Assembly: GCF_020731145.1 (NCBI RefSeq)
Contig: NZ_JAJFZN010000007.1
Span: 1 to 46,575, forward strand
DNA: 46,575 nt
Reading direction: 5' to 3'
DNA from: Sneathiella sp. HT1-7
Lineage (GTDB): Bacteria; Pseudomonadota; Alphaproteobacteria; Sneathiellales; Sneathiellaceae
Shown: positions 1 through 46,575 of the stretch, in pieces
How positions within the stretch are numbered: the stretch's first letter is position 1
How the letters are laid out: each line of letters begins with the position of its first letter
Notes under the pieces: generated by a model
What the model was told of the DNA's origin: nothing
Seen by the model: the letters and a program-made list of their open reading frames with translations, nothing else
Databases searched by the model: none
Translations under genes and position numbers: made by a program

Positions 1-169
1 GGGTCGATTTCTTCAAACCACCGCAATCCTTTGCCTGACGGTTGTAATGACAGGCGTAGAGAAGAAGCCGGGTGCTCAAGCCCTTGGGCGGCGGTCCGCC
101 GTAATCCTTAATCCAGGCGTCAATAAGGTCTTCCCGGGAAGGCCGGCATTCAGGGGAGATATTTGTCAT
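1..169 (-). CDS. DUF2924 protein, 3' end cut by window edge
   Basis: An ATG at 169, four bases after the stop of the DUF3489 gene, opens a frame that stays open for 56 codons to the window edge. The stretch DLIDAWIKDYGGPPPKGLS followed by an RLLLYAC..YNRQAK..GGL pattern is typical of DUF2924. These small proteins usually sit directly upstream of a large serine recombinase in alphaproteobacterial mobile elements. Their biochemical role is not established. The order DUF3489, DUF2924, (recombinase) would continue to the left of the window. The close spacing indicates translation coupled to the preceding gene. Confidence 0.75.
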   Translation of the reverse strand, partial: MTNISPECRPSREDLIDAWIKDYGGPPPKGLSTRLLLYACHYNRQAKDCGGLKKST

Positions 170-173
170 GCCA

Positions 174-509
174 TCATCCCTCGACCATCAGCTTGTAGGT
201 GGTCTCACCGGCTGTATTCTTCTGCCTCTCAATGGTAGCCCCTTTCTTGCGTAGTCCTGTCAGCGCCGCCCGGATGCTGTGAGCCTGCCATCCGGTGGCC
301 TTCTCCAGGTCCTGCATACTTGAACCTTTGGAACGCTTGACAAGTTTGAGGATAATATCGGGCTTTTTAGGGGAGGGTTTTATCCTCTTCCGGGCACCGG
401 AAGTGAACTTCCGTCGGGTCGCCTCTTTTGCCGGCCTCGTACTTGATGGCGGCATTTCCGCCTTTGTTTCGACTGCCTCCGGTTTCGGTTCTGTCTTTGC
501 TGCTGTCAT
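174..509 (-). CDS. DUF3489 domain protein
   Basis: 111 residues. The first ~50 are rich in Lys, Pro and Ala and look disordered. The C-terminal ~60 residues (SSMQDLEKATGWQAHSIRAA, then LRKKGATI) match the DUF3489 winged-helix-like domain. This start is preferred over a longer frame from 554 because GGAGG lies 5 bases upstream of the ATG at 509. The same GGAGGTCG context also precedes the restriction-like gene at 1637. DUF3489 proteins are small, probably DNA-binding, and travel with DUF2924 and a serine recombinase. A role in element control is inferred. Confidence 0.8.
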   Translation of the reverse strand: MTAAKTEPKPEAVETKAEMPPSSTRPAKEATRRKFTSGARKRIKPSPKKPDIILKLVKRSKGSSMQDLEKATGWQAHSIRAALTGLRKKGATIERQKNTAGETTYKLMVEG

Positions 510-511
510 AT

Positions 512-673
512 CGACCTCCGTGACTTTGCCCCGGCCGTATGCCGGGGCTTGCACTGAGGCGAGCCCGACGCCTGAGGGAAGGAGAGCCGGGCTGGCGAGG
601 GGAGGCGTTCAGGCACCCTTATATCGCCGTCACAGTACCGCTCTGTCGGCAGCAGAAGTCCAGTCCTTTCTGC
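512..673 (-). repeat. duplicated gene leader, copy A
   Basis: This region upstream of the DUF3489 gene is an imperfect direct repeat of 1643-1805. Shared blocks include GGGCTTGCACTGAGG, GCCGGGCTGGCGAG, ACAGTACCGCTCTGT and GAAGTCCAGT, and both end against the same GGAGGTCG ribosome-binding region. On the minus strand a perfect hairpin, GCCCCGGC-ATACG-GCCGGGGC, lies just before the ribosome-binding site, so the leader could fold in the mRNA. See copy B. Confidence 0.75.
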
Positions 674-698
674 TCCGGGTGAACATCAGCCGACCGCG

Positions 699-1637
699 TT
701 ACGCTGCCTTCTTGATCAGCCAGTCAACAAGTCCGCTTTTAAGCGCCTGATCGGCAAGGGCAGATGCGCCCATCAGGAAGATATCACTGTCCCGGGGATC
801 AAGTGTGTGCTTGCTGGTATGATAGACATAGAAGTATTTGTCGGCCGGCATTGCATTAAACCGCCCGATATAGTCATCGAGCTGGGCCTGACTGGTGGCG
901 GACTTGACCTGGACGACCGCCCGCTCGCCGGTGGTCGGTAGCAGCAGCTCCAGATCCAGGGTCTTCTGGGTGCCGCCGAGCGAGCTGACCCGCTGCCAAC
1001 CACTCCGGCTGAACAGGAGCTCGGTAAAGAGTTCAAAATCCTGCCAGGTGAGAAGCTGGATGACGTCTTCCACTGTCGCCAGCAGCTGCCTGCGGGCGTC
1101 CTGCGCCACCGTGATCTCGGGCAGGTCTTCATCCTTCAGCTTGCGCAGCAGATAGTCGAGCTGATCGGGTTTGAGGGTGCAGATGGTGCCCTGATATGCG
1201 GCAACCTTGGTGAGATTGCCGCTCAGTTCCCCGATCAGCAGAGGCGTTCCTCCGAACGAGACCCTGTGCCAGCCGGATACCGTGCGGCGGAAGCGGCTCC
1301 CTTGCGGGAACTCTTCCGGATCCGATCCTAGATATTCGACGTCAGGGGCAAGTTCCGCCCACCAGAGTGACCCGCCGGAGAAGGTAATCCAGAGGACATC
1401 GGGATCGGGATCGTAAAAACCGAGGATCTGGTTGGCATGCCCGGTGGCGGTGCCGGCCGTTTTACCCAGATCGAGATTTATCTTGCGGATGGCCTCCCGG
1501 TCACTGGCCAGCGCCATCTCGTGCGGGACGTCATAATAGGCGAGGGGAGCAATGCCCTTTTCCAGACAGTGCTGTTCCCATCCGCCCCGCGCACCGAGTT
1601 TGATATAGCGCGCTTTTGTATATATCTTCTGTGTCAT
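699..1637 (-). CDS. restriction-endonuclease-like (Mrr-type) protein
   Basis: 312 residues from the ATG at 1637, which has GGAG close upstream. A longer frame to 1874 exists but would translate the duplicated leader, so it is rejected. The N-terminal ~190 residues are not recognised. The C-terminal part (about 195-300) resembles an Mrr-like PD-(D/E)xK nuclease: a helix around LTWQDFELFTELLFSRSGW, then DLELLLP and VVQVKSATS, giving the D...QVK catalytic layout. With the methylase upstream it could form a restriction-modification pair, but such proteins also occur as element cargo without proven cleavage. No transmembrane segments or signal peptide are seen. Confidence 0.6.
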   Translation of the reverse strand: MTQKIYTKARYIKLGARGGWEQHCLEKGIAPLAYYDVPHEMALASDREAIRKINLDLGKTAGTATGHANQILGFYDPDPDVLWITFSGGSLWWAELAPDVEYLGSDPEEFPQGSRFRRTVSGWHRVSFGGTPLLIGELSGNLTKVAAYQGTICTLKPDQLDYLLRKLKDEDLPEITVAQDARRQLLATVEDVIQLLTWQDFELFTELLFSRSGWQRVSSLGGTQKTLDLELLLPTTGERAVVQVKSATSQAQLDDYIGRFNAMPADKYFYVYHTSKHTLDPRDSDIFLMGASALADQALKSGLVDWLIKKAA

Positions 1638-2034
1638 CGCTCCGACCTCCGTGATTTGCCCCGGCGGTGCGCCCGGGCTTGCACTGAGGGAAGCCCGGCA
1701 CAGTCGTTGAAGAGGGATGCCGGGCTGGCGAGCGGGAGTGTCTGTGTGCCCTGTATCGCGACAACAGTACCGCTCTGTTGCCGGCGGAAGTCCAGTGCTT
1801 TCTGCAGGATGGAAAGATTGTGTGGCCTGCTCCCGCCGTTCCCGGGGCATAGAGGAACGACACGGCGGCCACATTCCGGCGGATGCCGGCCGCCGACTGG
1901 AGGGTACAAAAGCCTCCGGCCGGCATATTGCTGCCCGCGACCCGAATGTTGGCCTGTCTGTCCGCGGAGTCCGGGCGGATCAGGACATGGCACGCGCGGC
2001 TTCCACAGAACGGGGACAGACTGTGGCAAAGATG
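1638..2034. other. 397-base non-coding stretch
   Basis: Holds leader copy B (1643-1805). The remaining 1806-2034 shows no recognisable gene. Open frames here overlap the leader or are antisense to neighbours. Confidence 0.6.
1643..1805 (-). repeat. duplicated gene leader, copy B
   Basis: Second copy of the ~162-base leader, upstream of the restriction-like gene. The hairpin arms are GCCCGGGC and GCCGGGGC, so one pair differs from copy A. Conservation of non-coding blocks over the full length, ending at the ribosome-binding site, suggests a shared cis-regulatory leader rather than a recent gene duplication: the two proteins downstream are unrelated. Confidence 0.75.
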
Positions 2035-2448
2035 TTAGCGGTTTTTCCAGTCTTCATCGTCGTCGAAGGCGCCCGGCGGCGGCTTGCGGGTCTTGTTTTT
2101 CTCTATTTGGTCTGCTTCCCATTCTTCCGGTGTCATCTCTGCGGGGGCAACAATAACCCTGGCAGCTTCGTTGATGACGCCGGGGCGGTATCTTTCCAGC
2201 ACTTGCCCGAATTTCTTCATTGCCCGGGGGCGGGCGTCGTCCAGGGCCGCCTTGCGAAGATTGAGCAGGGTGATGTGCAGCAGCGTCCGCCGCTTTTTTT
2301 TGCCATCATCCATCACGACATATTCCTGCATCATGATATCCCGGAGCATCGTTTTGAGGTTTTTCGACCCCTTTGGCCGCCCGCCCGGATTGACACCGTC
2401 TTTCAGGGTCTTTCTTCCTGATGCCTGTACTGTATTTTTATCCGACAT
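2035..2448 (-). CDS. DUF5681 domain protein (second copy)
   Basis: 137 residues with AGGAGG nine bases upstream of the ATG. The N-terminal motif NPGGRPKGSKNLKTML is the glycine/lysine-rich DUF5681 signature. It is followed by a helical region (LHITLLNLRKAALDDARPRA) and a Pro/Asp-rich tail. DUF5681 proteins occur beside phage terminase-like or methylase genes in alphaproteobacteria, and their function is unknown. It lies 23 bases after another DUF5681 gene, so the two are probably diverged paralogues in one operon with the methylase. Confidence 0.75.
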   Translation of the reverse strand: MSDKNTVQASGRKTLKDGVNPGGRPKGSKNLKTMLRDIMMQEYVVMDDGKKKRRTLLHITLLNLRKAALDDARPRAMKKFGQVLERYRPGVINEAARVIVAPAEMTPEEWEADQIEKNKTRKPPPGAFDDDEDWKNR

Positions 2449-2471
2449 AGTTTTTTCCTCCTGTCTGACCG

Positions 2472-2876
2472 TTATTCGTCATCGACAATCTCGCCATATT
2501 GTTTCACATATTGTTCCGGAGTTATTCCCTTTGGAGCGAACATGACCCCGCCGCCATATTCCGGGGGCGGGGTATCAATGAGGTCATATTGTTCACAGAA
2601 CTCGACAAGCCGGATCAGGGGCATGATTTCTCCTTTTATCATCTGCTGGACCATTCGCATGATCATGGCTTCAAAGGGATGTAACTTTCTGGCTTTGCCG
2701 TTAATTTTCATCGCTACCGGCTCATCAAGAACGGCCGAGATATCGACCGGACTCGTTTTATCGGCTTTCGGCCGGCCCATCGGATTGCCCGACTGACCTT
2801 TCTTCCAGCGGGTGCCTTTCGGCGGCCGGCCGTGGCCGACCTCATAGTCGCCATCAGGCGTTTTCTCATCCGTCAT
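2472..2876 (-). CDS. DUF5681 domain protein (first copy)
   Basis: 134 residues. Residues 10-40 (RPPKGTRWKKGQSGNPMGRP) form a clear DUF5681 signature. The following half (AMIMRMVQQMIKGEIMPLIR) is helical and the C-terminus is acidic. The ATG overlaps the methylase stop by four bases (ATGA) and has GGGAG upstream, so it is translationally coupled to the methylase. Function unknown. A role in DNA handling of the element is inferred from company only. Confidence 0.78.
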   Translation of the reverse strand: MTDEKTPDGDYEVGHGRPPKGTRWKKGQSGNPMGRPKADKTSPVDISAVLDEPVAMKINGKARKLHPFEAMIMRMVQQMIKGEIMPLIRLVEFCEQYDLIDTPPPEYGGGVMFAPKGITPEQYVKQYGEIVDDE

Positions 2877-4234
2877 GACGCACTCCCTTCATGATCGCTG
2901 TTCTGGGCGAGGAGAGAGCTCTCACCGGCGTCTTCTGTCCTTTCTGCAGCCATCTCGTCAAATGTCCTCCCGGTCTGCTTTTGGATCGCCGGAACGCCGG
3001 TGGCCTCTGCGAGCCGTTTGACAATGACATCGCAGTACCGAGGATCAAGCTCGATGCCATAGCCACGCCGTCCGGTTTTCTCCGCCGCCATCAGCGTGGT
3101 ACCGCTGCCGGCGAAGGCATCCAGCACAATGCCGTTCCGTTTTGAGCAGTCGAGAATGGCATCGGCAACCAGGGCGACGGGCTTTACCGTTGGATGCAGG
3201 GCGAGGTCAGCGTCGCGGGTCTTGCCGAAGCTGTTGATCCCGGCATATGTCCAGAGATTGGTCCGGTTACGACCGTGCTTGCCGAGCTCGACATTGTTGA
3301 TATGTTTGCCGGTCCCGGCCTTGAAAACAAAGACCAACTCATGCTGTGACCGGTACAGCGATCCCATGCCGCCGTTGGTCTTGGCCCAGATGCAGATATT
3401 CATCAATGAAGAGTAGGAGAGCTTGCCGGCTGTGCTCATCTCGCCGATATGCCGCCAGTCCATGCAGATGAACTGGACCGCGCCATCCTGGCTGAAGCGG
3501 CCAAGGTTTTTGAAGACGGTGCCGAGGAAGCCAGTAAAGCCTTCCTCGTCCATTTCTCCCGCCGCCATGGCGAACTCGCGATGGCGGACCTTGCCAAGAC
3601 CGCAGACATGGCCGTCGACGGGCACGTTATAGGGCGGGTCCGTGAAGACCAGTTGCGCCTTGCTGCCCTCCAGAAGACTGTCATAGACGTCCGCATCCGT
3701 AGCATCGCCGCAGACTAGCCGGTGTTTTCCGATCTGCCAGATATCGCCGACCTGTGTGATGGCCGGTCCGGTATCAACGAGAGGGATGTCCTCTTCCGGA
3801 ATATCCGATGCATCCGCCTCCAATTCACCGATGAGAATATCGATTTCAGGGGTCTCGAACCCGGTGAGGGTAATATCGAAGTCAAGATCGATCGTGAGAA
3901 GTTCCTGCAGCTCGATGGCGAGGATCTCGCGGTCCCAGCCGGCAAGCTCCGCAAGGCGGTTGTCGGCGATGATATAGGCGCGGACCTGTTCTTGTGTCAG
4001 ATCCGCAAGGCAGAGTGTGGGCACGCTCTCCATCCCGAGAAGACGCGCCGCCTCTATCCGGCCGTGCCCGGCGATGACACCGCCCGTTCCATCGACCAGG
4101 ACCGGGTTGGTAAAGCCGAACTCTTCTATGCTGTCGGCGATCTGCCGGATCTGCTTTTTTGAATGGGTGCGGGCATTGCGCGCATATGGCGTGAGCGCAT
4201 CAAGACGCTGTTGCCTGAGGGTGTTATTTTTCAT
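2873..4234 (-). CDS. ParB-domain DNA methyltransferase (beta-class)
   Basis: 453 residues. Residues ~12-110 form a ParB/Srx-like nuclease-fold domain (NARTHSKKQIRQIADSI, then GGVIAGHGRIEAARLLGM). Residues ~165-430 form an N4-cytosine or N6-adenine methyltransferase, with DPPY at 199-202 and the S-adenosylmethionine motif FAGSGTT near 384. The catalytic motif precedes the cofactor motif, which is the beta-class order. Methylation of element or host DNA is expected, but the target site cannot be read from sequence. It is the first gene of the minus-strand operon running to position 1, with a good promoter at 4433-4461 and a ~190-base untranslated leader. Confidence 0.88.
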   Translation of the reverse strand: MKNNTLRQQRLDALTPYARNARTHSKKQIRQIADSIEEFGFTNPVLVDGTGGVIAGHGRIEAARLLGMESVPTLCLADLTQEQVRAYIIADNRLAELAGWDREILAIELQELLTIDLDFDITLTGFETPEIDILIGELEADASDIPEEDIPLVDTGPAITQVGDIWQIGKHRLVCGDATDADVYDSLLEGSKAQLVFTDPPYNVPVDGHVCGLGKVRHREFAMAAGEMDEEGFTGFLGTVFKNLGRFSQDGAVQFICMDWRHIGEMSTAGKLSYSSLMNICIWAKTNGGMGSLYRSQHELVFVFKAGTGKHINNVELGKHGRNRTNLWTYAGINSFGKTRDADLALHPTVKPVALVADAILDCSKRNGIVLDAFAGSGTTLMAAEKTGRRGYGIELDPRYCDVIVKRLAEATGVPAIQKQTGRTFDEMAAERTEDAGESSLLAQNSDHEGSAS

Positions 4235-4432
4235 GGTGCTAAAGCTCCGTAATTACCGGAACCAGCCATAAAAAAAGCGCAGTCCCGGAAAGTTTCCGAA
4301 AACCACGCTCACACCATGGAAAGCTATGGACCCTTCAGGAAAGTGCGCCGGACCATGCCCCGCTTTTCTCTCCACCGAAGAAGGGTCCCGGCAGGGCCAT
4401 GCCTGACGTTTGCCTTCTTCTAAGGCAACTCT

Positions 4433-4461
4433 AATATAGGGTAAACACGCGGGGATTGCAA
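4433..4461 (-). promoter_or_regulatory. sigma70-type promoter of the methylase operon
   Basis: On the minus strand TTGCAA (4456-4461) and TATATT (4433-4438) are separated by exactly 17 bases. Transcription would start about 190 bases before the methylase ATG. The leader contains a small hairpin, GCCTT-AGAAG-AAGGC. Confidence 0.6.
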
Positions 4462-5179
4462 GGGGAAATATGAGCCAGGTCCTTGCGTAACAAATGACAA
4501 CTCGGGTTTCTGCCTTATCCTTGCTTCTGAATAGCTACAATGAACCAAAAATCATCTCTTACGCAAACTCAATAATTTGTCTCATGAATGCTGAAGGGGA
4601 ACAATCACCGTATTGCGGATGCAACAGGGTAAATTCCATTCCTCCCCTCGTTACGAAAATTCTCACCTACCTTTTCGACGACGAGAATACGCAATGCTAA
4701 AGTTTTGGTGCCTGCGAAGTTTACGGAAATTCGTCTCAATCCACTCATCAGTCCATAACCACTTCAACCATGAGTGTCATCAAAACAATCGAGAAACATT
4801 TAAGCTTCAAAGAAATGCTGTGCTGGCCGAGTGGTAGCGACTTAACACGGTACAACAGTGGTACCTTATTACCAATTTACGTCAAACGGAGACGAGATCA
4901 CATTCGTCTAACAGCAGCACCAATGTGGCCCGCTGACAGTTTGGGTATCAGCTTGAAACGTGGCTATTCAGATGACCGTAAATTCCGCATCAAACAAGCT
5001 CAAGCACGTTTTATCTGGCAAAGCTCGCCGGAGAACATCCCGTCGGCGGAGGAAAAATAGGTGCCGAAGAAGGCCGCGCTGTGGATCAGAGACTGGGGGC
5101 ACACCTAATCGGCATCCTGTTTAGGCTGACCGAAGCGGCACACAGTTTCTTTACTGACGCGCCACACTTTAAACCAATT
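4462..5179. other. 718-base AT-richer stretch, no recognised gene
   Basis: Short open frames occur on the plus strand (for example 4770-5060), but none has a convincing ribosome-binding site or family resemblance. Base composition is visibly more AT-rich than the flanking operon, consistent with a junction between modules. No RNA gene was recognised. Confidence 0.5.
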
Positions 5180-7054
5180 TTAGTCCGCCGCTTTCCAGCC
5201 TGCATCGGTCTGAACGAAGGCGACCTTGGATCGTATTGCCTGGCCAGACTTCATCGCATTGATCAGGTTTCGAATTGGTCCGTCAACAGCTTGCGCAAAC
5301 CGCGGATCAAGTGCGAATTCGGGTAGTTCGGGGAATACTTCCAAAATACCAGTCACGTAGGTGCGGCCATCGCGCGTGAACGGTTTCGAAACATCGCTGA
5401 TGTCCTCGGCTATAAGCTTGGCGAAACACAGGCCGTGCTTACCCTTAAAGTAAGGCTCGGCCGCCGCAGTCAAGGTGTAACGGTAGTTTCTGTAGGATTT
5501 GTTTGCGCTCGGTTGCTCTTCAACGTTAACCAAGCTGAGATCGCCGAGTAGCGCAAACCGCCTGATCGTGTCCCGGTCCAACGCTCCCGCCTGAAGAGCG
5601 ACAGGAAACGCGGTTACGCTCTGGGTATAGACCGTCGTCACACACCCCTGCGGTGTGCTATCAAGCTTAGCCTGTGCAGCTGGCAGAAGTTCCTCCCCAG
5701 TAATGCCCGGCGGCATGTATCCAGTCATCTCCGCAGCCAGTTCCTGCCAGGATGTCACCGTCAGTTCCTGTGTCCGGGTCGGATCCGTTATGCGGGTACC
5801 AACTAGCATGTCTGGCCTTCCCTTGATTGCCTCTACCAGCTTCATCTCGAAGACCAAGGAAGGGCCCGACGGTATCTGCATGACCAACTCGTGAGTGCTG
5901 CCGAAGAACCCCGGCTTCTTGTACTCACCAAAGGCGAGGCCCTTGTCGGTGAGCGCACAGACAAAGGCGCCGAGGCTGGATTCACCCCCGGGTCCCAGCA
6001 AAAGCGTGTTACCGTCATCACTCATACCGTGCTTGGCTAAGGTGCTATTGCAAGCAACAGTCTTTATCTCCTCATCAATCTCGGCTAGTCGCTTCTTCAC
6101 AGCTTTTTGGTAGGCGCGAATATTGCGCGGCAACGGCTGTTGCGGGAACAGGTTGTTGACGGCCGCCTGCACCGTCGCCTTGCCATCAGCGTTGGCTGGC
6201 GCCGCCTGCAACTCTTCGACAAACGCGGGCAAAGCCGCCGCGGCCAAGGCATTGGTGCGCTCCGCTTCGACGCTCAGGAAGTGCTGAACCTTCGTGCTCT
6301 TGAGCTTGCTGAGTTCCGACCGCGCTTTCGCCCGATAGGCAATCAAGTCGCGCAACCCGTCAAGGCTGACAGGGAAGCTCGCCATCTCTTCGGCAGCCGC
6401 CATGACCATCGCATCGGCGAGATCAAGCTTTGCGGTATCCAAGAGTTGAATATGCTGTGCCCGCGACGGTCCTAGACTAGCCAGCTTCGGATCCCTCTTC
6501 ATCTCTTCCAGGGTCGTGAAGCTCTCCATCCCCGGGGGCAAGTCTTTCAGCGCACTAAGTTGTGCGTCACGCGTCACAATCGCATCATTATACGCAGCGA
6601 AGGCGGCTTTATAACGTGCCAGCATTGGCGCGGCGGTTTGCGCATTGAGCTGTTGCCGGGCAATGGCAGAACGCAGCAGGTATGTATCGGCAGCGACAAG
6701 GATGGCCCGTCGCGGATGGTTGTTTGGCAAGCTCTGTAGCTCGGACCGGCGCTCTCGGCGACAGGCTTCTGCCGTTGTCGAGAATTTCGCGAACTCGGCC
6801 GCCGTGGTTTCAGAGAAAGGTGCACCGAAAACCGGTATCCAATGTTTGTCCTTAAATCCCGAGAGCAGCCAGACGCCGCTGTGGAACGGTTGGGCATTAC
6901 GCACCAATGTCGCCTCATCTTCCGGATAAGCTCGTGCGGCCCAATTAACGATCCCCTCGCAATTGGGTATTTGGATCGCTGCCGATGCCGACGTAATGGT
7001 TGCAATTCCTAAAAACATCGCGGCAAGCGTTACATAAGCATGGTTACGCATCAT
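5180..7054 (-). CDS. large exported protein of unknown function
   Basis: 624 residues, not recognised. A signal peptide is clear: MMRN, a hydrophobic stretch to ~23, and a likely cleavage at ASA-A (about 25-26). The first ATG is chosen because AGGAGG lies 6 bases upstream. The mature protein contains Ala/Lys/Glu-rich helical stretches (about 130-320), then a more beta-like part with Gly-rich and aromatic segments. Three Cys pairs at wide spacing could form disulphides. No membrane anchor or lipobox is seen. It is monocistronic, facing away from IS debris. It is probably periplasmic or secreted cargo of the element. Confidence 0.7.
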   Translation of the reverse strand: MMRNHAYVTLAAMFLGIATITSASAAIQIPNCEGIVNWAARAYPEDEATLVRNAQPFHSGVWLLSGFKDKHWIPVFGAPFSETTAAEFAKFSTTAEACRRERRSELQSLPNNHPRRAILVAADTYLLRSAIARQQLNAQTAAPMLARYKAAFAAYNDAIVTRDAQLSALKDLPPGMESFTTLEEMKRDPKLASLGPSRAQHIQLLDTAKLDLADAMVMAAAEEMASFPVSLDGLRDLIAYRAKARSELSKLKSTKVQHFLSVEAERTNALAAAALPAFVEELQAAPANADGKATVQAAVNNLFPQQPLPRNIRAYQKAVKKRLAEIDEEIKTVACNSTLAKHGMSDDGNTLLLGPGGESSLGAFVCALTDKGLAFGEYKKPGFFGSTHELVMQIPSGPSLVFEMKLVEAIKGRPDMLVGTRITDPTRTQELTVTSWQELAAEMTGYMPPGITGEELLPAAQAKLDSTPQGCVTTVYTQSVTAFPVALQAGALDRDTIRRFALLGDLSLVNVEEQPSANKSYRNYRYTLTAAAEPYFKGKHGLCFAKLIAEDISDVSKPFTRDGRTYVTGILEVFPELPEFALDPRFAQAVDGPIRNLINAMKSGQAIRSKVAFVQTDAGWKAAD

Positions 7055-7594
7055 GAAAGCCTCCTATCGTTTTGTCCGCTGCGGGTAATGACGCCGCGCG
7101 GATCCCGCGCGCAGACCGGGAAACGTCCGGATGTGCGGAATCTGACTCCCCTGGCCCAGGCAGCAATGGCTATAAGGTCTGAGCGGAGGCTCCGCCCCCT
7201 CGGCGAAGGCTTAAAACCGTAGCGCCCTTTTCCGGATCGGTCAATCGGTTATACAGGGGCTGGTAGTGCGACGGGTGATGCCTGAGAAGACGAGCGATGC
7301 GGTACGATGACCGCTGGCCCTTCTGTGGTTGCCGCTGATTATGCAAGAAGTTTTTTGAGGCATTTGAAGAGTGATTGAGTGCAGTCTTCTGTGAGGCCTT
7401 TAGTTGTGGCCATTTCAGAAGCCGCGGGCCGGTATGGTGATCCGCGGATCAGGTCCAAATCTGATGAACGAGCCTGGAATGGCTCGTGGGCCAGCACTGG
7501 TTTTCCCGCTCCAGATCTATTCAATCAACTCGCCCATGCAGGTCGTTGACTTCTCACCCTCCCTTTCATCGGCTTTGGCCTGTCGTGCGTTGCA
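7055..7594. other. 540-base gap: 5' region of exported protein and IS110 flank
   Basis: The left part is the upstream region of the exported-protein gene and includes a GC-rich dyad at 7183-7195 (GCGGAG-G-CTCCGC). The right part (about 7330-7594) is the non-coding 3' side of the IS110 remnant. No gene is supported. Confidence 0.45.
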
Positions 7595-8214
7595 TCAATT
7601 GTCAGGCAACGACAGCGCGTACCGGATCTTGGTAGCCTCATCCTTTGTCAACATGGCCCAGATCGTCCGCGCCATCTTGTTGGCCAAGGCGATTGCGACG
7701 AGCATCCTCGGTTTCCGCATCCGAAGCCGCGCCAGCCACGAGCCTTCCGGGATCGATTTGCGGCCCAGCCAGTTCAACCGGGATATCGCCCCTATATTTA
7801 CCAATCTGCGGATATCGGCTTGCCCGGCCTTGGAGACGCGGCCCAACCGCTCCTTACCCCCTGAGGAATGTTGTTGGCGAACAAGACCCAGCCAGGCCGC
7901 GAGGTCCCTGCCACTTTTAAAGCACGCCACGTCGGGCGAGAAAACTTCGACAGCCAGCGCGATGATCGGGCCGACCCCGGAAATCGTCTCCAGTCGGCGG
8001 CTTGCCTAGTTTAACCGATGTCAGGTTAGAAGGCTTGCTTCCGATGCCTTGACCTGGGTCCGGCCTGTAATGAGCTGCTCAACCAAAAGACCGAGAGCTT
8101 CGCGCGCCAGATCGGGAAGACGGGTATCCTCTGGATTATGGATGATGTGTATCAGGCCAGTCACTTTGGAAGCACCTTGTGCAGAGATCAGCCCGAACTC
8201 GGCGCAATGCCCTC
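7595..8214 (-). pseudogene. IS110-family transposase, 5'-truncated with two nonsense codons
   Basis: The frame read on the minus strand matches the IS110 transposase from its middle (RGHCAEFGLISAQG) to its C-terminal Transposase_20 region (LETISGVGPIIALA, SGRDLAAWLGLV, HSSGGKERLGRVSK, ALANKMARTIW). Between SLLT and ASRRLET the same frame holds TGA and TAG. By alignment to the usual WHR..EASRRLET segment these replace a Trp and a Glu codon. The N-terminal DEDD catalytic half is missing because IS3 sequence abuts at about 8206-8214. The element is dead. Confidence 0.85.
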
Positions 8215-9042
8215 GAAGATCAAGCTCCCCGACCGACAGTTATCTGGAACCGTATTCCCGACGAGATACGGAACGCGGTTCTTGATCTCGCCCTGGGGAG
8301 ACCGGAGCTCAGTCCGCGTGAGCTGGCAGTGACCTTCACTGATACCAAACGCTACTTTGTGTCGGAAGCCTCCGTCTACCGTCTTCTCAAAGCCCATGAT
8401 CTGATCACCAGTCCCGCTTTTATCGTCATGAAGGCAGCCAGTGAGTTTAAAGACAAAACCACGGCCATAAACCAGATGTGGCAAACCGACTTCACTTACT
8501 TCAAAATCATTGGCTGGGGACGGTTCTATCTCTCGACCATTCTCGATGACTTCTCAAGATATGTCATCGCCTGGAAGCTCTGCACGACCATGAAGACGAC
8601 CGATGTTATGGATACACTGGAGCTGGCGTTACAGGCATCTGGCTGTCATCAGGCCAATGTCATACACAAGCCACGGCTATTATCCGATAATGGCGCCAGC
8701 TATATCTCGGCTGATTTGGCACAATGGCTAAAGGGCAAAGGCATGTCACATGTCCGTGGAACGCCCTATCATCCACAGACCCAAGGTAAGATAGAACGCT
8801 GGCATCAAACCCTGAAGAACCGTGTGTTGTTGGAAAACTACTTCCTACCCGGTGACCTTGAAAACCAGATCGAGGCATTCATTACCCATTACAACTACCA
8901 TAGATATCACGAAAGTCTCAAAAATCTCACACCTGCCGATGTCTACTTCGGCCGCGGACAATCAATCTTGAAACAAAGGGAAAGGATCAAACTGAAAACA
9001 TTCAAACAACGGCGCTTGCAATACCGCAAGGCAGTCGCATAA
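8206..9042 (+). pseudogene. IS3-family transposase OrfB, N-terminally truncated
   Basis: Homology begins at ALEDQAPRP and continues through a helical HTH-like region (SVYRLLKAHDLITSPAFIV) into an integrase (rve) core. The core has QTDFTYF with the first Asp, LSDNGASY with the second Asp and GKIERWHQTLKN with the Glu, so the DDE triad is intact. The C-terminal YHESLKNLTPADVYFGR motif is also present. The N-terminus and OrfA are missing. The frame opens at 8179 in flanking IS110 sequence, so the first residues are not genuine IS3 protein. Confidence 0.85.
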
Positions 9043-9115
9043 TACCAACAACCTGATGAGCCAAACCTCTCTTAGATCAAGCCAACGCTAAGCCCATTTT
9101 ATATGATGACGGACA
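8206..9115 (+). mobile_element. truncated IS3-family insertion sequence
   Basis: The transposase part ends at 9042. A possible right terminus, GATGACGGACA, ends at about 9115 with the ACA typical of IS3 ends. The left end and orfA are absent and the element starts directly against IS110 sequence, so it cannot move by itself. The exact right boundary is uncertain because no left terminal repeat is available for comparison. Confidence 0.6.
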
Positions 9116-9300
9116 CTCTGAACAATTTGTTCACCGTTTGATGCCCAAGGCAAAGAAGCCTCAGATACTTGTCTAATTTTTAACGCCGTCCTTTGCGATG
9201 TAGGGAGCTCCGGTTCCTGCTGATCTGAAACAAGAACCGATTCCGGAACTTTGCGGAAAATAAATCGTGATAAAAAGCTGTCTGGTCGATTGCGCATCAT
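9088..9300 (-). pseudogene. small open frame interrupted by the IS3 end
   Basis: 70 codons with a plausible GAGG eight bases before ATGATG at 9300. The last residues fall inside the presumed IS3 end (9088-9115), so a longer original gene may have been cut by the insertion. The product is not recognised. It may equally be chance. Confidence 0.2.
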
Positions 9301-9607
9301 CTGGTTTACCTCGATACCAGATTACCTTCTTCGCAAAATCAGGCAAGTCATTGAATTTTTTGTAAATGAGGCCTAGATCGGTGTTGTCAACACCATCATA
9401 ACTGCTAGGCGGATGATTTCAGGTGAAGTCTTGAAATAACGGAATGGATTTTTCATGCGCTGACCGTAAATCCGGCGTCAATACGGCTCAAGTGATTTTA
9501 CTCTGACAATGCCTCGCTAATATTTCACGCCGCTTTACGTACCATGATCAAACATTCCAGCCAGCGACTTTCATACAACGGGTCTGTTGAGATAGGGTAT
9601 GAAGTCG
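9116..9607. other. 492-base IS-debris stretch
   Basis: Contains the unsupported small frame (9088-9300), the IS6 remnant (9394-9456) and a 15-base dyad at 9380-9394 (GGTGTTG-T-CAACACC). Nothing else was recognised. Confidence 0.5.
9394..9456 (-). pseudogene. IS6-family transposase N-terminal remnant
   Basis: Twenty-one codons read MKNPFRYFKTSPEIIRLAVM plus M, the characteristic start of IS6/IS26-like transposases. After this point the resemblance stops abruptly and a TAG follows. It is a fragment only, in the IS-rich junction left of the nitronate-monooxygenase gene. Confidence 0.65.
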
Positions 9608-11080
9608 TTAGTTACCTGTCATTAAACGTTCGATAAGCTGTCTTACTGTCGGAATGAACGGAGCGCCGTTTCTATCTCGGTAAAAAGGATCGTCCCTTGA
9701 TTTATAGGCATTATGACCAGTAAAAATAAGATTTTTATCCAGATCCTGTCCCTGAATAGCACCAAGTAGTCGTTTGCGAATACAAAAGACGCGAGGGTCC
9801 GGCAGTTTCCCCGTAGAGTATTTTTTCTGTGGGTCCTGGCTCCAGCCACTAAGCTTGCAATTGGCCAGACAGCCGACGCAGTCTTTCTTGTCTTGTTTGA
9901 TTTCTCGGGCGTCTTCGGCCGTTACAAAAATCAGTGTGTTATCCGGCGTACGCAGGACCACGTCAAATCCCTCGGCGATCCATGTATCCGCCATCCTTTT
10001 ATTTTCATCTGCGACATAATATTGCGGCTTGCCAACCGTATTTTCAATATGAGCCGTCATGTTTTCATCTTTTTGTTTGGCGTATGGCATCTGCCTTTGG
10101 CTACGTTGGTAAAGTTTCTGAATCAGGCCGTTATTATATGCTGACGAATAGAAGCCCGTCGGGCTGAATTTATTAAGGACCACATCGCCTTCTTTCATCG
10201 ACAAAATAAGACGTTTCCATTCATCCGTGGCTGGATTTTCCTTTGCTAACATTTCTCGTGTCCCGATCTGGAACGCAATCGGGCCGATGTCAGCGTTCTC
10301 CAGCCAGTGCTCCCAGTCCCGCAGATACCAAACACCTCCGGCCATAACAATGGTGACATTCTCCATGCCGTTGTCATTCATGATCCGGCGCAAGCCTTTA
10401 ACTCGTTCATAAGGGTCTTCAGCGATATCGGGGTTTTCCCTGCTGGTAATGCCATTATGTCCCCCGGCCAGCCAAGGGTCCTCATAGACCACGGCACCAA
10501 TAATGTCGACGTACCTGCCCTGCCATTTTCGAAAAGTGCGATTTAAAAGCACTTTCAGGGCCATGCCGCCGGAAATAATGGGGTCCAGATAGACAGCTTC
10601 GTCCGCGCAGTTCTGCGCATCCATTTCGGTTGGTAAACCAGCTCCCATCGTCACGGCATGTATCATGTTACGGCCGTTAGACAGGCGTGTTCCCGCCAAT
10701 ATGCCTTTCATAACATACTGGGCGCCGCCAGCCATCTTAAGGAAATTTATGCGGATGCGGCCTTTACCACCAGCGTTCTTATGCGCAATATTAGCCTGTA
10801 AGATTCCACCTTCAATGGACCATGCAATAAGCTCCTGATGTCGTTTATGACGAGATCTACCCGTAAATGGGTAGGAAATCTCCCGGCCATTTTTGTCATA
10901 GCCAATGGCTGCACCGGTACCGGAAATGGTTCCCCCCGCATTCTCAGCGGCCCAGGCACCGGCACTTTTCCCGTTCGTCACACCAATACCCTTGCCGCCT
11001 TGAACGAGTGGGAGGATCCACTCACCATCGATATATACAGTCTTATTAAGTTTTTCCTGAATTTCCGAAATGCTACACAA
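9608..11080 (-). CDS. nitronate monooxygenase / 2-nitropropane dioxygenase-like flavoprotein with Cys cluster
   Basis: 490 residues from a TTG at 11080. The first ~330 residues resemble the FMN-binding TIM barrel of the NPD family: LVQGGKGIGVTNG near the N-terminus, IVMAGGVWYLRDW, and IGPIAFQIGTREM in the phosphate-binding region. The C-terminal ~130 residues are unusual: C-V-G-C-L-A-N-C (Cx2Cx3C) plus a later Cys in RVFCIRKR could bind iron-sulfur. The family oxidises nitronates or acts as related enoyl/ene flavoenzymes, and the substrate here is unknown. An ATG at 11096 with AGGAG upstream is out of frame by one base, and removing one G from the GGG beside it would give MADKVLCSISE. So either TTG is used or the start has been damaged. 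Confidence 0.7.
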   Translation of the reverse strand: MCSISEIQEKLNKTVYIDGEWILPLVQGGKGIGVTNGKSAGAWAAENAGGTISGTGAAIGYDKNGREISYPFTGRSRHKRHQELIAWSIEGGILQANIAHKNAGGKGRIRINFLKMAGGAQYVMKGILAGTRLSNGRNMIHAVTMGAGLPTEMDAQNCADEAVYLDPIISGGMALKVLLNRTFRKWQGRYVDIIGAVVYEDPWLAGGHNGITSRENPDIAEDPYERVKGLRRIMNDNGMENVTIVMAGGVWYLRDWEHWLENADIGPIAFQIGTREMLAKENPATDEWKRLILSMKEGDVVLNKFSPTGFYSSAYNNGLIQKLYQRSQRQMPYAKQKDENMTAHIENTVGKPQYYVADENKRMADTWIAEGFDVVLRTPDNTLIFVTAEDAREIKQDKKDCVGCLANCKLSGWSQDPQKKYSTGKLPDPRVFCIRKRLLGAIQGQDLDKNLIFTGHNAYKSRDDPFYRDRNGAPFIPTVRQLIERLMTGN

Positions 11081-11189
11081 TACTTTATCCGCCCATTTTA
11101 ATATCGGCTCCTAGATTGGTATATATCAAATAGGAACCGCTTCAACCGGTCATTGCCGTACACTTTCGGGCTTAAAGCCACTGAACGCA

Positions 11190-11203
11190 TTGATTGATGT
11201 CAA
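11190..11203. promoter_or_regulatory. imperfect Fnr/NarR-type box
   Basis: TTGAT-TGAT-GTCAA differs at one position from the TTGAT-N4-ATCAA boxes near narK and ubiT. It lies about 110 bases upstream of the flavoprotein start and could place that gene under anoxic control. One-mismatch sites also arise by chance. Confidence 0.35.
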
Positions 11204-11281
11204 ACACACAGAAAGGCAGAGCAATCGATATTAGACCGTTTTCTTGCTTGTTGCGCATTTTCCTGAGCATAATTATTTACT

Positions 11282-11692
11282 TTAAGATGCGTTAAATAGC
11301 CTGAAAACACCTGTGGCCGTTAGCAGGATATTGTCTTCCGAATAGACGTCAGCACTGACGAACACTAAACTGTTTGTCATTCGCTTTATGCGTACCGAAG
11401 CTTCTACCCAGCTCCCGACAGCCGCAGCCGAAATAAATTCGGTTGTAAGAGATATGGTGGCGCAATACCTTCCCGATTCTTTAACGATGGTATGGCCCAA
11501 CGCTGTATCGGCGAACCCGGTCAATGCGGCTCCATGAATTACATTGTTGGGATTGGCGTGATGTTCATTCGTCGCAAATCCGTATTTGCATATTCCGTTA
11601 TTCATATACTTCACATAATATGGGCCATTATGGCCTATATATCCGCTGTCTTCGACAAACGGTTCATAGCCATCCGGAATTATCACGTTCAT
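11282..11692 (-). CDS. PaaI-like hotdog thioesterase
   Basis: 136 residues from the ATG at 11692, chosen over an upstream ATG because GAGGAA lies just before it. The segment NPNNVIHGAALTGFADTALG matches the hotdog-fold PaaI signature (HGG/HGA then a helix starting with D). FISAAAVGSWVEASVRI and VSADVYSEDNILLTATGVF complete the fold. Such enzymes hydrolyse aromatic or medium-chain acyl-CoA thioesters and often recover CoA from dead-end intermediates. It faces the same way as the flavoprotein gene and is divergent from the acyl-CoA dehydrogenase, suggesting a small acyl-CoA module. Confidence 0.8.
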   Translation of the reverse strand: MNVIIPDGYEPFVEDSGYIGHNGPYYVKYMNNGICKYGFATNEHHANPNNVIHGAALTGFADTALGHTIVKESGRYCATISLTTEFISAAAVGSWVEASVRIKRMTNSLVFVSADVYSEDNILLTATGVFRLFNAS

Positions 11693-11877
11693 TTCTTCCT
11701 CTCTCTGTTTGATTGAAAACAATGTTCGTTTCATCAGACTAGTGCAGATTTCTGATTTTAAATGCTGCCGGGTGATGAGCAGAAACGGTATTTCCTCTTT
11801 TCAGCGTTATAGGGAAGGGATGTTGGGCAAGATAGATAGGAAGTTTCTCTTAAATTATTCGCTTGAGGAGAAGTGTA

Positions 11878-13128
11878 ATGGAATTTGAATATTCTTCAAA
11901 ATGTGAAGAGTTGCGTCAGCGTGTGGGATATTTTATCGATCAACATATTCTCCCGCGCAATAGTGACTGGCACAAGGAAGTTGCTAATGGCCAGTTTCCC
12001 GTATCCTTTATGAATGATCTTAAAGATTTGGCCAAAGAAGAAGGTCTGTGGAACCTGTTTTTGCCAAGCTTGCGTCCTGATGAGCCCGGAACAGGTCTTA
12101 GTAACCTTGATTATGCTCCTTTGGCAGAAATAATGGGTCGCGTTATGTGGTCAGCAGAGGTGTTCAACTGTAATGCTCCGGATACCGGTAACATGGAGCT
12201 GCTGCATATGTTCGCGACTCCGGCGCAGTATGATCAGTGGTTGAAACCGCTACTTAACGGCGATATTCGGTCTGCCTTTGCCATGACGGAGCCGGATGTA
12301 GCCTCTTCCGATGCGACAAATATCCAGACATTGATCAGGCGAGATGGGGATACATATGTCATCAATGGTCGCAAGTGGTTTATCACGAACGCGGCGCATC
12401 CGAATTGCAAAATTTTGATTGTCATGGGCAAGACTGATCCAGACGCGCCGTCTCATAGCCAGCAAAGTATGATCCTGGTTCCCATAGAGATGACGGGTGT
12501 CGAGATAGTGCGTAATATTACTGTGCTAAACCATCATGCGCCTGAGGGACATTGTGAAGTCGTCTTCCGCGATGTTCGAGTTCCCGCGAGCAATCTTTTG
12601 GGGTCGGAGGGGGATGGCTTTATGATGGCCCAGGCCCGCTTGGGCCCCGGACGCATCCATCACTGTATGCGTTCAATCGGCCAATGCGAGGTTGCACTCG
12701 AACTGATGTGCGAACGGTCCCAAGAGCGGAAAACCTTTGGCAAATATTTGAGCGAACATGGCAGTGTTGCCGAAAATATCGCGCTTTCCAGAATTGAAAT
12801 TGAACAGGCGCGCCTGCTGGTTCTAAAAACCGCGTATTTGATTGATACGGTTGGGGCTCGTTCTGCGCGCAAGGAAATTTCAATGATCAAGGCCCTGGTG
12901 CCCGCCATGCAGTGCCGGATTGCGGATAGGGCAATGCAGGCATTCGGCGCAATGGGCTTGAGTCCGGACACGCCGTTGGCTGACATTTACAGCTGGGGCC
13001 GTGCTCTCAGATATGCCGACGGTCCAGACGAGGTTCATCTGCGTGGGATTGCGCGAATGGAAACAAAGAAGAGCGCTGAAAATCTGGGCGAAGCGGCAAG
13101 ATATCTGACCCTGCCTGAACGCTTGTAG
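11878..13128 (+). CDS. acyl-CoA dehydrogenase family protein (ACAD10/11-like)
   Basis: 416 residues. The ATG at 11878 follows GAGGAGAAG. Domain order is classical: an N-terminal helical part with GLSNLDYAPLAEIMGR, a beta domain with AFAMTEPDVASSDATNI and YVINGRKWFITNA (FAD/substrate contacts), then a C-terminal helical part with RMQAFGAMGLS-like sequence (RAMQAFGAMGLSPD) and ADGPDEVHLR. The GPDEVH ending is typical of the ACAD10/11 branch, whose members dehydrogenate longer or 4-hydroxy acyl-CoAs. Electrons would pass to electron-transfer flavoprotein, which is not in this window. The substrate is not determined. No linked ETF or thiolase is seen. Confidence 0.87.
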   Translation: MEFEYSSKCEELRQRVGYFIDQHILPRNSDWHKEVANGQFPVSFMNDLKDLAKEEGLWNLFLPSLRPDEPGTGLSNLDYAPLAEIMGRVMWSAEVFNCNAPDTGNMELLHMFATPAQYDQWLKPLLNGDIRSAFAMTEPDVASSDATNIQTLIRRDGDTYVINGRKWFITNAAHPNCKILIVMGKTDPDAPSHSQQSMILVPIEMTGVEIVRNITVLNHHAPEGHCEVVFRDVRVPASNLLGSEGDGFMMAQARLGPGRIHHCMRSIGQCEVALELMCERSQERKTFGKYLSEHGSVAENIALSRIEIEQARLLVLKTAYLIDTVGARSARKEISMIKALVPAMQCRIADRAMQAFGAMGLSPDTPLADIYSWGRALRYADGPDEVHLRGIARMETKKSAENLGEAARYLTLPERL

Positions 13129-13142
13129 GAACAAGGTTCATC

Positions 13143-13297
13143 AAACTTTTGAAAACAACGTCGAACCGTTGCGTAGAAAATATCTAGACCTCTTTCCGCA
13201 AGCAGATCTTCACTATCTCGATGACTCAGTATAAATCGAGTATGCAGACAGACGGTATGCTGAATGATATGAGGCAAGAAACGACGGCGCTGATGCC
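13143..13297 (-). pseudogene. IS6-family transposase N-terminal fragment
   Basis: On the minus strand the frame HQRRRFLPHIIQHTV followed by RFILSHRDSEDLLAERGL and YATVRRCFQKF matches the start of IS6-type transposases (usual pattern FP..IIxHAVWLY.RF.LS.RD.E.LLAERG...YETVRRW). It ends after about 50 codons against the acyl-CoA dehydrogenase stop and begins against the narR stop. It is a scar separating two modules and is a different subtype from the remnant at 9394. Confidence 0.72.
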
Positions 13298-13301
13298 CTT
13301 T

Positions 13302-14000
13302 TTACATGAAACGATCATCAATAAGTGAGTTTGGTTTAGCGAATGTTTTCAGCGCTTGAAGGTCGCCAAGCCGTACCTTTGAACCGTCGACGGTGACGCC
13401 ATAGGGCTTTAAAGTATTAAAGGCCCGAGACAGATTTTCAGGCCCCATTCCTAAAAGCGAGGCCAATGTTCGTTTGTCATAAGGAAGTGACAAGGACCCA
13501 TTGCCGCCTTGATCGTTATGGTAGCGCAGCAGCCGGTTTGCAAGCCGTTCCACCGCTGTCCGGAGTTTCAGGCCTTTATGTTCCTTAACGATCGCGCGAT
13601 AGCAGCCTGCAAGTTCCCAAATGATTGCCGCGGCAAAGGCATTGTCCTTCTCTATGGCGGAGCGGATATCCTCGGAGGGGATCATTAGTATTCGGGAACG
13701 CTGGCATGTTCTGGCCGACATCAGATAAGCGGCATCTTTCAAGACTGCCGCCAGAATAAAAGTTCCAACTGGAGATACCATGGCCATTGTTGTTTCCCGG
13801 CCATTTGCTTTGGCATACAGCTCTACACAACCTTCAACAACGACATAGAGAAAGTCGGCGCGATCACCTTCTTCAATCAAATCCACATGATCTGGGAAAG
13901 TTTGAAAATAGGCGGCCTTGAGGATTGAATCGAATGTCTCCTCCGACAGCGATTGAAAAAGGTGGATCGCTCTTACTTCCGGCAAATCAGCTGAACGCAT
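13302..14000 (-). CDS. narR: NarR/Dnr-type Crp-Fnr transcription regulator
   Basis: 232 residues. The N-terminal cyclic-nucleotide-binding-like barrel (about 15-130, with LIEEGDRADFLYVVVEGCVELY) is followed by a dimerisation helix and a winged helix-turn-helix (about 170-215, LPYDKRTLASLLGM and ENLSRAFNTL). The N-terminal Cys cluster of oxygen-sensing Fnr is absent, as in NarR and Dnr. NarR of Paracoccus sits beside narK and activates the nar operon in response to nitrate or nitrite, and the divergent position here is the same. The symbol is assigned on gene context and class, not on exact sequence match. A perfect box 13 bases upstream of the ATG suggests autoregulation. Confidence 0.8.
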   Translation of the reverse strand: MRSADLPEVRAIHLFQSLSEETFDSILKAAYFQTFPDHVDLIEEGDRADFLYVVVEGCVELYAKANGRETTMAMVSPVGTFILAAVLKDAAYLMSARTCQRSRILMIPSEDIRSAIEKDNAFAAAIIWELAGCYRAIVKEHKGLKLRTAVERLANRLLRYHNDQGGNGSLSLPYDKRTLASLLGMGPENLSRAFNTLKPYGVTVDGSKVRLGDLQALKTFAKPNSLIDDRFM

Positions 14001-14012
14001 TCGTTATCCTAA

Positions 14013-14026
14013 TTGATAAATATCAA
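14013..14026. promoter_or_regulatory. Fnr/NarR box at the narR start
   Basis: TTGAT-AAAT-ATCAA is a perfect dyad. It lies only 13 bases upstream of the narR ATG, so binding would more likely block than activate narR. A second near-dyad, TGATAA-A-TTATCA (14028-14040), adjoins it with half-site spacing one base longer. Confidence 0.7.
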
Positions 14027-14148
14027 GTGATAAATTATCAGAATTATCAAAAAAATCTACATTTTATATCTATGTTATTGTTTTTTCAAAATGAAATAGC
14101 CGCCATTTGTTTCCTCCTGGCTTGTTTTTACATTCTTATCCTACATCG

Positions 14149-14162
14149 TTGATTTAGATCAA
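14149..14162. promoter_or_regulatory. Fnr/NarR box upstream of narK
   Basis: TTGAT-TTAG-ATCAA is a perfect dyad centred about 90 bases before the narK start. At the usual -41.5 activator position, transcription would begin near 14197. The identical 14 bases occur upstream of ubiT. Confidence 0.8.
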
Positions 14163-14244
14163 TCTTCCGCTTTTGTAACTAGGGTCAACTCTCTCAAGAA
14201 TTATTTTGTGTCCGGCAGAGTAGAAATTGAGAGGGAATAGTATC

Positions 14245-17148
14245 GTGAGTAGCCCAAGCATTAACATCAGGGATCAGAAGCGCGCTTTGGCCGCCAGCAC
14301 GCTTACCTTCACCGTATGTTTTGCGGTCTGGACGATTTTTTCGATCATCGGTATCAGGATCAAATCGGAACTGGGCTTATCTGATACTCAGTTTGGTATT
14401 TTGGTGGCCACGCCAATTCTGACTGGGTCCGTAAGCCGTATTTTTCTCGGTATCTGGGCGGATCAATATGGTGGGCGCATCGTCTATACGGTCCAAATGC
14501 TGCTTACGGCTTTTGCCGCATACTTGCTGACCCAGGTTTCGACATATGAGATGTTTCTTATGGCCGCCCTTGGGGTTGGTCTCGCTGGCGGCAGTTTTGC
14601 GGTCGGGGTCGCCTATGTCGCCAAATGGTATCCGAAAGAAAAGCAGGGAACCGCCCTTGGCATTTTCGGTATGGGAAATGTCGGTGCGGCCGTGACCAAT
14701 TTCGGCGCCCCTTATTTGCTGATCATGGTGGGTGGGCAATGGCAAGGTGTCGCGCAGATTTATGCCATTGTTATGGCGGTTGCTGCCGTCCTGTTTTTCC
14801 TGTTTTCCAAGGAAGACCCGGATATTGCGGCACGCAAAAAGGCAGGCATCAAGCACGCCTCCTTCATTGAGCAGCTTGAACCGCTCAAAAATCTGCAAGT
14901 CTGGCGATTTTCGCTTTATTATTTCTTTGTCTTCGGCGCTTTTGTTGCGTTAGCGCTGTGGCTACCCCGCTATTACGTCGGCGCCTATGGCCTCGAATTG
15001 CCCACGGCGGGCTTGCTGGCAGCGGCCTATGCGTTGCCGGGATCGATCTTCCGTGCGCTCGGGGGGTGGATGTCCGATAAATGGGGCGCCCGAACGGTAA
15101 TGTATTGGACTTTCATCGCCAGCGTTATATGTGTGTTTATTCTCTCATACCCGTCAACGGATTATACGGTTGCCGGTATTGACGGTCCCATCACCTTCAA
15201 TCTGACCATTCCGCTATGGCTTTTCGTGACGATAACGATCATCCTCGGCTTTTTCATGTCGCTCGGCAAGGCGGCGGTCTACAAGCATATCCCCACATAC
15301 TATCCGGGTCATGTCGGTTCCGTAGGCGGTATCGTTGGCTTGATTGGCGGTCTTGGCGGGTTCTTCCTGCCCATCGCATTCGGTATCATGAACGATCTGA
15401 CGGGCGTGTGGACCAGTTGCTTCATGTTGCTGACCATCCTTATCGCGATTGCGCTGACTTGGATGCATTTCACCGTTCGCAGGCTGGAAGGAAAACGCGT
15501 TCCCGAACTGCTTAAGCCGCATGACTTGCCTGAATTCGAAAGCTTGCGCGATCTGCGGGGATGGAATCCGGACGATCCGGTCCAATGGGCGACTGACGGT
15601 AAATCCATCGCCACGCGCAATCTTTGGATTTCCATTCCAGCACTCCTCTGCGGATTTGCAGTTTGGCTTTATTGGGGCATCATTAGCGTGCAAATGATGA
15701 ATTTGGGCTTTCCCTTTACCCAAAGCCAACTATTCACTTTAACGGCAATAGCGGGTCTATCGGGGGCGACGCTGCGTATCCCCAGTTCGTTCTTTATCCG
15801 AATTGGCGGGGGGCGTTATACCACCTTCTTCACCACGTCGCTTTTGATTATTCCGGCGCTTGGGGCCGGGATATTGTTGCAAGACATTAATTCGCCCTTT
15901 TGGCAGTTTCAGCTCATGGCCCTGTTAAGTGGTCTTGGTGGCGGTAATTTTGCTTCATCCATGTCTAATATCAGCTTTTTCTATCCAAAAAAGATTCAAG
16001 GCTATGCACTCGGGATGAACGCGGGAATTGGCAACTTCGGTGTGACAACGATGCAGATTCTTGTGCCGCTGGTGATGACGTTTGCCATGTTTGGTGGCGA
16101 TCCGATGATTCTGAAAGCGTCGTCCGGGACGTTGATCGGGAAAATTCCGGCAGGAACGGAAACCTATATCCAGAATGCCGGATTTGTCTGGCTGATCTTT
16201 CTGATCCCGCTCGCGTTTGCGGTTTGGTTCGGTATGAACAATATTCGCGATGAGCATGTTTCGCCGGATGCCAGTTCTCCGCTCGGTGCATTCTTCAAGA
16301 TTGGTGGAATGCTGCTGGCCGGGCTTATTACGTCGATATTCGGATTGTGGCTCCTGTTGCCAAGTGACGTCGGCGGCTCTGGATTGCAGTTGTCAAAATG
16401 GCTGGTGCTGCCCATCGTCATTCTGCTTACACTGTTATTGCTTCGGCTTATTCCCGGGACAATACAGTCCAACCTGAAACGTCAGTTCAAGATATTCAAC
16501 AACAAACATACCTGGGCGATGACTGTCATCTATACAATGACATTCGGCAGTTTCATCGGGTTTTCCGCAGCTTTGCCATTGGCAATCAAGGTCATTTTCG
16601 GCTTTCAGCATGGCATGGTGGATGGGGTTATGACTCATGATGTGGCTAATCCGAATGGGCCTAGTGCCTTGACCTATGCCTGGATGGGGCCCTTTATCGG
16701 CGCCCTTATCCGGCCCGTTGGCGGCAAGCTGGCGGACAAATTCGGTGGGGCGCTGGTGACCCAGCTCATCAGTGTAGTCATGGTCTGCTCGGCGCTCGGT
16801 GTCGCCTATTTCATGCAGGCGGCCTATAGCTCAACGACGCCGGAGGCCTATTTCTTCCCCTTCCTTATTCTGTTCCTGATCCTGTTCGCTGCAACAGGAA
16901 TTGGCAACGGGTCGACCTTCAGGACGATCGCCTTTGTTTTCGACAAAGAACAGGCCGGACCCGTCCTTGGGTGGACTTCTGCCATTGCTGCTTACGGCGC
17001 GTTTATCATCCCCCAGGTTTTTGGGGAGCAGATCAAGGCAACAACACCGGAATATGCGCTCTATGGGTTCGCCTTATTCTATGGGGCTTGCGTTCTGATC
17101 AACTGGTGGTTCTACCTTCGCAAGAACGCGTATGTGAAGAACCCGTAA
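14245..17148 (+). CDS. narK: NarK1-NarK2 fused nitrate/nitrite transporter
   Basis: 967 residues from the GTG at 14245, with GAGAGGG upstream. An in-frame TTG at 14227 is less likely. Two complete major-facilitator halves are joined: about residues 15-415 and 450-960, each with ~12 membrane segments. Half one has FGMGNVGAAVTNFGAPYL; half two has MNAGIGNFGVTTMQILVP, the nitrate/nitrite-porter signature. The linker (about 415-445, RVPELLKPHDLPEFESLRDL) is polar. In Paracoccus-type fusions one half is a nitrate/proton symporter and the other a nitrate/nitrite antiporter, which gives nitrate entry and nitrite export for the cytoplasm-facing NarG. It is the first gene of the nar operon, 24 bases before narG. 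Confidence 0.93.
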   Translation: MSSPSINIRDQKRALAASTLTFTVCFAVWTIFSIIGIRIKSELGLSDTQFGILVATPILTGSVSRIFLGIWADQYGGRIVYTVQMLLTAFAAYLLTQVSTYEMFLMAALGVGLAGGSFAVGVAYVAKWYPKEKQGTALGIFGMGNVGAAVTNFGAPYLLIMVGGQWQGVAQIYAIVMAVAAVLFFLFSKEDPDIAARKKAGIKHASFIEQLEPLKNLQVWRFSLYYFFVFGAFVALALWLPRYYVGAYGLELPTAGLLAAAYALPGSIFRALGGWMSDKWGARTVMYWTFIASVICVFILSYPSTDYTVAGIDGPITFNLTIPLWLFVTITIILGFFMSLGKAAVYKHIPTYYPGHVGSVGGIVGLIGGLGGFFLPIAFGIMNDLTGVWTSCFMLLTILIAIALTWMHFTVRRLEGKRVPELLKPHDLPEFESLRDLRGWNPDDPVQWATDGKSIATRNLWISIPALLCGFAVWLYWGIISVQMMNLGFPFTQSQLFTLTAIAGLSGATLRIPSSFFIRIGGGRYTTFFTTSLLIIPALGAGILLQDINSPFWQFQLMALLSGLGGGNFASSMSNISFFYPKKIQGYALGMNAGIGNFGVTTMQILVPLVMTFAMFGGDPMILKASSGTLIGKIPAGTETYIQNAGFVWLIFLIPLAFAVWFGMNNIRDEHVSPDASSPLGAFFKIGGMLLAGLITSIFGLWLLLPSDVGGSGLQLSKWLVLPIVILLTLLLLRLIPGTIQSNLKRQFKIFNNKHTWAMTVIYTMTFGSFIGFSAALPLAIKVIFGFQHGMVDGVMTHDVANPNGPSALTYAWMGPFIGALIRPVGGKLADKFGGALVTQLISVVMVCSALGVAYFMQAAYSSTTPEAYFFPFLILFLILFAATGIGNGSTFRTIAFVFDKEQAGPVLGWTSAIAAYGAFIIPQVFGEQIKATTPEYALYGFALFYGACVLINWWFYLRKNAYVKNP

Positions 17149-17172
17149 AATATTGACTTTGGGAGTAATTCT

Positions 17173-20100
17173 ATGAGCAACCTGATTGACCGGCTCAGCT
17201 ATTTCACCGCCAGCCCCGAGAAATTTTCGGACGGACATGGCATAACGACGGATGAAAGCCGGGAATGGGAGCATGCCTACCGTGGTCGCTGGTCCCATGA
17301 CAAGATTGTCCGTTCGACCCATGGCGTGAACTGCACGGGCTCTTGCTCTTGGAAAATCTACGTCAAAAACGGTTTGGTGACCTGGGAGACGCAGCAGACG
17401 GACTATCCTAGGACGCGGCCCGACTTGCCGAACCACGAACCGCGCGGTTGCTCGCGCGGGGCAAGTTACAGCTGGTATCTCTACAGCGCCGCGCGCCTCA
17501 AATATCCGCTCGTCCGCAGCCGCCTGGTCAAGCTCTGGCGGGAGGCGAAAAGACATCATCCCGATCCCGTGGATGCTTGGGCGAGTATCGCCTCGGATCC
17601 CGCTAAAACGCGCGAATACAAGGAAGTACGCGGGCGCGGCGGATTTGTCCGTGCCGAGTGGGAGGAAGTGAACGAGATTATTGCCGCCGCCAATATCTAT
17701 ACGGCAAAAGAATATGGGCCTGACCGGGTCATTGGATTTTCCCCGATCCCGGCGATGTCCATGGTCTCCTACGCCGCTGGCAGCCGTTATCTGTCCCTGA
17801 TCGGCGGCGTCTGTATGAGTTTCTATGACTGGTATTGCGATCTGCCACCGAGCTCGCCGCAAACATGGGGCGAGCAGACGGATGTTCCGGAAAGCGCTGA
17901 CTGGTATAATTCAGGCTATATCATCGCCTGGGGCTCGAACGTGCCGCAGACCCGCACTCCCGATGCGCATTTTTTCACCGAGGTTCGCTATAAAGGCACC
18001 AAGACGGTGTCGGTGACACCGGATTATTCGGAAGTCGCCAAGCTGACGGACCTCTGGCTTAACCCGCGGCAGGGCACCGATAGCGCGATGGCGATGGCGA
18101 TGGGCCATGTCATCCTGAAGGAGTTTCATCTCTCCGGCAAATCATCCTATTTCCGCGACTACTGCCAGCAATATACGGATATGCCGTTCCTCGTACGGCT
18201 CGAGAAAAAGGGCGGCCGGTATGTTGCCGGACGGACGCTCAGATCCAGCGAGCTCGCAGGCAACCTCGGCGAGACCGAGAACACGGAGTGGAAGCCCGTC
18301 CTGTTCGATAGCAAGTCGAAAAGCCTGAAAGTGCCTAATGGCACCGTCGGATCAAGATGGGACAAGAGCGCCAAATGGAATTTGGAGATGAAAGACGCGC
18401 GGGTCGGAAGCGATATCTCTCCGGAAATGACCTTTATCGATGATAAGGACGAGGTGGTTACGGTCGGTTTCCCCTATTTTGGAAATCTGGAGAATGATCA
18501 GCCGATTTTCAATCATTCTGACCATGAAGGTATCCTTGACCGCCATGTCCCGGTTAAAAAGATAACGACGGCGGAGGGCGAATTGCTGGTTGCTACCGTC
18601 TTTGACCTGATGGTGGCGAACTACGGGATTGACCGAGGCCTCGGCTGCGCCAATGTCGCGAAATCCTTTGATGAAGATATTCCCTATACGCCAGCCTGGC
18701 AGGAACGGTTCACCGGCGTTCCGGCCGCAAAGGTCATCAAGGTCGCGCGCGAATTCGCCGATAATGCCGACAAGACCCATGGCCGCTCGATGGTCATTCT
18801 CGGGGCGGGTGTCAATCACTGGTATCATATGGACATGATCTACCGCGGGATCATGAACATGCTGATCATGTGTGGCTGCATCGGGCAGTCCGGTGGCGGC
18901 TGGTCGCATTATGTGGGGCAGGAAAAGCTGCGCCCGCAAACCGGCTGGCAGCCGCTTGCCTTCGGCCTCGACTGGAGCCGTCCGCCGCGTCATATGAATT
19001 CCACCAGCTTCTTCTATACCCATTCGGATCAGTGGCGCTATGAGAAGCTGAAGCTGGACGAAATCCTGTCGCCGACAGCGGATAAGGAGAAGTGGAAGGA
19101 TTCGTCCCTTCTCGACTGCAACGTCCGTTCCGAACGTATGGGCTGGCTGCCGTCAGCGCCGCAGCTGAGCCAGAATCCACTGGAGCTCGCGCGTGAAGCC
19201 GACGCCGCCGGACTTTCCGGTGCCGATCATGTGGTGGGTAAGCTGAAATCCGGCGAGTTGCAATTCTCTTGCGAGGACCCAGACGATCCCAAAAATTTTC
19301 CGCGCAACCTCTTCGTCTGGCGTTCCAACCTGCTGGGGTCTTCAGGCAAGGGCCATGAATATATGCTCAAGCATCTGCTCGGGACCACTCATGGCGTGCT
19401 TGGCAAAGACCTTGGCGATGACAAGGCGCAGCAACCCTCCGAGGTGGTCTGGCATGAGGACGCGCCGGAGGGCAAACTCGATCTTGTAGTGACGCTCGAT
19501 TTCAGAATGTCCACGACCTGCATTTATTCGGATATCGTTTTGCCAAGCGCTACCTGGTATGAGAAGAACGATCTCAATACCTCAGACATGCATCCCTTTA
19601 TCCATCCTTTGAGTTGCGCTGTTGATCCGGCGTGGGAAAGTCGGAGTGACTGGGAAATTTACAAGGGTTTCGCGAAAGCCTATTCGGACCTCTGCCCCGG
19701 TCATCTCGGCGTGGAGAAGGATATCGTGTCGTTGCCGATCCTCCATGATACGCCCGGTGAGCTCGCGCAGGCCTTCGACGTGAAGGACTGGAAAAAAGGC
19801 GAAGTTGACCCGGTCCCCGGCAAGACAATGCCGAACCTGATCACGGTCGAGCGAGATTACCCCAATACCTACCAGAGATTTACCTCCATCGGTCCGCTGC
19901 TTGAAAAACTCGGCAATGGCGGCAAGGGGATCAACTGGAACACGGAGGCGGAAGTGGCCTTCCTCGGTCTTCTCAATGGCACTCATTATGAAGGATCGAA
20001 TACGGACCGTCCGAAACTGGAAACCGATATCGACGCGGCGGAAATGATCTTGTCTCTGGCGCCAGAAACCAACGGACAGGTTGCCGTCAAGGCGTGGGAG

Positions 20101-20913
20101 GCGCTCGGGCTGGCAACGGGACGCGACCATACACACCTCGCGCGCCCGAAAGAGGATGAAAAACTCCGCTTTCGCGATCTTCAGGCGCAACCGCGCAAGA
20201 TCATTTCCTCACCAACCTGGTCCGGCCTTGAGGACGAGCATGTCAGCTATAATGCGGGCTATACCAATGTCCATGAACTGATCCCCTGGCGCACGCTGAC
20301 GGGACGTCAACATTTCTATCAGGACCATGAATGGATGCGCGATTTCGGGGAAGGCTTCTGCCTTTATAAGGGCCCTGTTAACACCAAGACCCTTGCGCTT
20401 GTAACCGGCCATGAAAAAGGCGATAAACATGTCGCGCTTAATTGGATCACGCCGCATCAGAAGTGGGGCATTCACTCGACCTATTCGGACAATCTTTTGA
20501 TGCTGACGCTGAACCGGGGCGGGCCCGTCGTCTGGATCAGCGAAACTGATGCTCGAAAGATTGAGGTGAAGGACAACGACTGGCTCGAACTTTACAACGC
20601 CAACGGCGCCATCGTCGCCCGTGCCGTCGTCTCGCAGCGCGTGCCGGAGGGCATGACGATGATGTATCACGCCCAGGAAAAAACCATCAACACACCGATA
20701 TCGCCGACGACCGGAGCGCGCGGCGGCATCCATAACTCGGTGACCCGCGCAGTGGTCAAGCCGACCCATATGATCGGCGGCTATGCCCAGCTGTCCTACG
20801 GGTTCAACTACTATGGCACTGTGGGGTCTAACCGCGACGAGTTTGTCATGGTCCGCAAAATTGAAAATGTTGATTTTGGTGACGAAAACCCCGTCACCGA
20901 AGCCGCCGAATAG
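17173..20913 (+). CDS. narG: respiratory nitrate reductase catalytic subunit NarG
   Basis: 1246 residues, the usual full length. It reduces nitrate to nitrite at a molybdenum bis-MGD centre on the cytoplasmic face. The FS0 cluster ligands are H50, C54, C58 and C93 (HGVNCTGSC and RGC). The Mo-ligand region GEQTDVPESADWYNSGYI is intact. The N-terminus resembles a vestigial twin-arginine signal (DRLSYF), as in other cytoplasmic NarG proteins. The C-terminal molybdopterin-binding part (about 1060-1240) includes ALNWITPHQKWGIHSTYSDN. It requires NarJ for cofactor insertion and NarHI for electrons. No truncation or missing ligand was noticed. GGGAG precedes the ATG. Confidence 0.97.
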   Translation: MSNLIDRLSYFTASPEKFSDGHGITTDESREWEHAYRGRWSHDKIVRSTHGVNCTGSCSWKIYVKNGLVTWETQQTDYPRTRPDLPNHEPRGCSRGASYSWYLYSAARLKYPLVRSRLVKLWREAKRHHPDPVDAWASIASDPAKTREYKEVRGRGGFVRAEWEEVNEIIAAANIYTAKEYGPDRVIGFSPIPAMSMVSYAAGSRYLSLIGGVCMSFYDWYCDLPPSSPQTWGEQTDVPESADWYNSGYIIAWGSNVPQTRTPDAHFFTEVRYKGTKTVSVTPDYSEVAKLTDLWLNPRQGTDSAMAMAMGHVILKEFHLSGKSSYFRDYCQQYTDMPFLVRLEKKGGRYVAGRTLRSSELAGNLGETENTEWKPVLFDSKSKSLKVPNGTVGSRWDKSAKWNLEMKDARVGSDISPEMTFIDDKDEVVTVGFPYFGNLENDQPIFNHSDHEGILDRHVPVKKITTAEGELLVATVFDLMVANYGIDRGLGCANVAKSFDEDIPYTPAWQERFTGVPAAKVIKVAREFADNADKTHGRSMVILGAGVNHWYHMDMIYRGIMNMLIMCGCIGQSGGGWSHYVGQEKLRPQTGWQPLAFGLDWSRPPRHMNSTSFFYTHSDQWRYEKLKLDEILSPTADKEKWKDSSLLDCNVRSERMGWLPSAPQLSQNPLELAREADAAGLSGADHVVGKLKSGELQFSCEDPDDPKNFPRNLFVWRSNLLGSSGKGHEYMLKHLLGTTHGVLGKDLGDDKAQQPSEVVWHEDAPEGKLDLVVTLDFRMSTTCIYSDIVLPSATWYEKNDLNTSDMHPFIHPLSCAVDPAWESRSDWEIYKGFAKAYSDLCPGHLGVEKDIVSLPILHDTPGELAQAFDVKDWKKGEVDPVPGKTMPNLITVERDYPNTYQRFTSIGPLLEKLGNGGKGINWNTEAEVAFLGLLNGTHYEGSNTDRPKLETDIDAAEMILSLAPETNGQVAVKAWEALGLATGRDHTHLARPKEDEKLRFRDLQAQPRKIISSPTWSGLEDEHVSYNAGYTNVHELIPWRTLTGRQHFYQDHEWMRDFGEGFCLYKGPVNTKTLALVTGHEKGDKHVALNWITPHQKWGIHSTYSDNLLMLTLNRGGPVVWISETDARKIEVKDNDWLELYNANGAIVARAVVSQRVPEGMTMMYHAQEKTINTPISPTTGARGGIHNSVTRAVVKPTHMIGGYAQLSYGFNYYGTVGSNRDEFVMVRKIENVDFGDENPVTEAAE

Positions 20914-20922
20914 GAGAGTAAA

Positions 20923-22476
20923 ATGAAAGTACGCGCTCAAATCGGCATGGTTCTGAATTTGGACAAATGCATCGGCTGCCACACCTGTTCGGTCACTTGC
21001 AAGAATGTCTGGACGAGCAGGGCTGGCGTCGAATACGCCTGGTTCAACAATGTCGAGACCAAGCCCGGCGTCGGCTACCCGCGTAACTGGGAAGATCAGA
21101 AGCAGTGGAACGGGGGGTGGACACGCAAATCGAACGGCAAGATCAAACCGAAAATGGGCGGAAAGTTTCGCCTGCTGTCGAAAATATTTGCCAATCCGGA
21201 CCTGCCGGAAATTGACGATTACTACGAACCCTTCACCTTCGATTATGCTCATCTGCAAACCTCTGGCGAAGCCAAGGATGTACCAACGGCGCGGGCGCAT
21301 TCCGTTCTGACAGGCGAGCGGATGGAAAAACCGGTATGGGGACCGAATTGGGAGGAAATTCTCGGTGGCGAATTCGAGAAGCGCAGTCAGGATTATAATT
21401 TTAAGGATATCGAAAAAGAGATGTATGGGGAGTTTGAGAATACCTTCATGATGTATCTCCCGAGGCTCTGTGAGCATTGCCTGAATCCTGCCTGTGTCGC
21501 GGCCTGCCCCTCCGGCGCAATCTACAAGCGCGAGGAGGATGGTATTGTCCTCATCGATCAGGATAAATGCCGGGGATGGCGGATGTGCGTTTCCGGCTGT
21601 CCGTATAAAAAGATCTATTTCAACTGGCAATCGGGGAAGTCGGAAAAATGCACCTTTTGCTATCCAAGAATAGAAAATGGCGAGCCGACGGTTTGTAGTG
21701 AGACCTGCGTTGGCCGTATCCGCTATCTTGGTGTCATGCTCTATGACGCGGACCGGATCGAAGAGGCGGCGAGCGTTGCCGATGAGAAGGACCTTTACGA
21801 GGCGCAGATCGATATATTCCTTGATCCCTCTGATCCGGAAGTTATTGCTGCGGCGAAACGTGACGGTGTTCCCGATAGCTGGCTTGCAGCCGCAAATAAA
21901 TCTCCAATTTATAAAATGGTCATGGACTGGAAGGTTGCCTTTCCGCTGCATCCAGAATATCGGACAATGCCGATGGTCTGGTATATCCCGCCTCTCAGCC
22001 CGATCCAGAGCCGGTGGGAAGACGGCCAGCTTGAAACCGACGGCGTCATCCCGGATGTCAGCAAACTCCGCATTCCGGTCAAATACCTTGCTAATCTGCT
22101 CACCGCCGGGAAGGAGCAGCCGGTCACCCATGCATTGGAACGCATGCTGGCGATGCGCGCCTATATGCGCACGAAGCATGTCGAAGGTGCGCCGGATCAA
22201 AGCATCCTCGACCATGTTGGCCTCGATAAACCGACGGTTGAGGATATGTACCAGATCATGGCGATTGCCAATTATGAAGACCGTTACGTGATCCCGACCA
22301 ATCACCGGGAATATGCGGGCAAAACCCCCTTTGATAATGAAATCGCCTTTGCGTCCCGCTCGGAATGCGGTTTCAGTTTTGGCGACGGGTGCTCGGGCGG
22401 AGAGGTCAAGAAGAGCCTGTTCGGCACGCCAACCCATAAAAACTCCTTGAATGGACAAATTCGGAGGCAAAAATGA
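20923..22476 (+). CDS. narH: nitrate reductase iron-sulfur subunit NarH
   Basis: 517 residues. Four Cys groups match known NarH almost residue for residue: C16-C19-C22-C26; C183-C186-C191-C195; C216-(W219)-C222-C226; and C243-C246...C258-C262. The Trp in the third group is the known replacement that yields a [3Fe-4S] cluster, so three [4Fe-4S] and one [3Fe-4S] are expected. It transfers electrons from NarI hemes to NarG. The ATG follows AGGAG and the stop overlaps narJ by four bases. A long antisense open frame across this gene is a composition shadow. Confidence 0.97.
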   Translation: MKVRAQIGMVLNLDKCIGCHTCSVTCKNVWTSRAGVEYAWFNNVETKPGVGYPRNWEDQKQWNGGWTRKSNGKIKPKMGGKFRLLSKIFANPDLPEIDDYYEPFTFDYAHLQTSGEAKDVPTARAHSVLTGERMEKPVWGPNWEEILGGEFEKRSQDYNFKDIEKEMYGEFENTFMMYLPRLCEHCLNPACVAACPSGAIYKREEDGIVLIDQDKCRGWRMCVSGCPYKKIYFNWQSGKSEKCTFCYPRIENGEPTVCSETCVGRIRYLGVMLYDADRIEEAASVADEKDLYEAQIDIFLDPSDPEVIAAAKRDGVPDSWLAAANKSPIYKMVMDWKVAFPLHPEYRTMPMVWYIPPLSPIQSRWEDGQLETDGVIPDVSKLRIPVKYLANLLTAGKEQPVTHALERMLAMRAYMRTKHVEGAPDQSILDHVGLDKPTVEDMYQIMAIANYEDRYVIPTNHREYAGKTPFDNEIAFASRSECGFSFGDGCSGGEVKKSLFGTPTHKNSLNGQIRRQK

Positions 22477-23168
22477 AAACCTTCAAAATACTCGGTCTGT
22501 TGCTCACTTACCCAACTGAAGAACTCCGGAAAAACATGGAAGATTTGGTTGAGGTCTTGCGCAGTGAAAATATTCTGCCTCGTAAGCTTGAGGCTGGGCT
22601 GGTTACCTTTATGGAAACGCTCGCCGCACGCGATCTACTGCGGGCACAGGAAGAGTATGTATTACTCTTCGACCGTGGCCGCGGGAATTCGCTTTATCTG
22701 TTCGAGCATATCCACGGCGAATCCCGTGATCGCGGGCAGGCGATGGTCGATCTAATTGATCATTACAGGGAAAAGGGACTCGTTCTCAACGCGAAAGAGC
22801 TTCCTGACTATCTACCGCTGTTTCTGGAATTCCTGTCAATCTGTGCGCCGCAGGAAGCGCAAGGGACTCTGGGAGAGGTCGTGCATATCGTCGCCGCCAT
22901 CGGCGCCAAGCTCAAAAAGCGGGGGTCCAGTTACAGTATCGTTTTCGAGGCGCTCGCGAAAATGACCGACGCCGCCATCGACAAGGAGTTTGTTCATCAG
23001 GCGCTGATCGAAGAGGCGGCGCGCGACGACAGTCTCGAAGCGCTGGACAAGGAATGGGACGAGGCGCCGGCTTTTGACGGTATTGGTGATTCGAGCTGTG
23101 GGACTTGCCCGACAGCCCAGCCACTTGATTTCGGCGCCAAACATTCAGAACTCAGCCAGTCTAAATAG
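22473..23168 (+). CDS. narJ: nitrate reductase assembly chaperone NarJ
   Basis: 231 residues of the all-helical NarJ/DmsD-type family. The N-terminus KTFKILGLLLTYPTEELRKN and the central YVLLFDRGRGNSLYLFEHIH motif are characteristic, and the acidic C-terminus is expected. It binds the NarG N-terminus and permits molybdenum-cofactor and FS0 insertion before membrane docking. It is not part of the final complex. Start overlap with narH indicates coupled translation. Confidence 0.95.
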   Translation: MKTFKILGLLLTYPTEELRKNMEDLVEVLRSENILPRKLEAGLVTFMETLAARDLLRAQEEYVLLFDRGRGNSLYLFEHIHGESRDRGQAMVDLIDHYREKGLVLNAKELPDYLPLFLEFLSICAPQEAQGTLGEVVHIVAAIGAKLKKRGSSYSIVFEALAKMTDAAIDKEFVHQALIEEAARDDSLEALDKEWDEAPAFDGIGDSSCGTCPTAQPLDFGAKHSELSQSK

Positions 23169-23177
23169 GAGGGGCAG

Positions 23178-23861
23178 ATGAACATTTACCTAAACGAACT
23201 CTTATTCGGTATTTATCCCTATATCGCGGTTCTTGTCATGATCCTTGGCTGTATTTTACGCTATGATCAAAACCCCTACAGCTGGAAAGCCGATAGCTCG
23301 CAGTTGCTCAGAAGCAAGGGGATGCGCTGGGGCAGCAACCTGTTTCATATTGGCATTATCCTGTTGTTCGTTGGCCATCTTGTCGGCCTGCTGACTCCGG
23401 AAGCTGTTTATCATTTGGTTATGAGCGCCGCCGTAAAACAGAAGATGGCGATGATCGCCGGCGGGATTTTCGGGATCATGTGCTTTATTGGCCTGACGAT
23501 CCTGCTTTGGCGCCGGATAATGGACCCCAGAATTCGCGCGACCAGTACATTCGCTGATATACTGATCCTTGTTGTCCTGTATTTGCAGCTCATTCTGGGA
23601 CTCGCGACGATACCGGCATCGGCCCAGCATGCCGACGGCAGCAGCATGATCGCGCTTGCCAACTGGGCGCAGCATATCGTCACCTTTCGGGCCGGCGCCG
23701 CTGATTTCGTGATGGAGGAAGCGTTTATTTTCAAGGTACATATCTTTCTCGGCCTGACGATCTTCCTTATATTCCCTTTCACCCGCCTGGTGCATGTGTT
23801 CAGTGCACCGGTAAAATATATTGTGCGGCCGGGATATCAAGTCGTCCGCAAACGGGGGTAA
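23178..23861 (+). CDS. narI: nitrate reductase membrane cytochrome b subunit NarI
   Basis: 227 residues with five membrane helices. The heme-b ligands are visible at H57 and H67 (NLFHIG, VGHLVG) and H188 and H206 (KVHIFLG, RLVHVF), each one residue above the standard numbering. NarI oxidises quinol at the periplasmic side and passes electrons through two hemes to NarH, generating proton-motive force. The quinol would be ubiquinol if the nearby ubiTUV genes are active. AGGAGG precedes the ATG. Confidence 0.96.
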   Translation: MNIYLNELLFGIYPYIAVLVMILGCILRYDQNPYSWKADSSQLLRSKGMRWGSNLFHIGIILLFVGHLVGLLTPEAVYHLVMSAAVKQKMAMIAGGIFGIMCFIGLTILLWRRIMDPRIRATSTFADILILVVLYLQLILGLATIPASAQHADGSSMIALANWAQHIVTFRAGAADFVMEEAFIFKVHIFLGLTIFLIFPFTRLVHVFSAPVKYIVRPGYQVVRKRG

Positions 23862-23863
23862 CT

Positions 23864-24316
23864 ATGCCAGTTTTCGTAAATGACACCGAAATTGACGACA
23901 ACGCCGTCTTCTCCGAGATGCAGTATCATTCTGCGGAAAGCATGGAGAAGGCGCGCGATGCCGCGGCCCAGGCTCTTGTCGTGCGGGAGCTGCTGCGCCA
24001 GGAAGCCATAAGGCAGGGCCTCGGCGATCCTGATCAGAATGATATCGATCTCGATGCCTCGCTGATGCATCTGGTTGAAAAGGAAGTAACGGCTCCCTCC
24101 GCCAGCTCCGACGCCTGCCGCGCTTACTACCAACAGAATAAACACCGCTTTCGTGTCTCGGACGCCAGTAACGCCATTCTGCCTTACGAGACTGTCGAAG
24201 AGAGGATACGCGATTACCTGCATACCCGGAGCGTGCGCGAGGGGATCAGATCCTACATCCTGCATCTCGCCGGATCCGCCCGCATTTCAGGGTTTGATCT
24301 GGCAGGCTCTCTGTGA
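23864..24316 (+). CDS. NarI-linked parvulin-like protein lacking the PpiC domain
   Basis: 150 residues, two bases after narI. The N-terminal helical part (SAESMEKARDAAAQALVVRE, DLDASLMHLVEKEV, ACRAYYQQNKHRFRV) and the C-terminal part (LPYETVEERIRDYLHTRSVR, then IRSYILHLAGSARISG) match the ends of the PpiC-type prolyl isomerases that commonly follow narI. The usual parvulin catalytic domain of ~100 residues is absent between FRVSDAS and LPYETV. The frame is continuous, so this looks like an in-frame deletion leaving only the chaperone arms. Isomerase activity is not expected. A residual folding role for Nar subunits is inference. Confidence 0.7.
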   Translation: MPVFVNDTEIDDNAVFSEMQYHSAESMEKARDAAAQALVVRELLRQEAIRQGLGDPDQNDIDLDASLMHLVEKEVTAPSASSDACRAYYQQNKHRFRVSDASNAILPYETVEERIRDYLHTRSVREGIRSYILHLAGSARISGFDLAGSL

Positions 24317-24335
24317 TGGTGAGAGAGGATGTTCC

Positions 24336-25112
24336 ATGGACAGCTATCGGGAATTGGTAGAAGGCTATAAGGCGTTCCGGCATAAATATCTCCATCAGGA
24401 TTTCGATGCCTACCGAAGTTGGGCGGCAACGATGCCGCGCCCAAAAGTGATGGTTATTGGCTGCAGTGACAACCGGGTAAATCCGGCTATCCTGACCCAT
24501 GCGGGTCTTGGCGACATCTTCGCTGCCAACAATGTCGCAAATATCGTTCCGCCTTTTGAAACGGGCCAGCATTCCCATCTTTCCATAGGCGCGGCCGTGC
24601 AGTTTGCCATAACCCGCCTTGAAGTCGAGCATATCATTGTCATGGCCCATAGCGGCTGTAGTGGCGTCCGGGCATTGATGTCCTATGACCAAAATGAGCA
24701 GGGGCCGGATAATGACTATATCCGTGGCTGGGTCAACGTCATTCGAGAAGCAAAAGAGGCCGTGAAAGAGGCCATGGGAGATCGAGATCTTGATGAGCAA
24801 TGCCAAGTTTGTGAAATGGAAGGGGCGTTAGTTTCGCTGTCCAATTTGATGCAGTATCCCTATGTTCGCGACGCGCTTGAAAAAGGAAACTGGAACTTCA
24901 CGCTTGGTATTTTCACATCGAAAGCGGGGAGTTATTGGCCTACAATTATGAAAAAAAGCGATATCAGAGGCTTGTCCGAGCTCATTAGATCAGCGTCCAT
25001 CGGCTATTGCGCTATTAAGTTCACTAATGAGCGTGTTTTCATCAACGCCATATGCCCAAAATTAAAAGCATTGGTATCCACAACGTCCCGGTTGCCCATT
25101 AGAAAACCGTAA
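24336..25112 (+). CDS. beta-carbonic anhydrase, frameshifted near the C-terminus
   Basis: The first ~184 residues are a normal beta-class enzyme. Zinc ligands are C43, H105 and C108, with the D45-R47 pair (CSDNR, AHSGC). It interconverts CO2 and bicarbonate in the cytoplasm. At 24887-24889 the frame departs from the family. Restoring one A gives KLELHAWYFHIESGELLAYN and a stop at 24986-24988, a normal ~217-residue protein. As read, the ORF instead continues antisense into the decayed transporter gene and ends at 25112 with ~75 non-homologous residues. It lies 19 bases after the parvulin-like gene and is probably last in the nar operon. The start with ATGGACAGC is 24336. Confidence 0.82.
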   Translation: MDSYRELVEGYKAFRHKYLHQDFDAYRSWAATMPRPKVMVIGCSDNRVNPAILTHAGLGDIFAANNVANIVPPFETGQHSHLSIGAAVQFAITRLEVEHIIVMAHSGCSGVRALMSYDQNEQGPDNDYIRGWVNVIREAKEAVKEAMGDRDLDEQCQVCEMEGALVSLSNLMQYPYVRDALEKGNWNFTLGIFTSKAGSYWPTIMKKSDIRGLSELIRSASIGYCAIKFTNERVFINAICPKLKALVSTTSRLPIRKP

Positions 25113-25851
25113 ATCCTTTCAGGAACGGCAGAAGCGAGGCCAGAAACGGTGCGTCCGGTGTATTCGCTATCAGGCGCCCGCCCGCCAGTGTCTAAATCGC
25201 CATCGCACCCATATTTATCCAGTATGGAGGAGACAGATCACTGGGTGCAAACCGGAAAAAGGTATATCGATAAAAAATAAGCGACATCATCCAGATGTAC
25301 AGCATTCCGCCCCAAAGCCACATTGACAGGGCCAGGAAATTGAGTTCGACCCGATAAGGTTGCGCGACATGTATCGCGAGAATCGTGGCAAGGACGGCGA
25401 TCGACTGCGTTGCGACGATCGCGAGAAGCCACGCGCCGCTAATGCCCTGTTCCAGCGTTGGTTTATTCTCTTTCACGGTAAAAGCGGTAAAGATTGTATA
25501 GGTCAAGCCGATCCACAGGCCGACAGCCAGAAACCAAAGAACGAACCCTGCCGTTTCGTTGTTGGCAATAAGCACAAACTGACTACCAAGGATGCTCGTT
25601 GCCGCAACGAAGGTGAAAAAGCCAGGCCCCCGACCATGGTCGATCAGGTCCGCTTTATACTGTTTCGGATAGCGAAACGCCCGGAGAATGTTTAAACCCC
25701 ACAACAGGACGTAAACCATGATGTTCAGTACAAAGAGTGCCCATGCCACGCATGGCAGCCCCAACTGCCAAGGGGCGAGTGACACGATTTCGGTAGCCAT
25801 CACCATCCCGAAATAGGCGGGTGACAGACTCTCAAGTTTGTCGGAATGCAT
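25042..25851 (-). pseudogene. TDT-family (TehA/SLAC1-like) transporter, decayed
   Basis: The N-terminal 219 residues are intact: SPAYFGMVMATEIVSLAP, IDHGRGPGFFTFVAATSILG, GISGAWLLAIVATQSIAVLA and PPYWINMG. The frame then meets TAG at 25192-25194, where the family has Ser or Thr. It continues as TLAGGRLIANTPDAPFLASL and LLPFLKGFTVF, meets TAA at 25099-25101 where an aromatic residue is usual, and resumes as WATGTLWIPMLLILGIWR. It ends at TGA, 25042-25044. The last ~80 family residues and two or three helices are missing. Intact relatives are 10-helix dicarboxylate, tellurite or anion permeases. The truncated product is unlikely to function. Confidence 0.85.
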
Positions 25852-26006
25852 ATTGTTAGGAATCTTAGATAGGTTGTCTCTGATAGTATAACTCCTTTGC
25901 GATCAGCGAAAATGATACTCAACCAACGATTTCGTAGGAAATCTGTATATTCGCCGAAACGGAACCACCCAGACATGACATCACCGTCTTACTGTTCGAG
26001 TTTGAT

Positions 26007-26543
26007 TTATTGTTGAGATACTTGACGTTTCTGCCACCAGTTTCGTAACGATTTAGGTTCTGACGGCAGCATATCCCCTAATCCACCCATAAATTTCTTC
26101 CATTTTTCGATGGCCGTGGCGGGCACAGCGACCAGGACAGGAATGCCTTCTGACATAGCGGCCATAATATCGTCGGCCAAGCCCTCGCCAAGTTGTTCAC
26201 GCTCACCAAATTTTTCAACGACCAGAAGATCCACCTTTGCGGCAATGGCGCGACGGAGAACAACACTCGATTCTGTAAGGACAGACTGGTTCAACCCACA
26301 GGAGCCCGCGGCGATGTCCTCTTTACTTGGCCGGACGATGGGAAAACGGTCGCCGTTATCAAGGGCGACTGCGTCTGCACCAATTTTTACGCCACGATCA
26401 TCATATATTATATCTTGGATAATGCCTCCGACAGAGTATCCCTGTTGACACATTTGAGCGGCGAAAAAAGATAAGGCTGCTTTATCAGCAGTTTGTGCTG
26501 AGTAAACTACGGCTGCGGCGTAAATGTTTGGTGTATCAGGCAT
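26007..26543 (-). CDS. DUF2478 protein (molybdenum-linked family)
   Basis: 178 residues. The N-terminus (IYAAAVVYSAQTADKAALSF, then GYSVGGIIQD) and the centre (CGLNQSVLTESSVVLRRAI, VDLLVVEKFGEREQLGEG, GIPVLVAVP) match DUF2478. This is a P-loop-like fold usually found beside molybdate transport or molybdoenzyme genes. The canonical Walker A is altered here (YSAQTADKAAL), so nucleotide binding is uncertain. Function unknown. It follows ubiV by 124 bases on the same strand and may be co-transcribed. Proximity to narGHJI fits a molybdenum-cofactor theme, which is inference. Confidence 0.72.
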   Translation of the reverse strand: MPDTPNIYAAAVVYSAQTADKAALSFFAAQMCQQGYSVGGIIQDIIYDDRGVKIGADAVALDNGDRFPIVRPSKEDIAAGSCGLNQSVLTESSVVLRRAIAAKVDLLVVEKFGEREQLGEGLADDIMAAMSEGIPVLVAVPATAIEKWKKFMGGLGDMLPSEPKSLRNWWQKRQVSQQ

Positions 26544-26667
26544 ATTTTTATCCTGTTAAAGTAAGCTGTATAAGGGAAACGTACATCCGGTATGGTGTTT
26601 TCTAGAGTTATATGACGCATAAAACCACCGATTAAATGTGACGTAACTTCAAATTTCGAAAACGGTG

Positions 26668-27570
26668 CTACTCGACCATTCGAAACCCTTCCGTTGAATG
26701 GAAAAAGCCGTTCGACAAAGGGGCGATTGTTACAATTTCTTGAAGTAGCCCAAGAGATTTTTTACTATCCTCAGGATTATCAAGAACATTTCGGAAAAGG
26801 TGGGCGACCTCGACCATATCCATGTCGTGCGGCCATAATCTGAAATGAGTGATGCCAACTTCTTTCAAGTGGTCGAGTTCGCCAAGCAAACTATTCATCG
26901 TATAGGACATGGTTTGGGTGCCATTAACAGCCAGAAACGGCGTGCCATCAAGCGTCCTTACATCCATTCCATCGGGATTGAGCTCACAGACATACTGACA
27001 CCCGTCTTTGGTGAGATTATGGGAGCGTGCATGGTAACAGCGCGCTGAGAGCGCGAGTGGCAGCCGACCAAACGTTTGGACTTCCAGTTCCCGGCCATTT
27101 GCGGCCTTTCCAAGTTGGGCTACTGAAGTCGATGGCAATTCGCAGGAAAGGACAACGCGCGATGCGCCAGATTCATAAAAATGTTCCAGAGTGCCTTCAT
27201 TGTAAACATTCACGAAAGGTCCGATGACATGCTTTTTGTGGCGCAGCAAATTGATAGCCGACAGATCGTTTGCTTCGATTGGCCTGGGTGACTCGCTCGC
27301 CAGCTCATTGAGTTCTTTTCTCTCCCGCCTCGACATAACAAGGGCGAGGGTGGAGAGAACCACTTCCTTACCGGCTGCCTCAAGCCTTTCGCAAACCTCC
27401 GGAATATAGGGTGAAAAAAAAGGCGCGCGTTTGGAACAGGTAATCTCGCCAATATAAACAACGTCAATTGGCGCTTCATCTGCAATCCTGAAATAGAAAT
27501 CCCGTCTTTTCTCCGCAGGCCAGTTATAGAGCACTGGACCCAACGTCAATTGTGGCGCTGCGGACGTCAT
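26668..27570 (-). CDS. ubiV: O2-independent ubiquinone hydroxylation protein UbiV
   Basis: 300 residues of peptidase family U32 (not a peptidase in this branch). The four Cys that bind [4Fe-4S] in UbiV are present at C45, C178, C191 and C195 (GEITCSKR, ARCYHARSHNLTKDGCQYVC). The last three have exactly the spacing of the E. coli protein. UbiV works as a complex with UbiU and, with prephenate as proposed oxygen donor, hydroxylates the quinone ring without O2. The ATG starts two bases after the ubiU stop. This supplies ubiquinone during nitrate respiration. Confidence 0.93.
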   Translation of the reverse strand: MTSAAPQLTLGPVLYNWPAEKRRDFYFRIADEAPIDVVYIGEITCSKRAPFFSPYIPEVCERLEAAGKEVVLSTLALVMSRRERKELNELASESPRPIEANDLSAINLLRHKKHVIGPFVNVYNEGTLEHFYESGASRVVLSCELPSTSVAQLGKAANGRELEVQTFGRLPLALSARCYHARSHNLTKDGCQYVCELNPDGMDVRTLDGTPFLAVNGTQTMSYTMNSLLGELDHLKEVGITHFRLWPHDMDMVEVAHLFRNVLDNPEDSKKSLGLLQEIVTIAPLSNGFFHSTEGFRMVE

Positions 27571-27572
27571 CC

Positions 27573-28553
27573 TTATCTCCAGTTTTTCTGATAGGCGCCG
27601 GCCGTACTGCGGGCGCCTTCGGTGATTGAACCGAGATTGGAATCCGGGAGAGCATCCCCCCTCAAGACGGCATCAATCGCCCGTCGATAGCTTGAAACAA
27701 CCTGTGCAACATAAGCTTTGCCTCTCTGGCGGCCTTCAATCTTAAGAGCCTTGACGCCGGTCTTGATTAGCTCCGGCAAAAGCGCCATGACATTGAGAGA
27801 GGTCGGCTCTTCGAAGAGGTAGGAAGGATCACTATCTTGCCCAATGAACCGGCCTTTGCAGAGGGTCGGATAACCGGCCGCTTCCCCATCCGGATAAGCG
27901 TTGATGGTAAAATCTCCAAGCTTTGAGACCAATTTCTGGCCTCGTTGTTCATAGCCGACATGGCTCGCGGGAGAGCAGACACCATTCATATTGGGAGATT
28001 TTCCTGTAATATAGGACGAAAGGGAACATCGACCCTCGGCCATGACACACATGCCGCCGAACGCGAAAACTTCGGTCTCGACCTCAACTTCACCAGTCAG
28101 TTCGGCTATTTCCCGGACAGTCAAAACCCGTGGAAGTACGACGCGTTGTATATCGAAGGTCGCGCGGTAAAAATTAATTGCTTCTGGATTGGAAGCCGAT
28201 GCCTGCACGGATAGATGGCGCCGTAATTGGGGATGATGCCGTGCCGTATAATCAAGCAAACCGATGTCCGCCATGATTACCGCATCTACACCGATGTCGG
28301 CCGCGATATCAACAGCTCTGTGCCAAGGAGGCAGATTCCCGGCCTCAGGATAGGTGTTAATGGCGACATAAACCTGGCGGCTCATGGAATGGGCCTGTGC
28401 CACCGCGACTTTTAGTTCGTCGGGGCTGAAATTCAGGCCCGGGAAGTTACGGGCATTGGTCTCATCTCGAAATCCTACATAGACGACGTCTGCACCAGCT
28501 TTCAGAGCAGCATTTAAGGCGGATGGCGTGCCTGCCGGGCATACGAGTTCCAT
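27573..28553 (-). CDS. ubiU: O2-independent ubiquinone hydroxylation protein UbiU
   Basis: 326 residues, family U32. The cluster ligands fall at C169, C176, C193 and C232 (GGMCVMAEGRC, GVCSPASH, PTLCKGRF), the same numbers as in E. coli UbiU. The N-terminus ELVCPAGTPSALNAALKAGA is typical. It forms the heterodimer with UbiV. It starts two bases after ubiT, so ubiTUV is a tight operon in the order T-U-V, read on the minus strand. Confidence 0.94.
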   Translation of the reverse strand: MELVCPAGTPSALNAALKAGADVVYVGFRDETNARNFPGLNFSPDELKVAVAQAHSMSRQVYVAINTYPEAGNLPPWHRAVDIAADIGVDAVIMADIGLLDYTARHHPQLRRHLSVQASASNPEAINFYRATFDIQRVVLPRVLTVREIAELTGEVEVETEVFAFGGMCVMAEGRCSLSSYITGKSPNMNGVCSPASHVGYEQRGQKLVSKLGDFTINAYPDGEAAGYPTLCKGRFIGQDSDPSYLFEEPTSLNVMALLPELIKTGVKALKIEGRQRGKAYVAQVVSSYRRAIDAVLRGDALPDSNLGSITEGARSTAGAYQKNWR

Positions 28554-28555
28554 AG

Positions 28556-29260
28556 TCAGTGCTCGCCAATCACGACGCCAGAGTGTTTTCTCATGGTCTG
28601 CATCTTTCGGATTTCTTTTCCCTGCTGGATAAGAAGTTTTTCCTGTCTGCTGATTTCTTCATCCATTTGGGATATCCTCCGTGTGACTGGCCCAATGAGG
28701 GATTTCTGAAGGATATCAAAATCCTTGAGAGCGGCTCGATGAAGAGAGGAAAGCGGCGTTGTCACCTTTTTTAAAAGAGGAGGTAAGGGCCCGGTAAATC
28801 CCGTCAGGATATGTTTGAGGGAGAGATCCACGCTATCGACAGCGTTCCTGAGCGTCAGCACAGCCTCTGTATCGCCTTCGACAACTAAACGCCGTGTGAA
28901 AAACAGAGAGTCACCATCTACACTCCCCTCGAGAAGCTTCGTGAAAGAACAAATATCTCCCGATATTGACGCCGTTGTATTCGAGACAGCCTGCCCTTCG
29001 CTCAATATTTTTGCGGTCGCTTTTCCATTCTCAAGTATTATGAGGAAGCTGAACGAGAAATCCGTCGGTATGATATGAAAGCGGCAAAAGCCCAAAGGTG
29101 CCAGCCGGCTTGCAATTTCGGGATATAGCCGTTCCATCCGGCCAAGGAAAATAGTGAGTAGACGGGACATCAACTTCACGGGTAATGGCCGCATCGCGAA
29201 ACCTGTCAGCAAAACCGGCGAGAACGGAGGCAGTAGGGCCGCTGATCTTGTATCGGTCAC
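28556..29260 (-). CDS. ubiT: SCP2-domain lipid-binding protein UbiT
   Basis: About 234 residues. The SCP2 fold is visible at about 80-185 (FSFLIILENGKATAKIL, then SISGDICSFTKLLEG and GDSLFFTRRLVVEGDTEAVL). The FFxRRLxxEGDTE segment is characteristic of UbiT (YhbT). It binds ubiquinone precursors for the UbiU-UbiV hydroxylation steps. Start choice: a GTG at 29260 with GAAGGA upstream is preferred. GTG at 29275 and TTG at 29305 are in frame, but the last would overlap the expected transcription start set by the box at 29325-29338. The C-terminal ~45 residues are a charged coiled coil (EEISRQEKLLIQQGKEI). Confidence 0.88.
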   Translation of the reverse strand: MTDTRSAALLPPFSPVLLTGFAMRPLPVKLMSRLLTIFLGRMERLYPEIASRLAPLGFCRFHIIPTDFSFSFLIILENGKATAKILSEGQAVSNTTASISGDICSFTKLLEGSVDGDSLFFTRRLVVEGDTEAVLTLRNAVDSVDLSLKHILTGFTGPLPPLLKKVTTPLSSLHRAALKDFDILQKSLIGPVTRRISQMDEEISRQEKLLIQQGKEIRKMQTMRKHSGVVIGEH

Positions 29261-29305
29261 GAGTTTATCCTTCACCAAGCAATGTTGACAATCAAAACTT
29301 TGCAA

Positions 29306-29695
29306 CAGGCCGATCGGGCGAACATTGATTTAGATCAAATTAAATCCGTTATCTCTCGTAAGAAAGTGATCAGAATTAGGAAAGCGATAGGTTCTAAATT
29401 TCTACTGACAAGGAGGCGTCCATAGATGACAACACCCTCCAGAGATAATGGATTTCGCCATTGATCCGCACGAAAACTTCACTTCGCCAGTCCAGTTATT
29501 TATACTAAACACTTAAAAGCCTAATTATAAACTTGAAAAATTGTGGGTAATGTCTTGAGAGCTTGATACTTGTTTGCACATTCCATTTTATTGGAACGAA
29601 AGCATAAGAAGCAATAGAATAAATAGTTATGCAATCTTGTAACTCTATCTCCGATCATAATTCAATGCTCAATCCTGTGGGAGGCAAAAACAAAA
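29306..29695. other. 390-base divergent intergenic region
   Basis: Contains the ubiT control box (29325-29338), then AT-rich sequence before the CoA ligase. A weak dyad, TTCCA-N6-TGGAA, lies at 29581-29596. GGGAGG precedes the ligase ATG. No copy of the operator found at the four TetR-linked promoters was seen here. Confidence 0.55.
29325..29338. promoter_or_regulatory. Fnr/NarR box upstream of ubiTUV
   Basis: TTGAT-TTAG-ATCAA is identical, spacer included, to the box upstream of narK. Centred 72 bases before the chosen ubiT start, it fits a class II activation site with transcription beginning near 29290. In E. coli the orthologous genes are Fnr-activated. Confidence 0.8.
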
Positions 29696-31672
29696 ATGAA
29701 TGAACTGTCACATCAAAGCATTGTCTGGGAACCCAGTGAGGAATTGATCAGCCAAAGTAATTTGGTAGCGTTCATGAAAAAGCATGACATTTCTGATTAT
29801 AACTCGCTGTTCAAACGCGCAGAGGAAGAGCCGGAATGGTGGTGGAACGCCATTGCCGATCGCATCCGTTTTATAAAACCTTATGAGAAGATTTTGGATA
29901 CCTCCCGCGGGATTGAATTTCCAGAATGGTTTGTGGGCGGCACGACCAATATCGTAGAGAACTCGCTGAGCTGTCATCGCGGTACAGAGGTATGGACATC
30001 GCCGGCTGTTCTCGGCGAGTCCGAAGGAGGGGAAACCCGCATCTGGACCTATGAGGAGTTGAGTGCGGAAGTCTCTCGGCTGGCGGCGGGGTTGCAATCG
30101 CTAGGCGTGCAGCCCGGCGAAGTGGTTGCCGTCTATATGCCCAATGTGAATGAAGCGGTCGCCGCCCTGCTGGCGGTGCCGAAGATCGGCGCGGTGGTGA
30201 TGCCGCTTTTCTCCGGTTTCGGGGTGGATGCCGTTCTTGCCCGCTTGACGGCGTCCGAGGCGGTCGCCATCCTCACTGTAGATGGTGCGACGCGGCGCGG
30301 ACAGACAGCACCGATGAAGGAAGTTGCCGATGCCGCGGCCGCCCGCGCGCCAAGTGTCCGCAATGTTGTCTGCCTCCGGCGAACAGGCCATCCCGTCACC
30401 ATGGGCGAGACAGATGTTGACTGGGAGGGGCTATGCGAGGGTCAGCCGACGGACATGCCAAATGCTGAGATGCCAGCGGAAGCACCCGCACTGCTGGTCT
30501 ACACCTCTGGTACTTCGGGCCAGCCCAAAGGAACCGTACATACCCATGGCGGCTTTCCGGCAAAACTGTCGCTTGATCTAGGCTTGATGATGGATATGAA
30601 GAGCAGCGACCGGATCGTCTGGTTTTCCGATATGGGCTGGCTGGTTGGGCCACTGCTAGCGTTCGGCGCAACCCTGATGGGGGCGTCCTTCGTCATTGCC
30701 GATGGCGCGCCGGACTATCCCGACAATACACGGATGTGGCGACTGATCGAAAAGCACCGCGTTACATTCTTGGGCGTGTCTCCAACGTTGATCCGGGGTT
30801 TCATGCATGGGGCAGGGGTAGGCGATCATGACATTTCCTCCATACGGATCGTCGCCTCCACGGGGGAGGCCTGGACGTCTGATGCCTGGTGGTGGACATT
30901 TGAGAATGTTCTCAAAAGAGACGGACCAATTATCAACTATACTGGCGGGACGGAAATTGGCGGGGGTATTCTGGCTGGTTCCGTACTGCGTCCCATGAAG
31001 GCCTGTGCTTTTTCTGGCCCAGTGCCGGGGATGGGCGCCGATATTGTTGATATGGATGGGAAGCCAGTTGGGCCAGGAAATGTAGGAGAGCTGGTCCTGC
31101 GCGTTCCCTCCATCGGGCTCAGCCGGGGATTGTGGAAAGATAACGAACGCTACCTTTCCAGCTATTGGCGGGATATTCCCGGCTGCTGGCGTCAGGGCGA
31201 CTGGGCCGTGCGGGATGAGGACGGCTTCTGGTTTGTCCTCGGCCGGTCCGATGACACGCTGAAAATCGCGGGAAAGCGCACCGGTCCGTCGGAGATTGAG
31301 GCATTGCTCACCGCCACCGGCAAGGTGCGGGAGGCGGCGGCGATCGGCATTCCGGACGAAATCAAGGGTGAAAGCGTCGCCTGCGTCGTTGTTCTGGATA
31401 AGAACATAGCGGCGGGCGTGGACGTTGAGAAGGAACTGTCCGATGCGGTGATCGCCGGATTGGGCTATCCCTACAAGCCGAAATTCATTCTGACCGTCGC
31501 CGATCTGCCGAAGACGCGCAATATGAAGGTGATGCGGCGGCTGGTGCGTGCGGTCTGCCTAGGCAAGCCGCTTGGCGACACCTCGTCGCTGGTCAATCCG
31601 GAGGCGCTGGACGCGATATCAGCGGCCGTAGTCCAGAGCGGACATATGGTAAGTGCTGGAGATAATTTGTAG
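29696..31672 (+). CDS. acyl-CoA synthetase (acetyl-CoA-synthetase-like, AMP-forming)
   Basis: 658 residues with an ACAS-type N-terminal extension (about 20-110) absent from short acyl-CoA ligases. Adenylation motifs are complete: YTSGTSGQPKGTVHTHGG (P-loop-like), YTGGTEIGGG, QGDWAVRDEDGFWFVLGRSD and DDTLKIAGKRTGPSEIE. The C-terminal Lys lies in PKTRNMKVMRR. It would activate a carboxylate to its CoA thioester. The substrate is unknown, with short-chain or beta-keto acids usual in this branch. It is monocistronic, divergent from ubiT and convergent with livF. It lacks the YKAAC-N4-GTTWG operator, so it may not belong to the TetR regulon. Confidence 0.88.
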   Translation: MNELSHQSIVWEPSEELISQSNLVAFMKKHDISDYNSLFKRAEEEPEWWWNAIADRIRFIKPYEKILDTSRGIEFPEWFVGGTTNIVENSLSCHRGTEVWTSPAVLGESEGGETRIWTYEELSAEVSRLAAGLQSLGVQPGEVVAVYMPNVNEAVAALLAVPKIGAVVMPLFSGFGVDAVLARLTASEAVAILTVDGATRRGQTAPMKEVADAAAARAPSVRNVVCLRRTGHPVTMGETDVDWEGLCEGQPTDMPNAEMPAEAPALLVYTSGTSGQPKGTVHTHGGFPAKLSLDLGLMMDMKSSDRIVWFSDMGWLVGPLLAFGATLMGASFVIADGAPDYPDNTRMWRLIEKHRVTFLGVSPTLIRGFMHGAGVGDHDISSIRIVASTGEAWTSDAWWWTFENVLKRDGPIINYTGGTEIGGGILAGSVLRPMKACAFSGPVPGMGADIVDMDGKPVGPGNVGELVLRVPSIGLSRGLWKDNERYLSSYWRDIPGCWRQGDWAVRDEDGFWFVLGRSDDTLKIAGKRTGPSEIEALLTATGKVREAAAIGIPDEIKGESVACVVVLDKNIAAGVDVEKELSDAVIAGLGYPYKPKFILTVADLPKTRNMKVMRRLVRAVCLGKPLGDTSSLVNPEALDAISAAVVQSGHMVSAGDNL

Positions 31673-31733
31673 CCTCATGTAGAGGCGGCGGGATACCATC
31701 GCGTTACCTTGTGGTAGGTACGGAAATTTCCCG

Positions 31734-32456
31734 TCAAAGCCCCAGATACGCTTCTCGCACTTTGTCATTCTGGATGAGTTCTTGCCCCTTGCCGGTCAGA
31801 GTGATCTGGCCGTTTTCCAGTACATAGGCCTGATCCGCGAGTTCGAGCGCCATATGTGCATTCTGCTCAACCAGCAGGATGTCCACGCCATTTCGGGAGA
31901 TAGTCTGGATGATATTGCCGATCGTTTCCACGATGGTCGGCGCAAGGCCGATGGAGGGCTCATCGAGCATGAGCAGCCGAGGCGAGGCCATCAGGGCGCG
32001 CCCGACCGCGAGCATTTGCTGCTGACCCCCGCTCAGGGAATTCGCGGGCATATGCAGACGATCTTTCAGGATCGGGAAATAATCGAGAACGGTTTCCAGA
32101 TCCTTCTGGATGGCGTCCTTGTCTGTCCGCACATAGGCCCCGGACATCAAATTGTCGCGGATGTTCATCGTCGGAAACAGCCGCCGCCCTTCTGGGACGA
32201 GAGTGAGGCCCCTAGCGACTGTATGGGCGGGTGAAAGGCTCGTGATATCTTCCCCTTGAAATTCGATTTTTCCTTTTAACGGGGTTAGCAGTCCGGCAAC
32301 CGCCTTCATTAGTGTCGTTTTTCCAGCACCGTTTGCGCCAACAATTGTGGTGATCTCGCCCCGCTTGACCGATAAGCTGACACCTTCAAGTGCCGGAACG
32401 CCACTATAACTGACGAACAGGTCGTGGATAGATAAAATGACATTTGGTTGGTTCAT
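31734..32456 (-). CDS. livF: branched-chain-type ABC importer ATPase LivF
   Basis: 240 residues. Walker A GANGAGKTTLMKAV, signature LSGGQQQMLAVGRAL, Walker B RLLMLDEPSIGLAP and the switch His region (ILLVEQNAHMALEL) are intact. LivF pairs with LivG to power uptake through LivHM. Its ATG overlaps the livG stop by four bases. In catabolic clusters these importers often carry aromatic or alicyclic acids rather than amino acids. Confidence 0.93.
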   Translation of the reverse strand: MNQPNVILSIHDLFVSYSGVPALEGVSLSVKRGEITTIVGANGAGKTTLMKAVAGLLTPLKGKIEFQGEDITSLSPAHTVARGLTLVPEGRRLFPTMNIRDNLMSGAYVRTDKDAIQKDLETVLDYFPILKDRLHMPANSLSGGQQQMLAVGRALMASPRLLMLDEPSIGLAPTIVETIGNIIQTISRNGVDILLVEQNAHMALELADQAYVLENGQITLTGKGQELIQNDKVREAYLGL

Positions 32457-33226
32457 TTTTTATGTCCAAGATAAGCTTCGATTACAAGGTCATTCTGGCT
32501 TACTTCTTCAGGCGTGCCGGCCGCAAGAAGCCGGCCATGATTCAATACAAGTATTCGATCACAGATCCGCATAACAGCCCGCATGTTATGTTCAACTAGC
32601 AGGATGGTTATGCCAAGTTCGCTGCGGATCATTTCGAAAAGATCAAGGGCGGCCTTAACTTCCGATCCTTGCAGCCCCGTCAACGGCTCGTCGAGGCATA
32701 GCACCTTCGGTTCAGCAGCAAGGGCAATGGCAATGCTGAGCATTCTCTGCAGACCATGTGGAAGACTGCTGGCAGTTACTTTTAGATAATCTTCTAGGCC
32801 AGTCAGTTTCGCCATTTCACGCATTTTTTCCTGTCGCGCTGCGGCGGTTTTTAAACGATGAGTCGTTGCTATAATGATATTGTCCGCAACACTCATTTCA
32901 CTGAGCAGACTCTCATGCTGGAATGTTCGTATGAGGCCCATACGACTGATGTAAGTTGCGCTTTTACTAGTAATATTCTGGTCAAGGAATGAGAGCGTCC
33001 CGGATGTCGGCGGTATAAATCCACTGATCAAATTGAAAGTCGTACTTTTTCCGGCGCCATTGGGGCCAATTAGCCCAAGGATTTCCCCTTCGTGTAATTC
33101 AAAGCTGAAATCTGCTACGGCCGTAAGACCACCAAATTTGCGCTCCAGGCTTTCTGCCTTCAGGAGGATTTTCCCTTCGCTACTCTTGTTGTATCCAGAA
33201 AGCGTATCTGTCTGAGTATCGTTCAA
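32453..33226 (-). CDS. livG: branched-chain-type ABC importer ATPase LivG
   Basis: 257 residues. Walker [17 protein letters not shown] and Walker [17 protein letters not shown] are normal. The ABC signature reads [15 protein letters not shown] in place of the usual LSxGxQ, an odd substitution of the conserved Ser (Pro-His). The C-terminal LivG/BCA-type tail is present. The ATPase site formed with LivF may be asymmetric. Overlaps with livM and livF show one operon. Confidence 0.9.
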
Positions 33227-34158
33227 CGTCCCGCCCTCCCCATTAATGTGCCAGCTTTGAAACGCACGCCAAGACCGACAATTCCGCCAGGTACAAGGAG
33301 TAGGGCGCCAATAATAATTGCGCCATAGAAAATGTTCTCATAGGGTCCGAAGCTGTGAAGGAATTGCCCCGCCAAGGTCAGGATTGTTGCTCCGATGATG
33401 GGGCCTACAATATGACCTTCGCCACCAATTTTGACATAGGCTAGGGCAAGTACCGCAACAAAATAGGTAAAATCCGCCGGGGCAATGACGCTATTCGTAT
33501 AGGCATGGACGCCACCGACAAGGCCCACTGCCGTGGAAGCGATAACTAAACATAGAATTTTGAGACCGATTACATTCAACCCGACAGAACGCGGAATATC
33601 TTCGTTGTTCTTAATTGCCTTAAATACACGGCCAAGATTGGAACGTTCTGCCGCGTAAAGCCCAAACAGGATTGCCGCCAGGATGGAAATGGCAATTGCC
33701 GGAAAATATGCATCCAGTTCCATTGGAGGGAACATTCCGATCATGCCAGAATTCCCGCCGAGCGCTTCTGTTTTTGTATAGATAAGCCGGACAATTTCGG
33801 TGAAGGCAAATGAAATCAGCAGGAAGTAGGGACCCTTGGTTCTAAGGGTGATCCATCCGAACAGTGAACTGATCACACCGGCGATTACTGGGGCGGCAAG
33901 AAGCGAGATGAAAAATGGCCAGCCCAGGATGGTTGACGCCACTGCTGTCGTATAGGCGCCTATGCCAAAAAAGGCGGCTGTTGCGATATTCAACTCGCCG
34001 ATCAGCAGTACGAATCTCAGCGTGACTGCCAGCGCCGCGTTTGCAAAGACCCAGATGACGACCTGCACATAGTAGGGGTCGCCGCTAAAAAGAGCAAAGC
34101 AGATCGCGCCAATGGCGATCAGAATGCAAAGGGCGAGCCCCGGATTACTTTTCAGCAT
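33223..34158 (-). CDS. livM: branched-chain-type ABC permease LivM
   Basis: 311 residues with about 9-10 membrane helices. LLIGELNIATAAFFGIGAYT and YFLLISFAFTEIVRLIYTKT are typical LivM sequences. The cytoplasmic EAA-like coupling loop lies near GRVFKAIKNNEDIPRSVGLN. It forms the translocation pore with LivH. The ATG lies 14 bases inside livH. Confidence 0.92.
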   Translation of the reverse strand: MLKSNPGLALCILIAIGAICFALFSGDPYYVQVVIWVFANAALAVTLRFVLLIGELNIATAAFFGIGAYTTAVASTILGWPFFISLLAAPVIAGVISSLFGWITLRTKGPYFLLISFAFTEIVRLIYTKTEALGGNSGMIGMFPPMELDAYFPAIAISILAAILFGLYAAERSNLGRVFKAIKNNEDIPRSVGLNVIGLKILCLVIASTAVGLVGGVHAYTNSVIAPADFTYFVAVLALAYVKIGGEGHIVGPIIGATILTLAGQFLHSFGPYENIFYGAIIIGALLLVPGGIVGLGVRFKAGTLMGRAGR

Positions 34159-35029
34159 GACCTAAAATTCCCTGTGGACGGACAATAAGCAGAATTACGA
34201 CTAGTACAAACATGGCAAGCGTTGCCGTGGATGGGTCAAAATAATAGCCACCAAAACTTTCAATCAGAGCGATTAGAAGGCCCCCCAGAATAGCACCTAG
34301 GACGCTTCCCAGTCCGCCGATAATGATGATGATGAAGGCTTTGACAAGAAAGTCATCGCCGATAACGGTCGTAACCGGTGTGACAGTCGCCATCAGCGCG
34401 CCGGCACAGGCGGCCAATGTGGCGCCGATGAGAAACCCGTACAGGGCCACCCGGCGATAGGGGATGCCCTGAAGCATGGCGGCCTCCTGATCTTCGGCGA
34501 CCGCGCGCAGGCTGAGACCAAGCTTTGTCCTGTGGACGAGAATATAAAGACCCAGCGTGATGATGGCCGCAACGATCATGAGCACCAGCCGTTGAATGGT
34601 GAGACTTGCGCCCAGAATAGTGATGTTTCCCGGTATGACGGCGGGAATGGAGCGTGGCACGCCTCCGTAGAGGATCAGGTAAGTGCCGTTCAGCAGCAGC
34701 AGCAATCCGATCGACAAGATGAAGGATCCATTCAGATCCTTCAGGACATACTTAAAGCCGAAAAAATAAACCACAAAGCCAATTACACAAACAACCAGGA
34801 GCGCCATGACAAAGGCAATAAGATAGGAAAACCAGATTGGCATTCCAATGGTATCCACGCTCCACATCATTACTGAAGTGACGACTAGAGCCGCGGCTGT
34901 GAAAAAAGTACCGTGCGCAAAATTTACGATTTTCATAACGCCGAAGATCAAGGTCAGTCCAAGTGCAAACAGCACGTAAACTGATCCGATTTGAAGCGTA
35001 TTCATGAGAAGTTGTACTTGTAGTTCCAT
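34145..35029 (-). CDS. livH: branched-chain-type ABC permease LivH
   Basis: 294 residues, about eight membrane helices. GSVYVLFALGLTLIFGVMKI and NFAHGTFFTAAALVV at the N-terminus are the LivH hallmark. The coupling loop is around SLRAVAEDQEAAMLQGIPYR. Partner of LivM. The preceding 89-base gap to livK holds a strong hairpin, so permease levels may be set below binding-protein levels. Confidence 0.93.
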   Translation of the reverse strand: MELQVQLLMNTLQIGSVYVLFALGLTLIFGVMKIVNFAHGTFFTAAALVVTSVMMWSVDTIGMPIWFSYLIAFVMALLVVCVIGFVVYFFGFKYVLKDLNGSFILSIGLLLLLNGTYLILYGGVPRSIPAVIPGNITILGASLTIQRLVLMIVAAIITLGLYILVHRTKLGLSLRAVAEDQEAAMLQGIPYRRVALYGFLIGATLAACAGALMATVTPVTTVIGDDFLVKAFIIIIIGGLGSVLGAILGGLLIALIESFGGYYFDPSTATLAMFVLVVILLIVRPQGILGHAEK

Positions 35030-35063
35030 AGGTATGGTCCGGTCATTCCAGTGCCGAATTTAT

Positions 35064-35098
35064 GATATGCCAGCCCGCAGAGTGAGAGCTGGCATATC
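35064..35098 (-). terminator. intercistronic hairpin between livK and livH
   Basis: GATATGCCAGC and GCTGGCATATC form a perfect 11-base stem around a 13-base loop. No T-run follows on the minus strand, so it is more likely an mRNA-stabilising or partial-attenuation hairpin behind the binding-protein gene than a full terminator. Confidence 0.6.
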
Positions 35099-35118
35099 AG
35101 TTACTTCGCTGCTCAGCT

Positions 35119-36312
35119 TTACTTAAGTCGTTTCTTAAGTTCAGCTGGTGCAATCCGTCCTACTTCAACGGCTTTTCCGTCACGCAATTGCGTAATCATG
35201 ACAGGAACAAGTATTTGCTGAGGATTGCCATAAACTTCTGCACCACCAAAAGCCGCGGGGCCATATGAAGATTCAAAAATGATTGTCGGTAGGGTTTCTG
35301 CAATCTTTTTTGGCTCGATACTGTCAGCTGTTTCGATCGCTTTCTTAAGCGCCATTACGGCATCATAGCTTGAAATCGTGATGCCATTCAGGGCTTCGCC
35401 CAGCTTCTCCATTGCCCCAGCGTTCAGCTCACGTTGAATTTCGCTTGCTGACTCCCCGGTGAAGTCCGCAGATGCTCCTAAATAAGTACCTTCTGCGGCG
35501 GCGCCGGCCATTTTGCTCAACGTACCTGCGGAGGTGCCGGCAGGAACAACTTTAATGCCATTCCATCCAAGGACATCCAGTGCTTTCAACATTGAGCCAA
35601 CATCAGTAGGCGGAGAGGCGCCGAAATCCACGATATCCGCATTGCTGGTTGCTATTTTCGTGGCGATTGACTGGAATTCAGTTGTGCCACGTTCGTATTT
35701 GTCCTTCGATATGACTTCTACGTCCAGATTGCCCCAGGTATCTATTGCAACAGGCTCAAGCTCCTGGCCAGTCGCGTCGTTCGGGGTGATCATTGCGACT
35801 GTTTTGGCATCGGGATGTTGCTCTTTTATATAGCCGTAGAAAGGTGCAAGAATTTCGAACGGCGTGTTCATTTGAGTAAAGGTAAGTGGATACTTTGGCC
35901 CTTTGATGCTTTTTCCCCAGCCGGTATTGAAGAGTAGGGCGCCTTTTCGTTCAGATAGCGCCTGCGTCGCTTTTACTGGGGCCGTTCCAATGCTGCCGAC
36001 AATGAAGTTAATATTCTCTCGGTTCAGCATCGTTTGGGCCGTTTTGGCGCCTTCGGCTGCATTGTATTTATTGTCATATGCATGCAGTTCCAGCATATAG
36101 GTCTTGCCACCAGCCTTGATGCCACCTTCAGCGTTGATTTTCGCGACAGCTTGTTCGGCCGCGTATTCAAAACCTAAGCCCCATGCCGCCGCTGCACCTG
36201 ACATTGGTGCTGAAATGCCCACTTTGAGTGTTTCGTCGGCGATAGCCGTTTGCGCACTGAACAAGGCTAGTAGAGCCCCTCCAGTAATGCCAATTATTTT
36301 CTTCATAGACAT
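35119..36312 (-). CDS. livK: periplasmic substrate-binding protein of the Liv-type importer
   Basis: 397 residues. Signal peptide MSMKKIIGITGGALLALFSA with cleavage about AIA-DE (near 25-26). The mature part is a type I periplasmic binding protein (Peripla_BP_6): VGISAPMSGAAAAWGLGFEY, FIVGSIGTAPVKATQAL and KTVAMITPNDATGQE. Such proteins in CoA-ligase clusters bind aromatic or cyclic acids. The ligand is not determinable here. GAGGGAGA precedes the ATG. It follows the SDR gene by 56 bases within the ligase-SDR-liv operon. Confidence 0.92.
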   Translation of the reverse strand: MSMKKIIGITGGALLALFSAQTAIADETLKVGISAPMSGAAAAWGLGFEYAAEQAVAKINAEGGIKAGGKTYMLELHAYDNKYNAAEGAKTAQTMLNRENINFIVGSIGTAPVKATQALSERKGALLFNTGWGKSIKGPKYPLTFTQMNTPFEILAPFYGYIKEQHPDAKTVAMITPNDATGQELEPVAIDTWGNLDVEVISKDKYERGTTEFQSIATKIATSNADIVDFGASPPTDVGSMLKALDVLGWNGIKVVPAGTSAGTLSKMAGAAAEGTYLGASADFTGESASEIQRELNAGAMEKLGEALNGITISSYDAVMALKKAIETADSIEPKKIAETLPTIIFESSYGPAAFGGAEVYGNPQQILVPVMITQLRDGKAVEVGRIAPAELKKRLK

Positions 36313-36368
36313 ACTATTCTCCCTCGGTTTGAGTTTTTTTGATTATGCGGTTTTACTGTACTAATGAG

Positions 36369-37160
36369 CTAAAGATTTGCTGATATTCCTCCTGAAACCG
36401 GCAAGGAGGCACCGGTAATAAAGTTTGAATCGGGGCCGACGAGAAAGCTGACCGCACCCGCAATATCTTCTGGTTGGCCCAATCGTTTCAGCAGAGATCG
36501 ATTGGTGTAGTCCTTCACCATTTCAGGAGCTGCTTTCTCAATGACGGAGGTCTGTATTAATCCTGGCACAATACAATTTACCCGAACATTTGGCGCCAGC
36601 TCGATTGCCAGAGAGCGGGTTAGGGACGAGACCGCTGCTTTTGCGGCGGCATATTCCGGCTGATCGCCATCCCCGGCGAAGGTCACTGAGGATATATTGA
36701 CAATCACACCTTTCTTGCGCGCTATCATGCCTGGGGCCGTGGCCTGCACCATCCAGAAAAGCGGCTTCAGATTAAGGGTGAAGGTGCTGTCGAAGCGATC
36801 CTCGCTCATCCCAAGAATGGGGGTCACCAATTCGCCGCCGCGGATACCGCCCACAACATTGACCAAAATGGAGACCGGGCCCAGTGCGTCCACGATTTCG
36901 GCAATGGCGGCGTTCGTTTCTTTTTCATCGGTGGCGTTCGCCCGCGCCGTCTGAATGCGGGTGTCCGGATGCCGGGGCTGGATGCCTTCGGCCGTCGCGA
37001 CAACACGTCGGCCCGAAATGTCTATCAGGCCGAGGGCCGCCCCGTCCGCCGCCAACCTTTCGGCAATCGCCGCGCCCATCGGGCCGCCTGCTCCGCTGAC
37101 AAGGGCGACGGTACCCGCCAGCGGAAGCGGCCTATTTGTGAAAGACGATTGTTCTGTCAT
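36369..37160 (-). CDS. SDR-family oxidoreductase (classical)
   Basis: 263 residues. The cofactor motif is VSGAGGPMGAAIAERL, and DISGRR following beta-2 suggests NAD preference. The catalytic elements are NISSV, Y-A-A-A-K in PEYAAAKAAVSSLTR and the C-terminal PVSGG. NVVGG replaces the usual NNAG. It probably oxidises a hydroxyacyl-CoA in the same pathway as the ligase. Its ATG overlaps the ligase stop by one base (TAATG), showing tight coupling. Confidence 0.88.
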   Translation of the reverse strand: MTEQSSFTNRPLPLAGTVALVSGAGGPMGAAIAERLAADGAALGLIDISGRRVVATAEGIQPRHPDTRIQTARANATDEKETNAAIAEIVDALGPVSILVNVVGGIRGGELVTPILGMSEDRFDSTFTLNLKPLFWMVQATAPGMIARKKGVIVNISSVTFAGDGDQPEYAAAKAAVSSLTRSLAIELAPNVRVNCIVPGLIQTSVIEKAAPEMVKDYTNRSLLKRLGQPEDIAGAVSFLVGPDSNFITGASLPVSGGISANL

Positions 37161-38710
37161 TACTGGACCTCTTTCAATTTACCCTGGCCTTCTGTGTACC
37201 AGTCGCGGAGAGTGCGTTTGAGTATTTTGTTGGACGGGCCGAGAGGCATGTCGTCAACTGTGTAGACACGGCGGGGCGACTTGTAGGCCGACAGATTCTT
37301 GCGGCAAAAGGCGATGATATTCGCCGCATCCAGCGTATGCCCGGCGTGCGGAATAACCACGGCGACCGGAATTTCGCTCTTGTCCTTGTCCGGCAGGCCG
37401 ATAACGGCGCAGATGCGGATACTGGGGTGCTGGTAAAGCAGATCCTCGACTTCCAGTGGGTAAATATTGTAGCCGCCGGAAATAATGACATCCTTTTTCC
37501 GGTCCACGATGAACAGATAGCCGTCTTCATCGAGATACCCGAGGTCGCCGCTGAGCCAGCCATCAGGCGTGAAGCTGGCGGCTGTTGTTTCGGTGTCGCC
37601 CCAGTAGCCCGCGCCGATGGTGTCGCCGGAAATCCGTACTTCGCCAATTTCGCCGTTCGATACTTCCGTGCCGTTGTCATTGACGATGCTAATGCGGGCG
37701 CCGCCGAGCGGTACTCCGGCGGAGCCTCGTTTGCGCACGCCAAAGAGTGGTTCGCCCGTCACATAGCCAGTACTTTCTGTCGCGCCGTAAATCTGCAGTA
37801 GAGGAACGCCCATTTTCTCTTCAAATTGCTGCATGACATTCGGCGAGACGGGTGATCCGCCTGTCACACAGGTCTTCAGCGAACTGAGATCATGTTTCGC
37901 GGGGTCGAAATCGCGGAGCAGGTACAAGAACATGGTCGGTGATCCGGCAAGATAGGTCACCTTTTCGCGGGTGATCGCCTCCAGCACGGCATCTGTGTCC
38001 CAACGCTCCATCTGGATCATTTTTGCGCCCGAAAAAATCGCCCCGTTCATCATGCAAGTGGCGCCAAAGTTATTGAACAGCGGCAGGGCGCAAAGAAAGA
38101 CTTCCTGGCCCCACAAAAGGCCGCCGTGAACCGCCATGTCGCGCAGCGTCGTATACTGGCTGAGCTGTGTCTGCATTGCGCCTTTGGGTGCTCCCGTGGT
38201 GCCGGAGGTGAAGAACAGGGCAACGACATCTTCGGCCTTGAAATCAGGTAATGAATAGGCCGTGTCGGCGGCATCTGCCAGGGCGTCCACGTCAAGGGCG
38301 CCGTCCGCCGCACCGCCGGTAACGAAAATCGTCTCCAGTTTGCCGGTTTCCTGTCGCACCTCAAGGGCGTAGGGCAGAGTCTCCCGATTGGTAAGGATGT
38401 TTTTCATGTCAGTCCGCGTAACAGTGGATTTCACCTCATGCACGCGGTTCATGCTGCTAATGGGATTGGCGATAGCGCCGACTTTCTGGCATGCCCAGTA
38501 CCCTAGGGCCATTTCCGGGCAACTCGAAAGGTACAGCCCGATCGCCTCCCCGGCCTTTGCGCCATTCGCCTTGAGCACATTCGCGAGCTGTGAAGTCCTC
38601 GCATCAAATTCGGCAAAGGTCAGTGTCCGCCCTTCAAAGCTGATGAAAATCTGATTCCCAACAAGGTGCGATGTATTTTCCAGACATTGCGCTAAAGACG
38701 TAACTGTCAC
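37160..38710 (-). CDS. AMP-forming acyl/aryl-CoA ligase
   Basis: 516 residues from a GTG with GGGAGG seven bases upstream. Motifs: FFTSGTTGAPKGAMQTQLS, QIYGATESTG, SGDLGYLDEDGYLFIVDRKK, then DVIISGGYNIYPLEVEDLL and the acylation Lys in PSNKILKRTLRD. Family members activate medium-chain, cyclic or aromatic acids, and the substrate is not known. It is the first gene of an operon continuing through the SDR and livKHMGF, so uptake and activation are co-regulated. A TetR-type operator lies at 38807-38820, just upstream of the promoter. Confidence 0.9.
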   Translation of the reverse strand: MTVTSLAQCLENTSHLVGNQIFISFEGRTLTFAEFDARTSQLANVLKANGAKAGEAIGLYLSSCPEMALGYWACQKVGAIANPISSMNRVHEVKSTVTRTDMKNILTNRETLPYALEVRQETGKLETIFVTGGAADGALDVDALADAADTAYSLPDFKAEDVVALFFTSGTTGAPKGAMQTQLSQYTTLRDMAVHGGLLWGQEVFLCALPLFNNFGATCMMNGAIFSGAKMIQMERWDTDAVLEAITREKVTYLAGSPTMFLYLLRDFDPAKHDLSSLKTCVTGGSPVSPNVMQQFEEKMGVPLLQIYGATESTGYVTGEPLFGVRKRGSAGVPLGGARISIVNDNGTEVSNGEIGEVRISGDTIGAGYWGDTETTAASFTPDGWLSGDLGYLDEDGYLFIVDRKKDVIISGGYNIYPLEVEDLLYQHPSIRICAVIGLPDKDKSEIPVAVVIPHAGHTLDAANIIAFCRKNLSAYKSPRRVYTVDDMPLGPSNKILKRTLRDWYTEGQGKLKEVQ

Positions 38711-38770
38711 TTATTAACCTCCCGTTTTTCCTGATGTTGGTGCACCAGGGAGCGTGCTGTTTTTTTGTTC

Positions 38771-38800
38771 AGTCTATGCATAAGGACTAATACCAGTCAA
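38771..38800 (-). promoter_or_regulatory. putative promoter of the ligase-SDR-liv operon
   Basis: On the minus strand TTGACT (38795-38800) and TAGACT (38771-38776) are 18 bases apart. The operator dyad at 38807-38820 lies directly upstream of the -35. Confidence 0.45.
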
Positions 38801-38806
38801 CGGATT

Positions 38807-38820
38807 TGAACATTTGTTAG
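38807..38820. promoter_or_regulatory. operator site 1 (TetR-type dyad)
   Basis: TGAAC-ATTT-GTTAG. One half-site matches the operator sites 3 and 4 exactly; the other has two changes. It lies 97 bases upstream of the ligase start. Confidence 0.5.
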
Positions 38821-38950
38821 TTTTTTTTGTGAAGTGGCGGCGCACGGCAGCTTGCTCCTGATTTGCAGAAGGGCGGAGGGCGGCCCGTGGCACGGATTTT
38901 CAAAAACGTGGCGCGTTGTTGAATAGGCGGGGTGGGGCGAAAAGGAGCCC

Positions 38951-40267
38951 TTACGGGGTCATGCCCCCATTATGGACAATGCCGTTAAGCAGCAAGGATT
39001 GTTGCAAGGCGATCATTTCCTGCAAGCTGTAGTAGCCGTCCTGTCCGCCCTTTTCCGGGTTGAACCATTCGACGGTCCAGTTCAGCGCGCCAATCAGGAA
39101 CAGCCGAAGGGGGACAACCTCAAAATCACGGCGGATGATCCGGTTTTCCTGAGCGTTTTGTAGACATGCATCCCATGCGGCAGCGTATTTCATGCGCACC
39201 GGGCGATGCCGTTCGCGTATCTCATGCGGGAGTTGCCCATACATGCGGATATTTGCGGAGGTGAATTCGCCGCGTGCGAACAGAACCCGCATATGCGCAT
39301 TGATGGCGGCGGCGAGCTGCCGACTGTTGTCGGGGTAGCGCGCATGGTCATAGAGGATTTGTGATACCCCATCCGCCATTTCCCGCAAGCCTCGGTCGAG
39401 CACTGCATCGAGCAGATGTTCCTTGGATTTGAAATGGTAATAGATGCTGCCTGCTTCCATATTCGCCTCGGCCGCGATGCGGCGCAGGGTCGATGCGCTA
39501 TAGCCATTTGCCCGCATGACTTTCGCGGCTGAGGACAGGATGTGCATGCGGGTTCGCGCCACCTTGCTGTCGGCCTGCTCAATCAAGCCCTCGTCCAGAA
39601 AGTCCATTTCCTCCACCGGGAAGGGATGCTTGCTGGTTTCCACCAGCATGCCGTCGAGAATCAGCATAGCGGCGCTTTCGGATATAGCACTGACCGGATA
39701 GCTCGAGTCGTGGAACCATTCCCCCATCCAGTTTAGCGCGCCCAGAAGAAAGTGGCGCAGCGGTGCAATTTTGATGTCGGAACGGATCTGCCCCTCTTGG
39801 AGGGCCTTATGCAGGAGCTCCTCCCACAGCTTCGCATAGGCCATACGCAATGGACGGTGGCGCTCGCGCATATGCAGGGGAAGCATGGAAAAGTTGCGGA
39901 TGTTTGCGGAGGTGAAGTCATTTTCCTTGAGCAGATAGACTAGATGGTAATGGACCATCTGGGCAAAAGTCTCGCGAAAGTCGCAGCCCTCCACCTTGCA
40001 GGCATCCCGCGCCTCCCTGACAGCGTGGTAGAGTTGGCGCAGCCCTTTATCGAGAACCGTGTCAAATATCTCTTCTTTCGAGGCGAAATGATAGTAGATG
40101 CTACCGGCCTCGACACCGGCGGCGTCAGCGATCCGGCGCAGGGTGGATGGTCCGTAGCCTAAAGCCCGAAATTGTTTCGCTGCCGCTGTTAAAATAGTAA
40201 AGCGGGTTATTTCTGATTTTTTTGCCGTCGCGTCGGGCGATAGGGTTATTTCCGGTGTCACATTCAT
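38951..40267 (-). CDS. tandem TetR/AcrR regulator (two complete TetR units in one chain)
   Basis: 438 residues, about twice a normal TetR protein. Unit one spans about 20-210 and unit two about 233-430. Both contain the helix-turn-helix (STLRRIADAAGVEAGSIYYH and STLRRIAAEANMEAGSIYYH), then SKE..., VLDxGLR, FTSANIR, RERHRPxRM, and PLRxFLxGALNW with EWF. The internal identity points to duplication and fusion. One chain could mimic a TetR dimer, or form higher-order assemblies on DNA. Ligands are probably acyl- or aryl-CoA, as in TetR regulators of such clusters. Four YKAAC-N4-GTTWG dyads at cluster promoters, one beside its own gene, are the likely operators. It is divergent from the BadH-like SDR. 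Confidence 0.88.
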   Translation of the reverse strand: MNVTPEITLSPDATAKKSEITRFTILTAAAKQFRALGYGPSTLRRIADAAGVEAGSIYYHFASKEEIFDTVLDKGLRQLYHAVREARDACKVEGCDFRETFAQMVHYHLVYLLKENDFTSANIRNFSMLPLHMRERHRPLRMAYAKLWEELLHKALQEGQIRSDIKIAPLRHFLLGALNWMGEWFHDSSYPVSAISESAAMLILDGMLVETSKHPFPVEEMDFLDEGLIEQADSKVARTRMHILSSAAKVMRANGYSASTLRRIAAEANMEAGSIYYHFKSKEHLLDAVLDRGLREMADGVSQILYDHARYPDNSRQLAAAINAHMRVLFARGEFTSANIRMYGQLPHEIRERHRPVRMKYAAAWDACLQNAQENRIIRRDFEVVPLRLFLIGALNWTVEWFNPEKGGQDGYYSLQEMIALQQSLLLNGIVHNGGMTP

Positions 40268-40283
40268 GACGTTTAATTCCTTC

Positions 40284-40311
40284 TTGACAGAAGATTGTCA
40301 AGCAATGTAAT
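40284..40311 (+). promoter_or_regulatory. promoter of the BadH-like SDR
   Basis: TTGACA (40284-40289) and TGTAAT (40306-40311) are 16 bases apart. The -35 is half of a perfect dyad, CTTGACA-N6-TGTCAAG (40283-40302), which could itself be a protein site in the divergent tetR/SDR region. Confidence 0.6.
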
Positions 40312-40327
40312 TCGAACAAATGTTTGA
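40312..40327. promoter_or_regulatory. operator site 2 (TetR-type dyad)
   Basis: TCGAAC-AAAT-GTTTGA begins at the base after the -10 and covers the expected transcription start of the SDR gene, a classic repressor position. One mismatch between the extended arms. Confidence 0.65.
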
Positions 40328-40381
40328 TTTTATCAGGCAAGTGGGAAAAATTCAATATAAACGGGTATGGGAGAAGGCGAA

Positions 40382-41143
40382 ATGCGTGGACTTGCGGGAA
40401 AACATGTCATCGTAACCGGTAGCGGTAGCGGTATTGGACGCGAAATTGCCAAGCGTTTTGCTGAAGAAGGGGCGATTGTTGCCCTGTTCGACATGAATAC
40501 TGATGGCGCCTCAGAAACACTTGGAATGATTGAGGAAAATGGCGGCCGTGGCGCCGTTTACACGGTCGATATCACCAATTGCGAGGCGGTCAGCCACGCG
40601 GTGGCTGCGGCGGAGAAAGTCGCCCCAATTAACGTTCTGGTCAATAATGCGGGCTGGGACAAGATGGTTAATTTCCTCGATTCGGATGTGGATCTTTGGA
40701 AGAAAGTCATCGATATAAATCTCTACGGTGCATTGTATATGCATCATGCGGTTCTTCCTGGAATGGTAGAAAACGGTGGTGGCAGGGTGATCAATATCAG
40801 CTCCGACGCGGGCCGTGTCGGCTCCTCGGGTGAGGCTGTCTATTCTGCCTGCAAGGGCGGGCTGATTGCCTTCACCAAAACCGTCGCGCGGGAGCTGGCG
40901 AGGGCCGGTGTCCAGCTCAATACGGTCTGTCCGGGTCCGACGGATACGCCGCTGTTCGCCAGTGTTTCCGAAGGTCCCGCTGCAGATAAGATTACCGAGG
41001 GGCTGAAACGCGCGATCCCCATGAAGCGGTTGGCGCAGCCGTCGGATTTTCCGGGCATTGTCTGCTTTTTGGCGTCGGATGACGCCGGCTTCATTACGGG
41101 CCAGACTATATCGGTCTCCGGCGGCCTGACAATGCATGGCTAG
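40382..41143 (+). CDS. BadH-like 2-hydroxycyclohexanecarboxyl-CoA dehydrogenase (SDR)
   Basis: 253 residues from the ATG at 40382, preceded by GGAGAAGG. A start at 40367 has no such site. Features: TGSGSGIGREIAKRFAEEGA (cofactor), FDMNTDG (NAD preference), NNAGWD, MHHAVLPGMVENGGG, ISSDAGRVGSSGEAVYSACK with the Y-S-A-C-K catalytic pair, and DDAGFITGQTISVSGGLTMH at the end. The MHHAVLPGMVE, RVGSSGEAVY.ACKGGL and FITGQ..SVSGGLTM segments closely resemble Rhodopseudomonas BadH, which oxidises the hydroxyl of an alicyclic-ring acyl-CoA. No BadI ring hydrolase is recognised, so the exact ring substrate is inference. Confidence 0.82.
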   Translation: MRGLAGKHVIVTGSGSGIGREIAKRFAEEGAIVALFDMNTDGASETLGMIEENGGRGAVYTVDITNCEAVSHAVAAAEKVAPINVLVNNAGWDKMVNFLDSDVDLWKKVIDINLYGALYMHHAVLPGMVENGGGRVINISSDAGRVGSSGEAVYSACKGGLIAFTKTVARELARAGVQLNTVCPGPTDTPLFASVSEGPAADKITEGLKRAIPMKRLAQPSDFPGIVCFLASDDAGFITGQTISVSGGLTMHG

Positions 41144-41202
41144 GCAGGAGAGGGGCTGGCGAGAAACGGAAAAGAGGCCTCGCCGCCTGTCGGCTATTTG
41201 TC

Positions 41203-41231
41203 TTGTCACGCTTTCTAACGTGAGTTAGAAT
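41203..41231 (+). promoter_or_regulatory. promoter of the PaaK-like ligase operon
   Basis: TTGTCA (41203-41208) and TAGAAT (41226-41231) are separated by 17 bases. The spacer and -10 are covered by operator site 3. Confidence 0.6.
41213..41230. promoter_or_regulatory. operator site 3 (TetR-type dyad)
   Basis: TTCTAAC-GTGA-GTTAGAA has perfect seven-base arms. It occupies the -35/-10 spacer and most of the -10, so a bound protein would exclude RNA polymerase. Confidence 0.72.
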
Positions 41232-41548
41232 TTCTCGACACAGGGAATAATTTGCCCCGGAAACAGCGGGTGGAATACGGGTTCTTTGCGGGAGGTAAGG
41301 GGCACTGCCGGCCGGGAGAGGCGGCTTTTTTGTCCCGGCATAAGGCAACCCGTCTTTAGGATCCCGGCAGGGGATCTGCGGCGAACCCGGAGATCAGAAA
41401 AAGGGAGGTCCTGCGGATCGGTTCTATAAGATAAAAACGAGACATAAAAATCCGTTTCGGAACTTTCGCGAATCATTAGAAGAAATCTCCGGGTTCGCGA
41501 GGCTTCAGGGAAAATCATAAAACTCCAGCGATGCAAAAAGGAAAAAAA

Positions 41549-42949
41549 ATGGCTTCTAGGGAATATAATATGCAATACCGCCGGGCGGATGCGGCGGGCA
41601 AAAAAGGCGACACCTGCTGGCATCCCATCGAGGTGATGCCGCTTGACGAGGTCAGAAAGTTGCAGGAACGTAAGCTGGTCGAGCAGATGGCCTATCTCAA
41701 GGAACGCTCCCCCTTTTACCAGAAAAAATTTGCCGATGCGGGGGTCTCTTTCGACGATATCCGCTCCATCGAGGATATGCAGAGGCTGCCTTTCACCTAC
41801 AAGACCGAAATCCGCGAAAGCCTGAGTGCCCAGCGGCCGTTCGGGCTGCATCTCGCGGCGGACGCCAAGGATATCGTGCAGATGCAGGCCTCCTCCGGCA
41901 CCACGGGTAGCCCGTCCTATGTGGCGCTGACGGAGAATGATGCCGAAATGTGGCATGAGATGAATGCGCGCTGCTTCTTCGCCTGCGGCATCCGTCCAGG
42001 CGATATGTCGTTGCATGCCTTTGCGATGGCCAAGGGCTTCGTCGGCGGCCTGCCGATTGCGCAGTCGATGCAGTATATGGGTGTTGTCGATATCCCGATC
42101 GGTGCGGATGGCGGGGCGGACCGCCTGCTGCGCGCGGCGGCTGATTTGCGGCCCCGCGTCCTTGCCGGGGCGCCGAATTTCACCATGTATCTTGCCGAGA
42201 AAGCGCCGGAAACCGTGGGCGTTGATGCCAGCACTCTCGGTGTCGAGGTGGTTCTCGTGGGCGGGGAGCCAGGCGGCGGCATTCCGGCTATCCGCCAGAA
42301 AATCGAAAAACTCTGGGGGGCGAAGTGCTACGAAATGCTCGGCGGCACCGATATCGCCGTCGCCTATTGGGGTGAGTGCCAGGAGCAGTCCGGCATGCAT
42401 ATGGTCGGCATGGATTACATCATCACCGAACTGCTGGATCCGGCGACGGAGAAGGTCATTCCCTTCACCGACGGCGCGGAAGGGGAGCTCGTCTATACCG
42501 CCATCGGGCGGGAGGCGAACCCGCTGGTCCGGTTCCGCTCCGGCGATCATGTGGAGGTGCGGGGCACCAGTTGCGCCTGCGGCCGGACCGGTCCGAAAGT
42601 GCGCTGCATTGGCCGCACGGACGACATGCTGATCATCCGCGGGGCGAATGTGTTCCCCTCGGCCATCCAGAGTGTGATCACCGATTTGGTGCCAGAGACC
42701 AACGGCGTCATGCGCGTCCTTGCGGATTTCGAAGGGCATACCTCGCAAGGCGCGCTCAAGGTCCTTGTCGAGCGGGGACGGGGGCGTTCCCCGGATCAGG
42801 ATGCTGCGCTCAAGCAGTCGATCGAGACGCATTTGCGCAATTCGCTCGCCTTCAAGGCAGATGTCCGCATTGTCGATTCGGATACCTTCGAAAAGCCGGG
42901 GGCGGTGAAGGTTGCGCTGACCCTGCGGGAGTATCCGGACCTGCCGTGA
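41549..42949 (+). CDS. PaaK-family (phenylacetate-type) CoA ligase
   Basis: 466 residues from the ATG at 41549, six bases after AAGGA. An ATG at 41531 has a poorer context. Family features: N-terminal RKLQERKLVEQMAYLKERSP, the phosphate loop QASSGTTGSPSYVALTEND, YEMLGGTDIAVAYWGECQ, RFRSGDHVEV with C-A-C-G, and MLIIRGANVFPSAIQSVI before the C-terminal AMP-binding lid. It joins an aryl- or arylacetic-type acid to CoA with ATP. The exact acid is not known. Followed by an SDR after 107 bases, probably in one transcript. Confidence 0.9.
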   Translation: MASREYNMQYRRADAAGKKGDTCWHPIEVMPLDEVRKLQERKLVEQMAYLKERSPFYQKKFADAGVSFDDIRSIEDMQRLPFTYKTEIRESLSAQRPFGLHLAADAKDIVQMQASSGTTGSPSYVALTENDAEMWHEMNARCFFACGIRPGDMSLHAFAMAKGFVGGLPIAQSMQYMGVVDIPIGADGGADRLLRAAADLRPRVLAGAPNFTMYLAEKAPETVGVDASTLGVEVVLVGGEPGGGIPAIRQKIEKLWGAKCYEMLGGTDIAVAYWGECQEQSGMHMVGMDYIITELLDPATEKVIPFTDGAEGELVYTAIGREANPLVRFRSGDHVEVRGTSCACGRTGPKVRCIGRTDDMLIIRGANVFPSAIQSVITDLVPETNGVMRVLADFEGHTSQGALKVLVERGRGRSPDQDAALKQSIETHLRNSLAFKADVRIVDSDTFEKPGAVKVALTLREYPDLP

Positions 42950-43056
42950 GGCAGGGCATGAGTGACATGCTTGAATGAGAAAACGTCGGCTCTCTGGTGG
43001 GAAACAGCATGGGAGAACCGTCATGACGCGACGCATAAAAAACAGGGATTAGGAAA

Positions 43057-43842
43057 ATGGATCTGGGGCTTAAGGGAAAACGGGTATTGATCACGGGCGC
43101 ATCGCAAGGCATTGGCGAAGGTCTGGCGGAAGTGTTCGCGGAAGAGGGGGCAGACTTGTTTCTGGCAGCCCGGCAGGAGGATCGCCTAAAAGGCATTGCT
43201 AAACGCGTGACGGAGGCGCATGGCGTCAAGGCGGAATATTTTCCGGCCGATTTTACGAAAAAAGGGGATATCGACAAGCTGCATGCCGCCGCCGGTGACA
43301 TCGACATTCTGGTCAATAATGCCGGGGCCATACCGGGCGGCGATCTGTGGCAGGTCGGGGTCGATGACTGGCGCCCGGGCTGGGACGTCAAGGTGATGGG
43401 ATATATTGACATGACCCGGCTCTTCTATGCCAGCATGAAGGCGCGCGGGCATGGCGTGATCCTCAACAATATCGGTAATGGCGGCGAGAATTTCGATTTC
43501 CGCTATATCGCGGGGACCACGGGGAATGCGGCGCTGATGGCCTTCACCAAGGCAATGGGCGGGCATAGTTTGCAGGACAGTATCCGCGTTGTTGGCGTCA
43601 ATCCGGGACCGGTTGCCACCACGCGCATCGACAAGATCATGAAAGCCCGAGCGAAGGAGCGCTGGGGCGATGAAAGCCGCTATGGCGAACTATTGGCTAA
43701 TTATCCGCGTGGGCGGGCGGCGACGGTGCGTGAGATCGCCGATCTGTTCGCCTTTCTAGCCTCAGATCGGTCCAGCTATACTTCAGGTGTGATCTTCACT
43801 GTGGATGGCGGCATCACATCGAATATGTCCATCGGCGGATAA
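43057..43842 (+). CDS. atypical SDR-family protein
   Basis: 261 residues. The cofactor motif TGASQGIGEGLAEVF and NNAG are normal. The active-site region reads YIAGTTGNAALMAFTKAM, where Tyr-x3-Lys is expected next to AALxAFT, so the aligned Tyr and Lys are Gly and Asn. The nearest Tyr is three residues upstream. This pattern recurs in a recognisable SDR subgroup, so it is probably functional with altered chemistry. The C-terminus (SDRSSYTSGVIFTVDGG) is standard. It might act on a hydroxyacyl-CoA beside the PaaK-like ligase. Confidence 0.82.
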   Translation: MDLGLKGKRVLITGASQGIGEGLAEVFAEEGADLFLAARQEDRLKGIAKRVTEAHGVKAEYFPADFTKKGDIDKLHAAAGDIDILVNNAGAIPGGDLWQVGVDDWRPGWDVKVMGYIDMTRLFYASMKARGHGVILNNIGNGGENFDFRYIAGTTGNAALMAFTKAMGGHSLQDSIRVVGVNPGPVATTRIDKIMKARAKERWGDESRYGELLANYPRGRAATVREIADLFAFLASDRSSYTSGVIFTVDGGITSNMSIGG

Positions 43843-44154
43843 GGCGGTTGGTCGGCAATTCGCGGGCCTGCCGTAAGGTAGTTCGCGGATTTGCGCGTCA
43901 TGTTCTGGATTGACAATCGGGGCGCCCGCACATTAATCTAACATCTGTTAGGAAATTTACTAAAAAGAAAACAAACCTGACGCCGGGAGTATTTCAGCTT
44001 TGATGAAGGCGTTGTCACGATGGGCGGCGCGCCGATACGGGAATATCGGTCGCGCTGCCGGTCTCCTAAAAAAACCCGGCATCCATAGCCTGTTCACATG
44101 TGCCATCGGCGATGATGGTTCGATAGATCCGATAGAAAAGAAAGAACAAATAAT
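43843..44154. other. 312-base intergenic with promoter and operator
   Basis: TTGACA at 43910-43915 and TAATCT at 43934-43939 (18-base spacing) make a candidate promoter for the crotonase gene, with operator site 4 immediately after. The rest is untranslated leader. An antisense frame over the crotonase is a shadow. Confidence 0.5.
43938..43951. promoter_or_regulatory. operator site 4 (TetR-type dyad)
   Basis: CTAAC-ATCT-GTTAG, perfect arms. It overlaps the end of the -10 and the expected start of transcription, as at site 2. Confidence 0.68.
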
Positions 44155-44964
44155 ATGACTGATCGTTATGCTGCTTATACCAAACTGAAATTTGACTATC
44201 CGGCCGACCGTGTCCTGCGGATCACGTTTAGCAATCCCGAAACGTTCAATTCCGTAGACGCAGAAACACATACTCAAATGACGGATATCTGGCGCGATAT
44301 CGATCGCGATCCGGACATCAATGCCGTCATCGTTACCGGGGAAGGCAAGGCGTTTTCGGCGGGCGGCGATTTCGGGCTGATCGAGAAAATGACCGGCAAT
44401 TTCGACGAGATTATGAAGACCTGGAAGGAAGCGAAGGATCTCGTTTACAACATCATCAACTGCAATAAGCCTATTATCTCGGCGATCAATGGTCCGGCAG
44501 CCGGTGCGGGGCTCGTTGTTGGTATTCTGGCCGATGTGTCCATAGCCGGAAAGCGCGCGAAAATTGTCGATGGTCACCCCCGGCTCGGCGTTGCGGCGGG
44601 CGATGTCGCCGCCATCATCTGGCCGATGCTTTGCGGCATGGCGAAAGCGAAATACTATCTTCTCACCTGTAAGCCTGTGTCCGGAGAGGAAGCGGACCGC
44701 ATCGGTCTGGTGTCTATGTGCGTTGAGGATGACGAATTGCAGGAAACAGCGCTCGGTATCGCAACGGATCTTGCCAATGGTTCTCAAAGCGCAATCCGTT
44801 GGACAAAATATTCACTGAATAATTGGCTGCGTCAGGCGGGGCCGATCTTTGATGCCTCCACCGCGCTGGAAATGCTCGGCTTCATGGGCGAGGATGTGAA
44901 AGAAGGCGTCGCCTCCCACCGGGAAAAACGCGCGCCGAATTTCCGCAAAGACTGCCCGATTTAG
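44155..44964 (+). CDS. enoyl-CoA hydratase/isomerase (crotonase) family protein
   Basis: 269 residues. Oxyanion-hole segments are [12 protein letters not shown] and [10 protein letters not shown]. The position holding the first catalytic Glu in classical hydratases reads GHPRLG, while [12 protein letters not shown] supplies an Asp in the subgroup with the AGDG pattern. This fits a crotonase branch with altered acid-base residues. In the cluster it could hydrate a cyclic enoyl-CoA or open a ring after BadH-type oxidation, but neither is shown. It has its own promoter and operator site 4 and is followed by a terminator. Confidence 0.85.
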
Positions 44965-44987
44965 GTAACTGTGTTCTCTGATATATC

Positions 44988-45014
44988 CTCTGCCCCCACG
45001 CGGGGTAGAGTTTT
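44988..45014 (+). terminator. Rho-independent terminator after the crotonase
   Basis: CTCTGCCCC and GGGGTAGAG pair (one G-U) around CACGC, followed by TTTT. It lies 24 bases after the stop and closes the catabolic cluster. Confidence 0.7.
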
Positions 45015-45060
45015 AAAACGACAATGATAAAAAGATAAATACCTTGTTTTCAAAAATTAG

Positions 45061-45210
45061 TTCCCTGCTCTTCAAATAATTTTCCCTGTTATCTTTGTTA
45101 GGGTAAACGTATGAAAACTTAATAAAAATAGGCAGTTATGGCGTAACCAGCGCTTAAACTGAGACAAAATCGCCAAGAATCCCTGTTTTTTCCCTGTTAA
45201 ACAGGGAAAA
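45061..45210. repeat. TTCCCTGTT repeats with a perfect inverted repeat
   Basis: TTCCCTGCT begins near 45061, TTTTCCCTGTT near 45081 and TTTTCCCTGTT at 45188-45198. The last is followed after a single A by its exact complement AACAGGGAAAA (45200-45210), and an extra CCCTGTTTT precedes it. Clustered repeats beside a site-specific recombinase gene could be its binding or attachment sites. Confidence 0.6.
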
Positions 45211-45259
45211 TTGTAGAGACGGGTTCGCATAAGACTACTACCTCCACCACTCGATCTGA

Positions 45260-45288
45260 GGCGAACCTGGATCCAGTCCAGGTTCGCC
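45260..45288. other. perfect 12-bp stem-loop
   Basis: GGCGAACCTGGA and TCCAGGTTCGCC flank a five-base loop. A second small stem, CCCCG/CGGGG, follows. No T-run follows on either side, so it is not a simple terminator. It could belong to the recombinase attachment region. Confidence 0.5.
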
Positions 45289-45426
45289 CCTGAACCCCGC
45301 AGTTCCGGGGGCTTTGGCGATATCTCATCCGAACAGAGACGCTCACGTGAAAGCAAACAAGCCGCCATTCGGCATTCGTCTCTGACGCCCTGTTTCAGGG
45401 TCCAGTTCATGGGACATTACGATGGA

Positions 45427-46575
45427 CTATTGATGGAAACTGAGCCGTTTTCGTTGCTCATTCCAGTCGGTCGGGAGTGGATTTATTCTTTTGAGAGATT
45501 TAACAGTCAACGTCTCCGGCTGACGGCCGTAGAAAATATCCTCAATGATGGAGGGCCCCAGGAAGGCAAGCGGAAGTATCCGTGTGATCTCCGTATCAAA
45601 GACCTTTTCACGCTCGGCGATTTCCTTCACTGACTTGACCTCTCCTGATGCCAGCTGATCAAACCAATGCCTGGCCTTGGCAATCAGACGACAGAGATCC
45701 GGATCAGGCTGACGGACTTTCGTATTTCCAGCAATGATCAACTTTGCCTCGACACCTTTACGCTGCAGCTTGACGGCAATGTTGAGTACAATAGTTTCGT
45801 CTCTCCCGTCGTGATCCGCAACCCGCTTTACTTCCAGCAATTGGGCCAAAGCATTCCGGCTCAGGTCAATAGAGATAGAACCTGATTTGAGCTCAACCCG
45901 ATGGATGATCGCCTGTAATAGACCTTTCTGCGAAACAGCATCATCGCTCATGATCTTTTCGGCCAACGCGATGGCATGTTCGTTTATCAAATGCAAGTCA
46001 GGCAGGCTGTGGTCCTTGAGATGCAGGACATCAATTAATCGGTTCTGATTGCAAAGCAGTTCCCGAACGGGATTGAGGATAGCCTCTTCAAGCGTCGATG
46101 CTGGCAGACGCCATCCACCTGCTTCCGGTTCCGCATTCTGTGCCAACTGTCTCGAGATATAGTAGCGATAGCGCTTGCCCTGTTTGCTGGCCTGGGCCTG
46201 ATACAGAGGCTCTCCCGCTTCGTCGAAGACCAGCCCTGTGAGCAGAAACGGCGCCTGCACATTGGTTGGTGATGACCGCTCCCGGCGGTTACCGCTCATA
46301 GTGCACTGAACCTGATCCCAGGTTTCCTGATCGATGATGGCTTTATGCATCCCGGGAAAGGTATCTCCTTTGTGCGGGATCAATCCAACATAGAGCGGGT
46401 TTGACAGCAGCCGATACAGGTTGCCCCGCAAAAGGGGCTTGCCGCCCGCAACAGATCCATCCTTTCGGACAACCCTCTTGGTCCTGATACCGAGGCGATC
46501 TGCCTCTGCCTTTAAAAGCCGGACCGTCCCGAGCTCGATATAAAGGTTAAACAGCTGTCGGACAGTGGCCGCCTC
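45427..46575 (-). CDS. large serine recombinase, 5' end cut by window edge
   Basis: The frame is open from the right edge to the stop at 45427 (382 codons visible). An internal TTG at 46431 is not the start. The beginning EAATVRQLFNLYIELGTVRL and LLRGNLYRLLSNPLYVGLIP form the recombinase domain (PF07508), followed by a zinc-ribbon-like part without Cys (LLTGLVFDEAGEPLYQAQA) and a long helical C-terminus. The N-terminal resolvase domain with the catalytic Ser lies outside the window. This type is normally preceded by DUF3489 and DUF2924 genes, and such genes are seen at the opposite edge. Confidence 0.9.
   Translation of the reverse strand, partial: EAATVRQLFNLYIELGTVRLLKAEADRLGIRTKRVVRKDGSVAGGKPLLRGNLYRLLSNPLYVGLIPHKGDTFPGMHKAIIDQETWDQVQCTMSGNRRERSSPTNVQAPFLLTGLVFDEAGEPLYQAQASKQGKRYRYYISRQLAQNAEPEAGGWRLPASTLEEAILNPVRELLCNQNRLIDVLHLKDHSLPDLHLINEHAIALAEKIMSDDAVSQKGLLQAIIHRVELKSGSISIDLSRNALAQLLEVKRVADHDGRDETIVLNIAVKLQRKGVEAKLIIAGNTKVRQPDPDLCRLIAKARHWFDQLASGEVKSVKEIAEREKVFDTEITRILPLAFLGPSIIEDIFYGRQPETLTVKSLKRINPLPTDWNEQRKRLSFHQ

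Follow-up and report, generated by a model that had tools for sequence, protein, structure and literature searches.

The window, by which we mean the whole stretch of DNA analysed, is an entire 46,575-base contig (C9) of the 3.83-Mb genome of Sneathiella sp. HT1-7. It carries a cluster of predicted catabolic genes around a gene for a TetR-family regulator, with four 14-base dyads at their promoters:

31734-35029: the rest of the liv-type transporter, four genes, named from an earlier sequence-only reading and from synteny
35119..36312, minus strand: periplasmic binding protein (livK-like; PF13458), downstream of SDR1, with synteny kept in three relatives
36369..37160, minus strand: SDR1 dehydrogenase (PF13561), in the operator-1 operon
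37160..38710, minus strand: acyl-CoA ligase (ligase1; PF00501/PF13193), first gene of the operator-1 operon
38807..38820, unstranded: candidate operator 1, TGAACATTTGTTAG, upstream of the ligase1-SDR1-liv operon, kept in 3/3 orthologous clusters
38951..40267, minus strand: tandem (double) TetR of 438 aa with two TetR_N and two TetR_C_24 modules, the proposed reader of the four operators
40313..40326, unstranded: candidate operator 2, CGAACAAATGTTTG, in the divergent tetR / badH-like promoter, kept in 3/3 orthologous clusters
40382..41143, plus strand: BadH-like SDR (2-hydroxycyclohexanecarboxyl-CoA dehydrogenase-like; TIGR03206 341 bits, below the 431 cut-off), behind operator 2; start picked by eye from the ribosome-binding site, the mechanical ORF start being 40367
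41215..41228, unstranded: candidate operator 3, CTAACGTGAGTTAG, within the promoter of the PaaK-like ligase (spacer and -10), kept in 3/3 orthologous clusters
41531..42949, plus strand: PaaK-like acyl-CoA ligase (PF00501/PF14535; TIGR02155 238 bits, below the 646 cut-off), behind operator 3
43057..43842, plus strand: SDR2 dehydrogenase (NF004779 395 bits, above the 261 cut-off), 3' of the PaaK-like ligase
43938..43951, unstranded: candidate operator 4, CTAACATCTGTTAG, at the crotonase promoter, whose -10 it overlaps, kept in 3/3 orthologous clusters
44155..44964, plus strand: crotonase / enoyl-CoA hydratase (NF005595 440 bits, above the 292 cut-off), behind operator 4

A recombinase-like reading frame (45427-46575) adjoins the cluster at the contig end.

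The sequence-only reading had proposed that the four dyads tie the ligase-SDR-liv, BadH-like SDR, PaaK-like ligase-SDR and crotonase units into one regulon, with the tandem TetR as likely repressor. The coordinates and letters of all four 14-mers are as it gave them, and they are the sole matches in the window to the pattern YKAACNNNNGTTWG, which returned six rows (four places) against 0.41 rows expected; six or more rows were reached in 0 of 100 shuffles. Compared with the family consensus CTAACAnnTGTTAG, site 4 is a perfect match and sites 1, 2 and 3 are each two letters off. No further copy was found in the window at up to two mismatches, which agrees with the earlier remark that none lies upstream of livK, narK, ubiT or the 29696 ligase (the placement of narK and ubiT being that of the earlier reading), and the three-mismatch places at 8011, 9062 and 12088 are at chance level.

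The same reading had placed three dyads at the -10, spacer or start of promoters and one near a -35, an arrangement that we also see. Site 1 lies 97 bases from the ligase1 start at 38710 and six bases 5' of a -35 hexamer TTGACT; site 2, which is 56 bases from the badH-like start, lies just 3' of the -10 of the tetR promoter; site 3 falls in the spacer and -10 of TTGTCA-N17-TAGAAT; and site 4 overlaps a -10 behind TTGACA. The first three placements come from a promoter scan and the fourth was judged by eye. Because the scan called six promoter-like sites in the region against 3.7 expected, the promoters that it called are weak individually; across four species the -35 hexamer stays unchanged at sites 1, 3 and 4, and that of tetR at site 2 varies. 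Since the tetR start is 46 bases downstream of site 2, the regulator gene is probably itself a target through autoregulation, and we add it to the regulon first proposed. We inspected the stretch leading from site 3 to the PaaK-like gene for a conserved element in four-way alignments; past the promoter it is poorly conserved in the two more distant species.

Orthologous clusters occur in three genomes of the same genus (G019, G013 and G015; regulator identity 89, 78 and 72%), and all four dyads are kept at the equivalent promoters (12/12). Within the four-way alignments 49/56 dyad columns are invariant versus 253/1016 outside (Fisher 2e-21), the latter figure being lowered by outer parts that are partly unalignable. 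Two more distant Sneathiella clusters (58-59%; L071 of G002 and L072 of G015:C79) carry two perfect dyads each at adjoining operons and only a one-mismatch dyad in the tetR-badH gap; the gap of G014 (L073) likewise holds a one-mismatch dyad. The cluster of G013 (L069:10416-10912) lacks the badH-like gene that elsewhere separates operators 2 and 3, yet keeps both operators.

Across the genome YKAACNNNNGTTWG matches at 31 distinct places (33 rows, two palindromes being counted twice). The density of the 27 places outside the cluster gives an expectation of 0.036 in 5,145 bases, where four are observed (Poisson 7e-8, for a pattern picked post hoc). Crude gene calls put 4/27 of those other places in intergenic DNA (L006, L011, L013 and L028); of the cluster sites 4/4 are intergenic. 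The exact palindrome CTAACN4GTTAG has 48 copies, orthologous ones included, across 24 Sneathiella genomes, that of the window being one of them. Of the 48, 46 are intergenic, and for 42 of the 46 a gene pointing away lies no more than 350 bases off. As a control, CATACN4GTATG, a dyad matched in composition, occurs at 24 places, of which 17 were examined; 4 are intergenic, 2 of these being similarly close to a gene pointing away (Fisher 1e-8). The dyads are not a common intergenic word in their own genome or in the Sneathiella genomes, and on this count, as on conservation in orthologous clusters, the earlier proposal holds.

The regulator belongs to the TetR family (PF00440 twice and PF17932 twice in Pfam), with two modules in one polypeptide that pair within the chain in a structural model (pTM 0.85; predicted, not solved). 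The model matches the structure of Mce3R (PDB 9b7y) over its full length, with 18% identity in the Foldseek alignment. The recognition helix EAGSIYYHF stands in both halves of the window protein, and in 15 of 37 sequences the two halves have different residues at the first position of the helix, mostly E versus K. In a tree built from 19 of the 37 tandems (three of 16 single-module loci, L051, L053 and L064, gave no gene call), the 19 N halves and 19 C halves are clades (99/96 and 100/99) and sisters at 90/76, a join below the tool's star in a midpoint-rooted tree; descent of the two halves from one internal duplication thus appears well supported. The protein does not appear to join, as the Mce3R type does, two distinct TetR sequences whose HTHs are non-identical, and its predicted operator is a palindrome, not a non-palindromic site. 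Nor is it a PsrA-like single-module homodimer on GAAACN4GTTTC: it has two modules and a predicted operator with CTAAC arms, and it scores 73.7 bits against the PsrA model NF053516 (cut-off 300). NCBIfam names the protein at 38951-40267 ScbR (gamma-butyrolactone receptor; NF041196), at 153.5 bits (whole-protein cut-off 150) and with two matched stretches in one protein. We did not adopt this name, the score being likely an effect of having two copies; the two modules are probably summed, and the label is likely to lead to misannotation.

When 84,980 species genomes were scanned, 147 relatives came up. The best 80 of the 147 loci were surveyed, with Bradyrhizobium, Ruegeria, Roseovarius, Sulfitobacter, Paracoccus, Hoeflea, Enterovirga and others among their genera. 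Gene calls found the regulator in 77/80 loci, and a dyad (AAC-N4-GTT with at least three of four outer letters fitting) lies upstream in 69/77, its centre 17 to 179 bases from the called start. Setting the regulator start by homology added eight loci (five earlier misses and three uncalled), which brings the alphaproteobacterial loci with a dyad to 77/80; the remaining three (L133, L176 and L177) have a one-mismatch dyad. That second pass took 62 of the 80 loci, 57 of them with a hit, and its misses L138, L154 and L175 had the dyad by the gene-call pass. Column counts over the surveyed loci give CTAACA-n-n-TGTTAG. As many of the 80 loci are close relatives, 21 loci with regulators less than 80% identical were chosen, and all 5-base dyads with spacers of 0 to 20 were ranked in their non-coding DNA, the second-family loci L074 and L076 (see below) having been left out beforehand. 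With no motif preset, CTAAC-N4-GTTAG ranked first of 21,504 dyads (16/21 loci); ranks 2 to 4 are frames of this palindrome, and the next independent dyad reached 5/21. The connection drawn earlier between the tandem TetR and the dyad is strong among the orthologues. In a separate draw of 398 genomes of the phylum (cut-off 1e-60, four candidates scored per genome), a full-length tandem match was not found outside the window's own genome, a weak absence, and one single-module match came from another genome of the window's class.

Because the palindrome marks the promoters of the cluster and recurs beside the double-repressor gene in other alphaproteobacteria, the four copies very probably represent a real regulon, and the coherent set of units first proposed, with tetR added, is supported at the sequence level by the 12/12 conservation and the 77/80 linkage. 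We consider it likely, with good confidence, that the dyads are operators of the tandem TetR, one chain of which would occupy each 14-bp palindrome CTAACAnnTGTTAG and repress the four catabolic transcripts and tetR until an acyl-CoA releases it. The tandem TetR, whose gene lies between the first two sites, would fold as one polypeptide like a TetR dimer, and by analogy with Mce3R the single chain would form a TetR-like ‘omega’ with both HTHs inserted into the major groove, so that two similar recognition helices read the two arms of one palindrome. A palindromic operator is what two like HTHs lead one to expect, and a palindrome was found. Without inducer the protein would sit on the -10, start or -35 region of its target promoters and silence ligase1-SDR1-liv, tetR, badH-like, PaaK-like/SDR2 and crotonase transcription; at the -10 (sites 2, 3 and 4) it would block polymerase, and site 2 would serve tetR and the badH-like gene together. 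Release would come from an acyl-CoA intermediate of the pathway, probably alicyclic or aromatic.

Repression is less certain at site 1, which lies upstream of the -35, than elsewhere. An unlikely alternative is that the regulator activates, rather than represses, at one site at least, most likely this one, whose place upstream of TTGACT is conserved in four species; PsrA both represses and activates (PMC13104628). Against activation, the dyads of sites 2 to 4 cover or touch a -10, where repression usually takes place, and most characterised TetR proteins repress (PMC3511530).

We regard it as quite unlikely that the main reader of the dyads is a different TetR of the genome, for instance the single-module PF17932 protein at G000:C4:189903-190397 (L187), perhaps of fatty-acid type, and that the cluster is part of a wider lipid regulon. 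This protein, with the helix LAGSMYYHF, has ATAACAACTGTTTG in its own promoter, and the promoter of a malic-enzyme gene (L189) carries ATAACAAATGTTTG; these genes could also form a separate lipid regulon. Four single-module relatives (39-41%) carry CTAACTAACGTTAG upstream, 20 to 62 bases from the matched stretch, and the PsrA operator GAAACN4GTTTC shares the geometry (PMC13104628). Single-module TetRs are present in related clusters as well: 9/80 loci encode one that is 37-39% identical to the tandem, in L109 and L116 directly behind a dyad. Since single-module TetRs also use AAC-N4-GTT dyads, an exclusive tie of the dyad to the tandem TetR is not established. Given the LAGSMYYHF protein, with its similar helix and a dyad in its own promoter, and the single-module TetRs encoded in those 9 loci, the reader could be shared. 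Other TetRs use dyads of like geometry, so the dyad by itself does not identify the protein that reads it; what links the two is its constant place beside this regulator. What favours the tandem TetR as reader is that the dyad is kept at the tandem regulator's own promoter across deep divergence, in 77/80 loci, and that six genomes with a first-family tandem TetR have 2-7 exact copies each, as against 0-3 in 13 genomes without one and without a close single-module relative (groups drawn after the counts were known, some of the 13 carrying the second tandem family and some being incomplete). Alongside the tandem TetR, loci like L109 and L116 encode one or two single-module TetRs (families F25, 30-32%, and F28, 37-39% identical to the tandem), which are its possible partners or competitors. 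A reading of the dyads as functionless sequence, arisen by chance or inherited, is scarcely credible in view of the four-way footprint, the dyad ranking and the 80-locus survey, even though the promoter scan stands barely above shuffles and the pattern was picked after the sites were seen.

A second family of tandem TetRs exists in Sneathiella (G000:C5:234180-235436, L076, and seven relatives), 43-47% identical to the tandem of the window. The CTAAC dyad is absent from its loci in 8/8 cases; an operator search found ATAACGTTAT upstream in 4/8 loci and ATAAG-N6-CTTAT in 5/8. This family is encoded near an FMO-like gene (scanned in L076), and near badH-like genes in some genomes. EdcR was dropped as a further tandem TetR, as it is described with one DNA-binding domain plus a TetR_C_11 domain, and with a different operator.

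TetR operator regulons and double TetRs are both known kinds; a duplicated double TetR with a palindromic operator is apparently new. As PMC11667970 describes them, double TetRs are infrequent (204 predicted in Actinomycetes), and Mce3R, a double-TetR repressor of Mycobacterium tuberculosis (PDB 9b7y), gave the first structure, on an asymmetric site: it fuses two distinct TetR sequences with non-identical HTHs and binds a non-palindromic 25-bp site, one chain forming a TetR-like ‘omega’ with two HTHs in the major groove. The tandem TetR of the window differs from Mce3R, so described, in its sister-clade halves, mostly common recognition helix and predicted 14-bp palindromic operator. PsrA, the fatty-acid TetR of Pseudomonas, binds its own promoter and resembles our system in operator geometry (GAAACN4GTTTC there, CTAACN4GTTAG here), in promoter sites and in the own-promoter site, here predicted; it differs in its arm letters and in being a single-module protein that is a homodimer on DNA (PMC13104628). 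BkaR (Rv2506), a TetR repressor of branched-chain keto-acid genes, is likewise self-regulated (here a prediction), with a divergent promoter, catabolic CoA genes and a palindromic operator, whereas its operator GTTA(N)T(N4)A(N)TAAC has everted arms and the protein is a single module, a dimer on DNA (PMC3920632). Among the matches listed from the open-licence PMC literature, searches for double TetRs, related regulons and CTAAC/GTTAG TetR operators brought up no description of the present system. A single-chain TetR with two TetR modules in one chain for one palindrome has reportedly been engineered; that protein is man-made, whereas the tandem of the window is natural and conserved.

We see about even chances for a broader proposal, that these proteins constitute a natural single-chain ‘pseudo-homodimer’ TetR family of Alphaproteobacteria that arose by one duplication, with one monomer per palindrome, two near-equal HTHs and ligand halves free to diverge, controlling a widespread catabolic regulon for alicyclic/aromatic acids. 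If this were true, a single chain might respond to two distinct CoA esters of the pathway, or function without dimerisation. An alphaproteobacterial family with a symmetric operator would let the cause of TetR fusion be probed directly, fixed stoichiometry versus free divergence of the ligand pockets. Its operator and regulon would also be at hand for a catabolic pathway, not yet described, of roseobacters, Bradyrhizobium and Sneathiella, and could serve annotation or be built into a sensor.

The predicted products of the target genes include enzymes that make CoA esters or that reduce or hydrate them, and a transporter that brings in a substrate. Outside Sneathiella, dyads front operons with an AliB-like acyl-CoA dehydrogenase (TIGR03207 526 bits against a 575 cut-off) and an OYE-type reductase, and AtuA and biotin-carboxylase genes lie behind a weaker form of the dyad or deeper in the operon. 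This dyad-fronted gene content suggests that the pathway is the catabolism of alicyclic, aromatic or terpenoid acids, with a CoA ester as the probable inducer. CTAAC-type dyads in the genus also lie near porphobilinogen synthase / acyl-CoA dehydrogenase and near an ATP12-like gene. In several Sneathiella genomes (L192, L201, L215, L220 and L013) they stand beside a 383-aa gene, which in L013 (the window's own genome and the sole one scanned) encodes an acyl-CoA dehydrogenase and is divergent from porphobilinogen synthase; these dyads may belong to another regulator with like geometry.
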